From Sulfobacillus thermotolerans (GTDB lineage: Bacteria; Bacillota; Sulfobacillia; Sulfobacillales; Sulfobacillaceae), in NCBI GenBank assembly GCA_002951815.1, contig CP019454.1, positions 1,364,001-1,428,000 of the forward strand: DNA of 64,000 bases. Direction: 5' to 3'. Shown in pieces: positions 1 to 64,000 of this stretch. Every line of letters starts with the position of its first letter. The stretch's first letter is position 1. The translations under genes and the position numbers were made by a program. The notes under the pieces were generated by a model. That model saw nothing but the letters and a program-made list of their open reading frames with translations, did no database searches and had not been told where the DNA came from.

Positions 1-1
1 G

Positions 2-430
2 CTTTTGGGACGCGGAGATATGTTGTTTCATCCGGTAGGTGCAAGCAAACCCCAGCGCTTGCAAGGGGCTTTTATTCACGAAAAGGAAATCGAGGAAATT
101 GTCACCTATCTCGTAGAGCATGCTCAGGCCTCGGAATCTGTAGATGACGCTATCGAATTCCAAGAGAGTCCAGACTCTCCGGCATCGGTACCGCAAGAAA
201 CGGATAATTTGTTTCAAGATGCCGTAAGAATAGTCGTGGAAAGTGGGCAAGCCTCAACATCGATGTTGCAGCGCCGGATGCGAGTGGGATATACCAGAGC
301 TGCGCGCTTAATCGATGCGATGGAAGAGCGCGGATATATTGGGCCTGCTGAGGGGGCAAAAGCTCGGGATGTGCGCATTACTATGGCCGATTTTCAGCGC
401 ATCTTTATGAATGAGACTCCATCAGCTTAG
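2..430 (+). CDS. FtsK/SpoIIIE-type DNA translocase, C-terminal end (5' truncated by window)
   Basis: The frame is open from the first bases, so the gene begins upstream of the window. The last ~70 residues form the winged-helix gamma domain that reads the polar KOPS/SRS sequences on the chromosome (segment DAVRIVVESGQASTSMLQRR followed by the recognition helix around RAARLIDAMEERGYIGPA). Ahead of it is an acidic linker and the end of the motor domain (GRGDMLF, a conserved RecA-like tail). FtsK/SpoIIIE pumps DNA through the division or sporulation septum. The visible part cannot separate vegetative FtsK/SftA from SpoIIIE. It is followed by a clear hairpin and a convergent gene, so it is the last gene of its unit. 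Confidence 0.9.
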   Translation, partial: LLGRGDMLFHPVGASKPQRLQGAFIHEKEIEEIVTYLVEHAQASESVDDAIEFQESPDSPASVPQETDNLFQDAVRIVVESGQASTSMLQRRMRVGYTRAARLIDAMEERGYIGPAEGAKARDVRITMADFQRIFMNETPSA

Positions 431-435
431 CGTCA

Positions 436-481
436 AGATGCCCCAATGCCTAGATGTGATTTTTGTGGCATTGGGGCATCT
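436..481. terminator. Bidirectional hairpin terminator between ftsK end and aldo/keto reductase
   Basis: A 15-bp inverted repeat, AGATGCCCCAATGCC (436-450) with GGCATTGGGGCATCT (467-481), surrounds a 16-nt loop. It lies between two convergent genes. The stem is strong but no long T-run follows on either side. Confidence 0.75.
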
Positions 482-527
482 CGTTTGACGAATCTACAAA
501 GTGCTTGTTTCCTTCGTTCTGAAGCGA

Positions 528-1394
528 CTAGACCGCATGGGTAAGAGCGTCGAAGTCTTCTTGGCTTAGCGTCACTGCTGCAGCGGCCACATTTTCTTCC
601 AAGTGCTGTATGTTTGAGGTGCCGGGAATGGGCAAGATCACTGGGGAGCGCTTTAACAACCAAGCGAGAGCCAGTTGGGAGGGCGTGGCACCTAACCGTT
701 TGGCCATCTCGGCCAGTGGGCCTTGGGGAGCAGCAAGAGCTCCAGTGGCCAGGGGAAACCACGGGATAAAGGCCAGATGATGGGCTTCACAGTACTTTAA
801 CACCGGCTCTGCCTCGCGTTTCGCCAAGTTATATAAGTTCTGGACGGAGACAATTGTGGCATACTGACTGGCCTCACTGAGTTGCTCGAGGGTCACTTCG
901 CTGAGTCCGATGTGCCGTATTTTTCCCTCTTTTTGCAAGAGGGTGAGTTCACCTAGTTGGTCGGCGAGAGGGACCTTGGGGTCAATGCGGTGCAACTGCA
1001 ATAAGTCAATGCGCTCGAGTCCTAGATGGCGTAAATTTAGTTCGACTTGTTGACGAAGATATTCGGGTCGTCCTACTGGGCGCCAGTCATTGGGCCCCGA
1101 ACGCGTCAACCCGACCTTGGTGGCAATTACAAGACCTTCCGGGTAGGGATGAAGGGCCTTTTTGATGAGAAGGTCTGCGACAAAGGGGCCATACGCATCA
1201 GCCGTGTCGATGAGATTGACACCGAGATCGATGGCTCGGCGCAGAATACGTAAAGCTCCCTCGGGATCACGCGATTCGCCCCAAACGCCAGGGCCCGGGA
1301 GCTGCATGACGCCATATCCTAATCGATGAACAGGCAAATCTTCGCCAATGCGAAAAGTGCCCGATGCTGCTGCTGAGATGTTTTCTCCTGCCAT
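528..1394 (-). CDS. Aldo/keto reductase
   Basis: NAD(P)H-dependent oxidoreductase of the AKR superfamily with a TIM-barrel fold, reducing aldehydes or ketones in the cytoplasm; the substrate cannot be read from the sequence. In the 288-residue form the catalytic tetrad is visible: Asp63 and Tyr68 (DTADAYG), Lys93 (ATKVG) and His135 (LQLHRID). The C-terminal cofactor loop ([15 protein letters not shown]) is present. A longer reading would begin at 1433, but that ATG overlaps a TATAAT-like -10 sequence on the reverse strand (1432-1437) and has no ribosome site, whereas the ATG at 1394 has AGGAGGG upstream, so I chose 1394. The gene is alone, convergent with ftsK, and the first IS607 element sits just upstream of its promoter. 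Confidence 0.88.
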
Positions 1395-1564
1395 GTGTCG
1401 AGAAGTCCCTCCTAGTTGTTGTGACTGGTCCATTATAGGGCACGGCCATATATTACTCTACCTGCAAATATCATATCTGTATATTTCCAGGAGGTTTAAG
1501 CTGCTTGCTGTCAATCTCTGATGATCTCTGATAATATGTTATAATATAATAAGGTGATTGTATT

Positions 1565-2215
1565 ATGGATGAGCAGTTTGTCAGTATCGGCAAGGCGGCC
1601 AAGATGCTCGGCATGAGCATCGACGGACTCCGGAAGTGGGAACGCGAAGGGCGCCTGATTCCGGTGCGTACCGTGACGAATCATCGGCGCTATCGGGTCG
1701 CGGACTTACGCGCCCTGATGCACGAGGATGCGCCTGATGTTGCTAGGGATACTCGTTGTCTCCTCTATGCCCGCGTCTCGACCACAAAACAACAAGACGC
1801 GGGGAACTTGGATCGTCAACTCGGGCGGTTAACCGCGTTCGCTGCGGAGCAGCGATGGACTGTGGTGGCGGCTCTTACCGATGTCGCGAGCGGCTTGAAT
1901 GAAAAACGGCGGGGTCTCCATCGGTTGCTGGAGCTTGCTCAGCAACACCAAGCGGGCATTGTGGCTGTGGAATCCAAGGATCGATTGGCACGCTTCGGGT
2001 TTACTTATCTGGAAAGTTACCTGCACGCCTTTGGCGTGCGTGTTGTTGTCATGGAACACACGGTGAAAGACGATCAGCAGGAACTCGTGGAGGACTTGAT
2101 TGCCATTACCACGTCGTTCTCGGCCCGCATTTATGGCAAACGCGGAGGGGAAAAGATGGGGTCGACCGTGCGTCAAGCGATGGCGACCTTAGCTCAGGAA
2201 GGAGTCCCCGAATGA
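1565..2215 (+). CDS. tnpA: IS607-family serine recombinase (transposase TnpA), copy 1
   Basis: Catalyses excision and integration of the element through a phosphoserine DNA link. Residues 1-55 are a MerR-like helix-turn-helix (SIGKAAKMLGMSIDGLRKWE) that binds the element ends. Residues ~64-200 are the resolvase catalytic domain: nucleophile Ser72 in YARVSTTKQ, the Arg-containing segment ESKDRLARFG and the conserved DDQQELVEDL helix. At 216 residues it has the usual IS607 size. The start is supported by AAGGTG upstream and by the TATAAT at 1540-1545. It overlaps tnpB by four bases (ATGA), so the two are translationally coupled. It differs from copy 2 by one residue (Glu here, Asp there, near residue 122). 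Confidence 0.94.
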   Translation: MDEQFVSIGKAAKMLGMSIDGLRKWEREGRLIPVRTVTNHRRYRVADLRALMHEDAPDVARDTRCLLYARVSTTKQQDAGNLDRQLGRLTAFAAEQRWTVVAALTDVASGLNEKRRGLHRLLELAQQHQAGIVAVESKDRLARFGFTYLESYLHAFGVRVVVMEHTVKDDQQELVEDLIAITTSFSARIYGKRGGEKMGSTVRQAMATLAQEGVPE

Positions 2216-3732
2216 AGACAACCATTTTGGGTGTCTTGCTCGATGTCACGCCCGATCAGGACACGGTGTTACGCCGTTTGATGCGCAAATATGGGTTCAT
2301 GCTACGGTTTGCCTTTCAACGCTTGGTTGGAGGACTACAAAACATAGGCGGTTTGGAACGTCACTGTGCCAGTGAAACGGAGTTGCCGCTGCGTTACGCC
2401 AAAGATGCGGTGCAAGAAGCGCAAGACCTCATTCGGGCCCGCCATCAAGCCATGAAAGACGGGGCGACTTTATGGACGCAACGCGTGAAAAAAACCCGAG
2501 AACGGTTGACCGCACTCCGGGCCTCCCTGCATCCGAATGCCCGCCGCATTGCGGGACAAGAACGTAAGCTCACGCATCAAGAAGCCCAGCAAGCGTTTTA
2601 TCAACAGCATGTCGAGGCAGGCACCTTTCCTCCCGTGGTGTTTGGCACAAAAAAACGGTGGTTGGATCAGTTCAAGACTCTCGATGACCCCCTCGCCGAA
2701 CAGGAACGCCAGCAGGCGTGGCGGAAAGAATGGGACGAGAGCCGGAATGGTCGGCTGTCAGCGCGTGGGGATCGAACCAAAAGGGGCAATCCCCTCCTGC
2801 GCGTCCGCGCAGGAACCGACCATTGGATCTTAGAAATCTCTCTCGATTGCCTCAAACCGGGCAACCCCGACGCCAAAGTCCCTCGGTATGAGAAACTGGA
2901 GATCCCTCTCTATATTGCGCGGAAGGTGTCCAAGAAAACCGGCCAAGTCCATGGCCGGGATTATGAGGGGCTGCTGCGTCGGGTGCTCGCCGCCGGCGAC
3001 TCCTATCAAGTCGAAATTCTCCGACGTCAAGGACGGTATCAGGTCCGCGTGACCGTCGAAGAAGTCCCCGCGCCCATACAGACCGATCCTCGTCATGGCT
3101 GGGTGGGAGTGGATACCAACAGCACCTTTTTGGCGCTCTGTCACGTGTTGCCGAACGGCAACGCCTGCGCCTTCGCGACGATCGGGGACCCCCGTCTCTT
3201 CGATGTCCGATCGACCCAACGCGACGCGTTGGTGGGAGGTCTCGCGGTCGAGACCGTTCAGTGGGCTAAGGCTCGTGGAGCGGGACTGGTCGTGGAAGAC
3301 TTGCAGTTCATCCATGATCGGGATGTGAGCGCCAAGTTTAACCGCGTGACGCACCAGTTTAATTACCGGGCCTTGCTGACGGCGGTCGAACGACAGGCCG
3401 CGCGGGAAGGCGTCGCCTTGCGGAAAGTCAAACCGGCTTATACCTCGATTATCGGGCGGTTCAAGTATCAGCCGCAATACGGGATGAGCGTGCATCACGC
3501 CGCGGCCCTCGTGATCGGGCGACGAGGCGGACTGAAAGTCCGCCGGGAAAACGTCCCGAAAGCCTTGCGGCTCTGGATGCAAGACCGCGATCAATGGAAC
3601 GACCCCACTTATCGGAAAAATGATTGGAGTGCATGGGCTCGGATTAAACGGATCATGGCGAAGACGTTGGCATCGCACCATCAGTATTTGAGTGCCTGGT
3701 TAGGGTATCGCAAGACGTTATTCTCCGAATGA
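2212..3732 (+). CDS. tnpB: TnpB-family RNA-guided nuclease-like protein, copy 1 (atypical RuvC)
   Basis: TnpB proteins use an RNA from the element's right end to cut DNA at the empty donor site, which helps keep the element. This 506-residue protein is longer than the usual ~400. RuvC-I Asp301 (VGVDTNSTF) and RuvC-II Glu362 (LVVEDLQF) are present. Two canonical parts are not: the CxxC...CxxC zinc ribbon is missing (residues 411-415 read TSIIG where TSxxC is usual), and the RuvC-III Asp (normally DxNAA) is absent, the aligned stretch 426-432 being SVHHAAA. This resembles the group NCBI calls TnpB-related proteins. Whether it cuts DNA is open. It is coupled to tnpA by ATGA and followed by a conserved structured right end. 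Confidence 0.9.
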   Translation: MKTTILGVLLDVTPDQDTVLRRLMRKYGFMLRFAFQRLVGGLQNIGGLERHCASETELPLRYAKDAVQEAQDLIRARHQAMKDGATLWTQRVKKTRERLTALRASLHPNARRIAGQERKLTHQEAQQAFYQQHVEAGTFPPVVFGTKKRWLDQFKTLDDPLAEQERQQAWRKEWDESRNGRLSARGDRTKRGNPLLRVRAGTDHWILEISLDCLKPGNPDAKVPRYEKLEIPLYIARKVSKKTGQVHGRDYEGLLRRVLAAGDSYQVEILRRQGRYQVRVTVEEVPAPIQTDPRHGWVGVDTNSTFLALCHVLPNGNACAFATIGDPRLFDVRSTQRDALVGGLAVETVQWAKARGAGLVVEDLQFIHDRDVSAKFNRVTHQFNYRALLTAVERQAAREGVALRKVKPAYTSIIGRFKYQPQYGMSVHHAAALVIGRRGGLKVRRENVPKALRLWMQDRDQWNDPTYRKNDWSAWARIKRIMAKTLASHHQYLSAWLGYRKTLFSE

Positions 3733-4014
3733 CCCACATCGCATTCCCCCGTCGCCACCACGTGGCGAAAGGAGCGACGGGGCATCTTGATGAGGGCCCA
3801 GTAACACTGGGGCTCAGGGCACCACCGACGGGACACCGATGGGAGTTTCCTGCCATCCTTCTCCTGCCGGGATCTTGAGCGGTGCGTGGGGGGAAAACAT
3901 CCCCACGCGATGGGGCGGAAGCCACCCCCGAGCAGACGAATCCTGTGAGGACTGCGGGTCCCATAAGGGGCCGAGAAAAGCCGAAAGAGATTATCGTAGG
4001 TTTTTTTAACCAGG
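3733..4014 (+). ncRNA. Candidate omega RNA / structured right end of IS607 copy 1
   Basis: 282 nt without a gene, conserved almost perfectly in copy 2. It contains several hairpins: CCCCGTCGC (3747-3755) with GCGACGGGG (3774-3782), CCAGT/ACTGG near 3799, and GCGTGGGG (3884-3891) with CCCCACGC (3901-3908). In known TnpB systems the guide scaffold overlaps the end of tnpB and runs to the element's right boundary, with the guide read from flanking DNA. By that rule the guide here would start at 4015. Location, structure and conservation are seen; the function is inferred. Confidence 0.55.
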
Positions 4015-4081
4015 ATAAGAACTGCCTTGAGACCGCTTGGCAAGACATCTTAACGGGCGTAAACACGAACAGCCCGCATAG

Positions 4082-4276
4082 CTATTCATGGGGATCTCGT
4101 TCTGGAAAGGCCCGAGGGGTCCACAATGACATGTGGTCTTCATGCCGTCTGAGCCAATCAAGGCATGCTATGGTGACGATTGAATCGACGGAGAGTCCCG
4201 TGCGGCGGCTTGCGGCATTTAGCCGATCAACAAGCATAGACCCTATAGGCAAAGGAAAATCGGTCATGTTGTCCAT
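4082..4276 (-). CDS. Small ribbon-helix-helix-like protein (hypothetical)
   Basis: A 64-residue frame between the IS607 right end and gad. The middle (LVDRLNAASRRTGLSVDSIV then ACLDWLRRHED) has the spacing of a ribbon-helix-helix/CopG DNA-binding fold: a short strand, then two helices with the Arg-Arg-Thr-Gly-Leu-Ser turn. Such proteins are often antitoxins or small repressors, but no toxin partner is visible. Its possible promoter region faces the upstream region of gad, so it could regulate gad; this is speculation. The ribosome site is weak (GGAG about 15 nt from the ATG). It may be a remnant of a gene cluster damaged by the insertion. Confidence 0.4.
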   Translation of the reverse strand: MDNMTDFPLPIGSMLVDRLNAASRRTGLSVDSIVTIACLDWLRRHEDHMSLWTPRAFPERDPHE

Positions 4277-4416
4277 ATATTAATTTTCACACTCCATAGC
4301 ACGATGTCAAGTTGAACTTCGGGTTCTATTTGATAAGGCTCTTGCCCCTCCCTGTTTATAGCGTCACACTATAATAAGACTCGCTATGACAACGCGCGAA
4401 AATAAGGAGGGGTCTT

Positions 4417-5820
4417 ATGAGCCGCTGGCATGCTCGCCGAAAGCACGTAGCGCTGCCCGATGAACTGGCCATCAATCCGTTAGTCTTTCAGGAGAATGAT
4501 GAGCCAATTCCGCGATTTCGTTTACGCGAACATGGCATGAATCCCGATGCTGCGTATCAAATTGTGCATGATGAAATAGCTATGGATGGCAATGCACGCC
4601 TCAATTTGGCAACGTTTGTGGGGACGTGGATGGATCCCCAGGCTGACAAACTGTATGCGGAAGCCTTTGACAAAAACATGATTGATAAAGATGAATATCC
4701 GCAGACGGCCGCTATTGAAGAGCGATGCGTACGTATTTTAGCCGACCTGTGGCATTCACCGGAGCCGCATGCCACGATGGGGGTATCAACCACCGGGTCA
4801 TCGGAGGCGTGTATGTTGGCGGGGTTGGCACTGAAGCGTCGTTGGCAAAAGCGGCAACGCGCGATAGGGAAATCGGTTGCGCATCCTAACATAGTGTTTA
4901 GTTCAGCGGTCCAAGTGGTATGGGAAAAATTCGCTAATTATTGGGATGTCGAACCGCGGTATGTCCCGATTACCCCCGACAAGCCGTTTTTGACTCCAGA
5001 CGGGGTATTGGGGGCCGTCGATGAAAATACCATTGGGGTGGTTCCCATCTTAGGTGTCACGTATACCGGCGTTTATGAGCCAGTGGAGGCTATTGCAAAG
5101 GCGTTAGATGATCTGGAAGCAAAAACTGGACTAGATATTCCTATTCATGTCGATGCCGCATCCGGAGGATTTATCGCCCCTTTTCTGCAACCGGAGCTCA
5201 TCTGGGATTTTCGATTACCCCGTGTTCATTCGATTAATGCATCGGGTCACAAATATGGATTGGTCTACCCCGGGCTGGGATGGATTGTATGGCGGCAGGC
5301 GCGCAATTTGCCAGATGACTTAGTTTTTCGTGTGTCCTACTTAGGCGGTGATATGCCGACGTTTGCGTTGAATTTTTCGCGGCCCGGCGCCCAAGTCTTG
5401 CTGCAGTACTATAATTTCTTGCGTCTAGGATGGAGCGGGTATTATGCCGTTCAAAATGCTTCACGCGATGTAGCTCGGTTCTTGAGTCATGCTATTTCTG
5501 AGATGCCAATGTTTGAGTTGTTGTCGGATGGCTCCGATATTCCGGTGTTTTCGTGGCGGATGCGATCTGGATATACCGATCGATGGAATCTTTATGATTT
5601 ATCCAGACAGCTGCGCGTGTATGGGTGGCAGGTGCCTGCTTATCCCATGCCGGATGACATGTCTGATGTGACCATAATGCGTGTCGTAGTGCGCAATGGT
5701 TTTTCATTGGATTTAGCGCATTTGCTGCTGGACGATCTAAAGGAAGCCGTGGGCTATCTTGAATCGCTTGATGGCCCTATGCCCCACCCACAAGAGCCGG
5801 TATCGGGATTCCGGCATTAA
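4417..5820 (+). CDS. gadB: Glutamate decarboxylase (PLP-dependent)
   Basis: Converts L-glutamate and a proton to GABA and CO2 in the cytoplasm; the proton use makes it a classic acid-resistance enzyme. 467 residues is the normal family length. Visible features: the group II decarboxylase core, Asp246 in HVDAASGGF (pyridine nitrogen ligand), and the PLP Lys279 in SGHKYG; the opening segment up to FVGTWMDPQADKL is typical of GadA/GadB. The start has an excellent AAGGAGG site. A TATAAT lies at 4370-4375, though I see no good -35. No GadC-type glutamate/GABA antiporter is next to it; the nearest carrier (6342) is an MFS protein of another type. It sits inside the segment bracketed by the two IS607 copies. 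Confidence 0.93.
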   Translation: MSRWHARRKHVALPDELAINPLVFQENDEPIPRFRLREHGMNPDAAYQIVHDEIAMDGNARLNLATFVGTWMDPQADKLYAEAFDKNMIDKDEYPQTAAIEERCVRILADLWHSPEPHATMGVSTTGSSEACMLAGLALKRRWQKRQRAIGKSVAHPNIVFSSAVQVVWEKFANYWDVEPRYVPITPDKPFLTPDGVLGAVDENTIGVVPILGVTYTGVYEPVEAIAKALDDLEAKTGLDIPIHVDAASGGFIAPFLQPELIWDFRLPRVHSINASGHKYGLVYPGLGWIVWRQARNLPDDLVFRVSYLGGDMPTFALNFSRPGAQVLLQYYNFLRLGWSGYYAVQNASRDVARFLSHAISEMPMFELLSDGSDIPVFSWRMRSGYTDRWNLYDLSRQLRVYGWQVPAYPMPDDMSDVTIMRVVVRNGFSLDLAHLLLDDLKEAVGYLESLDGPMPHPQEPVSGFRH

Positions 5821-5836
5821 GGGCATCCCCCTTCGT

Positions 5837-5873
5837 CAAGCGGCAAAGAGAGGACGTGAGAACTTGCCGCTTG
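5837..5873. terminator. Hairpin between convergent genes
   Basis: A 10-bp perfect inverted repeat, CAAGCGGCAA (5837-5846) and TTGCCGCTTG (5864-5873), lies between the end of gad and the reverse-strand small gene. No T-run follows. Confidence 0.5.
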
Positions 5874-5891
5874 TCAGAAGGACCATGGTCT

Positions 5892-6083
5892 TCAGGATTT
5901 CTTACGAGGCGCTCGGCGGGTTTTGGGTGCAGCGGTTTCCGTCGTGGCAGGTGTAATATCAATGGTGACGACAAAAGCGTCGTGGGGATAGGTTTCAATA
6001 AAATCAGACAGGCCTCGCAACAGGTCTGCGGTTTGTTCCCTGGTCAATCCGCGGTGGTCGATGGGTAAGATCGGGGTAGACAT
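5892..6083 (-). CDS. Small hypothetical protein (63 aa)
   Basis: I do not recognise it. The chosen ATG (6083) has GAGGTG four bases upstream; a longer frame to 6209 has no ribosome site. The protein has a helical middle (TREQTADLLRGLSDFIETYP), a strand (AFVVTIDIT), then a Thr/Ala-rich, strongly basic end (KTRRAPRKKS), which could touch nucleic acid. It is convergent with gad and divergent from the MFS gene. Confidence 0.45.
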   Translation of the reverse strand: MSTPILPIDHRGLTREQTADLLRGLSDFIETYPHDAFVVTIDITPATTETAAPKTRRAPRKKS

Positions 6084-6341
6084 GAGGCACCTCGCTTTTG
6101 AAGTTGAGAGCTGGAGACCAACGTCTGGCCGCACGGGTTCACTACGTGGGACATAGGCCGTCTCATATGCATGGCTGACTTTATCATACCTTATTGGGTT
6201 CGCCAACATGCTACAAAGTCAGCGCGAGGGATGGGCATGCGTGTATTAATGTTCGGGGCCGTGAAGGACTGGTTGTATCGGGGAAATATGGCCGGGTGTT
6301 CGTCGTGTCCGAGTCTCGAGAAAGTAGCGTGTATAGGTCTT

Positions 6342-7616
6342 ATGACGACAAATCTTGAATCTTCGGGTTCTGTATTACGGCGCATTCGTCTTGTGTCGAG
6401 TCTGGGAATTGTTCTCGATGGATACAACCTGTCCGTGATTGCTGTCGCGCTTGTGCCCCTGACCCGTTTCTATCGCTTAACCGCTGGGCAAACAGGGCTC
6501 TTAGCCTCGGCCATGCTTCTAGGGTCGATTGGTGGCGGTTTGGCTGCTGGGGTGCTGGCGGATTGGCTAGGTCGCAAAAGGTTACTCTTATGGGATCTTG
6601 TGATTTTTATGGTGTTTTCCTTGTTATCTGCGGTCTTGAATTCCTATATGTGGCTTGTGGTCGCACGGTTTATTGTGGGGTTGGCAGTGGGGGCGGATTA
6701 CGCGATTTCTCCCACGTATTTAGCAGAATTTGCTCCAGCCAAGACTCGGGGATTTCACATGGGATATATCTGGTTAGCGTGGTCTGTAGGTGCGGTCGTA
6801 AGTTTTGGTCTAGGGGTCATGGTCGTGGATTGGTTACCGAACGCATGGAGCTGGCGTGTGCTCTTTGGCTTGGCAACGGTTCCGGCTGCTGTGGCTCTAG
6901 GTATTCGGCGGGTTTTGCCGGAGTCCTTGCATTGGCTGCAAGATAGACACGGCACCTCGCGAATCGGAGGGAAAAAGATTCCAGAGGTTGTGCCCATGAG
7001 ACGGTGGCTATTGGCCACAATTCCGTGGTTTCTTATGGACTTTTCCACGTATGGATTGGGTCTATTGCTTCCCTTATTTTTGAAATCTAACGGACTGACG
7101 TCGATAACCGGTGCTATTGTCGGCACGGGCGTGGCGGCGCTTAGTGGAGGCATCGGCTCAGCATGGGCTATGTTTCAATTAGATCGAACGGGTCGCATAG
7201 GATTGCAAATGCGGGGGTTTTTCCTTTCGGGGATTGGGCTTATGGGCCTGGCAGTCGCATTATGGTTGAATGTGCGGGTGTTTGCGCTGCTGTTAGGGGG
7301 GCTCATGGTGGTTAACTTGTTGAATGGCAGTGGGCCGGGAACGACTTGTGGCATCATACCCGCTGAGATCTTTCCGACCCGAATTCGGGCCACTGCGTTG
7401 GGGATTTCTACGGCATTTAGTCGTATAGGGGCCATTACGGGTGTGTTCGTCTTAGGATTTGCAGAAGTGCGGTGGGGGTTGGGAGCCGTGCTGGCCATTG
7501 CAGGGGCCGCGGCTCTTTTGGGTGCTGGGTTGACGGCCCTATGGCGTGTCGAACCGAATCAAGCACCATTGCCGACTTCCACGGACGTTCTCACCCCACC
7601 GAACGTTTTGAACTAG
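6342..7616 (+). CDS. MFS transporter (sugar/aromatic-acid symporter type)
   Basis: Twelve-helix major facilitator carrier in the cytoplasmic membrane. The DGYNLSVIAVAL motif in helix 1, the loop 2-3 motif (ADWLGRKR), the helix 4-5 motif (GADYAISPTYLAEFAP), the PESLHWL element and the second-half PAEIFPTRIRAT motif place it near the aromatic-acid:H+ / sugar porter branches. The substrate is unknown. The frame is open from 6171, but the extra 57 residues are polar and unlike a carrier N-terminus, so the ATG at 6342 (MTTNLESSG) is preferred even though its ribosome site is weak. It follows glutamate decarboxylase with a reverse gene between, so common regulation is not shown. Confidence 0.85.
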   Translation: MTTNLESSGSVLRRIRLVSSLGIVLDGYNLSVIAVALVPLTRFYRLTAGQTGLLASAMLLGSIGGGLAAGVLADWLGRKRLLLWDLVIFMVFSLLSAVLNSYMWLVVARFIVGLAVGADYAISPTYLAEFAPAKTRGFHMGYIWLAWSVGAVVSFGLGVMVVDWLPNAWSWRVLFGLATVPAAVALGIRRVLPESLHWLQDRHGTSRIGGKKIPEVVPMRRWLLATIPWFLMDFSTYGLGLLLPLFLKSNGLTSITGAIVGTGVAALSGGIGSAWAMFQLDRTGRIGLQMRGFFLSGIGLMGLAVALWLNVRVFALLLGGLMVVNLLNGSGPGTTCGIIPAEIFPTRIRATALGISTAFSRIGAITGVFVLGFAEVRWGLGAVLAIAGAAALLGAGLTALWRVEPNQAPLPTSTDVLTPPNVLN

Positions 7617-7640
7617 GCTTTTCGGTCGGGTTGAAAAGCC
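7616..7640 (+). terminator. Hairpin after MFS gene
   Basis: GGCTTTTC (7616-7623) pairs with GAAAAGCC (7633-7640) around a 9-nt loop, starting on the stop codon. No T-run follows, so it may be a weak terminator or an mRNA 3' stabiliser. Confidence 0.45.
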
Positions 7641-7769
7641 ATGGCACGTCCCGTATACTGTCGAAAATGGAAATATCACCGGGCCTTAGAGGTGAACACA
7701 ATAGACATGATAGGTTTGGCATAATAATCGTTGAACTACGGCTGCGGCTATAGGATAGGGGTATGGCAT

Positions 7770-8066
7770 GTGGAATGGATTGCACTCATTACCGCGTTAG
7801 GATTTTTAGGCATGATTATGTTTTTGCATCACCGTCTTAAGACGTTGGAATACCAACAGCGTGCCCTGATGGAGTTGTTGTGGGAAGTATCACCTGATCA
7901 GTCACCCCAGGAAGAAGTCCGTAGTCTGTTGGACCAGGGGCGCCGGATCGAGGCTATTCGGGTTATCAAAAAACGCTACCAATGCTCTTTGCTTCAGGCC
8001 AAAAATATCGTGGAGCAAATTGAAGGTGGGCGCCATCATCGGCGATCGATTTTACGTCCGAAATAG
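7770..8066 (+). CDS. Membrane-anchored protein with ribosomal L7/L12 C-terminal-like domain
   Basis: Starts at GTG 7770 with AGGGGT upstream; a longer in-frame start at 7731 is possible. A hydrophobic helix (residues ~2-18, IALITALGFLGMIMFLH) is followed by a short coiled segment and then the compact motif LDQGRRIEAIRVIKKRYQ with LLQAKNIVE, matching the C-terminal fold of ribosomal protein L7/L12 seen in several small membrane proteins. A basic tail (HHRRSILRPK) ends it. The role is not established. In L7/L12 this fold binds translation factors, which makes a link between membrane and translation conceivable. It is closed by the terminator at 8139-8165. Confidence 0.65.
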   Translation: MEWIALITALGFLGMIMFLHHRLKTLEYQQRALMELLWEVSPDQSPQEEVRSLLDQGRRIEAIRVIKKRYQCSLLQAKNIVEQIEGGRHHRRSILRPK

Positions 8067-8138
8067 CCCCACCGACGGATTTCGTTAGGATCGTCGCGGT
8101 TCTTCTGGTATGATAGTGACCATTGGCATGGCATGGTA

Positions 8139-8165
8139 AGGCTTTGGTGGGTTGCCAAAGCCTTT
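8139..8165 (+). terminator. Intrinsic terminator
   Basis: AAGGCTTTGG (8139-8148) pairs with CCAAAGCCTT (8156-8165) around a 7-nt loop, followed by TGTCATG. It ends the L7/L12-like gene and precedes the HelD-like gene. Confidence 0.7.
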
Positions 8166-8194
8166 GTCATGAATTATGCGGGTGGTGAAAGAAT

Positions 8195-10282
8195 TTGGAA
8201 TATCGCTATCGGCCCTCATCGCACACATTTGCTTTAGAACGCAAAAATTTAGCGCAAGCGCTAGCCACTATAAAAAAACGCATCCAAGCATTGCTTGACA
8301 ATAAGGGCACGCCCGTGAGTGGTTATAATGATATTACTGTGTATCAGGCCGTGGCTCGGGGACAGCAGATTTGGTATGAGGAATGGGACCGTCATGGGCA
8401 CAATCCTTACTATGGCCGTATCGAGTATGTCGACCGAACAGAGGGAGAAGAGCCGACTGTTGTCTATGTCAGTAAAGCCCAAAGATCGCTGGAATTTGAG
8501 GACGCTAACGGGCGGTTAGTGGATATTATCCCGTGGAATGCGCCGGTTGCCCGCATGTTTATTACGCACCGCTCTGTCCCAGGGCAATGGGACCTTGACC
8601 GGGTTACGCGCATAGGCATTGACAATCTCGAGGTTGTCGAAGTGGCTGATACCTTCCGCGGGCCCATGTTGCCTCCGTTGCCTGACAGCGAAGGTGAGAA
8701 CGCCGCGGAGCAACTGTTTGAGAAGCGGGGCGGCGGTAAGTTATCGGACATTGTGGCGACCTTGCAGGAAGAACAATATGATCTTATTGTCCAACCCTTG
8801 CGTCAGAATCTTGTCATTCAAGGGGGACCGGGCAGCGGTAAAACCGAAATTGCCTTACATCGCATTGTTCATTTGCTCCATTCGGCTGCACTTTCTCCGC
8901 AACAAATTTTATATTTGGGTCCGTCTGGACCGTTTTTGCGGTACGTCTCGGATATTTTGCCATCATTGGACGCTCAAGATGTTGTGCTACACGACCTCGT
9001 CTCATGGCTGTCACGAGAATTAGGCGTCCCCGTTCGAAAAAAATCGGCTAGTTCTGACGACGCCTTATTATATGATGAGGTGTTTACCCAAAGGCTAGAA
9101 CGTTGGGTTGACCACTATGCCGCGAACTTGGCGAAGAACCTAGGCGATTTGCGGATGGCCTTTGATGTGGAAACGGTCAGCGGTCGGCATCAAGGTACGT
9201 TGGAATTGTCATCGGCGCAAGTTTATGAGACTTTTGCGACCTCCTCACGATATTCATTACGGGAACGGTGGCGCCTGTTAAGACACCGTTGGGACCAAAT
9301 GGTAGAAACGGCCTTAGCGGGAGCGGAGAGCCGTCAATTGACCTCTTATCAAAAGTTGGCCCGCCAGCGATTTGATCATTGGCAAGAACAAGTCCCACGG
9401 GTGGAGACGCTTCAAGATTTGATGGCTATTTATCCCGTAGCGCGACAGGAAGCAGGGATTGAAGCACCCTTTCATCGGGAATCGGTATGGGCCCTCGCCG
9501 ATGCCTTAGCGTTATTGTTTTTAGCCGGGAGGTTTTTAGGGCATTCACAGCATTATGCCTTAGTGGTTTTAGATGAGGCTCAAGATGTCCCCGCTGTGGG
9601 CTTCGCTCTGGCGGAGCAATTGGTCTCCACGAATGGCTCGCTTACGTTGGTTGGGGATCCGTTTCAACATCTTAATCCCTATACGGAGGTCGAAAACTGG
9701 TCGGAGGTAGCAAACCGATTGCATGCCCAACATGTCGAACTTTTGGATAATTATCGTTCAGGAGCGCAGATTGTGCACCTAGCCAATGCGGCGCATCCGG
9801 CCGGTATTAAACAAGTCCCTCGGCGCGGCGGCGGCATCATTCATCCACCGGTTAAGGTTAGCGAGTCAAAGGTGGCCGAAGCGGTGATGCAAGAGGTAGT
9901 GCGGGGCAAACGAGAGTATTTAGGACAAGTGGCAGTGATTTTTGCTAATAAGGCACCGCGGGATTTATTAGAGCGCTTTCAACGTCTTAAACCGGAGACG
10001 ATTGAAATGGCCTTTGAGCCCGAAAATCCTGAACCGTACGACGTCATTATGGCGACCGTGGAATATGCTAAAGGACTCGAGTTTGATATGGTGATCTTGA
10101 TGGCCGAAACGGAAGAGGCTTTTGAGACAACAGGAGCCGGAGCTTATCAATTATTTACGGGCATTTCGCGAGCACGCGAAGAAGTGATGATGATGGGATT
10201 GCGCCATCTTCCTAAACTGTATGGGCGTTGTTATCGGCAGGCCCTGCGCATGACAAAATTTGGGTCTAGCGCGTTACGATAG
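8195..10282 (+). CDS. helD: HelD-like superfamily 1 helicase / RNA polymerase recycling factor
   Basis: 695 residues. The N-terminal third holds the HelD signature: NPYYGRIEY, a strand ending VVYVSKAQ, and IIPWNAPVARMF in place of the usual DWRAP segment. Then come Walker A GGPGSGKT (210-217), Walker B with DEAQ (460-463), motif III LVGDPFQHLNP, motif IV DNYRSGAQI, and motifs V-VI (EYAKGLEFDMVIL, FTGISRAREEV). HelD in Bacillus pulls stalled RNA polymerase off DNA rather than unwinding duplex. Assignment over UvrD/PcrA rests on the N-terminal domain. The start is TTG after GGTGGTG, with no better start nearby. It is slightly short for the family. Confidence 0.82.
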   Translation: MEYRYRPSSHTFALERKNLAQALATIKKRIQALLDNKGTPVSGYNDITVYQAVARGQQIWYEEWDRHGHNPYYGRIEYVDRTEGEEPTVVYVSKAQRSLEFEDANGRLVDIIPWNAPVARMFITHRSVPGQWDLDRVTRIGIDNLEVVEVADTFRGPMLPPLPDSEGENAAEQLFEKRGGGKLSDIVATLQEEQYDLIVQPLRQNLVIQGGPGSGKTEIALHRIVHLLHSAALSPQQILYLGPSGPFLRYVSDILPSLDAQDVVLHDLVSWLSRELGVPVRKKSASSDDALLYDEVFTQRLERWVDHYAANLAKNLGDLRMAFDVETVSGRHQGTLELSSAQVYETFATSSRYSLRERWRLLRHRWDQMVETALAGAESRQLTSYQKLARQRFDHWQEQVPRVETLQDLMAIYPVARQEAGIEAPFHRESVWALADALALLFLAGRFLGHSQHYALVVLDEAQDVPAVGFALAEQLVSTNGSLTLVGDPFQHLNPYTEVENWSEVANRLHAQHVELLDNYRSGAQIVHLANAAHPAGIKQVPRRGGGIIHPPVKVSESKVAEAVMQEVVRGKREYLGQVAVIFANKAPRDLLERFQRLKPETIEMAFEPENPEPYDVIMATVEYAKGLEFDMVILMAETEEAFETTGAGAYQLFTGISRAREEVMMMGLRHLPKLYGRCYRQALRMTKFGSSALR

Positions 10283-10356
10283 GCTGCATGTAAATAGGAA
10301 AACGTCTATAATGACAAATAGTAAGCAGTACGAATAGTTGTTAAGGGGGTTTTACG

Positions 10357-10575
10357 ATGTGGTTTAGGCGACGTCCGCAAGTTCCATTGTTCTTTTGGTT
10401 CTTAGCGCTTTTGGGATTGACTCGCGTAGCTCGGGTCACAAAGTGGTCAAATATGTCCGACGAACAGCGCGCGGCTTACCGTGAAAAACGGCACCGGTTT
10501 CTGCAAAAACTCGATGACGCCTACCGGGTGTGGGATGAACCGGTAGACGATGGGCCCGCTTCGGATCAGAAGTAG
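10357..10575 (+). CDS. Small membrane-associated hypothetical protein (72 aa)
   Basis: Has a very good ribosome site (AAGGGGG, 9 nt before ATG). It starts with a basic patch (MWFRRR), then one hydrophobic segment (PLFFWFLALLGLTRVA), then a charged helix (DEQRAAYREKRHRFLQKLDDAY) with an acidic end, so one membrane anchor with a cytosolic tail is likely. I do not recognise the family. It lies 32 nt upstream of the AarF-like kinase gene and could be co-transcribed with it. Confidence 0.6.
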   Translation: MWFRRRPQVPLFFWFLALLGLTRVARVTKWSNMSDEQRAAYREKRHRFLQKLDDAYRVWDEPVDDGPASDQK

Positions 10576-10607
10576 GGTCACTAGCTAAAATGGGACGAGG
10601 GTGAAGG

Positions 10608-12338
10608 GTGCACGTGGCTTCTCAACTGTCGAGGACCATCTCAATATTCCGGTTGGCCTTGTCCTATTGGGCTGATTACCGTGCGATTCAACGTGCTGAA
10701 CGGATCTTGCCCAAAGACCAAGCCGCGCGCGCAGTGGATGCCATCTATCAGCAAGGTGGCATCCGTTTTCGCCGTGAGGCCCTGCGGCTGCAAGGACTCA
10801 TCATCAAGGTGGGGCAGTTTCTTAGCGCCCGGACCGATGTGTTGCCTTTAGCATTCACCAAAGAGTTGCAACAATTGCAAGATCAGGTACCTGCTGCCCT
10901 GTTTGAGGCTGTGAAATTAACGATTGAAGAGGCTTATCAGAAACCTTTGGGGGAAATTTTTGAAGACTTTGAGCCGATTCCAGTGGCAGCGGCATCGTTA
11001 GGACAAGTGCACCGTGCGCGTCTGCGCCGTGAACCTGGTGTGGTCGCGGTGAAAGTGCAAAGACCGGCTATCCGGGCCCTTGCTAAAACAGACTTACGGG
11101 CTTTGGCCCGGATTATGGCCGTTTTAAAGCGGTGGACAAAAGTCGGTCGACGGCTTGATACGGTTCGGCTCTTTGAGGAATTTCGCGAGTCTGTCGACCG
11201 CGAGCTGGACTATCTTCAGGAACAAGACCACTTGCGCCATTTCCAACGGAACTTTGCCGAGTGGTCCAATATTCAAGTGCCTCGTGTCTACGAATCCTAT
11301 GCAAGGCCAACGGTCTTGGTCATGGAATTCGTAGAAGGCGTGAAGTTAACGGACCATGAACAGCTACGTGCCCAAGGATTAGATGAGAAGGGATTAGCGC
11401 GTCTACTTGTAGAAGCGTATTTGAAGCAAATTGTCATCGACGGCTTTGTTCAAATTGACCCCCATCCGGGAAATTTCCTGGCGGGCCTAGATGGCCGATT
11501 GATTTTCTTAGATTTTGGTATGATGGCGACGATTCCTTCTGAACATGTTGACGTTTTTGGGCAATTGGTTGAATTTGGGCTGGCACGCAATGCACCGGGC
11601 GTGGTGGATAGTATGGTGGCGCTAGGATTTGTGAGGCCATCAGCGAATTTAGAAATTTTGACACGCGCAGTGCGCTTCATGCTCGATCGCATTGCGGGAG
11701 TGCCGTTACAAGAAGGGCCAGCACTAAGCGCGCTCGTTCGCGATTTTCAAGATTTCTTATATGAGGAGCCGTTGCAGTTTCCTGCACAATATATGTTTTT
11801 AGGACGAGCTATTGGCATGCTGTTTGGGCTAGTAGGAGGACTCGATCCCGACTTAGATTGGATGGCGCTCTTAAAAGAAAAAGCCTTGCCGATGATTAAC
11901 GAACGGCGTGTAGTCTGGAATAATCGTTATTATCAATGGGTTCGCGAGCAAATTGGCAACCTATGGGGTCCAACAGGTCAAATGGTGTGGGACAAAGTGG
12001 CCGACAAGGCCAAGGGTTGGGGGCAAATTGGATGGCGCCTTCCGGAAGAGCTCGATGTCGCATTGAACAAAATCGGTCGCGGTTCAGTCAGCACCCGCCC
12101 CGAATTGACACCGGTGTTGCGGCGTCTGGATAAAATTTCTAGTCAAATGGCAGTCCTTGTGGCATGGGTGCTTGCGGGCTTTTCGGCTATTGTGGCGAGT
12201 TTATGGCAACAACACAAGGGGGCCCTGTGGCTCGCGACGGCCCTGTATGTGATCGCGGGGTTCGCGTTCCTTAGTGGTGTGGTGAGCTTAATGAGGGTGC
12301 GGCGCACAGCACGTCGAACACGGTACCATGCGCCTTAG
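10608..12338 (+). CDS. AarF/UbiB (ABC1) family atypical protein kinase-like protein
   Basis: 576 residues. The N-terminal KxGQ segment (IIKVGQFLSARTDVLP) marks the ABC1/UbiB family. The ATP-site Lys149 (VAVKVQRP), the metal-site region (DPHPGNFL) and DFG (IFLDFGMMA) are present. The last ~60 residues form two membrane helices, typical of the UbiB subgroup. Family members support quinone synthesis or lipid handling as ATPases; the substrate here is unknown. Starts at GTG 10608 after GAGGGTGAAGG. The second IS607 copy is inserted at the last base of the stop codon, and the rebuilt empty site also reads TAG, so the protein is unchanged by the insertion. Confidence 0.87.
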   Translation: MHVASQLSRTISIFRLALSYWADYRAIQRAERILPKDQAARAVDAIYQQGGIRFRREALRLQGLIIKVGQFLSARTDVLPLAFTKELQQLQDQVPAALFEAVKLTIEEAYQKPLGEIFEDFEPIPVAAASLGQVHRARLRREPGVVAVKVQRPAIRALAKTDLRALARIMAVLKRWTKVGRRLDTVRLFEEFRESVDRELDYLQEQDHLRHFQRNFAEWSNIQVPRVYESYARPTVLVMEFVEGVKLTDHEQLRAQGLDEKGLARLLVEAYLKQIVIDGFVQIDPHPGNFLAGLDGRLIFLDFGMMATIPSEHVDVFGQLVEFGLARNAPGVVDSMVALGFVRPSANLEILTRAVRFMLDRIAGVPLQEGPALSALVRDFQDFLYEEPLQFPAQYMFLGRAIGMLFGLVGGLDPDLDWMALLKEKALPMINERRVVWNNRYYQWVREQIGNLWGPTGQMVWDKVADKAKGWGQIGWRLPEELDVALNKIGRGSVSTRPELTPVLRRLDKISSQMAVLVAWVLAGFSAIVASLWQQHKGALWLATALYVIAGFAFLSGVVSLMRVRRTARRTRYHAP

Positions 12339-12411
12339 GAGGTTTAAGCTGCTTGCTGTCAATCATGATGATCTCTGATAATATGTTATAATATAATAAG
12401 GTGATTGTATT

Positions 12412-13062
12412 ATGGATGAGCAGTTTGTCAGTATCGGCAAGGCGGCCAAGATGCTCGGCATGAGCATCGACGGACTCCGGAAGTGGGAACGCGAAGGGCG
12501 CCTGATTCCGGTGCGTACCGTGACGAATCATCGGCGCTATCGGGTCGCGGACTTACGCGCCCTGATGCACGAGGATGCGCCTGATGTTGCTAGGGATACT
12601 CGTTGTCTCCTCTATGCCCGCGTCTCGACCACAAAACAACAAGACGCGGGGAACTTGGATCGTCAACTCGGGCGGTTAACCGCGTTCGCTGCGGAGCAGC
12701 GATGGACTGTGGTGGCGGCTCTTACCGATGTCGCGAGCGGCTTGAATGAAAAACGGCGGGGTCTCCATCGGTTGCTGGATCTTGCTCAGCAACACCAAGC
12801 GGGCATTGTGGCTGTGGAATCCAAGGATCGATTGGCACGCTTCGGGTTTACTTATCTGGAAAGTTACCTGCACGCCTTTGGCGTGCGTGTTGTTGTCATG
12901 GAACACACGGTGAAAGACGATCAGCAGGAACTCGTGGAGGACTTGATTGCCATTACCACGTCGTTCTCGGCCCGCATTTATGGCAAACGCGGAGGGGAAA
13001 AGATGGGGTCGACCGTGCGTCAAGCGATGGCGACCTTAGCTCAGGAAGGAGTCCCCGAATGA
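12412..13062 (+). CDS. tnpA: IS607-family serine recombinase (transposase TnpA), copy 2
   Basis: 216 residues, identical to copy 1 except Asp for Glu near residue 122. The MerR-like helix-turn-helix, nucleophile Ser72 and the rest of the catalytic domain are intact. AAGGTG precedes the ATG, with the same TATAAT-type leader upstream; the leader differs from copy 1 by a one-base deletion and a substitution. It overlaps tnpB by ATGA. Confidence 0.94.
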   Translation: MDEQFVSIGKAAKMLGMSIDGLRKWEREGRLIPVRTVTNHRRYRVADLRALMHEDAPDVARDTRCLLYARVSTTKQQDAGNLDRQLGRLTAFAAEQRWTVVAALTDVASGLNEKRRGLHRLLDLAQQHQAGIVAVESKDRLARFGFTYLESYLHAFGVRVVVMEHTVKDDQQELVEDLIAITTSFSARIYGKRGGEKMGSTVRQAMATLAQEGVPE

Positions 13063-14579
13063 AGACAACCATTTTGGGTGTCTTGCTCGATGTCACGCCC
13101 GATCAGGACACGGTGTTACGCCGTTTGATGCGCAAATATGGGTTCATGCTACGGTTTGCCTTTCAACGCTTGGTTGGAGGACTACAAAACATAGGCGGTT
13201 TGGAACGTCACTGTGCCAGTGAAACGGAGTTGCCGCTGCGTTACGCCAAAGATGCGGTGCAAGAAGCGCAAGACCTCATTCGGGCCCGCCATCAAGCCAT
13301 GAAAGACGGGGCGACTTTATGGACGCAACGCGTGAAAAAAACCCGAGAACGGTTGACCGCACTCCGGGCCTCCCCGCATCCGAATGCCCGCCGCATTGCG
13401 GGACAAGAACGTAAGCTCACGCATCAAGAAGCCCAGCAAGCGTTTTATCAACAGCATGTCGAGGCAGGCACCTTTCCTCCCGTGGTGTTTGGCACAAAAA
13501 AACGGTGGTTGGATCGGTTCAAGACTCTCGATGACCCCCTCGCCGAACAGAAACGCCAGCAGGCGTGGCGGGAAGAATGGGACGAGAGCCGGAATGGTCG
13601 GCTGTCAGCGCGTGGGGATCGAACCAAAAGGGGCAATCCCCTCCTGCGCGTCCGCGCAGGGGTCGACCATTGGATCTTAGAAATCTCTCTCGATTGCCTC
13701 AAACCGGGCAACCCCGACGCCAAAGTCCCTCGGTATGAGAAACTGGAGATCCCTCTCTATATTGCGCGGAAGGTGTCCAAGAAAACTGGCCAAGTCCATG
13801 GCCGGGATTATGAGGGGCTGCTGCGTCGGGTGCTCGCCGCCAGCGACCCCTATCAAGTCGAAATTCTCCGACGTCAAGGACGGTATCAGGTCCGCGTGAC
13901 CGTCGAAGAAGTCCCCGCGCCCATACAGACCGATCCTCGTCATGGCTGGGTGGGAGTGGATACCAACAGCACCTTTTTGGCGCTCTGTCACGTGTTGCCG
14001 AACGGCAACGCCTGCGCCTTCGCGACGATCGGGGACCCCCGTCTCTTCGATGTCCGATCGACCCAACGCGACGCGTTGGTGGGAGGTCTCGCGGTCGAGA
14101 CCGTTCAGTGGGCTAAGGCTCGTGGAGCGGGACTGGTCGTGGAAGACTTGCAGTTCATCCATGATCGGGATGTGAGCGCCAAGTTTAACCGCGTGACGCA
14201 CCAGTTTAATTACCGGGCCTTGCTGACAGCGGTCGAACGACAGGCCGCGCGGGAAGGCGTCGCCTTGCGGAAAGTCAAACCAGCTTATACCTCGATTATC
14301 GGGCGGTTCAAGTATCAGCCGCAATACGGGATGAGCGTGCATCACGCCGCGGCCCTCGTGATCGGGCGACGAGGCGGACTGAAAGTCCGCCGGGAAAACG
14401 TCCCGAAAGCCTTGCGGCTCTGGATGCAAGACCGCGATCAATGGAACGACCCCACTTATCGGAAAAATGATTGGAGTGCATGGGCTCGGATTAAACGGAT
14501 CATGACGAAGACGTTGGCATCGCACCATCAGTATTTGAGTGCCTGGTTAGGGTATCGCAAGACGTTATTCTCCGAATGA
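13059..14579 (+). CDS. tnpB: TnpB-family RNA-guided nuclease-like protein, copy 2 (atypical RuvC)
   Basis: 506 residues. Compared with copy 1 I count about eight amino-acid changes (for example Leu to Pro and Gln to Arg in the N-terminal half, and Gly-Asp-Ser to Ser-Asp-Pro near residue 263). Asp301 and Glu362 are kept, and the zinc-ribbon cysteines and the RuvC-III Asp are absent here too. So the atypical active site is a property of the lineage, not damage to one copy. Its right-end RNA would take its guide from the start of the DNA at 14862. Confidence 0.9.
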   Translation: MKTTILGVLLDVTPDQDTVLRRLMRKYGFMLRFAFQRLVGGLQNIGGLERHCASETELPLRYAKDAVQEAQDLIRARHQAMKDGATLWTQRVKKTRERLTALRASPHPNARRIAGQERKLTHQEAQQAFYQQHVEAGTFPPVVFGTKKRWLDRFKTLDDPLAEQKRQQAWREEWDESRNGRLSARGDRTKRGNPLLRVRAGVDHWILEISLDCLKPGNPDAKVPRYEKLEIPLYIARKVSKKTGQVHGRDYEGLLRRVLAASDPYQVEILRRQGRYQVRVTVEEVPAPIQTDPRHGWVGVDTNSTFLALCHVLPNGNACAFATIGDPRLFDVRSTQRDALVGGLAVETVQWAKARGAGLVVEDLQFIHDRDVSAKFNRVTHQFNYRALLTAVERQAAREGVALRKVKPAYTSIIGRFKYQPQYGMSVHHAAALVIGRRGGLKVRRENVPKALRLWMQDRDQWNDPTYRKNDWSAWARIKRIMTKTLASHHQYLSAWLGYRKTLFSE

Positions 14580-14861
14580 CCCACATCGCATTCCCCCGTC
14601 GCCACCACGTGGCGAAAGGAGCGACGGGGCATCTTGATGAGGGCCCAGTAACACTGGGGCTCAGGGCACCACCGACGGGACACCGATGGGAGTTTCCTGC
14701 CATCCTTCTCCTGCCGGGATCTTGAGCGGTGCGTGGGGGGAAAACATCCCCACGCGATGGGGCGGAAGCCACCCCCGAGCAGACGAATCCTGTGAGGACT
14801 GCGGGTCCCGTTAGGGGCCGAGAAAAGCCGAAAGAGATTATCGTAAGTTTTTTTAACCAGG
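14580..14861 (+). ncRNA. Candidate omega RNA / structured right end of IS607 copy 2
   Basis: Same 282-nt structured region as in copy 1, with all three main hairpins kept and only about three substitutions seen (near 14810 and 14846). The stems are conserved. If processed as in other TnpB systems, the guide would begin at 14862, reading into the 3' end of the YbjQ gene. Confidence 0.55.
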
Positions 14862-14875
14862 GAATGCCGTGATCT

Positions 14876-15325
14876 TTATTTGACTTGCAAGGTGACGGGC
14901 CGATTCTGAGGCTCTCCGACTTTTTTTACGGCGGTTCCCGTTGCGACCACTTCCATAATTTCTTCTGAACGATGAATGATCTCGATCTGGACATTTATCA
15001 CCGCGTCTGCCCCTAGTGCATCGGCTTCTGCCTTCATGCGCTGTAGTGACAGCTCACGCGCGGCGTACATCAACTGGGTTAACTGTTTTAATTCCCCCCG
15101 TTGCATGCCTTTAAATGCCGTAGCAATTCCGCCGCTGACCCCCATGCTCATCACGGAGTTGCCGAGGACAAAGCCTAAGGGCCGGTAGCCGGCATCGGTG
15201 ACCAGCCAGAAATCCATGGCACTGAGGTTGCTCGTGGCAGCGCCATGATCTTGTTGGAGTTTTTGAATTTCCTCTTCCACTTCGCCCATGGAGGTCAATT
15301 GCGTGTTGTTCCCAAACAACGGCAT
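14876..15325 (-). CDS. YbjQ/UPF0145 family protein
   Basis: 149 residues. From residue ~50 the UPF0145 (YbjQ, DUF74) core is clear: PLGFVLGNSVMSMGVSGG, then a long helix (LTQLMYAARELSLQRMKAEA) and ALGADAVINVQIEI followed by VVATGTAV. The family forms pentameric rings and is often labelled heavy-metal-binding, but its role is not settled. About 45 extra residues precede the core. The start has GAGAGGAGCG upstream. It is convergent with the AarF-like gene, with IS607 copy 2 wedged between. Confidence 0.82.
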   Translation of the reverse strand: MPLFGNNTQLTSMGEVEEEIQKLQQDHGAATSNLSAMDFWLVTDAGYRPLGFVLGNSVMSMGVSGGIATAFKGMQRGELKQLTQLMYAARELSLQRMKAEADALGADAVINVQIEIIHRSEEIMEVVATGTAVKKVGEPQNRPVTLQVK

Positions 15326-15480
15326 GGAAATCGCTCCTCTCAGTTATCGTGCGGTGATATTTTACCATAGGATGGAAGTTGTTGGGGCTTTGAGTGGTGT
15401 TCCATCGATGCTTCACCCCGGAATAATGCCGAAGGTCATAGGCTGAATCGGGTAATATCTTGACTCTAGGAGGAGACTAC

Positions 15481-16389
15481 GTGGCTGCTGTATATTTGGA
15501 TATGGACCCCGGACACGATGATGCTTTAGCGATGCTGGTGGCCCTTGCTACGTTAGAAGTGCAAGGAGTAAGTGTCGTGGCGGGAAATCAAACGGTCGAT
15601 AAGACGATGCGCAATGCGCGCCGTATTTTAACGGCCGCAAATCGACCAGACATCCCTTTGCGGGAAGGCGCGTCCCGTCCGCTGTTTCGTTCTTTGGTGA
15701 CAGCGGGTTCCGTACATGGGACCTCTGGCTTAGACGGCTATGAATTCCCTGTGCTTGATGTCTCGGAGAGTGCGCAGCCGGCTGTCGCATGGCTCCGCGA
15801 GCAGATGCAAGGGTCTTTACAGGCAGTGACATGGATCGCAACGGGGCCCCTCACCAATGTCGCGTCGTTCATCCTTGGGCACCCCGACCTTGTGAAAAAT
15901 ATTGGTCTCTTGGCGATCATGGGGGGAGCGTTGCGTGGCGGCAATATCACACCCTGCGCCGAATTTAATTTCTACGTCGATCCGGATGCGGCGAACATTG
16001 TATTAACATCTGGCATTCCCATCCGCCTCGTGGGGCTCGATGTCACGCATAAGGCCTTACTATCCCAAGACGGTATTCAACGATTTCGCCGCTTGCCTGG
16101 TATGGTAGGTGAGATGCTTTATGGATTGTTTACGTTCTTTGCGGCGCATGAGCCTGATGCCAATGCGCAGGGCGTACCGATTCACGATGTGCTAGCGGTT
16201 GCCGCGGCAGAGCATCCTGAGTTCTTTACATGGCTCATGGTGCCGGTAACCGTTGAAAGGTGTGACGGTCAGTGCCGGGGACAAGTTCAGCAACGCAGTG
16301 AGGGACCTCTTGTGGCGGTCGCGACGGATATTGATACCGCCAAATTTTTTGATTGGATGTGGACGGCACTTGAGCGTTACTACCGTTGA
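15481..16389 (+). CDS. Inosine-uridine-preferring nucleoside hydrolase
   Basis: Cleaves the N-glycosidic bond of ribonucleosides to release base and ribose, for salvage. The Ca2+-site motif is at the very N-terminus (DMDPGHDDALAML, residues 7-19), closest to the RihA/RihB form. Further landmarks are TGPLTNVA and AEFNFYVDPDAA with the following Asp-rich segment. The start is GTG 15481, seven bases after AGGAGG; a TTG at 15460 lies before that site and is rejected. 302 residues is a normal length. It stands alone, upstream of an MFS gene with no obvious terminator between. Confidence 0.9.
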   Translation: MAAVYLDMDPGHDDALAMLVALATLEVQGVSVVAGNQTVDKTMRNARRILTAANRPDIPLREGASRPLFRSLVTAGSVHGTSGLDGYEFPVLDVSESAQPAVAWLREQMQGSLQAVTWIATGPLTNVASFILGHPDLVKNIGLLAIMGGALRGGNITPCAEFNFYVDPDAANIVLTSGIPIRLVGLDVTHKALLSQDGIQRFRRLPGMVGEMLYGLFTFFAAHEPDANAQGVPIHDVLAVAAAEHPEFFTWLMVPVTVERCDGQCRGQVQQRSEGPLVAVATDIDTAKFFDWMWTALERYYR

Positions 16390-16456
16390 AGACGGTATAA
16401 GATCAAAAAATTCAACCGTGCTATGATACCCCTGGGCGGTGCTTCAAGGATTTCAG

Positions 16457-16470
16457 TATAATAAGAGTCA
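16457..16470 (+). promoter_or_regulatory. -10 box abutting the start codon (possible leaderless mRNA)
   Basis: TATAAT at 16457-16462 ends seven bases before ATG 16470, so transcription would begin about at the A of ATG. No ribosome site lies at a usable distance (the nearest, AAGGA, is ~19 nt away). No good -35 is seen. Confidence 0.35.
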
Positions 16471-17720
16471 TGAAATCCACGGTATGGCGTGAACCCAATT
16501 TCTTTCCTTTATGGCTAGGCGCTATGCTATCGTCTGTGGCGGACAGCACATACTATATAGTTCTTGCGTGGTTTGTGCTGGAGATCACCCATTCTGCTGC
16601 AAACTTAGGCACTACGCTGTTGATGGCTTCCTTGCCGCGCCTGTTGTTCATGATTTTTGGAGGGGTTGCTGTAGACCGGTTGAACCCACGCCGGGTCATG
16701 GTGGTGTCATTAACCGCCAGAATGGCGATTTTGCTTGGTCTAGCCGTTTGGCTGGCTACAGAGGTTGGGGCGTTGGATCTCTGGGTGCTTTATGCCGTGG
16801 CAGGGATGTTTGGGGTGGTCGACGCCTTTTATTGGCCAACTCAAAATGCCTTAGTGCCGCATGTATTGCCAGACCAAGTGCTTGCGACAGGCAATAGCTT
16901 TATTCAGACGACACAACAACTCAGTATGGTCGTAGGCCCTCTTGTCGCAGGGGGGATGTTGCAATGGCATCAGTTCGCCGGGATATTTACGGTCCTGGCC
17001 GCGCTATATGCAGGGAGCGCGGTGGCCATTCGCGCCATTCATATGACAGCAAAGGAACGCGTCATGCCCTTGGCGTCGCGCAGCGTATGGGGTGAAATAT
17101 ATGATGGCGTGCGTTATGTATGGAACATTCGCATTCTGCTCTTTTTAATGTTGGCATCCATGGTTATTAACCTCTTTTTTATGGGGCCTGTCAACATTGG
17201 CTTGCCGAGTTTTGTGCAGCGTCAAGGATGGTCCGGTAGCGTTTATGGGTATTTTGAGGCGGCTATGGGCTTAGGGGCGGTAGTTGGTGGGGCACTCACG
17301 GTTGCCGTTCGCGGTATGCGTGGACATTTTCAGTGGATTGCTCTTGCAGCCGCTGTTATCGGCCTTGGATTAATAGGAGCCGCTATGGTTCACCAATGGC
17401 CTATGGGTATTGTCTTTCTGGCCGCATCAGGTATCGCGATGAGCCTGACTAATATTCCCATTATCACGTATATCCAGACGATCGTGGACCACGCCATGAT
17501 GGGGCGGGTTATGTCATTGTTAACGCTGATGTCGGTTGGATTGGTGCCTGTAAGCTATGGGCTGTCTTCTCTCATTTTGCGGATGCATTGGCTTGGCCCG
17601 GCAAGTCTCATGATAGTAGGAGGCGCCATTATTGCTCTCTTTTGCGCGATGCTGTGGTTTCAACCGGATTTTCGGCAAATGGAGTCTCATCCGCGGTGGC
17701 AGCAAGCAAAAGACGTGTGA
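16470..17720 (+). CDS. MFS transporter (EntS/MFS_3-type exporter)
   Basis: 416 residues with twelve hydrophobic helices. The opening WREPNFFPLWLGAMLSSVAD, the loop motif VDRLNPRRVMV, and helix 5 (TGNSFIQTTQQLSMVVGPLV) are typical of the MFS branch that includes EntS and macrolide/drug exporters. The substrate is unknown. It ends five bases before the convergent TrkA-like gene. The ATG follows directly after a TATAAT, without a ribosome site. Confidence 0.85.
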   Translation: MKSTVWREPNFFPLWLGAMLSSVADSTYYIVLAWFVLEITHSAANLGTTLLMASLPRLLFMIFGGVAVDRLNPRRVMVVSLTARMAILLGLAVWLATEVGALDLWVLYAVAGMFGVVDAFYWPTQNALVPHVLPDQVLATGNSFIQTTQQLSMVVGPLVAGGMLQWHQFAGIFTVLAALYAGSAVAIRAIHMTAKERVMPLASRSVWGEIYDGVRYVWNIRILLFLMLASMVINLFFMGPVNIGLPSFVQRQGWSGSVYGYFEAAMGLGAVVGGALTVAVRGMRGHFQWIALAAAVIGLGLIGAAMVHQWPMGIVFLAASGIAMSLTNIPIITYIQTIVDHAMMGRVMSLLTLMSVGLVPVSYGLSSLILRMHWLGPASLMIVGGAIIALFCAMLWFQPDFRQMESHPRWQQAKDV

Positions 17721-17725
17721 GTTTC

Positions 17726-18658
17726 TCAATGCGCCCTATCGTCATCGACTTGCACTAGGATAAGGGTATCCCCTGGCACAATAATGTCTTGAGCTCGGGG
17801 GGCCATATGTAGGTGGTTGTCATGCCAAAACCCAATGAGGGTGACCGCTTCGCCGTAAATGTCTCGCACACTTTGAACGGGCTGATTCGCGATGGCATCG
17901 TCAGCTTGGACGGGGATTTCTTGTACATGCACCCCTTCCTCATTCAACAACGCCATCAGTAAATCTTGGGCTACCGGTTTCACGAGCATACGGGCTAGGC
18001 GTCGGCCGGTGACGATATCCGGTAAAATGATTCGTTCAACCCCCAAGGACTTTAGGTAGTGGGCGGATTCGGGGGTTTGAGCTCGTGCGACCACTTGCAA
18101 ATCAGGATTCGCATCACGGGCCGTGAGAAATGCATAGAGATTTTGAGCGTCGTCAGGCAACGCCAAGGCAATGCCACGAGCATGGGCAAGATTGGCTTGT
18201 TGCATGGCCTCGGTATCGAAGTTCGCGATGACAAGAGCTTGCATGCCTAACTTGCGGACACGCTCAACCCGACTTTGTTCGAAATCCACCATGACGACCT
18301 TTTCTCCCATCGCCGTCAGTTCGCGGGCAATACTTTCTCCAACCCGTCCCGCTCCCACAATGACAAAGTGTTGGCGAAGGCGTCCAATTTCCCGTATCAT
18401 TTTTCGCTCCTTAAAATAACCCAAGTCAGTTTCTAAAAAATACGAAACGAATAAGGACAGGCCAAATACCCAAATCCCTGTACCAAACGCGATCATGACG
18501 GTGGTAAAAATAATTTGTATGGGGCCATGAGGACTAAGGCGTGAGTCGCTAACGGTGGACATTGTCGCAATGGTGAAATACATCGAGAGGAGCCATGGCG
18601 CATGGTAAACCATATGGAATCCTAAGATGCCTCCGGCTATGACCCCGAGCATAAGCAC
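17726..18658 (-). CDS. TrkA-N (RCK) protein with two-helix channel-like domain
   Basis: Two membrane helices with a pore-like re-entrant stretch (residues 22-43), then an RCK_N Rossmann domain (VGAGRVGESIAREL, 101-114) and an RCK_C domain, the plan of a bacterial K+ channel. The filter, usually TVGYGD, reads TVSDSR here, so K+ selectivity is doubtful. The GTG at 18658 has no ribosome site, whereas AAAGGGGG lies at a proper distance from an ATC codon ten codons upstream (18686-18688); that longer start would add a basic residue pair and complete helix 1. The natural start may therefore be ATC. Convergent with the MFS gene. Confidence 0.75.
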   Translation of the reverse strand: MLMLGVIAGGILGFHMVYHAPWLLSMYFTIATMSTVSDSRLSPHGPIQIIFTTVMIAFGTGIWVFGLSLFVSYFLETDLGYFKERKMIREIGRLRQHFVIVGAGRVGESIARELTAMGEKVVMVDFEQSRVERVRKLGMQALVIANFDTEAMQQANLAHARGIALALPDDAQNLYAFLTARDANPDLQVVARAQTPESAHYLKSLGVERIILPDIVTGRRLARMLVKPVAQDLLMALLNEEGVHVQEIPVQADDAIANQPVQSVRDIYGEAVTLIGFWHDNHLHMAPRAQDIIVPGDTLILVQVDDDRAH

Positions 18659-18822
18659 GAGCGCCCAGCTAAGCCGTGTACGAACGATCTGTGCCCCCTT
18701 TAATTAACGTCAATATCTACAATCCAAATGCTAGCATATTCTACGATGCCGGGCTACCGATGGGGTTGCTAGGGTGTGCTATAGTAGACCCGTGAATTTT
18801 TCAGGATGCGGGAGGCTTATGT

Positions 18823-20046
18823 GTGTCACAGAACTTACGTTGGCTGTATGCGAATCGCGCCTTGCGCAGCTTTGCTACGGCCTTTTTGACGGTTGTTTTT
18901 CCCCTCTACCTCGCCATGTCAGGCTATTCGGCGGCTCGCATTGGCTTGGTCTTGACACTATCTGGCGTCGTGAGCGTCGTTTTATTAGCCGGGGTGGGGA
19001 TTTTTGCCGATAGCATGGGGCGGAAACGAGCGATTATAGGGCTCAGTATTTTGTCATTGCTTGGAGGCGTGGCGATGGCGACGTCCGCGGCCTTTTGGGT
19101 CGTCGTGCTCTCTTCTGGGCTAGGCGGCGTGGGAAAGGGCGGCGGCGCGGGAAGCGGCGGTTCGTGGGGTCCTTTGTTTCCCGCGGAACAACCCCTCTTA
19201 GCGGAAGCGGTCTCTGATGAAAATCGTACGAAAGTTTTTGGGCGGATTTCGTTTGTGGGGGTCGTCGCCGGAGCATTTGGCTCATTGGTGGCTGTCGTGC
19301 CAGAATGGCTTCACGGTCATGGATGGACGTGGGTGGCCAGCTATCATCTGTTATTTGGTTTTAGTGCAATTCTGTCGTTGTTGATGATTGCCACGGCGTG
19401 GCCGATTCATGAGGAACGGCCGAACATGATGGCTGTGTCGGAGCAAGAGCCTCCCCCGATTAGTGTTAAACGCTTGACAGGACGTTTGGGCTTAACAAAT
19501 GCCTTAAATGGACTAGGATTCGGGTTTTTGGGTCCATTACTCACCTATTGGTTCTATCGCCGATACGGAGCGGGTCCTGCCGAGTTAGGCGCATTATATA
19601 CGATTATTAATTTAGCGACAGCGTTGCCATATCTCTTGGCATCGGGCATTGCCCGGCGGTTGGGCGCGGTAAAAGCGGTCACCGTCACGCGGATTTTGAG
19701 TATTGCCGCATTATTGCTTATGGCATTTGTGCCCAAATTTTGGGAAGCGGGTTTCTTATATCTGCTGCGTATGGTGTTTAATTCTTTTGGCATGCCAGCG
19801 CGTCAATCGTTTGCCATGGGCGTTTCGGACCGGAGGTATCGTAGCCGTGTTGCGGCCTTTAGTAACCTGCCATCGCAGTTAACGTCTATGATTTCACCGG
19901 TCATTGGCGGCAATGCCATGGAAAGTGTGCTGGATTTCCCCGTTTACGGCGCGGCCTTTTTCATGGCATTGAATGTGATTGCATATTATTTAGCATTTAG
20001 AAATATTACGCCACCTGAGGAGCGCCACCTGAGGCGCTCCTCATGA
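18823..20046 (+). CDS. MFS transporter with glycine-rich loop
   Basis: 407 residues, GTG start seven bases after GGAGG. Twelve helices; the loop 2-3 motif is present (ADSMGRKRAIIG). Residues 101-113 form an unusually glycine-rich stretch (GGVGKGGGAGSGG) followed by PLFPAEQPLLAEAV, which looks like the helix 4 region in this MFS branch. The substrate is not known. It is followed after 33 nt by glutamate racemase; a joint transcript is possible. Confidence 0.84.
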   Translation: MSQNLRWLYANRALRSFATAFLTVVFPLYLAMSGYSAARIGLVLTLSGVVSVVLLAGVGIFADSMGRKRAIIGLSILSLLGGVAMATSAAFWVVVLSSGLGGVGKGGGAGSGGSWGPLFPAEQPLLAEAVSDENRTKVFGRISFVGVVAGAFGSLVAVVPEWLHGHGWTWVASYHLLFGFSAILSLLMIATAWPIHEERPNMMAVSEQEPPPISVKRLTGRLGLTNALNGLGFGFLGPLLTYWFYRRYGAGPAELGALYTIINLATALPYLLASGIARRLGAVKAVTVTRILSIAALLLMAFVPKFWEAGFLYLLRMVFNSFGMPARQSFAMGVSDRRYRSRVAAFSNLPSQLTSMISPVIGGNAMESVLDFPVYGAAFFMALNVIAYYLAFRNITPPEERHLRRSS

Positions 20047-20079
20047 TCAGGACTGGAAAGCGGGTTCTTTCGAGATACT

Positions 20080-20931
20080 ATGGACGCAGTGAACGAGAAA
20101 GGATGGTTGGCCACGTCACAACCAATTGCAATTTTTGATTCCGGGGAAGGTGGCCTCACCGTCTTGAAACGGGCTTGGGCATTATATCCTGGCGAGGATT
20201 TTATTTATGGGGCCGATTCATCGCATTTCCCTTATGGCTCCCGGTCATTAGATAATGTGCGCGAATTGTTTCTACGATTTTTAGATTTTTTTCTCGACCA
20301 GCACGTCAAGGCTGTTGTGATTGCTTGTAATACCGCCACTGCAGCGGCACTGGAAGAGGCTCAACGGCGCTCGCCGGTGCCGGTCATTGGGGTGGTGGAT
20401 CCAGGAGCCCACAGGGCTGCCAGACTTTCTTCTAGTGGCCGTATCGCGGTATTGTCAACGTATGCAACGTATCAGTCTGAGGTGTATCGTTACGCTATTG
20501 CGCGGTATAACGAAGGGGCTCAGGTCGTTCAGCACCCTTGTCCTGTGCTGGTGACGATGGCGGAGTCTGGTGATACGGATACGGAGCAAGCGCGTTTGGC
20601 GGTGCGAGAGTGTCTCACCACGGTCTTTCGAGAAGACGTGGATACCGTGGTTTTGGGATGCACCCACTTCCCGCACATGGAACGCATCTTTTATCAAGAA
20701 GTTGCGGGTCGAGCTGAAATTGTTGACCCGGGTTACGAAACGGCTAAGCATTTGACCGCTGTTTTGGGACCCTTGAAGCAGCAAGAAGGTGGTACGATGC
20801 GCTTCTATACCACGGGTCAGACCGAGGAATTTGACCGTATATCCGCCGTGCTGTGGCCCGGAATGACAATTCGGGCCACAGCCCTTCAGTGGCGAAACGG
20901 ACACTATGTCGAAGAAAAATACGAATCGTGA
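20080..20931 (+). CDS. murI: Glutamate racemase
   Basis: Makes D-glutamate for peptidoglycan from L-glutamate without a cofactor. Both catalytic cysteines are visible: Cys83 in ACNTATAAA and Cys194 in GCTHFPHM. The N-terminal FDSGEGGLTVLK segment is the family hallmark. 283 residues is normal. The ribosome site is weak; GTG 20089 is an alternative start. It is convergent with the acyl-CoA ligase gene, leaving 11 nt between them. Confidence 0.94.
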   Translation: MDAVNEKGWLATSQPIAIFDSGEGGLTVLKRAWALYPGEDFIYGADSSHFPYGSRSLDNVRELFLRFLDFFLDQHVKAVVIACNTATAAALEEAQRRSPVPVIGVVDPGAHRAARLSSSGRIAVLSTYATYQSEVYRYAIARYNEGAQVVQHPCPVLVTMAESGDTDTEQARLAVRECLTTVFREDVDTVVLGCTHFPHMERIFYQEVAGRAEIVDPGYETAKHLTAVLGPLKQQEGGTMRFYTTGQTEEFDRISAVLWPGMTIRATALQWRNGHYVEEKYES

Positions 20932-20942
20932 GCGGCGCGGCC

Positions 20943-22532
20943 TTAAATCACACGGGTGTCATGGCCCGTCCAAAACTTTTCTCGCAAGACATGTTTCATG
21001 ATTTTCCCTGTCCCCGTTTTCGGCAAGGCGCTGACAATTTCCCATGATTTTGGCACCTCAAATCCCCCCAAGCGGCTGCGGCAAAAGGTGTCAAGATCTT
21101 GGGCAGTGAGGGCTTTGCCTTCTTTGGGTACAACCACAGCATGGGGAATTTCTCCCCATTTGGGGTCTGGAATGCCGATGACGGCGACTTCCATGACGTC
21201 TGGATGGGCATACAGTACATCTTCCACGTGGAGACTGGAAATGTTTTCGCCTCCTGAAATGATGATGTCTTTCTTGCGGTCGACAATGTTGATATATCCT
21301 TCCGCGTCAATTACTGCTATATCTCCCGTGACAAACCAGCCGTTGCGAAAGACTTTCGCTGTCTCGTCTGGCCGATTCCAATAGCCTTTCATGACACTGT
21401 CGGCCCTCACCGCTAGCTCGCCAGAGTGGACGCCATCATGAGGTATCGGCTGGCCGTCATTGTTCAGGATTTCGACTTCAATGCCGACAGCCGGTAATCC
21501 CGTTAACGCTTGAAGTCTAGCTTGTTCGTGGGGGGGGAGCGATTTTAACGGTTGCTTGACATATGCAATCGTTACAATGGGACACGTTTCCGTCAAGCCA
21601 TAGCCCACTATGCATTCGCAGCCCAGACGTGCACGCCCTTCTTCAATCAAGGGATAGGCTGTGGCGGCACCGCCTAAAATAATTTGTTGGAGGCTAGAAA
21701 AATCATAGTGATCCATAGCTTGAGAGTTGAGGAGTGCGGTGAGCATGGTGGGGACCAGCAAAGCATGCGTTGCACGATATTGCTCTACCGCTTGACCAAA
21801 AAGGTTGGGGTCAAAGCGTGGCACGACCACTTGGGTTGCACCTAACGCGACTAAATAATGCGGAGATCCCCAGGCATTAACGTGGAACAGAGGGACCGTG
21901 CCGACAATTTGTACGACGTCATCTGTTAAGTGGAGGGTGGCCAAAATACTCATGGAGTGAGCATACAAGTTGCGGTAGGTCATCATAACGCCCTTGGGGG
22001 ATCCTGTTGTGCCCGATGTGTAAAAGAGTTCCGCTACGTCATTTTCATCAATCATCGGAAGGTCAGGGGACGTGTGCGGCTCATTTTGAAGTTTGCTGTC
22101 GTAGGATGGATAAGGATGCGGCGTGTCGTCGTCTTCCATCAACCAAACGTCTTGAACGCTGGGACAGCGTTCCGCTATTGTGTCCCAAATGGGAAGCAAT
22201 GCGGGGGATACCACTAAGATTTTGGGGCTGGCATCATTAAGAATGAAGGCAATTTCATCGGCATGTAGTCTGACATTCAAGCATAACAACACGGCTCCGA
22301 TCTGGGGGACACCATAATAGCCTTCGATCATGCGATGACAATTGAAGGCTAGATACGCAACCCGGTCCCCTTGTTGAACGCCGGCGTGCAACAGCGCCCA
22401 GGACAGTTGGTTGACCCGGCGCTGGAATTCGGTATAGTCTTCGACAACGCCCTGACAAACGACGGCAGCTTTATCGGGATAAAGGCTTTGGGCGCGATGA
22501 AGAAAGCGGATGGGCAACATGGGCAGTTGCAT
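20943..22532 (-). CDS. Fatty acyl-CoA ligase (AMP-forming)
   Basis: ANL-superfamily adenylating enzyme: carboxylate plus ATP gives acyl-AMP, then acyl-CoA. The P-loop-like motif YTSGTTGSPKGV, the A5 motif GYGLTETCP, the hinge motif VTGDIAVIDAEGYINIVDRK and the C-terminal catalytic Lys region (LPKTGTGKIMK) are all present. 529 residues fits medium/long-chain acyl-CoA ligases; the substrate length cannot be told. The ATG follows AAAAGGAGG. It may work with the acyl-CoA dehydrogenase at 33899, though they are not linked. Confidence 0.9.
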   Translation of the reverse strand: MQLPMLPIRFLHRAQSLYPDKAAVVCQGVVEDYTEFQRRVNQLSWALLHAGVQQGDRVAYLAFNCHRMIEGYYGVPQIGAVLLCLNVRLHADEIAFILNDASPKILVVSPALLPIWDTIAERCPSVQDVWLMEDDDTPHPYPSYDSKLQNEPHTSPDLPMIDENDVAELFYTSGTTGSPKGVMMTYRNLYAHSMSILATLHLTDDVVQIVGTVPLFHVNAWGSPHYLVALGATQVVVPRFDPNLFGQAVEQYRATHALLVPTMLTALLNSQAMDHYDFSSLQQIILGGAATAYPLIEEGRARLGCECIVGYGLTETCPIVTIAYVKQPLKSLPPHEQARLQALTGLPAVGIEVEILNNDGQPIPHDGVHSGELAVRADSVMKGYWNRPDETAKVFRNGWFVTGDIAVIDAEGYINIVDRKKDIIISGGENISSLHVEDVLYAHPDVMEVAVIGIPDPKWGEIPHAVVVPKEGKALTAQDLDTFCRSRLGGFEVPKSWEIVSALPKTGTGKIMKHVLREKFWTGHDTRVI

Positions 22533-22672
22533 AATTGACCTCCTTTTAAGGAATAGGTCCGTTCAAGCGATTTCATTATACAAATAATTCAGCCAGCAAA
22601 CAGAGTAGGAATGAAAGAATTCTGCGCCATGAACCCAAAATTTGTGCATATTTTCGGCCAAGCTTGATACAC

Positions 22673-22689
22673 ATACACCGTAGGGGTAT
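22673..22689 (+). promoter_or_regulatory. CsoR-type copper operator
   Basis: ATACACC-GTA-GGGGTAT is a near-perfect palindrome matching the GC-core, TAC/GTA-edged operators known for CsoR. It lies seven bases before the csoR ATG and overlaps a -35/-10 pair (TTGATA 22664-22669, 17-bp spacer, TATCAT 22687-22692). CsoR without copper would block this promoter. Confidence 0.72.
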
Positions 22690-22695
22690 CATAGA

Positions 22696-22992
22696 ATGCG
22701 AAGGGAGGATCTTCCGACGTATCTATATCTTGAACAAAAAGACAACTTGATGAGTCGCTTAAAGCGCGTTGAAGGGCAAGTCAAAGGCGTCATGCGCATG
22801 ATTGAAGAAGGGCGTTATTGCCCAGATATTCTCCAACAAATCGCAGCCATGTCGGGCGCGATGGATGAAGTCTCTTTAATTTTGCTGCAGAGCCATATTA
22901 CCGGGTGCGTGGCCGATGCTATTCAAAGTCAAAACGGGGCAGAATCGATTCAAGAACTGATGACGGTTATTCGCAAGGTTGTGAAACGATAG
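22696..22992 (+). CDS. csoR: CsoR-type copper-sensing repressor
   Basis: 98-residue all-helical DUF156 repressor that lets go of DNA on Cu(I) binding. The ligand set has exact CsoR spacing: Cys42 (RYCPDI), His67 and Cys71 (LLQSHITGC). First gene of csoR-copA-copZ, with its operator directly upstream, so it is autoregulated. The start is uncertain: the promoter-like TTGATA/TATCAT would begin transcription near 22699, after this ATG, while a second AAGGGAGG at 22701-22708 has no standard in-frame start codon at a suitable distance. AGGGG at 22682-22686 could serve the ATG at 22696. Confidence 0.92.
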   Translation: MRREDLPTYLYLEQKDNLMSRLKRVEGQVKGVMRMIEEGRYCPDILQQIAAMSGAMDEVSLILLQSHITGCVADAIQSQNGAESIQELMTVIRKVVKR

Positions 22993-23007
22993 AAAGAGGC
23001 GAGAGGG

Positions 23008-25461
23008 ATGGCGCAGCAAGACCCTACGAGTTCTCAAGAAAAGATTACGCTCGATATTGGTGGAATGACATGCGCTAGCTGTTCATTGCGTATTGAAAAA
23101 GAACTCAGCCATTTGCCAGGGGTCGGCTTAGCTGAGGTCAACTTAGCTTTGGAAAAGGCCAATATTGTCTTTGATCCGAGACTGATTTCTCCCCATCAGT
23201 TCGTCGAAGCGGTCACCGGCATTGGCTACCAAGTGAGACAAGAGACGTATCGGCTTGCTGTTGAAGGCTTGGATGAGGTCCCTGTGAAAACTCGCTTTGA
23301 AGAACGCGTAGCCCAGATGGATGGCGTTTATAAAGTCGTCACGAATGCTGCAACAGGTACTGCTACGATTACGCTGTTACAAGGAATCGGGGATATTCAC
23401 AACGTCGTGCAAGGGCTAGAGCGTGAAGGATTTCATATTTCGCTACAGACAGATCAGGCGCGTGACCCCAAAGATGCTGAGCGGCGCTCAGCGCTGATAC
23501 GTTTGCTGGTTTCCCTAATGTTAACGATTCCGTTATGGCTGGCCATGGGGGAGATGTTCGTTCGGGTAGGACCAAGATGGCTGGCCAATCCCTGGGTGCA
23601 ACTCACGTTAGCCACACTGGTGCAGTGGGGGCCAGGATGGTCGTTTACGCGTCGTGCCTATCAAAATATTCGCCATGGCAACGCTAACATGGATGTATTA
23701 GTGGCTTTGGGAACATTATCAGCTTGGACATTTTCCACATACAATGTATTTGCCCATGGCCCTTTGTTTTTTGACTCATCCGCGACCGTGATCACACTGA
23801 TTTTGGTGGGAAAATATTTAGAAGCCGTGGCCAAGGGTCGGACGAGTACGGCCATCCAAGAAATGCTCGCCTTGCGCCCCAAAACCAGTCAAGTGCTTCA
23901 GGCCGATGGCACCTACCGGCCGACCGATGTGGACGCGATTGCCGTTGGACAATTTATTCAGATTCGACCCGGCGACCGTATTCCGGTTGATGGTGTGGTG
24001 ACCGAAGGCCATGGCCTGGTGGATGCATCGTTGCTGACAGGAGAACCCGAGTTGCAAAGTGTTTCAGTTGGTTCCACCGTCAGTGCAGGAACAATTCATC
24101 AAGGAGAACGCGCTTTCATCATGCAAGCTCAAGGTATTGGGCAAGACACCATGTTGGCCCAAATTGTTCGGGCGGTCGAGGAGGCGCAAGCAGGTAAAGC
24201 GCCCATTCAACGATTTGCGGATCGGGTAAGTAATGTCTTTGTTCCCACCGTGGTCGCATTGGCTGTGCTGACCTTTGTTTTGACGGGCGGGTTGACCGCA
24301 AATTGGACGGCTGCTTTGCTTCATGCCGTAGCCGTGTTGGTGGTTGCCTGTCCGTGTGCATTAGGATTAGCAACGCCTACGGCGGTGATGGTTGGGTCCG
24401 GGATGGGGGCGCGTTATGGCATTCTGTATCGTAATGGCGAAGCCCTTGAGCGCGTCAGTCAGGTGACCCGGCTGGCAATGGATAAGACAGGAACCTTGAC
24501 GGAAGGACGTCCCCAAGTGATTGCGGTCCTCCCCTATGGCGATGTTTTGGAGGCCGAGGTTGTGGGGTATGCGGCCAGTTTGGAAGCAGAAGCCAATCAT
24601 CCTCTGAGTCGGGCGGTGCTTGCGTACGCTCATAATGTTTCACGGCCTGCGGTGGAAGGCGTTTATACCGAGGAAGGCCGCGGCGTCGTTGGGGAAGCAG
24701 CGAGCGGCGAGGGAACCGTTGTGGTGGGGACGGAGGCACTCTTGCGAGATTATGGCATAATATGGCCACAGACATGGGAAACGTCGCAAATTGCTGAATG
24801 GATGCAGCAAGGCGCGACAATTATTTATGTGGGACTGCACGATCGATTATTGGGTGCCATCGCCATTGCCGACCGGGTGCGTGATGATGCCGCTTTTGCC
24901 ATCCAACGTTTGCAAGCCAATGGCTATCGCGTTAGCATGTTGACGGGCGACCGTCTTCCATCTGCGCATGCGATTGCGGCTCGTGTCGGTATCGAGGATG
25001 TTCATGCCGAGTTGTCTCCTACGGAGAAAGCGGAACTTATTAAGCAATGGCAAGCACAAGGCGAGCGAGTAGCTATGGTGGGAGATGGCGTCAATGACGC
25101 TCCAGCCTTGGCGGTGGCTTTTGTGGGCATGGCGGTGGCTACGGGGAGCGACATTGCTATGCACACCGCTGACGTTACGCTAGTCCGCCCGGAAATTAAT
25201 GCCGCGGGCCAGGCATTGTTAATAGGGCAGCGGACCATGGCCAAAATTCGCCAGAACTTATTTTGGGCACTGGGGTACAATTTAGTGGGTATCCCATTAG
25301 CCGCGTTCGGAGTCATATCACCCGCGCTGGCGGGTGGGGCCATGGCCTTTAGCTCGGTTTTAGTGGTAACCAATTCGTTGGCTTTGCGCAGAATGACAAT
25401 AGACACAGAGCCCTCTGGGCACCAACCCATAAAGGAGTCGAACAAGCTATGGAACGTATAA
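23008..25461 (+). CDS. copA: Copper-exporting P1B-type ATPase
   Basis: Pumps Cu(I) out of the cytoplasm using ATP. Order of parts: a metal-binding HMA domain with Cys22/Cys25 (GMTCASC); a second HMA-like domain (~residues 80-150) that has lost its CxxC; membrane helices; actuator motif LLTGEPE; the CPC ion site (448-450); phosphorylation Asp492 (DKTGTLTEG); HP motif His531; and the hinge GDGVND (692-697). 817 residues is a normal length. It follows csoR by 15 nt and overlaps copZ by 13 nt. Confidence 0.96.
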   Translation: MAQQDPTSSQEKITLDIGGMTCASCSLRIEKELSHLPGVGLAEVNLALEKANIVFDPRLISPHQFVEAVTGIGYQVRQETYRLAVEGLDEVPVKTRFEERVAQMDGVYKVVTNAATGTATITLLQGIGDIHNVVQGLEREGFHISLQTDQARDPKDAERRSALIRLLVSLMLTIPLWLAMGEMFVRVGPRWLANPWVQLTLATLVQWGPGWSFTRRAYQNIRHGNANMDVLVALGTLSAWTFSTYNVFAHGPLFFDSSATVITLILVGKYLEAVAKGRTSTAIQEMLALRPKTSQVLQADGTYRPTDVDAIAVGQFIQIRPGDRIPVDGVVTEGHGLVDASLLTGEPELQSVSVGSTVSAGTIHQGERAFIMQAQGIGQDTMLAQIVRAVEEAQAGKAPIQRFADRVSNVFVPTVVALAVLTFVLTGGLTANWTAALLHAVAVLVVACPCALGLATPTAVMVGSGMGARYGILYRNGEALERVSQVTRLAMDKTGTLTEGRPQVIAVLPYGDVLEAEVVGYAASLEAEANHPLSRAVLAYAHNVSRPAVEGVYTEEGRGVVGEAASGEGTVVVGTEALLRDYGIIWPQTWETSQIAEWMQQGATIIYVGLHDRLLGAIAIADRVRDDAAFAIQRLQANGYRVSMLTGDRLPSAHAIAARVGIEDVHAELSPTEKAELIKQWQAQGERVAMVGDGVNDAPALAVAFVGMAVATGSDIAMHTADVTLVRPEINAAGQALLIGQRTMAKIRQNLFWALGYNLVGIPLAAFGVISPALAGGAMAFSSVLVVTNSLALRRMTIDTEPSGHQPIKESNKLWNV

Positions 25462-25655
25462 CGTTAGGCGTCAAGGGTATGACGTGCAACCATTGTGTCA
25501 TGACCGTCACTAACGCTTTGAAAGAGGTCGACGGTGTTAAGGCCGCGAACGTTAGTTTGGAACAAGAAAACGCGAAGATTACATTTGACGAGTCAAAAAC
25601 CAATATCGATGCGATAAAAAAAGCGGTGATTGATGCCGGATATCAACCGGAATGA
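25449..25655 (+). CDS. copZ: Copper chaperone CopZ
   Basis: A 68-residue HMA-fold protein with Cys13 and Cys16 in GMTCNHC, carrying Cu(I) to CopA's N-terminal domain or to CsoR. It begins inside the end of copA (13-nt overlap) with its own AAAGGAG site. Last gene of the operon, followed by a clear terminator. Confidence 0.95.
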   Translation: MERITLGVKGMTCNHCVMTVTNALKEVDGVKAANVSLEQENAKITFDESKTNIDAIKKAVIDAGYQPE

Positions 25656-25661
25656 AACGGT

Positions 25662-25694
25662 AACAGCCCTGTGTGCGCCGCAGACAGGGCTGTT
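25662..25694. terminator. Terminator of the copper operon
   Basis: AACAGCCCTGT (25662-25672) pairs with ACAGGGCTGTT (25684-25694), an 11-bp perfect stem with an 11-nt loop followed by GTTTCT. It lies between copZ and the convergent GNAT gene and may serve both. Confidence 0.85.
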
Positions 25695-25699
25695 GTTTC

Positions 25700-26236
25700 T
25701 CACTGGCCTATTCCAGCTACCTTGCTAATGATGGGATGCGAAGACCCGGAGTCGTCTGCGGACGAGAAAGTGGTGGATGTCAAAACGCGTTCCATGGCCA
25801 CTTCATCACAATGTGAAAGCATAGGGCACCCTACGCAATCAATGAAGTACTTGGCGGGAACCGTCTCCCGAGCGACGATTTGAAATCCGCAATGTTGGAA
25901 AAAAGCGACCTGACGAGTAAAAGAAATGACTTTTGTCATCCCCGCTTTCTCGGCTTGGGCTACCGCGTATTGGACGAGCTTCTCTCCAATCCCTTGCTTA
26001 TGAAAGCCTGGAGCTACTGCCAACGTTCGCACTTCGCCGACTTTTGTCTCGAGCTGGTGTAGGGCGACAATACCGGCGATTTCAGAGTCAACGCAGGCAA
26101 CTCCTAAGACCGGAAGGTATTCTAATAGCGACTCCCTGCTACGTGGCAGTAAAGCACCTTGGGCGGCGTAATAATCCACTAGATTGACAATATCATCCAA
26201 GTCCGAGAGACGAGCTGCCCGAATGAGCACATGCAA
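25700..26236 (-). CDS. GNAT N-acetyltransferase, short ArgA (N-acetylglutamate synthase)-like
   Basis: 178 residues. GNAT motif A is visible (VRTLAVAPGFHKQGIGEKLV, acetyl-CoA site), as is the motif B end FFQHCGF. The C-terminal Cys pair and the DEVAM segment (FIDCVGCPMLSHCDEVAM) are characteristic of stand-alone NAGS-like acetyltransferases related to the ArgA catalytic domain. It could catalyse the first step of arginine synthesis, but no arg gene is nearby. Promoter elements and ribosome site are poor. Confidence 0.78.
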   Translation of the reverse strand: MHVLIRAARLSDLDDIVNLVDYYAAQGALLPRSRESLLEYLPVLGVACVDSEIAGIVALHQLETKVGEVRTLAVAPGFHKQGIGEKLVQYAVAQAEKAGMTKVISFTRQVAFFQHCGFQIVARETVPAKYFIDCVGCPMLSHCDEVAMERVLTSTTFSSADDSGSSHPIISKVAGIGQ

Positions 26237-26385
26237 CGCTCCTTAACGTTTTGTTCAGTGTACGATATCATGCATTTTTATGCAACCAATATGACCCTTT
26301 ATACCTTTAGTATTTTTTTCATGGGCTTCTCACATCTTTGCTCCATGATATCAGGAAAACGTGTCACCTGATTAGGAGGGAACTT

Positions 26386-27030
26386 ATGCATCATGTACCG
26401 ACTTTGCCTGCTGTAATTCAGTACGTGGTGCCGTTCCTTGACCACTACGGGTATGTGGCCATTTTTTTGGGTGTATTTTTGGAAGACTTTGGATTGCCGC
26501 TGCCTGGGGAGACGATCTTAGTTGCAGCGAGCATCTTGGCAGGACAACATGTCTTTCACATTACTGACGTCATCGTGGTGGCACTACTGGGCGGAATTAC
26601 AGGGGATACGGTAGGCTTTATGTTAGGCAGACGTTTTGGCCATCATCTGTTGTGGCGTTTTGGTCATTTTGTCGGCTTGAAACCCAATGTCTTAGAACGG
26701 TTTAATGGCTGGGTGGTCCACCGCGGAGTGTGGTTAATCGCGGGTGCGCGTTTTGTCGATGGATTTCGCCAATTGAACGGATGGATTGCTGGGGCTAATC
26801 GGGTGCCATGGAAGTTTTTTGTGCCCTTGAATACGCTGGGAGCCGGTGCATGGGTTAGTGCATGGGCGTTGTCGGGTTACTTCTTTAGTCACCGCATCTT
26901 AGCGATTATGGCGCAGTTCAAAATGATTGATATCGCGATGGTGGGTTTCGTTGTGGTGGGTGTTGGCCTTCCTCTTATCTTGCATTACGCTCATAAGCTG
27001 CGCCGCAAACGAGCAGACGTTGACTCTTAG
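26386..27030 (+). CDS. DedA family membrane protein
   Basis: 214 residues; the ATG at 26386 is preceded by TAGGAGGG. The family motifs FLEDFGLPLPGET and GDTVGFMLGRRFG, and the conserved Arg in GARFVDGFRQLNGWIAG, are seen between hydrophobic helices. DedA proteins act as lipid (undecaprenyl-phosphate or phosphatidylethanolamine) flippases or support membrane potential; the exact substrate is unknown. A longer frame to 26338 lacks a ribosome site. A second DedA lies at 54048-54647 with low similarity. Confidence 0.9.
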   Translation: MHHVPTLPAVIQYVVPFLDHYGYVAIFLGVFLEDFGLPLPGETILVAASILAGQHVFHITDVIVVALLGGITGDTVGFMLGRRFGHHLLWRFGHFVGLKPNVLERFNGWVVHRGVWLIAGARFVDGFRQLNGWIAGANRVPWKFFVPLNTLGAGAWVSAWALSGYFFSHRILAIMAQFKMIDIAMVGFVVVGVGLPLILHYAHKLRRKRADVDS

Positions 27031-27096
27031 CGTCGCGGGAAATAAAGTGGAGTTAAGCCACCATTAATGTGTGGGTTGGTAAGTGGGGGGATGAAA

Positions 27097-27477
27097 GTGA
27101 AACGCTTTGTTCCATGGATGCTCAGTGTAGGATTGCTAGCCGCTGTTTCGGGCTGTGGAGCGAGCGTAGCTCCTGTCATAGTGGGGCATGGATATCCTAC
27201 CGCTGTGGCATGGATTGATCATCGCTTGTCCCCCAAAGATTATATTTTGCTCATCGGTCTGAGTCGGGCTTTGCCCGACCATCGTCCTATGACCGTGTAT
27301 ATTATGCGTAAGAAGGTTCTTCTCGTAGGTCATGTGCTGCCTCGCAATACATTGGTTGGTATCGTGGTGAACCCGCGCCATCCCAAATGGATGGGGCCGG
27401 TGTATTTTCAATTACCTCATGAGCGACACTGGAAGCAGTTAGTACCGGCACCACGCACGCAAACGTCTCCTGCGTAA
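27097..27477 (+). CDS. Small lipoprotein, function unknown
   Basis: A signal peptide with a lipobox is clear: basic start, hydrophobic core (MLSVGLLAAVSGC) and Cys followed by GAS, so it should be a membrane-anchored lipoprotein. The mature part is ~105 residues, basic, with strands (MTVYIMRKKVLLVGHVLP, LVGIVVNP); I know no family. The start is probably GTG 27097, with GGGGGG nearby; ATG 27091 is almost on top of the G-run. It lies downstream of dedA and upstream of the TPR gene, possibly one transcript. Confidence 0.6.
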   Translation: MKRFVPWMLSVGLLAAVSGCGASVAPVIVGHGYPTAVAWIDHRLSPKDYILLIGLSRALPDHRPMTVYIMRKKVLLVGHVLPRNTLVGIVVNPRHPKWMGPVYFQLPHERHWKQLVPAPRTQTSPA

Positions 27478-27510
27478 CCGCAAGGGCGATTTTAATAGGG
27501 AAGTGAGGAA

Positions 27511-27960
27511 ATGGCTACCAAATACTCCGATAAAGCGGAGCCGCATTATCTGCGCGCTGTCCAATATGAACAAAGCGGCCGTATTGATGACGCCATTCGC
27601 GAATACCGAATGGCGAATCGCATTAAAAAGGATCTGATTCCTGCGCGCAAACGCCTAGGCGACCTTTTCATGCGGCTGGGAAAAACGGAAGAGGGGATTG
27701 CGCAATATCTTAAGGCCACGGAAATCACAAGTCAAAAACGAAAATGGAAGCGTATATTAGTTCCGGATGAAGACAAATACTCCTTGATTCAAATCCTTCA
27801 GGCGTTGGCTGAGGCGTATCAAAAAACGGGTCACAGTGACAAAGCCCTGCAGACATGGAAACGAATCGTGGAGACCGAACCGCTCCAGCCAGGGGATGAC
27901 GATATTGTGCTGAGAGCACAACGCATGGTCAAGGAATTTGCGCGCTTTAACGCGAATTGA
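27511..27960 (+). CDS. TPR-repeat protein
   Basis: 149 residues of helical hairpins: about three tetratricopeptide repeats (EPHYLRAVQYEQSGRIDDAI; ARKRLGDLFMRLGKTEEGI; ILQALAEAYQKTGHSDKAL), each with the Gly/Ala pattern of the TPR. It has no signal peptide, so it is probably a cytosolic scaffold. GAAGTGAGGAA precedes the ATG. The partner is unknown. Confidence 0.8.
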   Translation: MATKYSDKAEPHYLRAVQYEQSGRIDDAIREYRMANRIKKDLIPARKRLGDLFMRLGKTEEGIAQYLKATEITSQKRKWKRILVPDEDKYSLIQILQALAEAYQKTGHSDKALQTWKRIVETEPLQPGDDDIVLRAQRMVKEFARFNAN

Positions 27961-28080
27961 CCCAGAGCTTCAGCAAAATCTCAGCTTCTTGACCCATTTG
28001 TTAACAGTTTTGCAATGAATCGGCGGTTAAATTAATCTACAGAGGACATTGCGAACAGAAGGGCAAAGGAGGTTGAAGCC

Positions 28081-29145
28081 ATGAATGGTCGTCGACTGGT
28101 AAGGCAAGTCGTGGCAGCCATGGCACTTTGTGGTGTGGAGGCGTTGTTGCTATACGGCCACAACCATTTAGGAAGTCTTGTCTTGACCGGTTCTGCCGCG
28201 CCGGGCGTTTCGCAGCAGGCCCAGGACGTTAAATACGCTCCGGTTACCAAATTAGCATCGGTTCAGAGTTCCCAAAACTGGGCCGGCTACGTTGTCTCTT
28301 CCGGGCAATACCGCAGCGTATCGGCGACTTGGACGGTGCCTGCAATTCAAAATGGGAGCGGAGTGGCCGCGCAGTGGGTTGGGCTTGGTGGAGTGAAGAG
28401 CCAAGATTTGTTGCAAACGGGAACTATCGAACAACAAAATAGCAACGGTGCCGTTACCGCTCAAGTGTTTGTAGAAGAATTGCCACAGCATGCGCAAGAC
28501 ATTATGACGGTTCCCATTGGGTCCACCATTTCAGCTAGCATTGAACCGGTGTCGAGCGATCAATGGGATTTAACGATAACGGCCGTGCATCAAGGCCAAA
28601 CCCAAACCAAGACGGTTCCGATGACGGTGTCAGCAGCTTATGCCGCAGGGATGGAAACGTCAGCAGAATGGATTTTTGAAGATCCGGCCAATACCACGGG
28701 CAATCTGTATCCGTTGGCCACGACCAAGAAGGTGACATTTAGCAAGGTTCAGGCTAATAATCAAGCGGTGACATCGGCCAATGCGCTTGTTATGACCGGT
28801 CCAGGAGGCCAGCCCGAAGTCGAGCCGTCCGTCATGAAAAACGGTGCATTTTCGACCAAAGAAGTCAGTGGGGGTGCCGTATTCCCGTCACCGAGTCAAG
28901 GGTTCCCCTTTTCGGAATTTCCGCAAGGTATTGGCTTGGGTAATGGTGGGGGCCTTGGCGATGGATACGGCATGGGCAATGGATACGGCATGGGCAATGG
29001 ATTTGGCGGCTTTGGTTGGCAAGGACCCGGGTATGGCGTGGGTTACGGAACACAAGGATTTTGGTTTCCGAGTACTCCGGTTATCATTCAAGTGCCCTCT
29101 ATCACGATTCAACGTATGCCGTTGCCGTTTAGCTTAAATCTTTAG
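28081..29145 (+). CDS. Secreted peptidase G1 (eqolisin)-like protein with Gly-rich tail
   Basis: 354 residues: an N-terminal signal/anchor (residues ~8-40), the G1 domain (~60-230), then a tail rich in Gly, Tyr, Met and Asn. G1 peptidases use a Gln/Glu dyad and work at acid pH. Here WVGLGG (99-104), Gln112 in LLQTGT and Glu196 in TSAEWIFEDP match that dyad, so it may be active outside the cell. The tail contains two exact 18-nt tandem repeats. The ATG has AAAGGAGG upstream. It ends in a 17-nt antisense overlap with the TrmB-type gene. Confidence 0.8.
   Translation: MNGRRLVRQVVAAMALCGVEALLLYGHNHLGSLVLTGSAAPGVSQQAQDVKYAPVTKLASVQSSQNWAGYVVSSGQYRSVSATWTVPAIQNGSGVAAQWVGLGGVKSQDLLQTGTIEQQNSNGAVTAQVFVEELPQHAQDIMTVPIGSTISASIEPVSSDQWDLTITAVHQGQTQTKTVPMTVSAAYAAGMETSAEWIFEDPANTTGNLYPLATTKKVTFSKVQANNQAVTSANALVMTGPGGQPEVEPSVMKNGAFSTKEVSGGAVFPSPSQGFPFSEFPQGIGLGNGGGLGDGYGMGNGYGMGNGFGGFGWQGPGYGVGYGTQGFWFPSTPVIIQVPSITIQRMPLPFSLNL
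28963..28998 (+). repeat. Two exact 18-nt tandem repeats in the G1 peptidase tail
   Basis: Unit GGATACGGCATGGGCAAT occurs at 28963-28980 and 28981-28998, coding GYGMGN twice, and a decayed third unit (GFGG) follows. Such repeats can change copy number by slippage. Confidence 0.9.
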
Positions 29146-29869
29146 TCACGGGTGTTGGGAATTCTTGCCGCAGATTAATAAGCATTTCGAGGCTAAATAC
29201 GATGGGCTCCATCGTCGTAAGGATGGTCTGCGGATGATGCGGATAGCCGGTGGCGATGAACGCCTGATGGTGGTCGCGGACCATGGCTAGCCATCCCGTT
29301 TCGTGAAAATCGCCCAGCGAAACGTTTAACGGGGCGACGCAAAGCCCGCATCCTTGGCCGGGGCAGTTGTCAAAGCATAGGTATCGTTGCGCGACATGGC
29401 GTTCGCGTGCAGCTTCTAGTTCTTGAGCAAACAAAGTCACCAGACCAACTGACGAGCCAATATCGAGGCTCGTAATGGCGCTATTAATCAGTTCCCGGCC
29501 GTGGGCGATTAAGGCTTCCAAACCTTCGCTGCGGGTAATTAAGGGGCTGGACGCAAGCGGCTCAGGAATCATGCGGGATAATTTATCGAGTTGGGCCGAC
29601 AACGTTTGGATATGGCTATGTCCTAAGGTCTGAAAGGGAACGGCTACGTACCGTATGACGTCTTGATCCGGGTTTTCCAAACATGCTCCGCGCTGTATTA
29701 GGCGTTTTAACGCAGGATAAACGTTTGGGCGCGGAATGTTTGCCGCTTTCGCCACTTGATATCCCGTCATGGGCGTGTTTTGGGACACTAACGCAAGGTA
29801 AACTTTGGCTTCGATGGGACTAAATCCGAAGGCTTGCAAATCGTCGATGAGATTATCAAGATTAGGCAT
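29129..29869 (-). CDS. TrmB-family transcriptional regulator with cysteine cluster
   Basis: 246 residues. The N-terminal TrmB winged helix is clear (GFSPIEAKVYLALVSQ then TGYQVAKAANIPRPNVYPAL), followed by a coiled linker and a ligand-type domain. Cys165, 169, 174 and 177 (CFDNCPGQGCGLC) form a tight four-Cys cluster that could hold zinc or an Fe-S centre. The ATG has GAGGTG four bases upstream. It is convergent with the G1 peptidase gene. Targets are unknown. TrmB members usually sense sugars; this one may sense metal or redox state. Confidence 0.8.
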   Translation of the reverse strand: MPNLDNLIDDLQAFGFSPIEAKVYLALVSQNTPMTGYQVAKAANIPRPNVYPALKRLIQRGACLENPDQDVIRYVAVPFQTLGHSHIQTLSAQLDKLSRMIPEPLASSPLITRSEGLEALIAHGRELINSAITSLDIGSSVGLVTLFAQELEAARERHVAQRYLCFDNCPGQGCGLCVAPLNVSLGDFHETGWLAMVRDHHQAFIATGYPHHPQTILTTMEPIVFSLEMLINLRQEFPTPVTKDLS

Positions 29870-29947
29870 AGGGCACCTCAGGTCATTAGCATATCACAGG
29901 GAATATCTTATCCTATGGTGGTCCATTTATGACGCGGTCAAGAAACG

Positions 29948-29975
29948 AGGATGAGCGACTATCTGGGCTCATCCT
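29948..29975. terminator. Terminator after the 2OG-oxygenase gene
   Basis: AGGATGAGC (29948-29956) pairs with GCTCATCCT (29967-29975) around a 10-nt loop, directly after the reverse-strand stop codon at 29977 and followed on that strand by CGTTTCTT. Confidence 0.7.
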
Positions 29976-29976
29976 G

Positions 29977-30711
29977 CTATTCATCGTGAAAGAGGCAACT
30001 GAGCGAATAGCGCTCTCCGCTCGTGACTTTGGCCACACCGTGATAAAATTCTCCACTTCGCGGTCCATGACCGTAACGGGGGCGAGATGCTGTGCACAAG
30101 ACCACAACATCCCCGATATTTCCGCCGATAATGTGGCGTTCGGCTGGCTTTTGAGGATACTCTTCTTGGACTAACAGCTTGCCACCCTCAAACTCGGTGC
30201 CACTTTCACTTAACACCAAAATCGTTTGCAGGGGAAATAATAGTGATCCGTGACGGTCCTGATGCCATAAGTTATATCCGTGGGTAGGATAGTGCAGCAT
30301 CATGACCCCTGCTTGGTTTTGCCCTGCTGCATGGCATGCTTCTAAAAACTGTTCCAGCGTTGGGGGGTAGGGGCTAGGGTTTCGCGAAGTCGACCACAAA
30401 TGATTGGCAATGTTAGCAACATAGGGATACATTTCATGCCGAAATTGTTGCAGGAATTCTGGAAGCGGGTAATGAAAATAACGATATTGACCGATGCCAA
30501 AATGATGGCGATCCATTTCGACGGTGGGGCAAAAACAATCGGAACTAGACCACAGATCGCGCAAAGTATAGCATTCTGCTTTCGTAAGCCAGCGTGGAAT
30601 AATGGAATATCCTTTTTGCCGAATATCCCATTCTACCGCGGCCCAATTCACTCGCTCAAATCGTTGAGCTGCCAATAACATCTCGTCACCTACTACCACA
30701 GCATTTGTCAT
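29977..30711 (-). CDS. 2-oxoglutarate/Fe(II)-dependent dioxygenase
   Basis: 244 residues. The iron triad His150-X-Asp152 (NLWHQDRHG) and His224 (EFYHGVAKVTSGER), and the 2OG-binding Arg234 ten residues later, sit in a double-stranded beta-helix with FEGGKLLVQE between. The enzyme should hydroxylate or otherwise oxidise a small molecule or side chain, using O2 and 2-oxoglutarate. The start may be 30711 or the internal ATG near 30681. Only 16 nt separate it from the divergent DUF3050 gene. Confidence 0.83.
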   Translation of the reverse strand: MTNAVVVGDEMLLAAQRFERVNWAAVEWDIRQKGYSIIPRWLTKAECYTLRDLWSSSDCFCPTVEMDRHHFGIGQYRYFHYPLPEFLQQFRHEMYPYVANIANHLWSTSRNPSPYPPTLEQFLEACHAAGQNQAGVMMLHYPTHGYNLWHQDRHGSLLFPLQTILVLSESGTEFEGGKLLVQEEYPQKPAERHIIGGNIGDVVVLCTASRPRYGHGPRSGEFYHGVAKVTSGERYSLSCLFHDE

Positions 30712-30727
30712 TTAGTATACACTGCCT

Positions 30728-31540
30728 ATGGGTTCAGACAATAGCCTGACGTCGATGAGGGGGTTAGTGGAGTTGGCGACGAAATCTTTGGATGACATTG
30801 TGCAGCAAAGACGGGAATCGTTATTGAATCATGCGGTTTATCATCGCATAAACACGATCCGTGATCTTCAAATATATACCGCGCATCATGTTTTTGCGGT
30901 GTGGGATTTTATGAGTCTATTGAAACGTTTGCAACATGATTTGACAGGGCTTGATATTCCGTGGCGGCCGCGCGGGGAAGAGCCCTATACGCGTTTTATT
31001 AACGAGATTGTGGTGGCAGAAGAATCGGATGAAGTGGGGAACGGCTACTATCAGAGCCATTTTGGCTTGTATCAAGACGCTATGGTGCAACTTGGCGCGG
31101 ATAGGGCGCCGATTAACTTTCTTTTGGCGCAACTTGAACAAGGCGTGCCCTGGGAAAAGGCAGTGGAGGCTCTGTCCGTCGATCCCCGCGTGAAAGAGTT
31201 TATTCGGTTTGATTTGAATCTTGCGCAGCATGGAGAGACATACGAAGTGGCTGCCGCTTTTTTTTACGGCCGTGAAGACATTATCCCTGAAATGTTTTTA
31301 CGTATCGTGGATAAACTGGGAACGGATGCACGTCTTGAGCGGTTTCGCTATTACCTGGAACGGCATATCGAGGTGGACTCCGATACCCATGGACCGCTGG
31401 CGGCACAGCTCCTCGATCATCTGTGCGGTCGCGACCCAGCTAAATTGGAAAGAGCGACAGTCATTGCCCGAGAAGCCTTGCAATGGCGTATCAAGTTGTT
31501 TGATACGGTGGTTGATCGTCTCAGCTCGGTCCCATCTTGA
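30728..31540 (+). CDS. DUF3050 family, heme-oxygenase-like fold protein
   Basis: 270 residues, all helical. The conserved blocks YTAHHVFAVWDFMSLLKRLQ, INEIVVAEESDE, GYYQSHFGLYQDAM and RYYLERHIEVDSDTHGP match DUF3050. Possible metal ligands are Glu93/Glu98, His111, Glu211/His213 and an Asp217-xxx-His221 pair, the DxxxH pattern of heme-oxygenase-like diiron oxidases; this functional link is inferred. It is divergent from the 2OG-oxygenase with only 16 nt between. The start could also lie downstream (TTG near 30773 after GAGGGGGTTAG). Confidence 0.78.
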   Translation: MGSDNSLTSMRGLVELATKSLDDIVQQRRESLLNHAVYHRINTIRDLQIYTAHHVFAVWDFMSLLKRLQHDLTGLDIPWRPRGEEPYTRFINEIVVAEESDEVGNGYYQSHFGLYQDAMVQLGADRAPINFLLAQLEQGVPWEKAVEALSVDPRVKEFIRFDLNLAQHGETYEVAAAFFYGREDIIPEMFLRIVDKLGTDARLERFRYYLERHIEVDSDTHGPLAAQLLDHLCGRDPAKLERATVIAREALQWRIKLFDTVVDRLSSVPS

Positions 31541-31659
31541 CCAACCACTGCATAATGTGGTGTGATATTCCATCACAAAAGCCATGTCGTCGCGGTGAAG
31601 TACAATGGTCGAGTTTGTTATACTAGTCGTAATTACGACGGTCATAGGCAGGTGTCCCA

Positions 31660-33027
31660 TTGCAGCTCATTGCCCAGTTTTCTCCTTCGATTCCAACGGA
31701 CTCGCGGAGGTTTTGGCCCGATGTGGAACGCACGGAAGAATGGTTACAGCGTTTAAACCGTGGCGTTGCATCACGTGTGTTAACGTTAGCAGGCAACAGC
31801 CCCACGCTCTTAGCACCGTGGACGCCCTGGCTGCGTGCACCCATGGAAATCGTGGGTTGGTTGAATCCGATGGAAGTACAGCTCACCTGGCAATATTTGT
31901 TGCACTTTTTAGCGGCGTCAGGACCCGATAGCGTTGTCATTCCGTGTGGCGGGGATGCAGTAGTTAGTTGGCAACCCGGGACTATTACCATTCGCGCTCC
32001 GCACAATACATGGGTTTGGGCTCTGGCAACGGACAGTTGGGACCCTGCAGGATGGCATTTTCATGACCGTGTGGAATGGTGGAAACACGGGCGTTTGCAG
32101 CAGGCAGCCCGCACGCATTGGGGAATTTTTGAACAATGGCAGCATCCGTATGGTATTGAAGAATGGCGTTTGCGCGCTGATTCCGGTGCCGAGGAACAAT
32201 TGACGGTATGGTGGGAAAAGCTAGCCAATCTGCTCGGTTCGCGCCCGGTTAAGGTAAGTTGGCGGCAAGAACATTCGCGCAATCCCCACAATATTCTTGG
32301 TCTTCCGGTTCGCGTCGCGTGGTTGGGGTTAAAAATTGCAGTGGACAGTGATTCCTTGCAACAAGGTGTAGCGCAGTGGCCGGAGCCACTTGGGTTGCGG
32401 GCTTCGATGCACTGGTCAAGCCCGCAGTGGAATCCTTTTTGGTCCACACGGGTCGTTCTCAAGCGATGGCGTCAGACCACGCGATTAGAGGCACACTATA
32501 CTCTCCTTAAGTCCCCTCTTCATAAGAGCGCAGTCAAAACAATGCGCCAAGAAATGCACCGTTTTCCCATTTTTCGTGTTCAGCCGGTGGAGGCGCGTTC
32601 CGTGGAGGATAATCCTAGCAGTTGGCTGACCCTTGTCAACCGCGCGCGATTTGCGTTCTTCAAGGAGCATCTCATGACGTCGTTGCGTTCGTATCCATGG
32701 CCTGCTGTTCGCGAAGTTCGCCTTCCCACACGCATTCGTCTGCCTCTGGAGTGGCGTCTAGACCGGTTGGGGTCCAGAGATGGTGTCTGGGCGATTCGTC
32801 ACCAGCGGTTACCCCTGGTGGTCATGGTTCACTGGCCTCGTCCCCATCATGCCGGAGGTGTGACCGTGACGATTGGAGGAGAAGTCCACGCGAGTCTCTC
32901 AGACCTCGACCCATATACACGAATTGACCGTTTTGCACAAGATTGGCGTTATTGGGCCTATATGCTGTCACAACATCTGTTACCGGCGATAGACCGCCAT
33001 GCGCCCCGTGACCATTCGCCCGATTAG
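31660..33027 (+). CDS. Large Trp/Arg-rich protein, function unknown
   Basis: 455 residues with no recognised motif, no signal peptide and no membrane helices. It is very rich in Trp, His and Arg (for example WVWALATDSWDPAGW, and HWSSPQWNPFW in the middle) and predicted mostly beta in the first half. TTG start with AGGCAGGTG upstream. It is a clear real gene: long frame, ribosome site, and a strong terminator at its end. Neighbours give no pathway. Confidence 0.6.
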   Translation: MQLIAQFSPSIPTDSRRFWPDVERTEEWLQRLNRGVASRVLTLAGNSPTLLAPWTPWLRAPMEIVGWLNPMEVQLTWQYLLHFLAASGPDSVVIPCGGDAVVSWQPGTITIRAPHNTWVWALATDSWDPAGWHFHDRVEWWKHGRLQQAARTHWGIFEQWQHPYGIEEWRLRADSGAEEQLTVWWEKLANLLGSRPVKVSWRQEHSRNPHNILGLPVRVAWLGLKIAVDSDSLQQGVAQWPEPLGLRASMHWSSPQWNPFWSTRVVLKRWRQTTRLEAHYTLLKSPLHKSAVKTMRQEMHRFPIFRVQPVEARSVEDNPSSWLTLVNRARFAFFKEHLMTSLRSYPWPAVREVRLPTRIRLPLEWRLDRLGSRDGVWAIRHQRLPLVVMVHWPRPHHAGGVTVTIGGEVHASLSDLDPYTRIDRFAQDWRYWAYMLSQHLLPAIDRHAPRDHSPD

Positions 33028-33047
33028 CCTGAAGACAGTTAAAAGGG

Positions 33048-33068
33048 ACCCCCGCTGCATGCGGGGGT
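33048..33068. terminator. Bidirectional terminator
   Basis: ACCCCCGC (33048-33055) and GCGGGGGT (33061-33068) form a GC-rich 8-bp stem with a 5-nt loop between two convergent genes; on the reverse strand CCCTTTT follows. Confidence 0.8.
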
Positions 33069-33073
33069 GAGGG

Positions 33074-33700
33074 CTACATGATTTGTTCGCTACGTATGCG
33101 GTCTATTAAATGGCGGACCAGCGATACTTCTTTGGACAACCGAGTTCGCGTCGTGCGCAGTTCTAACAGCTCTTGTTGCGCCGCTACAGAAAAGGGAACA
33201 TGGGCGGCAATCCAATAAGACAAGGCTTCTGGTTCTGTGGGTATCTGAGGACGCGCCTGGGTAGGTGAAATAAAGCTCCAAATCTCGGAGCTTAAGGCTA
33301 AAGCCTCATCAATCAGCGGAGGCGGCACAGAATCATCCAAGTCTGGCAGATATTTAAACTGTCCCACCATGTACCGGCTACCATGGCGATAAGACAATAG
33401 GCTGATGCGGCTAATGCCCGCGAGTTCTACGTGCAGACTTCCGTTATCCATTTCTGAAACTTGGAGGATGCGGGCAGACGTGCCGATGTTGGATGGTTCT
33501 GCTGCTTCTGCTGTTGTGCCCGATTCTTGTGCTCGACGTTCCATACAAACACATAGTCCTGTATCCTGCTGAATGCAATAGGATATCATGGCCTTGTAGG
33601 AACTATCATCGATCACCATCTTGGTTTTAGCCCCTGGAAACAAAATTCCCTTGATGGGCAGTATTGGCATGCTGACAGATTCGCGGCTTGCAGGCATCAC
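33074..33700 (-). CDS. LON substrate-binding-domain protein
   Basis: 208 residues corresponding to the N-terminal (LonSB/PUA-like) domain of Lon protease without ATPase or protease. MPILPIKGILFPGAKTKMVI is the standard opening, with RILQVSEMDNGSLHVELAGI and the C-terminal helical bundle (AAQQELLELRTTRTRLSKEV) following. Stand-alone forms are found widely and may bind unfolded proteins. The ATG has AGGGGGTG upstream. Confidence 0.85.
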   Translation of the reverse strand: MMPASRESVSMPILPIKGILFPGAKTKMVIDDSSYKAMISYCIQQDTGLCVCMERRAQESGTTAEAAEPSNIGTSARILQVSEMDNGSLHVELAGISRISLLSYRHGSRYMVGQFKYLPDLDDSVPPPLIDEALALSSEIWSFISPTQARPQIPTEPEALSYWIAAHVPFSVAAQQELLELRTTRTRLSKEVSLVRHLIDRIRSEQIM

Positions 33701-33898
33701 GCACCCCCCTAATTGAGTACGACCACCAAATCTTTTTACTGTCCTAACTATACAAGAGTCTTACGCTTATTTTACCGAATTTCGCGACAGTGTACAAAGA
33801 AAATTCCTGCGTCATTTTTTGCGGGTCCAAAGAGGTATCCGGGATTCGGAGCATGCTACAATAACGTGAATAGGTAGGGAAGAAGAGGGGGAAGGACT

Positions 33899-35077
33899 GT
33901 GTCTAGTCTTACAACATTCGGACTCTCCGATGAACAGCGGATGTTTCGTGATACCGTAAGGCGTTTGGCAGAGGAAAAAGTAAAGCCCAGAGCGCAAGAA
34001 ATTGATGAAACAGGAGAGTTTCCTTGGGACATCGTCGAATTGTTTCGGGAGTACGGGCTCTTGGGTGTTGCAATGCCCGAGGAATATGGTGGTGGCGGGG
34101 CGGACTTGCTCACGTCGTGTATCGCGATCGAAGAAGTGGCGCGTGTATGTGCCACCTCGGCCTTGATTATTGCTGCGCAGCATCTGGGCGCGATGCCTAT
34201 ACTGATTGCGGGATCGGCAGAGCAAAAGGCTCGGTACCTTCCTGATATTGCCCAAGGGCGGTGTCTGAGTGCCTTTGCCTTGACCGAGCCAGACGCCGGG
34301 TCGGACGCTGGGGGGACACGAACGCGCGCTATCAAAGAGGGGCATCAATATCGCATTACTGGGTCTAAAGTGTTTATCACCAATGGGGGATTGGCGAAGA
34401 CCATGGTGGTGTTTGCCTCTACGAATCCATCGGCGGGGACACGCGGGATCTCGGCTTTTGTCGTGACCCTTGACCAGCCTGGGGTGTCTGTCGGACGCAT
34501 TGAAAAGAAAATGGGAATTCGTGGCTCGCAGACGGCCCAGTTATTGTTTGACGATGTTGTAGTCGATGAATCAGCTCGTCTAGGTGCTGAAGGTGATGGA
34601 TTTAAGATTGCAATGCGTACGCTAGACCGCACGCGTCCGGGGATTGCGGCTCAGGCTTTGGGTATTGCGCAAGGGGCGTTGGATGTGACGGTACAACATC
34701 TGGCGGAGCGTCGGCAATTTGGCCAGACATTAAATCAGTTTGAGGGTCTACAGTTTATGGTGGCAGACATGCAAACGCAGATTGAAGCGAGTCGGCAATT
34801 GCTTTATCGCGCCGCGGAAATCGTCGAGTCGGCAGGCTTTGACAGTAAGTCTAGTGCCGAAGTGACGAGATTTTCGGCAATGGCCAAGTTAATGTGCTCA
34901 GACACCGCGATGAAAGTGACGACGGATGCGGTTCAGCTCTTCGGCGGCTATGGATATATTAGGGACTATCCCGTCGAACGGATGATGCGCGACGCGAAAA
35001 TTACCCAAATTTACGAAGGCACGAACCAAGTGCAACGCCTCGTGATCTTTCGCAATATGGATGGTGGAGGGCAGTAA
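33899..35077 (+). CDS. Acyl-CoA dehydrogenase
   Basis: Flavoenzyme oxidising acyl-CoA to enoyl-CoA in fatty-acid breakdown. Signatures CLSAFALTEPDAGSDAGG and the C-terminal RDAKITQIYEGTNQVQR are present; the Glu in YEGTNQ is the catalytic base of short/butyryl-CoA dehydrogenases. 392 residues is normal. GTG start after GGGGGAAGGA. It is only 6 nt ahead of asnS, an unusual operon pairing. Confidence 0.93.
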   Translation: MSSLTTFGLSDEQRMFRDTVRRLAEEKVKPRAQEIDETGEFPWDIVELFREYGLLGVAMPEEYGGGGADLLTSCIAIEEVARVCATSALIIAAQHLGAMPILIAGSAEQKARYLPDIAQGRCLSAFALTEPDAGSDAGGTRTRAIKEGHQYRITGSKVFITNGGLAKTMVVFASTNPSAGTRGISAFVVTLDQPGVSVGRIEKKMGIRGSQTAQLLFDDVVVDESARLGAEGDGFKIAMRTLDRTRPGIAAQALGIAQGALDVTVQHLAERRQFGQTLNQFEGLQFMVADMQTQIEASRQLLYRAAEIVESAGFDSKSSAEVTRFSAMAKLMCSDTAMKVTTDAVQLFGGYGYIRDYPVERMMRDAKITQIYEGTNQVQRLVIFRNMDGGGQ

Positions 35078-35083
35078 CGGGTT

Positions 35084-36376
35084 ATGGAAATCGTACGCAT
35101 TAATGAGGCAACTAAACATATAGGCCAAGACGTGATTCTGCAAGGTTGGGTAACCCACTATCGTTCGTCGGGAAAAATTCATTTCATTGTTATACGAGAC
35201 GGTACGGGTGTCATGCAGTGTGTCGTCAAAAATCCGCAAGCCGAATTACACGGTGCCGCACAATGGGACGCCCTTACCCAAGAAACGGCCGTGCGCGTCC
35301 ATGGGAGAGTGCATGAGGATAAAAGGGCTCCCATCGGTGTTGAAGTGGAAGCGGACCGGGTTGAGATATTAGGTATAAGCGAGGGATATCCGGTGGCTCC
35401 TAAGGAGCACGGGGTGGACTTCTTGATGGATCATCGCCATTTGTGGATTCGTTCACCTAGGCAAGCCGCTATTTTGCGGATTCGTGCGGCGGTGATTCAT
35501 GCGACGCGCAATTTCCTTGACAACGAAGGATTTGTGGTGGCGGATCCGCCGATTATTACTCCAGCAGCCGCCGAAGGCAGTACGACGCTCTTTCCCATTG
35601 ATTATTTCGATGACACCGCCTTTTTGTCGCAATCAGGACAGCTGTACATGGAGGCGTTGGCGATGGCGTTGGGCCGTGTTTATTCTTTTGGCCCAACGTT
35701 TAGAGCGGAAAAGTCCAAAACGCGTCGCCATCTCAATGAGTTTTGGATGGTCGAGCCGGAAATGGCATTCTGTCAGTTCGAAGAGAACTTGGTCTGGCAG
35801 GAGCGACTGGTGAGCCATATTGTGCAACATGTTTTGGCCACTTGTCGGGTGGAATTGCAAACGATTGAGCGGGACATTTCCCGCTTGGAAAAAGTCATTC
35901 CACCGTTCCCGCGTATTACTTATGACGAGGCCTTGGAACGTCTCAAGAGTGTGGGGATGCCGCTCGCATGGGGTGATGATATGGGAGCTCCCCACGAAAC
36001 CGCTTTAGCCGAGATGTTTGATCGGCCGGTTTTTGTCACGCATTTTCCGACAGCATTAAAGGCGTTCTACATGCAACCGGATCCGCACAGACCGGAGGTG
36101 GCTCTAGCCGCCGATATGTTGGCGCCAGAGGGTTATGGAGAAATCATTGGCGGTAGTGAACGCATTCATGACCTGGATTTGCTGTTGGAGCGTATGGAGC
36201 AACATCATCTCGATCCTGCGGTTTATGCTTGGTACATTGACTTGCGACGATACGGCTCGGTGCCTCACAGTGGATTTGGGATGGGGTTGGAAAGAATGGT
36301 GGCATGGATCTGCAAGTTGGACCATGTGCGCGAAACCATTCCTTTTGCACGCACATTGAACCGGGTCTGGCCATAA
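35084..36376 (+). CDS. asnS: Asparaginyl-tRNA synthetase
   Basis: Class II synthetase loading Asn on tRNA-Asn. The N-terminal OB-fold ([20 protein letters not shown]) binds the anticodon; motif 2 ([19 protein letters not shown]) and motif 3 ([13 protein letters not shown]) are complete. 430 residues matches bacterial AsnRS. No T-box leader is seen upstream because the acyl-CoA dehydrogenase gene ends 6 nt before it. Confidence 0.95.
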
Positions 36377-36396
36377 TGTCATGAGGAGGATGCGCA

Positions 36397-37299
36397 ATGG
36401 ATACGTCAACGAATAACGGTCCAGAGAATATGGGCCAAGCGCTCAATCAGGCCCGCATTCGCCGGCGTCTCTCGGTTGACCAAGTCAGTGAAGCTTTGCA
36501 CATCCGGCGCGAATACTTGCTGGCTTTGGAGCAGAATCGGTGGGAGGACTTGCCTGGAGAAGTTTATGGACAAGGCTTTCTTCGGAACTATGCGCGGTAT
36601 TTAGAACTCGATGGTGATGCCTTGGTAGAGCAGCGCCGCAAAGCCCTGGGACAGCCGTTAGATCATCCGGTATTGTCTCCAATGGAACCTATTGGACGTA
36701 CGGGTCTTTATGCCCATGCCTCACCGCGGGCGACGCATAGGTCTTCCCCCTCGCGCATTCGCCGTCAAGACGGCGAAAAAGACATGCCCGAGTATTCCAA
36801 CCCCCGGTTGATGATTTGGGTGGTCGGTGTTTTAGTGGTGCTATTCATTGGCGGGTTATGGTTGCTGCAACATTATTCGGGATCGGTGACGAGTCCTTTG
36901 GCGGAGAAAAGTCCGCCCAAATTACAGACTTCTGTTAAGGGCCCAGCTAAAAGCCATAAGGCACGATCTCATCCCCAGCTCGCCTCTCCCACGGGCGTTA
37001 AGATTACGCAACAAAGTGCGAGCCAAAGCGGCCATTCATATTATGCCCAATATGCTGTCAGCACGTCGCCAGTAACGATTGCTTTGTCTTTTACTGGGAC
37101 GTGCTGGGTATCGGCGTCGGTCGATGGAGGTCCTGCCATGAGTAAACTCTATTATGCTGGGCAATCCGCTCAATTTTCAGGGTCTCACGATATCTCGCTG
37201 ACGTTGGGCAGCCATGCGCTGACGATGATGATAAACGGACAGGCATTTGCACTTCCTACGGCCAATGATGTCTTGAATCTGTCTTTCCAAGGGTCATAG
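36397..37299 (+). CDS. RodZ-like cell-shape protein (HTH, membrane helix, DUF4115)
   Basis: 300 residues: an N-terminal helix-turn-helix of the HTH_25 type (ARIRRRLSVDQVSEALHIRR), one membrane helix (~145-166), and an extracytoplasmic C-terminal DUF4115 domain. RodZ anchors the MreB cytoskeleton. AGGAGG precedes the ATG. In Firmicutes a rodZ-like gene commonly precedes pgsA-cinA-recA, as it does here with two wall genes and rimO inserted. Confidence 0.85.
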   Translation: MDTSTNNGPENMGQALNQARIRRRLSVDQVSEALHIRREYLLALEQNRWEDLPGEVYGQGFLRNYARYLELDGDALVEQRRKALGQPLDHPVLSPMEPIGRTGLYAHASPRATHRSSPSRIRRQDGEKDMPEYSNPRLMIWVVGVLVVLFIGGLWLLQHYSGSVTSPLAEKSPPKLQTSVKGPAKSHKARSHPQLASPTGVKITQQSASQSGHSYYAQYAVSTSPVTIALSFTGTCWVSASVDGGPAMSKLYYAGQSAQFSGSHDISLTLGSHALTMMINGQAFALPTANDVLNLSFQGS

Positions 37300-37349
37300 T
37301 TTTCCCGGCGCTGGTCACACTAAGAAAAACGTGACAGTGAGGGAGAACA

Positions 37350-38483
37350 ATGGGAAAAACGCTATCGTGTTTGCTTGCGGCTGGCCTTATCACGGTGCCA
37401 GCCGCTTCACACACTAAAGGATTCGTGAGCAGAAAAGTCGTGGCTTCACAGCAAGGACCACACCTGACGTCTCGTGCTGCAATTTTGATGGACGCTAAGA
37501 CCGGCGCCATTCTCTATGAAAAAAATGCTTTCAAGCAGATGGATCCGGCAAGCGTGACCAAAATGATGACGGCGCTGTTGGTCATCCAACACGGCCACCT
37601 CTCACGCGTAGTGACAATTTCTTCGCATGCAGCATCCACGGTGGGGTCACGTATGCACATTGCTACCGGGCAACAGTACACCGTGTACGATTTGCTGCAT
37701 GGTTTATTGATGCGTTCAGGAAATGATGCCTCCGTCGCCCTTGCGGAAGCGGATGCCGGCAGCGTCAGCCGTTTTGTTGCAAAGATGAACGTAAAGGCCC
37801 AAGAACTCGGAGCGTTTAACACCCAGTTTGAAAACCCGAATGGGCTGACCAAGCCGGGTCACTTTTCTAGTGCCTATGATTTGGCATTGATTGCGCGTTA
37901 TGCTATGACGGTGCCATTATTTCGCCAAATTGTGGCCAATAAAGAAGCCGTTGTTACAGAACTGCGTCATCATCAGCGTAGAGAAATTCATAACACCAAT
38001 CAATTGCTTTACACGTTCCCGGGAGCAACGGGCATTAAGACTGGGACCACAGACGCTGCCGGCAAGTGCTTAGTGGCGTCTGCGCAGCGTAATGGCGATG
38101 AATTGATTGCCGTGGTTCTACATAGCCAAGATCGTTATAGCGATGCCCGCAATTTGTTGGCGTGGGGGTTTGAGCATTGGTCCACTGTGGAAGTCGTGCA
38201 TCCTGGCGAGGTGTTGGCACAGGTGCCGGTTCAAGGCGGACAACAACCGATGGTGCCAGTGGAAGCTATGCATTCCGTGTGGTTGAGTCTACCGAATCAA
38301 GAGACCTATCACATCAACGCGACCTTAAAAGTTCTTAAAGCGCCAGTTGCACGGCATCAAGCCAGCGGCTTTATAACAGTAACCACCCCTGGCCAGCCAG
38401 CGGTGGTTACTTCAGTGCAGACGATGCAAAGTGATGCGGCGGCTGTTCACCACCATCGGTGGTGGATTATCCGCGGTAAATAG
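37350..38483 (+). CDS. D-alanyl-D-alanine carboxypeptidase (DacF/PBP5-type)
   Basis: Trims the terminal D-Ala of peptidoglycan stem peptides outside the membrane. A short signal peptide (~1-25) is followed by the active-site SxxK (Ser68-Val-Thr-Lys71), the SGND motif and KTGTT. The C-terminal beta domain carries no obvious second amphipathic anchor. Similar enzymes act in vegetative and spore-cortex synthesis. The 3' end overlaps the convergent deacetylase gene by 17 nt. Confidence 0.92.
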   Translation: MGKTLSCLLAAGLITVPAASHTKGFVSRKVVASQQGPHLTSRAAILMDAKTGAILYEKNAFKQMDPASVTKMMTALLVIQHGHLSRVVTISSHAASTVGSRMHIATGQQYTVYDLLHGLLMRSGNDASVALAEADAGSVSRFVAKMNVKAQELGAFNTQFENPNGLTKPGHFSSAYDLALIARYAMTVPLFRQIVANKEAVVTELRHHQRREIHNTNQLLYTFPGATGIKTGTTDAAGKCLVASAQRNGDELIAVVLHSQDRYSDARNLLAWGFEHWSTVEVVHPGEVLAQVPVQGGQQPMVPVEAMHSVWLSLPNQETYHINATLKVLKAPVARHQASGFITVTTPGQPAVVTSVQTMQSDAAAVHHHRWWIIRGK

Positions 38484-39228
38484 GCTTGCCGTAGGTCAAC
38501 AATTGTTTCAAAGTCACCAATTTGTAGCCTTTGGCTTTCAAATCCTGCAAGATGGTCGGCAAGGCAATGTCGGTTTGCTTACATGTGTCCGAAGCGTGCA
38601 TGAGAATGATGTCTCCCGGATGAATGCGGGTCGTAACCCGGCGAATAATGGTGGGAACGCCCGGATTCATCCAGTCGAGGGAGTCTGTTCCCCATGTGAC
38701 CGTGGTATAACCCACCGCGCGGGAAGCCATAATGGTACGGCTATTGAAATCGCCATTCGGGGGCCTTACAAACGTGGCGCGTTTGCCGGTGATTTTTTCG
38801 ATCGCAGCATTGGCTTTCATTAAATTTTCGGCAATACCGGCATTGGATAGGCCTGAGTAGTTAACATGAGCCCATCCGTGTGACTCGACTTCAGCGCCAG
38901 CGGCCGCATAGGCTTTCACGATGTCCGGGTGTTGCGAGGCCCATGGGCCTGACACAAAGATAGTCACAGGTACATGATCTCGGGAGATGATGGACAAAAC
39001 TTTTGGAGGCATCACTGTGCCCCAAGAAATATCAAACGTCAAAGCAGCAACCTTCTGGGTGGTCTCGACATCACGCAATGAATAACGATCCGCCGCGGGT
39101 AGCGGGGATGTCTGCGCAAATATGGTAGCCTGTTTTGATGTCCAAAAACTGGCTGCAACCAACCCGATGAGAATGAGCAAGGCCATAAAGGCCCGCGTAA
39201 CCCGGTATTTTAATGTATGGATACGCAA
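38467..39228 (-). CDS. Polysaccharide deacetylase (PdaB-like)
   Basis: NodB-homology domain: the metal Asp in ALTFDISWG, the His pair in ESHGWAHVNYS, the RPPNGDFN motif and ILMHAS. An N-terminal helix (~residues 14-33) anchors it. It resembles PdaB, a sporulation deacetylase. TTG 39228 is chosen because GGAGGCG sits five bases before it; the longer frame to 39288 has no ribosome site. It is divergent from rimO. Confidence 0.88.
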   Translation of the reverse strand: MRIHTLKYRVTRAFMALLILIGLVAASFWTSKQATIFAQTSPLPAADRYSLRDVETTQKVAALTFDISWGTVMPPKVLSIISRDHVPVTIFVSGPWASQHPDIVKAYAAAGAEVESHGWAHVNYSGLSNAGIAENLMKANAAIEKITGKRATFVRPPNGDFNSRTIMASRAVGYTTVTWGTDSLDWMNPGVPTIIRRVTTRIHPGDIILMHASDTCKQTDIALPTILQDLKAKGYKLVTLKQLLTYGKPIYRG

Positions 39229-39347
39229 AACTTCGCCTCCGTTTCGCAATGACAGTGACTGACTGCAGACATGTAGAATCCAAAGCACATGGTTTGCCTC
39301 TTTATTTTCCCGCCTCGCTGGGCTATGATACGTCCGAGGTGATTGTT

Positions 39348-40664
39348 TTGGCGACGAAAGTGGGGATGGTCTCTCTAGGCTGCCCCAAAAACCGAGTAGA
39401 CTCGGAAGTGATGCTCGGTCTTCTTGAACAAGCAGGGTACCAGTTAACGCCGGAAGCCGATGATGCCGAAGTGTTGATTGTGAATACGTGCGGCTTTATC
39501 AACTCAGCCAAGCAAGAATCGATTGATACGATTCTTGAGATGAATCATTACCGGGAAACTGGCCAACTCAAGGCATTAGTCATGGCTGGATGTCTCTCGC
39601 AAAGATATCAGCAAACCTTATGGGATGATTTGCCTGAAGTCGATGCCATGGTAGGAACAGGCGAGTTTCACCGCATTGTGGAAGCCGTGGAAGGGGCGTT
39701 AAACGGTACGCGCCCAAGTTTTTGGGGAGAAATGCCGGTAAGTGGATTAGCAGCTCCACGCAAATTAACAACACCCAATTATACGGCCTACTTAAAAATT
39801 GCCGAAGGCTGTGACCACAGTTGTGCCTTTTGCGCTATCCCCCAAATGCGGGGAGGATACCGCAGCCGACCTCTGCAAGATATTGTGGCAGAAGCCAAAC
39901 GATTGGTAGCGCAAGGGGTACGCGAATTGATTTTAATTGCCCAAGATTCCACTATTTGGGGCCATGATCTCTACGGACATCCGGAGCTGCCACGGCTGTT
40001 GTATGCCTTACAAGAGATCCCGGATTTGGTTTTTGTTCGTATTATGTATAGTTATCCCACGCAGATTACTCCCGATCTTGTGCGTGCGATGCGCGATTTA
40101 CCCGTTGTGGCCCCGTATTTAGATATGCCTCTCCAACACGCCCATCCTGAACTTCTGCAAAAAATGGGTCGGCCATTTCGGCGGGATAAAACAGATCGGG
40201 TCCTAGGGATGATTCGGGACGCTATACCTGATATCACCTTACGTACAACGTTTATCGTCGGGTTTCCGGGTGAAACCGATGACCATTTCCAAACCTTGCT
40301 GAACTTTATAGAGGAAATGCGCTTTGACCACGTCGGCATTTTCACGTATTCACATGAAGAGGGTACAAGGGCGGAAAAATTGGGAGATCCGGTGTCCGAA
40401 GCGGTAAAGCAGCGTCGGCGCCGCGAGGCGATGCTGGTGCAACGCAAATTAGTGGGATCGGTACGGGGACGCCACATTGGTCATGTGATGCCAGTATTGA
40501 TTGAAGATATGGGTGATACTGTTAGTGTGGGGCGCGGGGCTACTGATGCACCCGGCATTGATGGGGTGACGTACGTAAAAGGACGTTTTAGCCCCGGGCA
40601 GATTATTCCCGTCAAGATCTCTGGAACACGCGAATACGACCTGTTGGCGGAGGCGCTAATGTGA
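39348..40664 (+). CDS. rimO: Ribosomal protein S12 methylthiotransferase
   Basis: Radical SAM enzyme adding a methylthio group to the S12 Asp. An N-terminal domain holds the first Fe-S cluster Cys (SLGCPKNRVDSE, NTCGF, AGCLSQ); the radical SAM CxxxCxxC is Cys155/159/162 (EGCDHSCAFCAIPQMRGG); a TRAM domain ends it. TTG 39348 follows GAGGTG and gives 438 residues, the normal size; an in-frame ATG at 39213 lies in the divergent promoter region and overlaps the deacetylase start. Overlaps pgsA by four bases. Confidence 0.94.
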   Translation: MATKVGMVSLGCPKNRVDSEVMLGLLEQAGYQLTPEADDAEVLIVNTCGFINSAKQESIDTILEMNHYRETGQLKALVMAGCLSQRYQQTLWDDLPEVDAMVGTGEFHRIVEAVEGALNGTRPSFWGEMPVSGLAAPRKLTTPNYTAYLKIAEGCDHSCAFCAIPQMRGGYRSRPLQDIVAEAKRLVAQGVRELILIAQDSTIWGHDLYGHPELPRLLYALQEIPDLVFVRIMYSYPTQITPDLVRAMRDLPVVAPYLDMPLQHAHPELLQKMGRPFRRDKTDRVLGMIRDAIPDITLRTTFIVGFPGETDDHFQTLLNFIEEMRFDHVGIFTYSHEEGTRAEKLGDPVSEAVKQRRRREAMLVQRKLVGSVRGRHIGHVMPVLIEDMGDTVSVGRGATDAPGIDGVTYVKGRFSPGQIIPVKISGTREYDLLAEALM

Positions 40665-41167
40665 ATGTAGCCGACCAAGTCACATTGTCGAGGATTATTC
40701 TCACGCCGGTTGTGGTGGCTCTATGGTTAGCTCACGCTCCTAAGTGGCATTGGATCGGCTTGGTGGTGTTTATTATTGCGGGTATGACAGATTTTGTTGA
40801 TGGACGTCTTGCACGGCATGCATCAAAAACAACGCATTTTGGGGCTTATATGGACCCTTTGGCGGATAAAATTCTTGTGCTAGGTTCCGGTTTGGCGCTA
40901 ATTGCGTCAAATCGGCTTTCTGTTTGGATCGTGTTGATTTTATTGTTGCGTGAATTTGCGATAACGGGATTGCGGTCGATTCTTCCCGCTGGAACGACGA
41001 TGGGCGCCAGTGCCGTTGCGAAGTGGAAGACGACAGGGCAGCTTTTTGCTTTAGGTGCTTCGGCGGTATTGACAGGGATGGTCCCAATTGTGTTTTGGGT
41101 AGTCGCGTTAACGCTCACCATCTGGAGTGGTATTGAATACTTTTATCGGTATTGGCCACGCGCGTGA
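40661..41167 (+). CDS. pgsA: CDP-diacylglycerol-glycerol-3-phosphate 3-phosphatidyltransferase
   Basis: Membrane enzyme making phosphatidylglycerol phosphate, the first committed step to PG and cardiolipin. The CDP-alcohol motif DGRLARHASKTTHFGAYMD followed by PLAD is complete. 168 residues, four or more membrane helices. GTG start inside the rimO stop (overlap ATGTGA). Confidence 0.94.
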   Translation: MNVADQVTLSRIILTPVVVALWLAHAPKWHWIGLVVFIIAGMTDFVDGRLARHASKTTHFGAYMDPLADKILVLGSGLALIASNRLSVWIVLILLLREFAITGLRSILPAGTTMGASAVAKWKTTGQLFALGASAVLTGMVPIVFWVVALTLTIWSGIEYFYRYWPRA

Positions 41168-41327
41168 GTTTTTTGGAAAGATAAACTTTCTTGGCTTTTC
41201 CTGATGTGGCGGGCTTTCCCCGTCTAGACAAGCATTGCCTGCGCTCAATTGTTCTCGCTATGATATACTCCCCATTGATTGCGAAATGATTCGTGACATG
41301 GTGGTTGAAGGAGGGCGAGAACCATTG

Positions 41328-41843
41328 ATGAAGTTTACGGTTCGGCAAGTTTTTTTGGTATTTGTTGTCTTTGCATTGGTATTAGGATTGTTGCGCGGCG
41401 TTCAATGGATTTATATGCGGTCAGCAATCCGCTCGCCCTTGTTGCACGCCATGCAAAGCGTTACGGGTGTCAAGAAGGTAGAAGTGTCTCCCCAAGGAGC
41501 GGTCACCGTTTTTGCTTCCCGGCGCGCTAACTTGATGAATGTCTATCAAGGGATTGAGGCGCAAAATCGTCTGGTGACTGGCCATGTACCGACGGCCATT
41601 ACGATTGTATCGCATCCGAGTCCTGCTATGCTTCAATCACTCAATACTCTTCGCCTCATAATTGCCCAAGGTGAAGCCACGGGACAATATGTCGCGATGA
41701 ATGCATCCATCCAGCAGGTGGCTAAACATGACCATTTCGCGGCGACCGTACAAATCAGTAGTCGTCACATTTTTGTCACCTTGAGGGCCCCGCAATATTG
41801 GGAAGACATTGTCATGCCGTTACGATTAGGGGGCCAAGGATGA
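41328..41843 (+). CDS. Membrane protein with extracytoplasmic domain, coupled to FtsH-like protease
   Basis: 171 residues. One N-terminal membrane helix (KFTVRQVFLVFVVFALVLGLLRG) followed by ~140 residues that would lie outside. I know no family. AAGGAGGG is upstream, with TTG 41325 an alternative start next to the chosen ATG. It overlaps the FtsH-like gene by ATGA, so the two proteins are probably made in fixed ratio. It may be a separate version of the periplasmic region normally built into FtsH. Confidence 0.62.
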   Translation: MKFTVRQVFLVFVVFALVLGLLRGVQWIYMRSAIRSPLLHAMQSVTGVKKVEVSPQGAVTVFASRRANLMNVYQGIEAQNRLVTGHVPTAITIVSHPSPAMLQSLNTLRLIIAQGEATGQYVAMNASIQQVAKHDHFAATVQISSRHIFVTLRAPQYWEDIVMPLRLGGQG

Positions 41844-43309
41844 TGAAACGAGAAGTGGCTGTGGGGATTGGTCTAGCCGTAATTGTTTTCTTAGGTCTTG
41901 ATGGCATTGATATTTGGCCGCTCGTTTTACTTATTGCTTTGGGTTCCGCACTCTACTTTTCGGGTATTTTGAGTCGCTTAAGTAATAAAAGCGCACGAAA
42001 AATCGTGCTAAGCCAAGTCAATACGACGTTTCAAGATATAGGCGGCCAGCATATGGCTAAAAGCGAACTCAAGGAAGCCTTGGAATTTATTTTAAAGCCC
42101 GAAGTGATTAGTAAACTCGGAATACGGCCGTTAAAAGGGATTCTCTTAACCGGCCCCCCTGGCACGGGGAAAACCTTATTGGCCAAGGCCGCTGCTCAAT
42201 ATACGGAATCCGTCTTTTTGGCTGCGTCAGGTTCGGAGTTTGTCGAAATGTATGCGGGTGTGGGTGCGCAGCGGGTACGTCAGTTGTTTCAAGACGCACG
42301 CACTTTGGCCCGTAAAGAAAAAAAGTCTAGTGCTATCATCTTTATTGATGAAATTGAAGTGATGGCCGGGAAACGCGGCAGCAACCAATCTCATTTGGAG
42401 TATGACCAAACCCTTAACCAACTGCTGGTCGAAATGGATGGCATGCAGATTCATGAGGACGATGTGCGGATTTTAGTGATGGCCGCCACTAACCGCGCGG
42501 ATTTGCTCGACAATGCTCTGATGCGCCCGGGCCGCTTTGATCGCATGGTGCGGGTAGATTTACCAGATCGCGAAGGACGGCTAAGCATTTTGCAATTGCA
42601 CACGCGTAATAAACCGCTTGCACCGGACGTGGATTTGGATAGCATTGCTCGGGAAACCTTCGGATTTTCGGGGGCACATTTAGAAAGTGTTTGTAATGAA
42701 GCAGCCATCCTGGCGATGCGAGAAGAGACCGATGTCATAACAACAAGGCACCTCCGTCAAGCCGTCGATAAAGTGATGTTAGGGGAAAAAATCGACCGCA
42801 ACTTGCGCCGTGAAGACCTGAAAAGAGTAGCGGTTCACGAAGGAGGTCATGCCATTGTGGGGGAATTAGTATCCCCGGGCTCCGTGTCGTCAATTACGAT
42901 TGCCGCGCGGGGAATGGCGCTAGGTTTTGTGCGGCATGCTCCCGAAGATGATCGGCTGTTGCAAACTATCTCGGAACTCAAAGCGGATATTTGCGTTCTA
43001 TTAGGGGGTTCAACGGCCGAGCGCATCTTGTTAGGGGAACAAAGTACAGGAGCGGCCAACGATTTTGAAAAAGCATGGGATATTGCACGCCAAATGGTGT
43101 TGTCGGGGTTATCTCCGCTCGGTGTGGTTCAAGAAGAAGCGTTGTCGCCAGAGACGTTGTACAAGACGATCCGAGATATTATAGCGGAGCAACAAACCGT
43201 CGTCGACGAATTGATTACGAGCCATGAAGCGGAGTTGTGGACGCTGGCCAATGCGTTATTGGAGCACGAAACTCTTCCCGGCGAGGCCGTACGGGCTTAT
43301 ATCGCGTAA
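41840..43309 (+). CDS. FtsH-like AAA+ zinc metalloprotease
   Basis: 489 residues. Two closely spaced hydrophobic stretches (~5-43) with almost no loop between replace the normal TM1-periplasmic domain-TM2. Then an AAA domain: Walker A GPPGTGKT (105-112), Walker B (IIFIDEIE), SRH ending RPGRFDRMVRVDLPDR. The M41 protease domain has HEGGH (333-337) and TGAANDFEKAWDIAR with the third ligand region. It degrades membrane and damaged proteins. The start is the ATG in ATGA with the upstream gene; a longer frame from 41798 overlaps that gene and lacks a ribosome site. A strong terminator follows. Confidence 0.88.
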   Translation: MMKREVAVGIGLAVIVFLGLDGIDIWPLVLLIALGSALYFSGILSRLSNKSARKIVLSQVNTTFQDIGGQHMAKSELKEALEFILKPEVISKLGIRPLKGILLTGPPGTGKTLLAKAAAQYTESVFLAASGSEFVEMYAGVGAQRVRQLFQDARTLARKEKKSSAIIFIDEIEVMAGKRGSNQSHLEYDQTLNQLLVEMDGMQIHEDDVRILVMAATNRADLLDNALMRPGRFDRMVRVDLPDREGRLSILQLHTRNKPLAPDVDLDSIARETFGFSGAHLESVCNEAAILAMREETDVITTRHLRQAVDKVMLGEKIDRNLRREDLKRVAVHEGGHAIVGELVSPGSVSSITIAARGMALGFVRHAPEDDRLLQTISELKADICVLLGGSTAERILLGEQSTGAANDFEKAWDIARQMVLSGLSPLGVVQEEALSPETLYKTIRDIIAEQQTVVDELITSHEAELWTLANALLEHETLPGEAVRAYIA

Positions 43310-43321
43310 ATTTATGGCATG

Positions 43322-43355
43322 CCTGCACACCCTGCAGGGCTGGGGGGTGTGCAGG
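43322..43355 (+). terminator. Terminator after the FtsH-like gene
   Basis: CCTGCACACCC (43322-43332) pairs with GGGTGTGCAGG (43345-43355), an 11-bp stem with a 12-nt loop, followed by TGGTTGTAATTCT. Confidence 0.78.
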
Positions 43356-43417
43356 TGGTTGTAATTCTGTCCCAAATATGGCATGATCAAAATACCTGAT
43401 AGTACGGAGGGACAGGA

Positions 43418-44653
43418 GTGTTCAAACTTGCCGGCCTCGTGGCGGTAGGCGATGAAGTGTTGACCGGCGAAGTCATGAATTCCAATGCCGTGTGGCTTGC
43501 GCAACAATTATTATCGGTCGGGATACATATTCACGCCCAAACTGTGGTAGGGGATAGTGTGCGCACCATTATCCAAGCCCTTCGCTATTTGCGCCAGGAC
43601 TGTGACCTGGTGGTTGTGACGGGTGGTTTGGGTCCTACGGCAGATGACGTGACTAAGGAAGCGGTGGCTCAGTTATATCAGCGGCCGGTGACTGTGGATT
43701 CCGAGACACACCAATACATTTCGGAACATCATGGACGGAACTCAGGTTGGGAAGAATCAATTAAGAAACAAGCGTCAGTCGTGTCGGGAGCGGTCATCTG
43801 GCAAAATCCCAAGGGCCAGGCTCCGGGTGAACTGATTGAATTAGAGGGGCAAACGCTGGTTTTGTTGCCCGGGCCACCACGAGAAATGGAAGCCATTGTT
43901 GAGCAGTATTTATTGCCGTGGTTGCGCCGTATGCAAGGTAGCCGAACGGTCATGCGTCAAAGTCTTTCATGCTTCGATATCGGCGAAGCGACACTCGCAC
44001 ACTGGATTGAACCGCTTTTGGCCGGCCAACATCCTAAAATGGGAATCTATGCGAAGCCTGGGCAAGTGGACATTCGGGTCGAGACTACCGCATTTTCCGA
44101 GCACGGGACCGTTTTAGCGCAACGGGCTCTAGCGTGGGTAAAGGGTCAGGTTCAAGCACCGTTGTATCATGTTCAAGGGGTGAATCGTGCCCAAGTCATT
44201 GTCGAGACCCTGCAAAAACGGCATGAGACCTGTAGCATGATGGAATCCCTCACCGGTGGGCTTTTAGCCGCGCGTCTTATTGAAGTGCCGGGCGCATCGC
44301 TCTGTGTGTCAGGAGGGACTGTTGCGTATACTGATCATGTCAAGCAGCTGTCTGGAGTGCCGGGACATGTACTGGAAGAGTTTGGGGCGGTTAGTGCTGA
44401 ATGCGCGCAGGCGATGGCAGAGGCTGTTTGCCAACGGTTTCACACGGATTGGGGTCTGAGTACGACAGGGTATGCAGGTCCCGGGGGTGGAGACGCCGAA
44501 AATCCTGTAGGGACGTTTTATACGGCGGTAAGCCATAAAGGCCAAACGGTGGTTCGCAAACGCATTATTCACGTTGACCGGCAAGGAGTACGAGAGGCCG
44601 CGGTAGAGATGGCGTTGACGCAATTGTGGGACCTACTCGAATTACCGGGTTAA
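43418..44653 (+). CDS. cinA: CinA-like protein (nicotinamide-nucleotide amidase / ADP-ribose pyrophosphatase)
   Basis: 411 residues, two domains: an N-terminal MoCF/COG1058 domain (AVGDEVLTGEVMNSNAVWLA, VVTGGLGPTADDVTKEA) and a C-terminal NMN amidohydrolase-like domain (SLTGGLLAARLIEVPGAS, STTGYAGPGGG). NMN amidase recycles NMN from DNA ligase; it also has a competence link. GTG start after GGAGGGACAGGA. In its usual place before recA. Confidence 0.93.
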   Translation: MFKLAGLVAVGDEVLTGEVMNSNAVWLAQQLLSVGIHIHAQTVVGDSVRTIIQALRYLRQDCDLVVVTGGLGPTADDVTKEAVAQLYQRPVTVDSETHQYISEHHGRNSGWEESIKKQASVVSGAVIWQNPKGQAPGELIELEGQTLVLLPGPPREMEAIVEQYLLPWLRRMQGSRTVMRQSLSCFDIGEATLAHWIEPLLAGQHPKMGIYAKPGQVDIRVETTAFSEHGTVLAQRALAWVKGQVQAPLYHVQGVNRAQVIVETLQKRHETCSMMESLTGGLLAARLIEVPGASLCVSGGTVAYTDHVKQLSGVPGHVLEEFGAVSAECAQAMAEAVCQRFHTDWGLSTTGYAGPGGGDAENPVGTFYTAVSHKGQTVVRKRIIHVDRQGVREAAVEMALTQLWDLLELPG

Positions 44654-44707
44654 CGTATCGGGTGTGGGATGGAGAGGACGTTAAAACATATGATGAAGGA
44701 GCTTTCG

Positions 44708-46294
44708 ATGGAAGAGGAAACAGTAAAACTTGAATCGTTTAAAAGTATGGGGTTGACCAGCCCAGTACTTAAAGCTTTAGAAGACATGGGCTTTGAAGAA
44801 CCATCACCCATTCAGGTTAAAACCATTCCCTTGATTTTGCAAGGGCACGATATTATTGGACAGGCTCAAACGGGAACCGGGAAGACAGCTGCATTTGGTG
44901 TTCCGATTGTCGAGTTGTTGGACCATCGCAGCAAAAAAGTGCAGGCCTTGGTGATGGCCCCCACGCGGGAATTAGCCATTCAGGTATCAGAAGAAATCAC
45001 CAAAATCGGCCGCCATGCGGGCGTGAAAGTGGTTCCGATTTATGGAGGGCAGTCCTATGACCGTCAGATTCGAGCGCTAGAACACGGCGCACAGGTTGTG
45101 ATTGGAACACCTGGTCGTGTCATGGACCATATTCGCCGAGGGACATTAAAGCTTGATAACGTTAAGGTCGTGGTTTTGGATGAAGCCGACGAAATGCTTG
45201 ACATGGGCTTCATCGAAGACGTCGAGTTCATTTTGCAGAATGTACCCACCGAGCGCCAGACGATGCTATTTTCAGCGACCGTGCCTGATGCCATTTCCCG
45301 GTTGGCTCGGAAGTATCTGCGCCATCCTGAACACGTATCGATTAGCCCCGAGCGTTTGACGGTGCCCAAGATTGAACAAGTCTATTACGAAGTGCGAGAA
45401 CATGAAAAATTAGATGGGTTGTCCAGGATTTTGGACATGGAGGGCGCTGAGCGCACCATTATCTTCTGCCGCACGAAAAAACGCGTCGATGAATTGGCCG
45501 AGGGCTTGCAAGCGCGAGGTTATTCTGCCGAAGCCATCCACGGGGACTTGAATCAAGTGCAACGGAACCGGGTGTTGAAACGCTTTAAAGAGGGAGTTAG
45601 TGAAATTCTGGTCGCTACCGATGTCGCGGCGCGAGGATTGGACATTGACAACGTGACGCACGTTATCAACTATGACTTGTCGCAAGACACAGAGACTTAT
45701 GTCCACCGTATTGGACGGACGGGACGAGCCGGCAAGAGCGGCACGGCAATTACTCTCGTGTTGCCCAAGGAATTTCGCCAACTGCGGCAAATGGAAAAGT
45801 TGTTGCATGTTCGTTTACAACGGCGGCCCTTACCTACCCAGGAGGATGTTGCAGAGAAACAGCGGGAAGCATTGAAAAACCGCTTGGCCGATGAAATCGA
45901 GCATGGTGTGTTGCCGGCTTATCAAGAGATTGTGATGGAACTCGCACAGTCGTATGACAGTGTTGATATTGCCGCTGCTGCTTTGCGCTTAATGCTGGAT
46001 AAGGGGCATGATCAAGCGCCAGAAGGAGAGTTCGGGGAAACGGGCGCAGAGCCCGGAATGGTTCGGCTGTTCTTAAACCTCGGGCGGATGGACCGCGTCT
46101 CTCCGGCTGATATTGTGCGGGGCTTAGCGGAAGGTGCGCATATTTCCGGTGGCGTCATCGGGTTGATTGATATTTACGACCGGTTTACGTTTGTGGAGAT
46201 GCCGAAGGATGCCGCAGCTAAAGTTTTGCAGGCGATGTCGTCCATTGTGATTCGTGGCAAATCGGTCAATATGGAACCTGCACGACCTCGTTAG
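44708..46294 (+). CDS. DEAD-box RNA helicase (CshA/DeaD type) with DbpA-like RNA-binding domain
   Basis: 528 residues. Q motif (FKSMGLTSPVLKALEDMGFE), AQTGTGKT, PTRELAIQ, DEAD, SAT and HRIGRTGRAG are all seen. The last ~75 residues (MVRLFLNLGRMDRVSPADIV to the end) form a DbpA-type RRM that binds structured RNA, suggesting ribosome assembly or cold/stress RNA remodelling. ATG 44708 has AAGGAG six bases before; earlier in-frame starts lack it. It sits between cinA and recA, which is not the usual Firmicute order. Confidence 0.93.
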   Translation: MEEETVKLESFKSMGLTSPVLKALEDMGFEEPSPIQVKTIPLILQGHDIIGQAQTGTGKTAAFGVPIVELLDHRSKKVQALVMAPTRELAIQVSEEITKIGRHAGVKVVPIYGGQSYDRQIRALEHGAQVVIGTPGRVMDHIRRGTLKLDNVKVVVLDEADEMLDMGFIEDVEFILQNVPTERQTMLFSATVPDAISRLARKYLRHPEHVSISPERLTVPKIEQVYYEVREHEKLDGLSRILDMEGAERTIIFCRTKKRVDELAEGLQARGYSAEAIHGDLNQVQRNRVLKRFKEGVSEILVATDVAARGLDIDNVTHVINYDLSQDTETYVHRIGRTGRAGKSGTAITLVLPKEFRQLRQMEKLLHVRLQRRPLPTQEDVAEKQREALKNRLADEIEHGVLPAYQEIVMELAQSYDSVDIAAAALRLMLDKGHDQAPEGEFGETGAEPGMVRLFLNLGRMDRVSPADIVRGLAEGAHISGGVIGLIDIYDRFTFVEMPKDAAAKVLQAMSSIVIRGKSVNMEPARPR

Positions 46295-46313
46295 AATTCA
46301 TAGAGGAGTTTTA

Positions 46314-46331
46314 ATGCCGTTTAGCGAATAA
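46314..46331 (+). other. Five-codon mini-ORF in the recA leader
   Basis: ATG CCG TTT AGC GAA TAA codes MPFSE and is preceded by GAGGAG five bases away, a better site than many genes in the window. It lies 34 nt ahead of recA. It may be a translated leader or chance. Confidence 0.3.
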
Positions 46332-46365
46332 TGTCCAGTGGAAGAAGTTGGAGGGAGAAGAAACT

Positions 46366-47403
46366 ATGGCGATGGACAGAGAAAAAGCGCTGGACTTGGC
46401 GCTCGCCCAAATAGAAAAGCAGTTCGGTAAGGGCTCGATTATGCGGCTTGGGGAAGCCTCCAGTCAATCTGCTATAGGGGTGATCTCAACGGGCTGTCTT
46501 CCCTTGGACATTGCTATCGGCGTTGGAGGTTTACCACGTGGACGTGTCGTGGAGATTTATGGTCAAGAATCCTCAGGAAAGACCACCATCGCACTGCATA
46601 CGATTGCCGAGGCGCAAAAAGCTGGCGGTGTGGCAGCGTTTATTGATGTAGAGCATGCGTTGGATCCCTTGTATACCAGTAAGTTAGGGGTTAACCTCAA
46701 TGACTTGCTGATTTCCCAACCGGATACCGGTGAACAAGCGTTAGAAATTGCGGAAGCGTTGGTTCGGTCCGGGGCGGTTGATATTGTGGTCGTGGACTCG
46801 GTGGCAGCCCTTGTGCCACGCGCTGAAATCGAGGGCGAAATGGGTGATTCCCATGTTGGGTTGCAAGCACGCCTGATGTCCCAAGCCTTGCGTAAGTTGA
46901 CGGCGTCGATTTCGAAATCGAATACGGTCACAGTCTTTATTAACCAACTTCGAGAAAAAATTGGTGTGATGTTTGGAAATCCGGAGACAACCCCTGGAGG
47001 GCGAGCTCTGAAGTTCTACTCTTCCTTGCGTCTTGAAGTGCGCCGTATCGACAGCTTAAAGCAAGGAACCGATGTGGTGGGCAATCGAACGCGCGTCAAG
47101 GTTGTGAAAAATAAGGTGGCTCCCCCGTTCAAGCAAGCCGAATTTGATATTCTCTATGGGGAAGGGGTTTCCCGTGAGGGAAGTATCCTGGATTTGGCAG
47201 TTGAGATTAATTTAGTGCAAAAGAGCGGTGCATGGTATGCCTACGGAGATTTGCGCCTGGGGCAAGGGCGTGAGAATACTCGGGACTATCTCAAGAAAAA
47301 TCCTGAGCTGGCGCAAGAATTAGACACAAAAATTCGCCAACATTTTCAAGCGGCCTCGTCACTGGTGACCATAGGCGCTCAAGATGACCAAGACATCCAA
47401 TAA
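46366..47403 (+). CDS. recA: Recombinase RecA
   Basis: 345 residues. Forms ATP-dependent filaments on single-stranded DNA for strand exchange and SOS. Walker [10 protein letters not shown] (Gln in place of the usual Pro), the MAW motif, L1/L2 loops and the [20 protein letters not shown] segment are present. TTGGAGGGAGAAG places the start at ATG 46366; an earlier TTG (46348) sits in that site. Its last 20 nt overlap recX. I found no convincing LexA box upstream. Confidence 0.97.
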
Positions 47404-47842
47404 AGATCCTTACCTACAAGCCCTAAGGTGGTTGGGGTATCGTGATTATAGTCGACAGGATCTCTCCGCCCGGCTTCTCCGGGCGGGTTTTCCTGAACCT
47501 TTGGTGGACTCGGTCATGGACCAACTGGAGGCCAAAGGATGGCTCGATGACAAGCGGGTTGCCGCCCAACTTATCGAACAATGTCTACGCAATGGTACGA
47601 TGGGGCCAAGACTCGTAGTCCAAAAACTTCAGGATAAAAAGCTGCCGCGAGAGGTATGGGAGCCTTTATGGGAAGAACGGCAGCAGAATATTGATTGGTT
47701 AAAGATTGCTGAAGGTCTGCAAGAGCGTTACGATATCAAGGATGACCGCGAGCGTATTCGCTACGGACGGTACCTTGTCCGCCGGGGCTTTCCCACGTCT
47801 ATTGTCTGGAAGATAATAGGGCATGGCGACCAAGGGGGATGA
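47384..47842 (+). CDS. recX: Regulatory protein RecX
   Basis: 152 residues. Three-helix RecX repeats: [40 protein letters not shown], then [18 protein letters not shown]. It caps and trims RecA filaments. It starts within recA and ends inside the leader of the ferredoxin gene. Confidence 0.92.
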
Positions 47843-47858
47843 GAAAGGAGCCGTAGGT

Positions 47859-48149
47859 ATGGCATTAAAGATTATTGATGAGTGTATTTCGTGTGGTGCT
47901 TGCGAGCCGGAGTGCCCCAATGAAGCCATTCGCGAAGGGGTCGATATTTATATTATTGATCCGGACCACTGTACCGAGTGCTTTGGGTTTTACGGGACCC
48001 AACAGTGCGCTGATGTGTGTCCTGTAGAGGCCTGCGTCGCTGATGTTGCACACTCCGAATCGCGGGAGGAATTAGAGACAAAATTTCAACGGCTGTATCC
48101 CGGTAAAGCACTAGAAAATACTGACCAGTGGAAGCCTCCCGTCCTCTAA
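47859..48149 (+). CDS. 4Fe-4S ferredoxin (YfhL family)
   Basis: 96 residues, two [4Fe-4S] motifs: CISCGACEPECPNEA and, in the longer second motif, CTECFGFYGTQQCADVCPVEAC. The expanded loop between the Cys of the second cluster marks the YfhL/alvin type. ATG 47859 follows GAAAGGAG; an ATG at 47823 overlaps recX and lacks a site. Electron partners are unknown; it follows recX in the operon. Confidence 0.93.
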   Translation: MALKIIDECISCGACEPECPNEAIREGVDIYIIDPDHCTECFGFYGTQQCADVCPVEACVADVAHSESREELETKFQRLYPGKALENTDQWKPPVL

Positions 48150-48228
48150 GCGACCATAAAGCGAGTTTTCTATGGCATCGCATATGATATCAAGAAGATG
48201 TGGGATGGCCGGAAAAGGAGGGTGCGGA

Positions 48229-48741
48229 ATGAACCTATCATCATCAGGTTGGGGGAGTAGCACACGGGGGCTTGGGGCATTAATTACGGTTATGATGCGG
48301 TATCCGGAGATCAACAGCGTCCAATTTAATCCTGATGACCGGACGCTTAATATGACATTCATCGTCCGTAAGACGTTGGGGGAAGACGTATGGCAACGCT
48401 TCCAACTTCAGCTCCAAGATGTGCTGCAAACCTACCGGTGGGTTACGGGCCGGCCTTTATCGCAGATTAGTCTGGATCGTCTTGAGTGGGACACTGCCAC
48501 GATTATTGAATTGCGACGGGATATTGAGACCGTATCCGTCGAGGAAGTGGGCATGATGATCGAGATTCTTCATGATTGGTTCGAACAAGACGTGGTAATG
48601 GATTCCCATGATCTCTTGGAAGAAGAATTAATGCTTCAGGAGGAAACGATTCAGGCCAATCTTGAAGCCCTCACAAAAGACGCACATGGACATTTAGTGG
48701 CGTTGCGAGACGAGGGACGGGTTGTGGTGTTTAATACCTAA
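48229..48741 (+). CDS. Conserved-looking protein of unknown function
   Basis: 170 residues, no recognised family. An N-terminal region rich in Ser and Gly, then an alpha/beta middle (INSVQFNPDDRTLNMTFIVR) and a strongly acidic helical stretch (VEEVGMMIEILHDWFEQDVV then DSHDLLEEELMLQEETIQAN). Excellent AAAAGGAGGG precedes ATG 48229. It lies in the forward run between ferredoxin and ymdB and is probably co-transcribed with them. The ymdB start follows after 29 nt. Confidence 0.6.
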   Translation: MNLSSSGWGSSTRGLGALITVMMRYPEINSVQFNPDDRTLNMTFIVRKTLGEDVWQRFQLQLQDVLQTYRWVTGRPLSQISLDRLEWDTATIIELRRDIETVSVEEVGMMIEILHDWFEQDVVMDSHDLLEEELMLQEETIQANLEALTKDAHGHLVALRDEGRVVVFNT

Positions 48742-48770
48742 GTGGGTTGAAGGAGGAAAGGCGGGCGGCT

Positions 48771-49550
48771 ATGAAGGTTTTGTTAGTGGGAGACATCGTG
48801 GGAAAAACCGGTCGCCGTATGCTTAAAGAGGCTCTTCCCCGTCTACGTGAAGAGTACGCTATTGATATGGTTGTGGCCAATGGCGAGAATGCGGCTGGGG
48901 GTAACGGGATTACCCACGAAATCATGGATGACCTTCTCGGGTCCGGGGTTGATGTCTTGACATCGGGAAATCATATCTTTGATAAAAAAGAAGTCTTTGA
49001 TTTTCTCGATGATGTCCCAGCTCTTTTACGACCGCTCAACCTTCCTCCGGGCACTCCGGGTCATGGGTACGTTGTCACGGCCACCAACGATATTCCGGTG
49101 GCCGTCATTAATGTAGCGGGACGGGCATTTATGCCGTTCCAATATGATGACCCTTTACAAGGGCTTGATCATGTGCTGAGTAGTTTGCCCTCTGAAGTTA
49201 AGGTCATTCTCGTCGATTTTCATGCCGAGACCACGTCCGAAAAGATTGCCTTGGGATGGTATTTAGACGGGCGGGTGAGCGCGTTGGTGGGTACTCATAC
49301 CCACGTACAGACGGCGGATGAGCGTATTTTGCCTAAAGGCACCGCTTATATCACTGATCTGGGGATGACCGGTCCTTGTGACTCGGTAATTGGAGTAAAA
49401 TCTGAGTTGGTCATCCAAAAAATGCGGACTCAAATGCCAGTACGCTTCGAGACGGCGACGGGTCCCGGTCAATTTGGCGGCTTAGTGGTGGATGTCGATC
49501 CGACCAATGGCAAGGCACTGTCTCTTCATAGGATATTCTACCGGGAGTAG
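48771..49550 (+). CDS. ymdB: YmdB-type metallophosphoesterase
   Basis: Cyclic nucleotide phosphodiesterase of the TIGR00282 family, which in Bacillus hydrolyses 2',3'- and 3',5'-cNMPs and affects biofilm choice. GDIVGKTGRRML, NGENAAGGNGIT, SGNHIFDKKE, FHAETTSEK and GTHTHVQTADE are its metal and active-site blocks. 259 residues. ATG 48771 lies after GAAGGAGG/GGCGGG. Confidence 0.93.
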   Translation: MKVLLVGDIVGKTGRRMLKEALPRLREEYAIDMVVANGENAAGGNGITHEIMDDLLGSGVDVLTSGNHIFDKKEVFDFLDDVPALLRPLNLPPGTPGHGYVVTATNDIPVAVINVAGRAFMPFQYDDPLQGLDHVLSSLPSEVKVILVDFHAETTSEKIALGWYLDGRVSALVGTHTHVQTADERILPKGTAYITDLGMTGPCDSVIGVKSELVIQKMRTQMPVRFETATGPGQFGGLVVDVDPTNGKALSLHRIFYRE

Positions 49551-49561
49551 GAGGAGTATAC

Positions 49562-50554
49562 GTGTTATGGCATGGCGAAGAAACACCCGTGGTCGATACG
49601 CATGCAGATAGTTTGCTGGACGCTCTAAAGGGAAAGCGGCACTTGTACGAGCACTCACACGAGGGGCAGCTGGATTTTCCCCGCATGGTCGAAGGCGGCC
49701 ACCGCTTGCAATTCCTTTCGTGTTGGGTGGAGCCCGAATATAAACCGGAACGGGCCTTACCTCGACTTCTGTCGTTTGTTGACCAATTTGACCAAGAAGT
49801 GTTGGGGGCAGGCGGTATGGTCGTGCCCGTTGTGGATGACAGGTCGTTGTTGGCAGCGCTATCGCCGGGTAAAATCGGAGTGGTCATGTCCATGGAAGGA
49901 GCCGAAGCGGTTGGCACCGACCCTCGTATGGTGCGCATTATGCACCGCCTAGGTTTTCGCTTGATGAGTTTGACGTGGAACGAGCGCAATGCGTTAGCGG
50001 ATGGAGCGGGGGAAGACCCGGGAGGCGGCGGCCTGAGTGTTGCAGGACGCAGGATTGTACAAGAAATGAACCGGGTGGGGATCGTACTTGATGTCTCTCA
50101 TCTCAGCCATGCAGCGTTTTGGGATGCCCTGGAGACGTCTGAGCGCCCGGTCATCGCCTCGCATTCAAACTGCCGTACATTGGCGGACCATCGCCGCAAC
50201 TTGACGGATGCGCAGATTATTGCATTGGCCAAAGCCAATGGCATTCAAGGATTGACGTTTGTGCGCGATTTCTTAGGAGGTCAAGAAGATGTCGAACGGG
50301 TTGTGGACCATGCCTGTCTGCATCTTGACTTGGTGGGCGATGATCACCATTTAGGGTTGGGATCAGATTTCGACGGGGTGGAACATCCGGTGGATGGACT
50401 AGAGGATGTGACACGTCTGACCCACTTAGCAGACCGTATGAGTGCGCGAGGTCTGGCAGACGATACAATTCGTCGCATTTTTGGGATGAATTATGTGGAG
50501 TTTTTTACCCGCGAGTGGTCACGTAAGGAGGAAAGGGATAACCATGGATATTAA
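49562..50554 (+). CDS. Membrane dipeptidase (M19 family)
   Basis: Zn-dependent dipeptidase of the renal dipeptidase family, cleaving L- or D-containing dipeptides. VDTHADSLLD gives the first His-x-Asp ligands, SMEGAEAVG the bridging Glu, VLDVSHLSHAAFWD and IASHSNCR the later His, and GSDFDGV the conserved Asp. GTG start after GGAGTAGGAGGA. 330 residues. Its stop overlaps the pepA start by 11 nt. Confidence 0.92.
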   Translation: MLWHGEETPVVDTHADSLLDALKGKRHLYEHSHEGQLDFPRMVEGGHRLQFLSCWVEPEYKPERALPRLLSFVDQFDQEVLGAGGMVVPVVDDRSLLAALSPGKIGVVMSMEGAEAVGTDPRMVRIMHRLGFRLMSLTWNERNALADGAGEDPGGGGLSVAGRRIVQEMNRVGIVLDVSHLSHAAFWDALETSERPVIASHSNCRTLADHRRNLTDAQIIALAKANGIQGLTFVRDFLGGQEDVERVVDHACLHLDLVGDDHHLGLGSDFDGVEHPVDGLEDVTRLTHLADRMSARGLADDTIRRIFGMNYVEFFTREWSRKEERDNHGY

Positions 50555-52007
50555 GACAATAACAGGTCGCCTTCAGCCTGGGACCGTTGAGTTGACGGTT
50601 GTGGGCGTATTTCAGGACAGTGCTGGACAAGTTTCGGAACATATCCCCGGAGGTCTGCGCCGCGCGTTAGCGGATGCATGGGCGCGTCAAGAATTTGAAG
50701 GAAAGCTTCTACAGCGCTTTATCGTGACGAGCACGGATGCCGATCTTGACCGCGTTCTCTTTATCGGCATGGGCCCATCTAAGGAGTTTGATGTCCATGC
50801 GTTACGGAAGATTATGGGGCAAGCGGCGCAAACCAGCGAAAGCTTAAAAGTGCGCTCCGTAGGATTCGAACTACCGGAGGCTGATTATGCCGCATTAGAC
50901 GCAGTAACGGCGGCTGTCGAAGGATGGGTACTGGGAAGCTGGCGCTTTGAAGGATATCATCAAAAGCCTGTCGACCGTCAAATTCCGGCCCTCGTATTGG
51001 CGGGCATTCAGGACGACGAGGCGGCGGCTTTGGGCATTAAACGCGGCTTATCCCTTGGACAGGCCCAAAACCTGACCCGTGAGCTAGGTTTTATGCCGTC
51101 GAACAAATTATATCCTGAGCTCTTGGCGCAAGAGGCGGTCAAGGCGGGGAACGCGCATGGCTTTGAGGTCGAGGTCATGGATGAAGCGCGCTTAGCTGAA
51201 CTTGGCATGGGTGCGTTGTTGGGCGTGGGACAAGGTAGTGTGCATCCTCCTCGACTCGTCGTGATGCGCTATCATGGGCACGGCGAAAAAACATTGGCGC
51301 TTGTCGGAAAGGGCATAACGTTTGATTCGGGGGGCATTAGTCTCAAACCATCGGCTAACATGGAAGAAATGAAGTATGACATGTTGGGCGCAGGTGCTGT
51401 GTTAGGCGCGATGTGTGCGATTGCGGATACAAAACCCGCGATTAATGTGATTGGCATTATGGCAATCGCTCAAAATATGCCGTCGGGCTCAGCCTATAAG
51501 CCGGGTGATGTGGTGCGGGCATTTAATGGCAAAACGATTGAAATTACGAACACCGATGCGGAAGGGCGCGTGGCGTTGGCAGATGGTGTGAGTTATGCCG
51601 CGCATCTCCACCCCGACTGGATCGTCGAAACGTCCACCTTAACCGGGGCGGTTATTGTCGTATTAGGCCATGAAGCGACAGGGCTCGTGGCGACCGATAC
51701 GGCTTTAGCCAACCAGGTGATTACAGCGGCAACTGCGGCGGGTGAACGAGTGTGGCAATTGCCCATCTATCCGGAATACAAGGCGTTGTATAAATCGGCA
51801 GTAGCGGATATGAAAAATTCGCCAGGACGCGATGCGGGTACTATCACGGGTGGGATGATTATCAGTGAATTCGCGGGAGACGTACCATTTGCCCATTTGG
51901 ACATTGCGGGGACCGCGTGGACCAAAGAAGGCCCCCTGACTGCTGTGAGTGGAGCTACAGGAGTCATGGTGCGGACGTTTGTGCAATTGGCACATACTTT
52001 GGGTTAA
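50544..52007 (+). CDS. pepA: Leucyl aminopeptidase (M17)
   Basis: Two-metal exopeptidase removing N-terminal residues. GKGITFDSGGISLKPS and NTDAEGRVALADG carry the metal and active-site residues of M17. ATG 50544 has AGGAGG; a longer frame from 50493 lies within the dipeptidase gene. 487 residues. With the dipeptidase it forms a peptide-recycling pair. Confidence 0.94.
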   Translation: MDIKTITGRLQPGTVELTVVGVFQDSAGQVSEHIPGGLRRALADAWARQEFEGKLLQRFIVTSTDADLDRVLFIGMGPSKEFDVHALRKIMGQAAQTSESLKVRSVGFELPEADYAALDAVTAAVEGWVLGSWRFEGYHQKPVDRQIPALVLAGIQDDEAAALGIKRGLSLGQAQNLTRELGFMPSNKLYPELLAQEAVKAGNAHGFEVEVMDEARLAELGMGALLGVGQGSVHPPRLVVMRYHGHGEKTLALVGKGITFDSGGISLKPSANMEEMKYDMLGAGAVLGAMCAIADTKPAINVIGIMAIAQNMPSGSAYKPGDVVRAFNGKTIEITNTDAEGRVALADGVSYAAHLHPDWIVETSTLTGAVIVVLGHEATGLVATDTALANQVITAATAAGERVWQLPIYPEYKALYKSAVADMKNSPGRDAGTITGGMIISEFAGDVPFAHLDIAGTAWTKEGPLTAVSGATGVMVRTFVQLAHTLG

Positions 52008-52025
52008 TAAACGTGGTGGGTTGCC

Positions 52026-52058
52026 AAAGCGCCTAGGACGGACCGTCCTAGGCGCTTT
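52026..52058 (+). terminator. Strong terminator of the recA-pepA run
   Basis: AAAGCGCCTAGGAC (52026-52039) with GTCCTAGGCGCTTT (52045-52058) is a 14-bp stem with a 5-nt loop. The upstream 16-mer GGTGGGTTGCCAAAGC is also found at the terminator at 8147. Confidence 0.85.
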
Positions 52059-52133
52059 GTGATCCTCACGCTTTGCCACTTGAGGAATAATTTGCCACTA
52101 TCCTCGGTATACTAGGCTCAGGAGGTGGAATTG

Positions 52134-52352
52134 ATGTACCACGATGCGCAAAAAGAAATTGCGCGGTTGGAAGAAGAAATTCAAAGCCTGCATGCTAAGT
52201 TGTTAGGGCTGCGTTCGAGCCGCCGTGTCCTCATGAACCTCTTAACATTGCAAGCGCGTGAAAAGCAGTGGCGAATTCACTCATTGGAGCTAGAAAATCG
52301 GCAGTTACGGACGTTGTTAAAAAGCCACCGGCGCCTGGTCAAGAGCCCGTAG
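52134..52352 (+). CDS. Small coiled-coil protein (72 aa)
   Basis: Almost entirely helical with heptad patterns (IARLEEEIQSLHAKLLGLRS and HSLELENRQLRTLLKSHRR), so a coiled-coil dimer is likely. AGGAGG precedes the ATG at a good distance. Family unknown. Confidence 0.6.
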   Translation: MYHDAQKEIARLEEEIQSLHAKLLGLRSSRRVLMNLLTLQAREKQWRIHSLELENRQLRTLLKSHRRLVKSP

Positions 52353-52418
52353 ATCAGGCGCATGATGTAATGGGGATTGTCCATACTATGGGCAAATAAC
52401 CTAAAAGAGGGCTGTACG

Positions 52419-53492
52419 ATGAATAACCGGGACTGGCTTATGGTGTGGCGCGAATATAAAGTCTGGATTGTTGGGGGAGTGGCCGCTGTGGTTATTGCCC
52501 TCATTGCATGGATCAGCATTCGTGCGCCACGATCGGCCGCCCCAGCGTTGCAAAACTTTCAGGTCGTTGGCTTCTATCAAAATTATAACCCAACAAGTGG
52601 ACACCCAGGGTCGGAGTCGTCTTTTGAACACCATGTGACGCAGTTGAGTACGGTAAGTCCCCGTTGGTTTCTCGTCGATCCGTCGGGCGCTGTGTCCGAT
52701 ATCGGCTATACCCCAAGTGTGGTGCGTCTTGCTCATGCCCATCACGTGCAGGTCGTTCCGCTGTTCAATAATGCGCAGGGTAGTGCGCAGGTCTTATACA
52801 GCGCTGCTGCGCGTACAAATGCCGTCAACAATATAGTAGCGTTGGTTAAGCAGGATCACTTAGATGGCGTTAATATCGATTTCGAACTGATTCCTGCATC
52901 GAGTCGCGGAGATCTTAGCATCTTTATCGCTCAACTCAGCAAACAACTCCATGCGATTCATAAAATTGTGGCCGTCTCCGTGTTTCCGCTCGTAGGAGTA
53001 CCGTCTTCGATTAATGGCGCCTATGACTACCGGCAACTGGGCGCGTCAGCCAATTACTTGGTCATCATGACTTACGACCATCACTATAGCGGGGGCCCTC
53101 CGGGACCGGTGGCGCCGTGGGAGTGGGTTAAACAAAATATGGATGCAGCACTTAAACTCGTCCCGGCGGACCACTTGATTTTAGCCATTGGCATGTATGG
53201 GTATGACTGGGTGGATAACGGGTCTGCAGGTCCTGCCACCACGGTGCCAGATGAGAGTGTACCGTCCCTTGAGCACGAATATGGGGTGACGTCTCGGTAT
53301 AATCCTTGGGACTCTCAAAATGTGTTGACCTATACTACGCGAGCAGGGGTCAAGCATATTGTTTACTACATGGGGAATCGATCGGCTCAAGCTCGTGTGC
53401 GATTAGCGCAATCTCGGCATTTAGCAGGTGTGGCGTTATGGCGGTTAGGATTTGAGTCACCCGGATTTTGGACGAAGATTCCAAGGGGGTAA
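52419..53492 (+). CDS. Membrane-anchored GH18-family protein (YaaH/chitinase-like)
   Basis: 357 residues: N-terminal helix (~12-32) then a GH18 TIM barrel. The active-site strand is LDGVNIDFELIP (DxxxxDxE; the acid is Glu), as in bacterial spore germination GH18 proteins with N-acetylglucosaminidase activity. LysM domains, common in YaaH, are absent. The ATG 52419 has AAAAGAGGG. The short spacing to the next gene suggests one transcript. Confidence 0.88.
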   Translation: MNNRDWLMVWREYKVWIVGGVAAVVIALIAWISIRAPRSAAPALQNFQVVGFYQNYNPTSGHPGSESSFEHHVTQLSTVSPRWFLVDPSGAVSDIGYTPSVVRLAHAHHVQVVPLFNNAQGSAQVLYSAAARTNAVNNIVALVKQDHLDGVNIDFELIPASSRGDLSIFIAQLSKQLHAIHKIVAVSVFPLVGVPSSINGAYDYRQLGASANYLVIMTYDHHYSGGPPGPVAPWEWVKQNMDAALKLVPADHLILAIGMYGYDWVDNGSAGPATTVPDESVPSLEHEYGVTSRYNPWDSQNVLTYTTRAGVKHIVYYMGNRSAQARVRLAQSRHLAGVALWRLGFESPGFWTKIPRG

Positions 53493-53497
53493 CAAGC

Positions 53498-54100
53498 CTG
53501 ACACAGGACCTCTGGGTATTGGGAGCGGGTATGCTCGTTGGCTTTCAGGGGGGAGCGGGCTTCTTTGAGCGGGGGCGTTTGTCCCACACTTTGTCCACTC
53601 TTTGGCTCTGGGGATTGGGCATGGTCGTGGTTGTGGTGCTATGGCAAACGACAGGAGATCGTGCCCCCGCCTCATTGCACGGCTGGTGGTTTGCGGCCGG
53701 TTGCATTTTAGTTTTTAAAGCCTTAGCCGATATTCAACGGCATCAAAGAATTTCCCATACCTTGTCCCATTTATGGGTTGAACCGCTCGAAGCCGTTGGC
53801 ACCCTGTGGGCCTTAGTCATCGGTTCGGGACAGGTATTGGCCGTTGTGACAGGATTTGTTGCCGGATTCGCCTTGCCGTTTGCGCTGCAAAATTGGATGA
53901 GCCCCTGGCACAGCGCACTGACGGTCTTGCGCACCATTACCTTAGGGGCCGTTGGTTTAGAAAATATTGTGGAAGCGTTAGCGCCGATGCGAGTGCACAT
54001 GGACCTCGAAGTTTTGTGGATGGTGCCGTGGCTCATTTGGTGGGAAGTTAGTGATTGGTTTTGGCGCGATTCCTCCACAACATGGCAATCCAAGCGATAA
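53498..54100 (+). CDS. Polytopic membrane protein, unknown (probable CTG start)
   Basis: 200 residues with about five hydrophobic helices and a Trp-rich end (VPWLIWWEVSDWFW). I know no family. AAGGGGGT lies in the last codons of the GH18 gene, and the codon at the correct distance is CTG 53498; TTG 53468 would give a 25-nt overlap without a site. The 3' end overlaps the convergent dedA by 53 nt. Confidence 0.6.
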   Translation: MTQDLWVLGAGMLVGFQGGAGFFERGRLSHTLSTLWLWGLGMVVVVVLWQTTGDRAPASLHGWWFAAGCILVFKALADIQRHQRISHTLSHLWVEPLEAVGTLWALVIGSGQVLAVVTGFVAGFALPFALQNWMSPWHSALTVLRTITLGAVGLENIVEALAPMRVHMDLEVLWMVPWLIWWEVSDWFWRDSSTTWQSKR

Positions 54101-54647
54101 ACAACACCACGACGACGGCACCAAAATATTGGGCTAAGTGGCCGATATTTTGCCAACGGTTGCCTAAAATATAGCCAATATAGGTAAATAAAATGGTCCA
54201 AGGCAGTGCCCCTAGCAAAGAAAAAAGGATGAATCGCCCTATTGGCATTTCCGCAACACCGGCTGGCAACGAGATATACGTGCGGATGCCGGGGAGCAAC
54301 CGCCCAAAAAATACGGCGCCATCACCATGGCGCTGAAACCAATGGTCCGCACGCTCTATTTGTTTTTGGTGTATGAGGACATAGCGGCCATATTTCTCTA
54401 TCAAAGGCCTGCCCCCGTACCGCGCGATCCAGTAGGCAAAAACTGCTCCAAAGAGCCCTCCGAGTAAACCTGCCAGCATAGCTTCCGTTAAGGTGGCGCG
54501 GTGGAGATAGACCAGATATCCGGCATACGGCAAGATAATCTCAGAAGGCACCGGGATGTATGCGCTTTCCAGAAACATGCCAATAAACACACCCATAATG
54601 CCTAAGGCAAGAATCCCATGGGTAACACTATGTAAAAGGGCCACCAC
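54048..54647 (-). CDS. DedA family membrane protein
   Basis: Second DedA in the window. FLESAYIPVPSEI, the GxxFG... YWIARYGGRPLIEKYGRY block and FFGRLLPGIRTYISLPAG are the family motifs; this one carries the GRxxPxxRTxxSxPAG sequence of the canonical DedA subgroup. GTG 54647 has AAAGGA nine bases before; a TTG at 54716 has no site. Function: probably lipid flipping. Confidence 0.88.
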   Translation of the reverse strand: MVALLHSVTHGILALGIMGVFIGMFLESAYIPVPSEIILPYAGYLVYLHRATLTEAMLAGLLGGLFGAVFAYWIARYGGRPLIEKYGRYVLIHQKQIERADHWFQRHGDGAVFFGRLLPGIRTYISLPAGVAEMPIGRFILFSLLGALPWTILFTYIGYILGNRWQNIGHLAQYFGAVVVVLFIAWIAMLWRNRAKTNH

Positions 54648-54985
54648 CGCATCTGTTCCTTTCTTCCTACCAACCGCAAGTCGGGATTCTCCCGAAGGCG
54701 GCTTGGTGGTTGTCAATTAGGCATTGTTCGTTCCCCACAACCCCGCGCGTATGCCACGGCAAAACGTCATAATAGGCGCCGGTGAAGGGCATTAGACTCA
54801 TGTCTCGCCCCCATTAGACCCCTTACACACTTAAGAGAGTCTTTGAGACATTATGATAATACCACACGCCGGAAGACAACTCCGGTGTCCACGTGCCGGG
54901 CGATCTTTTATCTGCTTTTCGCTCGGAATGCAGGCGAGCAGACACAACACGATGTCATGGCATCATTGCCCGGCGTATAAAGACC
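54648..54985. other. Gene-free region with inverted repeats
   Basis: 338 nt without a plausible gene. It lies between the 5' end of dedA and the 3' end of the nitrilase gene. Inverted repeats: ACGCCGGA with TCCGGTGT near 54877, and GCCGGGC near 54894 with GCCCGGC near 54978 enclosing an inner stem TCTGCT/AGCAGA. They could be the nitrilase operon terminator and leader structure for dedA. No known riboswitch was recognised. Confidence 0.4.
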
Positions 54986-55984
54986 TTAAAAGGGATGCTG
55001 CCAGGGACCCTTAGGAAGTTTCGGTTGACTTTTCTGGTACTCGTGCAACGCGTCTAAGTCGACATCGGCCATGACAATGCCCTCTCCGTACGCCGAGGAA
55101 GATTCAGCAACAATGCCAGTGTGGTCAGGGGTTAAAGCTGCTGGTAGATAAATGCCAGCTTTACCGCTTAAGGTAAAGCCGAATAGGGAACCTGTGCCCG
55201 CGCCTACAATCCCGCATACAGGCGTTTCTTGCACGCGCGCCCACGTGCCTCTTCGCGCTTTATGTTCGGAATAATGGGGTTCGGGATCGGCGATAGGAAC
55301 GGCGATGAGATCAGCACCCCGATGTCGTAGCATACGAAACGTCTCGAAATAAGTGGCATCATTGCATACGACCGTGTATAAGGACCAGGAGTTGGCGGTT
55401 TGGTTGACGAGGGATCCGGCGGTTACTCCCCAATCCTGTTCAAAAGCAAATAAGTGCATTTTGGGTTGTTCGGCCATGATATGGCCTTGATCCGAGATGA
55501 TTAGGGCCTGATTGACTAGCCGCTGGTTCCGGACCGTGAGTCCTGAACCCGCAACCGTAATAATCGCAAAATGGCGTGCCATATCTTGCATCACACGCTG
55601 CCAATGGTCATAGGCAATGGGTGCGAGAGTAGCAAGAGCCAAGGCTGTTTGGCTTGGATCAGGTGGACCTGGGGAGCGGGGCAGCCACCGTGCAATGATG
55701 CCAAGCAGAGGCAGTGACATATCTTCCGGGAATACGAGGATATCCGCTCTGGCTTGAGCCGCGGATTGAAAGATGGCATGAAGCCGCTTATGCCACAAAG
55801 ACGGTTCAGGCACGGCATCTAAAGAAAACTGAGCCGCGGCTATTCGCACTACAGGCCTCTCCTTTAGTCGAGGGAAGTCATGCCGTGGTGCTGTTAAAGG
55901 CGTCCAGGAACGTTGCAATGTACGGCGCAGGTGGCCAGCGAGTACGCGGAGATAGAGGTTTTTCACCCGATGGCCGATTGTCAT
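54986..55984 (-). CDS. Carbon-nitrogen hydrolase (nitrilase superfamily)
   Basis: 332 residues. The Glu87-Lys175-Cys207 triad is visible (VFPEDM, AEQPKMHLF, VVCNDATYFE), so it should hydrolyse a C-N bond (amide or nitrile). The start is the ATG in an ATGA overlap with the gene upstream; a longer frame to 56206 overlaps that gene. Last gene of a three-gene unit headed by niaR, which suggests a role in NAD/nicotinate metabolism, for instance an amidase on nicotinamide-type compounds; this is inference. Confidence 0.9.
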   Translation of the reverse strand: MTIGHRVKNLYLRVLAGHLRRTLQRSWTPLTAPRHDFPRLKERPVVRIAAAQFSLDAVPEPSLWHKRLHAIFQSAAQARADILVFPEDMSLPLLGIIARWLPRSPGPPDPSQTALALATLAPIAYDHWQRVMQDMARHFAIITVAGSGLTVRNQRLVNQALIISDQGHIMAEQPKMHLFAFEQDWGVTAGSLVNQTANSWSLYTVVCNDATYFETFRMLRHRGADLIAVPIADPEPHYSEHKARRGTWARVQETPVCGIVGAGTGSLFGFTLSGKAGIYLPAALTPDHTGIVAESSSAYGEGIVMADVDLDALHEYQKSQPKLPKGPWQHPF

Positions 55985-56568
55985 GGGGCAATCCACCAGT
56001 GCGTGCGGTAGAGATCGGGGCGCCGCCGTTGCCACAGGGGATAGCGTTCTCGAACCTCGAACACCTGAGACCATTCCCATTGGACATGGGAAGAGACGGC
56101 CGGAATAAATCCGGTGGTCGTGGGGTCCATTTCGCAGGGAACAAGAAGACCGGGGTGCGGCCACCACGTCAACGCCACGACTTGATTTTGCTGGACCTCT
56201 CGCCACAACCCGCTGCGGTAATCAGCGCGTGGAGCTTCCCCAACGACAAGGAAGAGCATGGCCCCATGATGAGCGAAATACCGACTGATTTCAGGAAATT
56301 GAAGGTGTGATTCAGCCATTAATGCGACAGACTGTTGGTGCCATTCCACGAGGAGCGGCAAGTTCGTCATGGGCTCGTGGCGCCATGTGTCGTCTTTGAT
56401 CCAAAACATCTGCTGGTCGTCCTCTATAAATAGACCCCGCTGTTCAAGAGGCCAAGGAGCCGAGATATCCGGGCAACCACGCCCCATTATCCACGCGTCA
56501 GAAGGGATTAAGGGCTCATAGAGTGCTGTGTCGAGAAAATACGCGTGTGGCATAACGTGCTCCATCAA
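55981..56568 (-). CDS. Nitrilase-like protein lacking the catalytic Cys (pseudoenzyme candidate)
   Basis: 195 residues. It resembles the C-terminal two thirds of a nitrilase: MFWIKDD (with a Lys58 where the catalytic Lys lies), ALMAESHLQFPEISRYFAHH where active enzymes have CyDxxFPExxR, and EVRERYPLWQRRRPDLY like a nitrilase C-terminus. The Cys position is Glu86, and the part with the catalytic Glu is absent, so it cannot be a normal nitrilase. ATGA overlaps on both sides tie it to niaR and the intact nitrilase. It may form a mixed complex with that enzyme. Confidence 0.65.
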   Translation of the reverse strand: MMEHVMPHAYFLDTALYEPLIPSDAWIMGRGCPDISAPWPLEQRGLFIEDDQQMFWIKDDTWRHEPMTNLPLLVEWHQQSVALMAESHLQFPEISRYFAHHGAMLFLVVGEAPRADYRSGLWREVQQNQVVALTWWPHPGLLVPCEMDPTTTGFIPAVSSHVQWEWSQVFEVRERYPLWQRRRPDLYRTHWWIAP

Positions 56569-57083
56569 CTGGGTTGCAATAAAATATGGATAGTTTGTAA
56601 TGCGTGTTTGGCGCGGGCGATGTTGTCCGGCGTGCCCTCGACCGTATGCAGGTGGACTCCATCCGTTAACTGAGACAGCAGGGCGGCACCTTGTGACTGC
56701 ATCGTTTGTAGGAAATTGTCCACGTCGTCGGACGAGGTTAAATTCAAGTTGCCTACGAGCTCACCGTATAGGGGATGGGCGACAATGACATTAAGCACCG
56801 TGACATGATGCGAAACCAGGGTGAGGAGCTCCTGTCGAACAATATGGGGGTCATCAGAGTGTTTGACTGCTAGCACTTGCCGAATACTGCCCGAAGGCTT
56901 TTCCCAAATCATATACCCCCGCGGGGTGGAGATGATGGGATGTCCTTCCGCGCGTAATAAGGCAATGTCTTGCACGACCACTTGACGGCTGACCCCTAAT
57001 GTCTGAGACAGCTCATGTCCCGCAATGGGCGTGGTACCGTTTAAATGGGCTTTAAGCCATGCCCGGCGTTCACTTCCAGTCAT
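56565..57083 (-). CDS. niaR: NiaR-type nicotinate-responsive repressor (HTH plus 3H domain)
   Basis: 172 residues. An HTH_11 domain (TPIAGHELSQTLGVSRQVVV) and the 3H domain with conserved His75 (VKHSDDP), Glu85, His103 (AHPLYGE), His144 and His146 (DGVHLHTVE). NiaR represses NAD synthesis or niacin uptake genes when nicotinate is present. First gene of the operon; ATGA overlap with the next. Divergent from the ppx-like gene with 84 nt between. Confidence 0.93.
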   Translation of the reverse strand: MTGSERRAWLKAHLNGTTPIAGHELSQTLGVSRQVVVQDIALLRAEGHPIISTPRGYMIWEKPSGSIRQVLAVKHSDDPHIVRQELLTLVSHHVTVLNVIVAHPLYGELVGNLNLTSSDDVDNFLQTMQSQGAALLSQLTDGVHLHTVEGTPDNIARAKHALQTIHILLQPS

Positions 57084-57167
57084 ACCCTATACCTGCCTTC
57101 CGAAGATAATTTGTTATAATACTGACACATTGGCGTAGTCTGAGCAATTTTTTTAAAGGGTGACAAT

Positions 57168-57908
57168 ATGCAAAGGGTAGCCGCAATGAAGATCGGGTCA
57201 ACGAGTACGAGTTTGTTAATTGCAACAGATCTGTCTCATGTGCTCATGCGCCAACAACGGTTGGTTAATATGTTTGCGGACGACCGAGAAGATGCATTAG
57301 CTGAAGTGATCACGTCTTTTACTGATAGCGCCCGCCAAACACAGTGCCATGTGATGATCGCGGCCGGGGGAGAAGCGATGCGGCGCCATCCGGATCTTGC
57401 GGTTTTAGTGAGAAAGGCGGGTTGGGATTATCATGAGGTGAGCGGTTGGCAAGAAGCTCGATTGACATGGATGGCCGTCAAAGATGCCGTCCCCCAGATG
57501 GAGTGGATTGTGGATATTGGGGGAGGCAGCACGGAATTCGCCTCGTCATCGGAGGCGTTTAGCGTTCCCGTTGGTGCCGTGCGGCAAGAATCGGTAACAT
57601 GGCCAGCCGTGGGGCGTATTCAGCACCCGGTGCTGATAGGGGGAACGGCGCAAGTCTTATCCCAGATGGTGCGAACGAACGTCATTTACGTCTCGCAGGT
57701 TGAGGCGTTATTAGCCGAATTGGCCGCGTATCCGGAACGTCTTTCGACGCTAGATGCCCTGCGTCGTCAAATTTTTCCCCAAGGATTGCAATTGGTGCGG
57801 CAACTGTTTTCAGTCTATGGATGGGATTACGTGACGTTTCATCCCCGGGGTTTTCTTGAAGGATTATGGTTAGCCGCCCATGGTGAGAGTGAGGGGTTTG
57901 CCTGGTGA
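57168..57908 (+). CDS. Ppx/GppA-like phosphatase, single-domain-size
   Basis: 246 residues of the actin-fold Ppx/GppA family: MKIGSTSTSLLIA, AAGGEAMRRH and DIGGGSTEF are the nucleotide/phosphate motifs. It is shorter than Ppx (~500 residues) but matches the two-lobe core. Starts ATG after AAAGGG. Its stop overlaps mutS by GTGA, so it is cotranscribed with repair genes. Substrate (polyphosphate or pppGpp) is not decided. Confidence 0.83.
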   Translation: MQRVAAMKIGSTSTSLLIATDLSHVLMRQQRLVNMFADDREDALAEVITSFTDSARQTQCHVMIAAGGEAMRRHPDLAVLVRKAGWDYHEVSGWQEARLTWMAVKDAVPQMEWIVDIGGGSTEFASSSEAFSVPVGAVRQESVTWPAVGRIQHPVLIGGTAQVLSQMVRTNVIYVSQVEALLAELAAYPERLSTLDALRRQIFPQGLQLVRQLFSVYGWDYVTFHPRGFLEGLWLAAHGESEGFAW

Positions 57909-60505
57909 ACCGCGTGAAAACCACGCCTATGCAAGAACAATATCAACGATTGAAAAAAGAACATCCTCAGGCCTTGCTCTTTTTTAGACTGGGGGATTTT
58001 TACGAGTTGTTTGGTGACGATGCCACCGTGGCGGCGCCGATTTTGGATGTGCAACTCACTACGCGCGACAAAGTCACGCCGATGTGTGGGGTGCCCTATC
58101 ATGCGGTGGATCAATACCTTAAGCGCCTCATTGATGCCGGATTTACCGTGGCGATTGCGGAACAGACGGAAGATCCCAAGCAGGCTAAGGGATTGGTTGA
58201 GCGCCAAATTATCCGTGTGGTGTCGCCGGGGACGTACATTGGCGAAAACGATCAAACTCCTGCACGTCTTGCCGTGATTTATGCCACCAAGAAAGAATGG
58301 GCCTTGGCCGTGGCGGAACTCGCGACAGGTACTATATACCTAAGCGAACAGCGTATGGGGCGCTTGGCGGCGGAACAGGTCACGGAACAGTGGGCGCATT
58401 GGAGACCCCAGGAGTATTTGTCGAATTGGCCCGAACCACTCACCTTATCCGGCCATTTAATCGAGTCTGCTCCATGGTTTGCTTTGGTGCCTAACCGCCG
58501 CGAACAAGAAGCCTTCTTGGCTGCGAAGCTGGGGACCCAGACCCTAAGTGGGTGGGGGCTTGCTGAGCATGAAGCCGCTCAGGCCGCGGTTTACGTTTTA
58601 TGGCGCTATGTTACGCGGTTAGAGCGCCAAGACCCTATTCATCTTAGCTACATTGCGTGGATTAAGCCTGGTGATACCATGGCCGTGAGTGCTCGTACGC
58701 TCCGCCAGCTCAACGTGTTCAGCGACAATGGGCCTAGCCTGTTGTCCGTGCTTGACAAGACTTGTACGCCCATGGGCAAACGTCAACTGATGGCGTGGTT
58801 GGAACGTCCGTTGGCCTCCTTAATCCGTATTCAGAAACGTCAACGCGCTATTGCGGGTTGGATGGACAAACCGCTCATTCGCGATGCTCTACGCCAACAA
58901 ATTCGGCCCATCGGGGATTTGGCCAAGCGCGTTTCGCGCGTTGCATTAGGGCTGGCTTCGCCTAAGGACTTGATTGCTATTCGGACGGGCTTGCAACAAG
59001 TACAAGCCGTGTATCAAATAATCCAGCCACTACCAAGCGACTTCCAAGGGGAAGTGGCTAGACCCGGTGAGCGGGGCGTAAGTGAGATTCTCACCCACAT
59101 GGCCATTTTGCATGACGACCCTCCTGTGAAATGGGACGAAGGCGGCCTCATTCGCGAGGGTGCCGATGCCCGCATTGATCGCTACCGGGCTTTGTTAAGC
59201 CATCAACGCGAGGCATTAGCCCAGCTAGAGCAGTCGGAACGAGAACGCTCTGGGATTAAATCGCTCAAGGTTGGCTACCATCGTACCTTTGGGTATTATT
59301 TGGAAGTGAGTCATGGGCAAGCCCATAAGGTACCAGATGATTGGCGTCGTCGCCAGACCATGGCCAATGCTGAGCGATTTACTAGCGATAGCTTGTTGGA
59401 GTTAGAGCGCACGATTGTGGAAGCGGAGACGGAGTTGAAGACCTATGAATACCAAAAAGCGAGCGAGGTACTGGCAACGATCCGCGAGGCGAGCGCCTTA
59501 CTGAATGACGTAGCTCGGTGGCTGGGTGAGATGGATGCCTTGACGGCTCTGGCTGAAGTATCTGTGCAGCGTCATTACTACTTACCGCAATGGAATGACG
59601 ATGCGCAAGATCGTCATCTGAAGTTGAACGGATTGCGCCATCCGGTATTAGAGACCTTTACGCAGCATTTTGTGCCGACTCATGTGGAATTTCCTGACAG
59701 CTTGCGGCTGGCGTTAATCACCGGGCCTAATATGGGCGGGAAGTCAACATTTATGCGCGCGGTTGCTCTCAATGTGCTCCTGGCCCACATAGGGGCACCC
59801 GTGGCGTGCAAGGAGATGCAGCTGCCATTGTTTACGGGCCTCTATACACGTATCGGGGCCGACGACGATATATACCGGGGACAAAGTACGTTTATGGTGG
59901 AAATGGAAGAAATGGCTTGGATTTTACGGCAGAGTCAGCGTGACAGTCTGGTGATTTTAGACGAATTGGGTCGCGGTACGTCGACGTTTGATGGGATGGC
60001 TATTGCGCAAGCCGTGGCGGAACGACTATCCGCAGAACCCAGCCCGTTGACACTATTCGCGACGCATTATCACGAATTAACGCGCCTAGCCGAGACACGT
60101 GAGCGGGTCAGCAATTTGTCTGTGGAAGTGGCGCATGACGCATTAAGCGGTCAACTTGTGTTTACACACCGTGTTATCACAGGCGCTGCGTCGCGGTCTT
60201 ATGGGGTAGAAGTAGCGGAGCTTGCGGGACTGCCGAAGACGCTTTTGACCCGTGCGCGGCATTTGTTGGCGCAATGGGAAGAACATAGTCGGGAATTGAC
60301 CGAACCGTTGCAGCAGGTCACCTGGTTTCAACCCGACCCGATGGGAGAAGAATTACTGACGGCCCTCGCCGCTATAGACCCCGATGACCTTTCTCCGCGG
60401 GAAGCGTGGGCGTGGATTACGGACTGGCTCGAACGTATTCGGAGGGCGCGGCAGAAAGGAGTAGAAGGTGGGGCGGATACATATTCTGGACGCGCTAGTC
60501 GCTGA
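57905..60505 (+). CDS. mutS: DNA mismatch repair protein MutS
   Basis: 866 residues. The mismatch-reading Phe-x-Glu (FFRLGDFYELF) is near the start; connector, lever and clamp domains follow, then the ABC ATPase with Walker A GPNMGGKS (607-614), Walker B (VILDELGRGTSTFDG) and FATHYHELT. GTG start in the stop of ppx (GTGA). Confidence 0.97.
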   Translation: MNRVKTTPMQEQYQRLKKEHPQALLFFRLGDFYELFGDDATVAAPILDVQLTTRDKVTPMCGVPYHAVDQYLKRLIDAGFTVAIAEQTEDPKQAKGLVERQIIRVVSPGTYIGENDQTPARLAVIYATKKEWALAVAELATGTIYLSEQRMGRLAAEQVTEQWAHWRPQEYLSNWPEPLTLSGHLIESAPWFALVPNRREQEAFLAAKLGTQTLSGWGLAEHEAAQAAVYVLWRYVTRLERQDPIHLSYIAWIKPGDTMAVSARTLRQLNVFSDNGPSLLSVLDKTCTPMGKRQLMAWLERPLASLIRIQKRQRAIAGWMDKPLIRDALRQQIRPIGDLAKRVSRVALGLASPKDLIAIRTGLQQVQAVYQIIQPLPSDFQGEVARPGERGVSEILTHMAILHDDPPVKWDEGGLIREGADARIDRYRALLSHQREALAQLEQSERERSGIKSLKVGYHRTFGYYLEVSHGQAHKVPDDWRRRQTMANAERFTSDSLLELERTIVEAETELKTYEYQKASEVLATIREASALLNDVARWLGEMDALTALAEVSVQRHYYLPQWNDDAQDRHLKLNGLRHPVLETFTQHFVPTHVEFPDSLRLALITGPNMGGKSTFMRAVALNVLLAHIGAPVACKEMQLPLFTGLYTRIGADDDIYRGQSTFMVEMEEMAWILRQSQRDSLVILDELGRGTSTFDGMAIAQAVAERLSAEPSPLTLFATHYHELTRLAETRERVSNLSVEVAHDALSGQLVFTHRVITGAASRSYGVEVAELAGLPKTLLTRARHLLAQWEEHSRELTEPLQQVTWFQPDPMGEELLTALAAIDPDDLSPREAWAWITDWLERIRRARQKGVEGGADTYSGRASR

Positions 60506-62189
60506 CCAAATTGCGGCTGGGGAAGTGGTGGAGCGTCCCGCTTCTGTAGCGAAGGAACTGGTGGAGAATGCCTTAGATGCGGAGGCACAGCATATTGATG
60601 TGACCTTAGCTGAGGGAGGACGGCAATTTTTAGCGGTGCGCGATGATGGGCACGGCATGGACCGCGAGGACCTCGTCCTTTGTGTTAAACGTCATGCCAC
60701 CTCTAAGATTGAACGGTTAGAGGATTTGGCGCAGGGAACGACCCTAGGCTTTCGCGGCGAAGCTTTAGCCGCCATTTCTGCCGTCAGCCGGATGCGTATG
60801 GCCTCTTGTCCCCGCGGCAGTGCCTACGGCTACCAAGTTCAGATTACAGGAGGCATACCGTTAGAGCCGCAGCCGTGTGCCATGGACCAGGGCACAGAGA
60901 TTGTGGTCGAGGATTTATTTTTTAATATTCCAGCGCGACTTAAGGCCTTAAAATCGCCAACGGCGGAACTCGGGGCGGTTCAAAATACGCTGCAGCATTA
61001 CGCGATTGGCTATCCTGAGGTGGCATTCAAACTCACGAGTGAGCAGACCGTGTTATGGCAGACCTCTGGCCAAGGCCGAATCGATGAGACTGTCTTGCAG
61101 TTGTTTGGCCGTGAAGTGGCCTCGGACATGCTGGAAGTATCTTGGTCAGGGCACGGAGTGACTGTGACGGGGTTTGTGTGTCCCGCGGGGCGGCACCGTG
61201 GCACCCGTCAGGGACAAAGTCTCTTTATCAATCGGCGCTGGGTCACTAACTGGGTTTTGCGCAATGCGGTGGAAGAGGCATTTCGTCCGAATGTCCCCGA
61301 CCGACGGTATCCTTATTTTTGGCTGTGGGTGACGGTGGATGGCGCGGAGGTCGATCCCAATGCCCATCCGACCAAAGCCGAGGTGCGTCTTGACCACGAA
61401 CGGATGATTGCGGGATACCTCTACCGTGCGGTTACGGAGGTGTTGACCCGATATTCCTCGTCGTCGGCTTTGAGAGTCAACAGTTCTTGGGAGGTGCCTG
61501 TGGCTTCCGAAGAGGTCCATGCCAACGAGCAGTTAATGTTGGTATGGGATAGGCCCCGTCATGAGGCTCCCGAGCCCGACCCGATTTTGCATGAAGAATA
61601 TCAAGCCTTGGTCCCGTTGGCTCAATGGCAGGCTAAATACATCATTGCGCAGGGTCCTTTGGGGTTATATCTCATTGACCAGCATGCCGCTCACGAACGG
61701 GTGTATTATGAGGAATTTCGCAAAAAAGGGCGTGACATTCTCGTAAGTCAGCCGTTGTTGATTCCCTACACCTATACGTGTCTTCCAGCAGAATGGGCAA
61801 AATGGCAAGAGAACCGTGCGCTGTTTGCAGAAATGGGATTTGAGGTGGAGGAAGTAGGAGGGACAACCTTATTAGTTCGCGCTTTGCCGCAAGGCTTGAC
61901 AGCACCGCATGGTGACAATGGGGGGATCATTCGTACCGTCCTGGAATCCTTAACCGAGCAAGATGCCCATCAGGGCCATCCGATCTTTTGGACGCAAGAG
62001 GCGAAGTATGCGATGGCCGCATGCAAGGCGGCGGTTAAGGCCTACCGTCCCCTCACCTTGGAAGAAATGCAAACCCTATTGAACCTCATGGCACGGGTGG
62101 AAGACCCTCGTGGCTGTCCGCATGGTCGGCCGACGACGCTGCACTTAAGTATGGAGGAGGTTGACCGCCGATTTGGACGACGGGGATAA
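60468..62189 (+). CDS. mutL: DNA mismatch repair protein MutL (endonuclease type)
   Basis: 573 residues. GHKL ATPase: ELVENALDA, DDGHGM, TLGFRGEALA. The C-terminal endonuclease motif DQHAAHERVYYE (Asp404 on) and the CPHGRPT end show it nicks DNA itself, consistent with absence of MutH. GTG start after AAAGGAG, 38-nt overlap with mutS. Confidence 0.96.
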   Translation: MGRIHILDALVADQIAAGEVVERPASVAKELVENALDAEAQHIDVTLAEGGRQFLAVRDDGHGMDREDLVLCVKRHATSKIERLEDLAQGTTLGFRGEALAAISAVSRMRMASCPRGSAYGYQVQITGGIPLEPQPCAMDQGTEIVVEDLFFNIPARLKALKSPTAELGAVQNTLQHYAIGYPEVAFKLTSEQTVLWQTSGQGRIDETVLQLFGREVASDMLEVSWSGHGVTVTGFVCPAGRHRGTRQGQSLFINRRWVTNWVLRNAVEEAFRPNVPDRRYPYFWLWVTVDGAEVDPNAHPTKAEVRLDHERMIAGYLYRAVTEVLTRYSSSSALRVNSSWEVPVASEEVHANEQLMLVWDRPRHEAPEPDPILHEEYQALVPLAQWQAKYIIAQGPLGLYLIDQHAAHERVYYEEFRKKGRDILVSQPLLIPYTYTCLPAEWAKWQENRALFAEMGFEVEEVGGTTLLVRALPQGLTAPHGDNGGIIRTVLESLTEQDAHQGHPIFWTQEAKYAMAACKAAVKAYRPLTLEEMQTLLNLMARVEDPRGCPHGRPTTLHLSMEEVDRRFGRRG

Positions 62190-63141
62190 CGGGCGTGTTA
62201 AGCCGCCGCTGGTGATTTTGGCAGGACCGACATCGGTGGGGAAAACTGATGTCAGCCTTGCCGTCGCCGAGGCACTGCAGGGCGAAATTATTTCCTGTGA
62301 TTCAGCGCAAATTTTTCAAGGGGTGGATATCGGGACCGCGAAAATTCCGTTAGCGGAACGTCGCGGCATTCCGCATTTTGGCTTGGACCTCGTGGATGCG
62401 TCGGCCACGTTTTCCGTGGCCGAATATCAGCAGTACGCCAAAACCCGCATTCATGAGATTTGGGCGCGTGGCCACTTGCCCATTATGGTGGGCGGCACGG
62501 GGCTGTGGATTCGGGCCGTGGTTCAAGACTTTATCTTTACTCCCCAAGATCCGGCGTTGTCGGCAGCTATTCGGCGCCATATCCGGCAATTGGCAGACGA
62601 GCAGGGATGGGAAAAAATTCGCGATTTACTGAAGGTATTAGATCCGGTGAGCTATGACAAAATCGCGGCCAACGACAAAAATCGAATTACGAGGGCATTG
62701 GAGGTCGTGTGGACCACTGGCCGTCCATTAAAACGGCAGGGACAGCCAAGTCCCTACCGTGTCGACTATTGGGTGTTGACTCGCCCTATTGCTGACTTGC
62801 ACCAACGGATTACACAGCGTACGCACCAGATGATTGCGCAGGGCTTGCCCGAAGAGGTCTTAGGTCTGTTGTCGCAGGGGGTGCCGGCCCATGCGCAAAG
62901 CTTGTCCGCTATCGGATACCGAGAAACGGTGCAATGGGCTTTTGGCCGGAGTACCGCGGCGGAACGGGACGAATTTATTGCGCGGCATACCAAGCAGTAT
63001 GCGAAACGTCAATTGACATGGTTTCGTTCGGAAAAGGCTGCTCGTTGGCTCGATCTGTCTCTCTACGGATTTGAACGGGTTGCGGCCCAGATTATTTCCC
63101 ACGCGCAAGAGCTCGTGGCGGTTCAACGACAAAAGACTTGA
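62173..63141 (+). CDS. miaA: tRNA dimethylallyltransferase
   Basis: Adds a dimethylallyl group to A37 of UNN-reading tRNAs. P-loop GPTSVGKTD, the DSAQIFQGVDIGTAK block and the catalytic Tyr/Arg region near NRITRALEV are seen. TTG 62173 is preferred over TTG 62161, which touches the ribosome site. 29-nt overlap of the wider frame with mutL. Convergent with the sleB-like gene (19 nt overlap). Confidence 0.95.
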   Translation: MDDGDNGRVKPPLVILAGPTSVGKTDVSLAVAEALQGEIISCDSAQIFQGVDIGTAKIPLAERRGIPHFGLDLVDASATFSVAEYQQYAKTRIHEIWARGHLPIMVGGTGLWIRAVVQDFIFTPQDPALSAAIRRHIRQLADEQGWEKIRDLLKVLDPVSYDKIAANDKNRITRALEVVWTTGRPLKRQGQPSPYRVDYWVLTRPIADLHQRITQRTHQMIAQGLPEEVLGLLSQGVPAHAQSLSAIGYRETVQWAFGRSTAAERDEFIARHTKQYAKRQLTWFRSEKAARWLDLSLYGFERVAAQIISHAQELVAVQRQKT

Positions 63142-64000
63142 TTGCCAATAGTTACTGTCACCGGCAACGTATTCATCCAACTGGCATAGGGCAAAGAGGG
63201 GTTGTAATAGAATAACGCCCCGCCCGTCGGATCGGCACCGTTCAGGGCTGCCATCACGGCTTTATAGGCCAAGGTTCCGGGACTTTGCCAAAAAGTTCCG
63301 GAACTCACCGAATCAAATTGTCCGGGTTCTTCAATCACCTCGGGGATGGTTTTGGGAAACCCCGGGGTTTTTAACCGGTTTAGAACCACTGCGGCCACGG
63401 CGACTTGTCCTAAAAAAGGTTGGTTGCCGGCTTCGGCGTGGACTAAATGGGCCAATAACCGGATATCCTCGTGCGTAAAAGGCACCGTCGACGGGGAGAT
63501 GGCGGCGGCAGGCTGCACGGGCTCGGCATCATAGAGGTGAGCTTCTGGTTTCGCAGCCGGCACACTCAGGACTTGTCCCTTGGTCAATTGGTCAGACGTC
63601 AGGTGATTTGCATGCCAAATTTTCAAAATAGGGACTTGGTAACGACGGGCAATGGATTCCACAGTGTCTCCGGGGGTTACGGTATGACTCTGGGTGGGAA
63701 TCGTCAATGTATCCCCGGCGTAAATGGTTGTACTGTGTAAGTGATTGGCAGCTTCCAGCGTGGCAACAGAAACATGAAACTTTTCGGCAATGCTCCACAA
63801 AGAGTCACCCCACCGGATCCGGTAGACGTGGGCACGCGTTTGCGACTGGGCCAGCGATGACAAGGGCCTGCGAAGTTTTTTCGGTAAGGCAATGGGGCGT
63901 GGGACAATGAGCGTAGGTGAATGGGCTTTCATACCGACTGGCGCGACTTTGGGCGCAGGTGTTTGATGCGCGGCACTGCCCAACAGCAAGGTGCCACATG
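63123..64000 (-). CDS. LysM-SleB spore-cortex/cell-wall hydrolase (5' end outside window)
   Basis: The frame is open to the window edge, so the N-terminus (signal peptide: LLLGSAAHQ) is cut. Two LysM repeats (YRIRWGDSLWSIAEKFHVSV and HTVTPGDTVESIARRYQVPI) bind peptidoglycan; the C-terminal Hydrolase_2/SleB domain (AHLVHAEAGNQPFLGQVAVA and later) carries the catalytic Glu. This arrangement is typical of cortex-lytic enzymes working at germination. Convergent with miaA. Confidence 0.9.
   Translation of the reverse strand, partial: CGTLLLGSAAHQTPAPKVAPVGMKAHSPTLIVPRPIALPKKLRRPLSSLAQSQTRAHVYRIRWGDSLWSIAEKFHVSVATLEAANHLHSTTIYAGDTLTIPTQSHTVTPGDTVESIARRYQVPILKIWHANHLTSDQLTKGQVLSVPAAKPEAHLYDAEPVQPAAAISPSTVPFTHEDIRLLAHLVHAEAGNQPFLGQVAVAAVVLNRLKTPGFPKTIPEVIEEPGQFDSVSSGTFWQSPGTLAYKAVMAALNGADPTGGALFYYNPSLPYASWMNTLPVTVTIGNQVFCR

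Follow-up and report, generated by a model that had tools for sequence, protein, structure and literature searches.

A conserved pairing of a nitrilase-superfamily hydrolase with a predicted dead paralogue in Sulfobacillus thermotolerans and its phylum

All known functional members of the nitrilase superfamily share an underlying dimer (PMC4700190). In the known nitrilases, this dimer is described as consisting of two active subunits of the same kind. Enzymes that are paired with a dead paralogue are known from trypanosomatids, in which AdoMetDC is paired with a so-called prozyme (PMC5201418) and deoxyhypusine synthase with a dead paralogue (PMC3663545). For nitrilases, a literature search, which mostly covered sources outside subscription journals, found no published description of a pseudoenzyme or a heteromer. 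Also relevant here is the NiaR regulon, which has been described in Bacillus and Streptococcus (PMC7713382, PMC5343564). Here, we describe a locus of Sulfobacillus thermotolerans in which a niaR gene is followed by a gene for a pseudo-nitrilase, referred to as P, and a gene for an active-type nitrilase-superfamily hydrolase, referred to as N. The locus lies in a window of 64,000 nucleotides (contig CP019454.1, positions 1,364,001 to 1,428,000), and all positions are those of the window unless stated otherwise (Table 1).

Table 1. Position of the niaR-P-N genes and neighbouring features in the window
Feature	Position	Strand	Evidence
niaR (172 aa)	56565..57083	-	HTH_11 and 3H above Pfam cut-off; PDB 7cv0
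P, pseudo-nitrilase partner, C-terminal half only	55981..56565	-	family profile against nitrilase PDB chains; Foldseek
N, active-type nitrilase-superfamily hydrolase (331 aa)	54986..55981	-	CN_hydrolase, E86-K174-C206
TGTGTCAGTATTATAACA, niaR promoter element (-10 region)	57112..57129	-	kept in 8/8 genus genomes
DedA/VTT-domain membrane protein, downstream, context	54048..54716	-	PF09335, 1e-24
Ppx/GppA-like gene, transcribed away from niaR, with mutS and mutL after it	57168..57908	+	PF02541, 1e-10

A first-pass annotation of this DNA had described three genes joined by ATGA overlaps and a middle protein of 195 residues. The P-N junction is indeed an ATGA overlap, whereas niaR and P are joined by a one-base TGATG overlap; likewise, P comprises 195 amino acids only if translation starts at the TTG at 56568, but 194 amino acids from the ATG at 56565. 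In the window genome, niaR is probably co-transcribed with the P-N pair. The DedA gene is found in the same place in genomes of the family, as seen in a synteny comparison, and the Ppx/GppA-like gene, with mutS and mutL behind it, likewise shows that the locus is syntenic. Elsewhere in the family and order, the pair occupies the same mutS/DedA locus, in several genomes behind a D-Ala-D-Ala carboxypeptidase gene.

N matches the CN_hydrolase family (1e-11, 45 bits versus a Pfam cut-off of 23.2) and shares the fold and the Glu-Lys-Cys triad of the nitrilase superfamily (PF00795). The triad, assigned by alignment and counted from the ATG at 55981, consists of E86, K174 and C206, which form invariant columns among 39 aligned sequences; the intact nitrilase of the first-pass annotation is thus confirmed, with residue numbers that were one too high. 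Glu, Lys and Cys are kept in 70 of 71 N copies, and judged by these residues, N is predicted to be a catalytically active hydrolase of the nitrilase superfamily. The nearest solved structures are those of the PH0642-type amidase/nitrilase (1j31, 3ivz), the N-carbamoylputrescine amidohydrolase (5h8i) and Nit2 (2w1v). The N-terminal 40 or so residues form a basic extension, which is conserved in N-type nitrilases. The single exceptional N copy, found in genome G160 (L152), carries Gly instead of the catalytic Cys, and both members of this pair may be dead.

The window P alone has no Pfam match. A profile built from 18 P relatives, however, matches PDB chains of the nitrilase superfamily with a best value of 1.7e-8, and a structure model of the window P, which is confident from around residue 64 to around residue 190 at its end, retrieved exclusively nitrilase-superfamily chains among the best 50 Foldseek hits (probability 1.00, best E-value 8e-6). 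Profile and Foldseek search therefore agree with the earlier proposal of a protein that resembles the C-terminal part of a nitrilase, has Glu in place of the nucleophilic Cys and lacks the N-terminal Glu segment, and structure prediction returned the nitrilase fold on which that proposal depended. The window P has lost the N-terminal half with the Glu and Lys residues altogether, so that the Glu-Lys-Cys triad is missing and the nitrilase fold is present as its C-terminal half only. This truncation is lineage-specific: P homologues encoded directly upstream of a nitrilase range from 195 to 350 amino acids, and the fold is complete in most lineages (around 250 to 350 amino acids) but reduced to around 195 to 220 amino acids in the family and order of the window genome. 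The short forms constitute one group (tree support 95), and P and N are split by a branch with a support of 99.

The triad is absent from all full-length P proteins (0/56), with Lys replaced by Gln in 54 and Cys by Gly in 39 of them. Six P sequences still carry the Cys, for which residual activity is conceivable. In five partners (L122, L127, L130, L137 and L148), Cys is retained and Glu and Lys are lost, and these possibly represent an intermediate stage. Among 56 P sequences, P87, R91, Q121 and N123 are invariant and W117 and Q124 nearly so. In the window model, the invariant residues are mainly located in or beside two helices formed by residues 87 to 95 and 115 to 123. In nitrilase structures, these two helices form the dimer surface. 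P, a dead paralogue of N, has lost the triad and kept the helix following the nucleophile position and the W..VQQNQ helix.

The trio proposed in the first-pass annotation turned out not to be conserved, the P-N pair, however, is. A survey of 41 relatives recovered P from 18 and N from 20 genomes, and the two genes are adjacent, with P first, wherever both are present. In a phylum sample of 299 genomes, in which N-type nitrilases were set apart from all other nitrilases by score, N was detected in 57 genomes from 31 families. P is located immediately upstream of N or fused to it in 54 of these 57 genomes; in the remaining three (G154, G208 and G278), N lies at the start of a contig, so that whatever gene precedes it is absent or truncated. 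N without P was thus never found where the upstream DNA is known. Because both the pairing and the gene order are conserved, P cannot be a chance open reading frame. The P distance matrix tracks that of N with r = 0.89 over 59 pairs, a value reached by 0 of 2000 permutations, and such parallel divergence is also expected from the shared vertical descent of adjacent genes. Two genomes of one genus (G132 and G305; L168 and L172) encode P beside an unrelated gene and have no detectable N. Overall, the data strongly support the idea of a nitrilase with a dead nitrilase-like partner, an arrangement that extends much further than the first-pass annotation could show.

Natural fusions of P and N, which show two CN_hydrolase stretches, are present in five genomes, four of which belong to one genus (G156, G340, G124 and G086) and one to another family (G105). 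A further candidate, G039, had been suggested by the length of its open reading frame and was left out of the count, as the two matches lie in different frames. An AlphaFold2 model of the G156 fusion (732 residues, of which 75 have a pLDDT below 50) reached a mean pLDDT of 86.7 and a pTM of 0.85. The underlying alignment comprised 19 rows, each with both domains from the same genome; 14 of these 19 were built by reading through the stop between adjacent in-frame genes, which served only as a pairing device. A pTM of 0.85 is rarely reached by two domains of undefined placement and therefore supports a defined domain arrangement; the fused pair is predicted to fold into one compact body. The basic N-terminal extension of N (residues 349 to 380 of the fusion) is confidently helical in this model.

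Taken together, P and N likely form a functional heteromer, and this is probably an obligate nitrilase-pseudonitrilase heterodimer with P as a prozyme-like subunit. P, through its putative interface residues, would stand in for the second subunit of a typical nitrilase dimer, and N would be active or stable only within the P-N heterodimer, as in the trypanosome prozymes. Activation or stabilisation of N is the role of P that we favour, with somewhat less assurance than the heterodimer itself. In the family and order of the window genome, P has been cut down to the C-terminal half, which bears the presumed interface. As in the trypanosomatid systems, a dead paralogue with lost active-site residues co-occurs with an active-type partner, the active partner has an N-terminal extension, and the two form a heterodimer, which is predicted in the case of P and N. 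Nevertheless, the enzyme families are unrelated, activation of N by P is a prediction, and P and N are a bacterial gene pair with natural fusions and a partner that has been further truncated in one lineage. Compared to the nitrilases described so far, one member of the conserved, adjacent P-N pair is dead and is predicted to associate with the active one.

Conservation, fusions and structure data apply equally to an inhibitory or sensing subunit, in which case P would bind N and hold it inactive until the old P pocket is filled by a ligand, possibly a sugar. In full-length P, the Lys position of the pocket is almost always occupied by Gln, which is compatible with ligand binding; however, the half-size P proteins lack the N-terminal half of this pocket. 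Furthermore, every N found with known upstream DNA is accompanied by P, a pattern more in keeping with a required subunit than with an inhibitor, and we regard the inhibitor as unlikely. The loss of the triad, and of half of the protein in the window lineage, could also be taken to mean that P is a decaying, functionless remnant of a tandem duplication. This is highly improbable, as the reading frames are open in sampled pairs across 31 families, and the invariant motifs, the natural fusions and the confident model of the fused protein speak against decay as well. In unsaturated comparisons, half-size P has a dN/dS of 0.10 to 0.13, which indicates purifying selection as strong as that on N; at a dN/dS of about 0.1, equal to that of N, decay was rejected.

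The prozyme-like heterodimer leaves the neighbouring niaR gene to be accounted for. NiaR itself is genuine: it matches HTH_11 (4e-13), 3H (4e-23) and PDB 7cv0 (2e-33), and alignment to 7cv0 places the metal set at H75, E85, H144 and H146, so that the complete set assigned earlier to this repressor holds. The first-pass annotation had suggested a NiaR-led C-N hydrolase step in NAD metabolism, perhaps with a regulatory dead partner. As an NAD-linked module, the pair would be under niacin-dependent repression by NiaR, N would hydrolyse nicotinamide or a nicotinamide nucleotide and the dead partner would be the regulator. The overlap and probable co-transcription of the three genes agree with such a module, and nicotinamide can bind to a nitrilase-superfamily amidase (PDB 5ny7). 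However, NiaR adjoins the pair in only 2 of 53 pair neighbourhoods, those of the window genome and of one congener. Most members of the genus, six genomes among them, carry niaR at the same mutS-Ppx/DedA locus and lack the pair; in other genera of the family, the pair is found at this locus and niaR elsewhere. In some of these other genera (L102, L106 and L109-L112), niaR adjoins a permease gene of the cytosine/purine (NCS1) type, whose product is a candidate transporter of niacin or of a nucleobase.

The operator search likewise argues against this module. The eight genomes of the genus share one niaR promoter element regardless of the presence of the pair, and this element does not match the known NiaR operator. 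In the stretch that separates niaR from the Ppx gene (57084-57167), where a NiaR box had been anticipated, no NiaR operator was found, the best match having 10 mismatches in 20 positions. A motif from the niaR promoter, TGTGTCAGTATTATARCA, was considered as an operator and rejected, as it has one exact site per genome and its other matches are at control level. A NiaR box is instead found before nadCBA: the palindrome ACACCTGTCATGACAGGTGT precedes these genes in G003, and the window genome carries a version with 2 mismatches in 20 positions at G000:C1:949783-949801, outside the window, which is its best match genome-wide. The search pattern was derived from the G003 site, so that the zero mismatches in G003 and its near relative G004 are circular; independent support comes from the position before nadCBA and from the likeness to the experimentally supported pneumococcal NiaR operator, which resembles ACACCTGTCATGACAGGTGT (PMC5343564). 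Another NiaR-type box before nadCBA is located at L277 in the window genus. As in Bacillus and Streptococcus, the window genome thus combines a NiaR protein with a matching operator, here before nadCBA; in contrast to these regulons, no operator precedes niaR and the pair, and their linkage is limited to two genomes. NiaR most likely acts on nadCBA, and its place beside the pair is probably incidental. In addition, a search of three genomes of the genus detected no NAPRTase (PF04095), and nicotinate freed from nicotinamide could therefore not enter by the NAPRTase route. Given the synteny, the rarity of the linkage and the operator search, the proposed NAD step is very unlikely.

With the prozyme-like heterodimer as the preferred reading, a clue to the substrate of N comes from other lineages, as the window genome yielded no GH125-like gene. 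Within two genes of the pair, the 53 neighbourhoods contain genes for a GH125-like protein (24), a GPH sugar symporter (11) and a PIG-L deacetylase (5); GH125-like and GPH genes were not seen in pair neighbourhoods of the window's own lineage. N is present in 39 of the 42 genomes with a GH125-like gene (Fisher 2e-31, a test that assumes independent genomes, which they are not). The GH125-like protein has 600 to 700 amino acids and shares its C-terminal part (Pfam GH125, 1.7e-22) and the catalytic motifs with the GH125 exo-alpha-1,6-mannosidases (3qt3, 2nvp): the catalytic Asp motif, PSDD or PADD, is present in all 26 proteins checked and the CES/CET Glu motif in most. Unlike the mannosidases, it has a long N-terminal region that matches no Pfam family; proteins of this architecture (L183:4970-7063 and homologues) possibly form an undescribed glycosidase subfamily. 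Because the GH125-like glycosidase and the GPH symporter accompany the pair elsewhere, N would hydrolyse a small amide originating from a glycoside or a cell wall sugar, which is the less confident step of the mechanism; a glycoside-derived amide as the substrate is rather doubtful. It is tempting to speculate, as a tentative scenario, that a phylum-wide obligate heteromeric nitrilase, with a dead subunit reduced in places to half a fold, serves an undescribed uptake and degradation of amide-glycosides together with the GH125-like protein and the GPH symporter.

P-N pairs occur in dozens of lineages. In Pfam, full-length partners score as ordinary carbon-nitrogen hydrolases despite their lost triad; since these dead proteins pass as ordinary hydrolases, N assayed by itself may appear falsely inactive. 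With a glycosidase and a symporter accompanying the pair, the substrate can be searched for directly. An enzyme inseparable from its dead counterpart provides a clean system for studying how pseudoenzymes become obligatory, and because this counterpart occurs in nature at full length, as a fusion and as a half, evolution can reveal the minimal activating unit.
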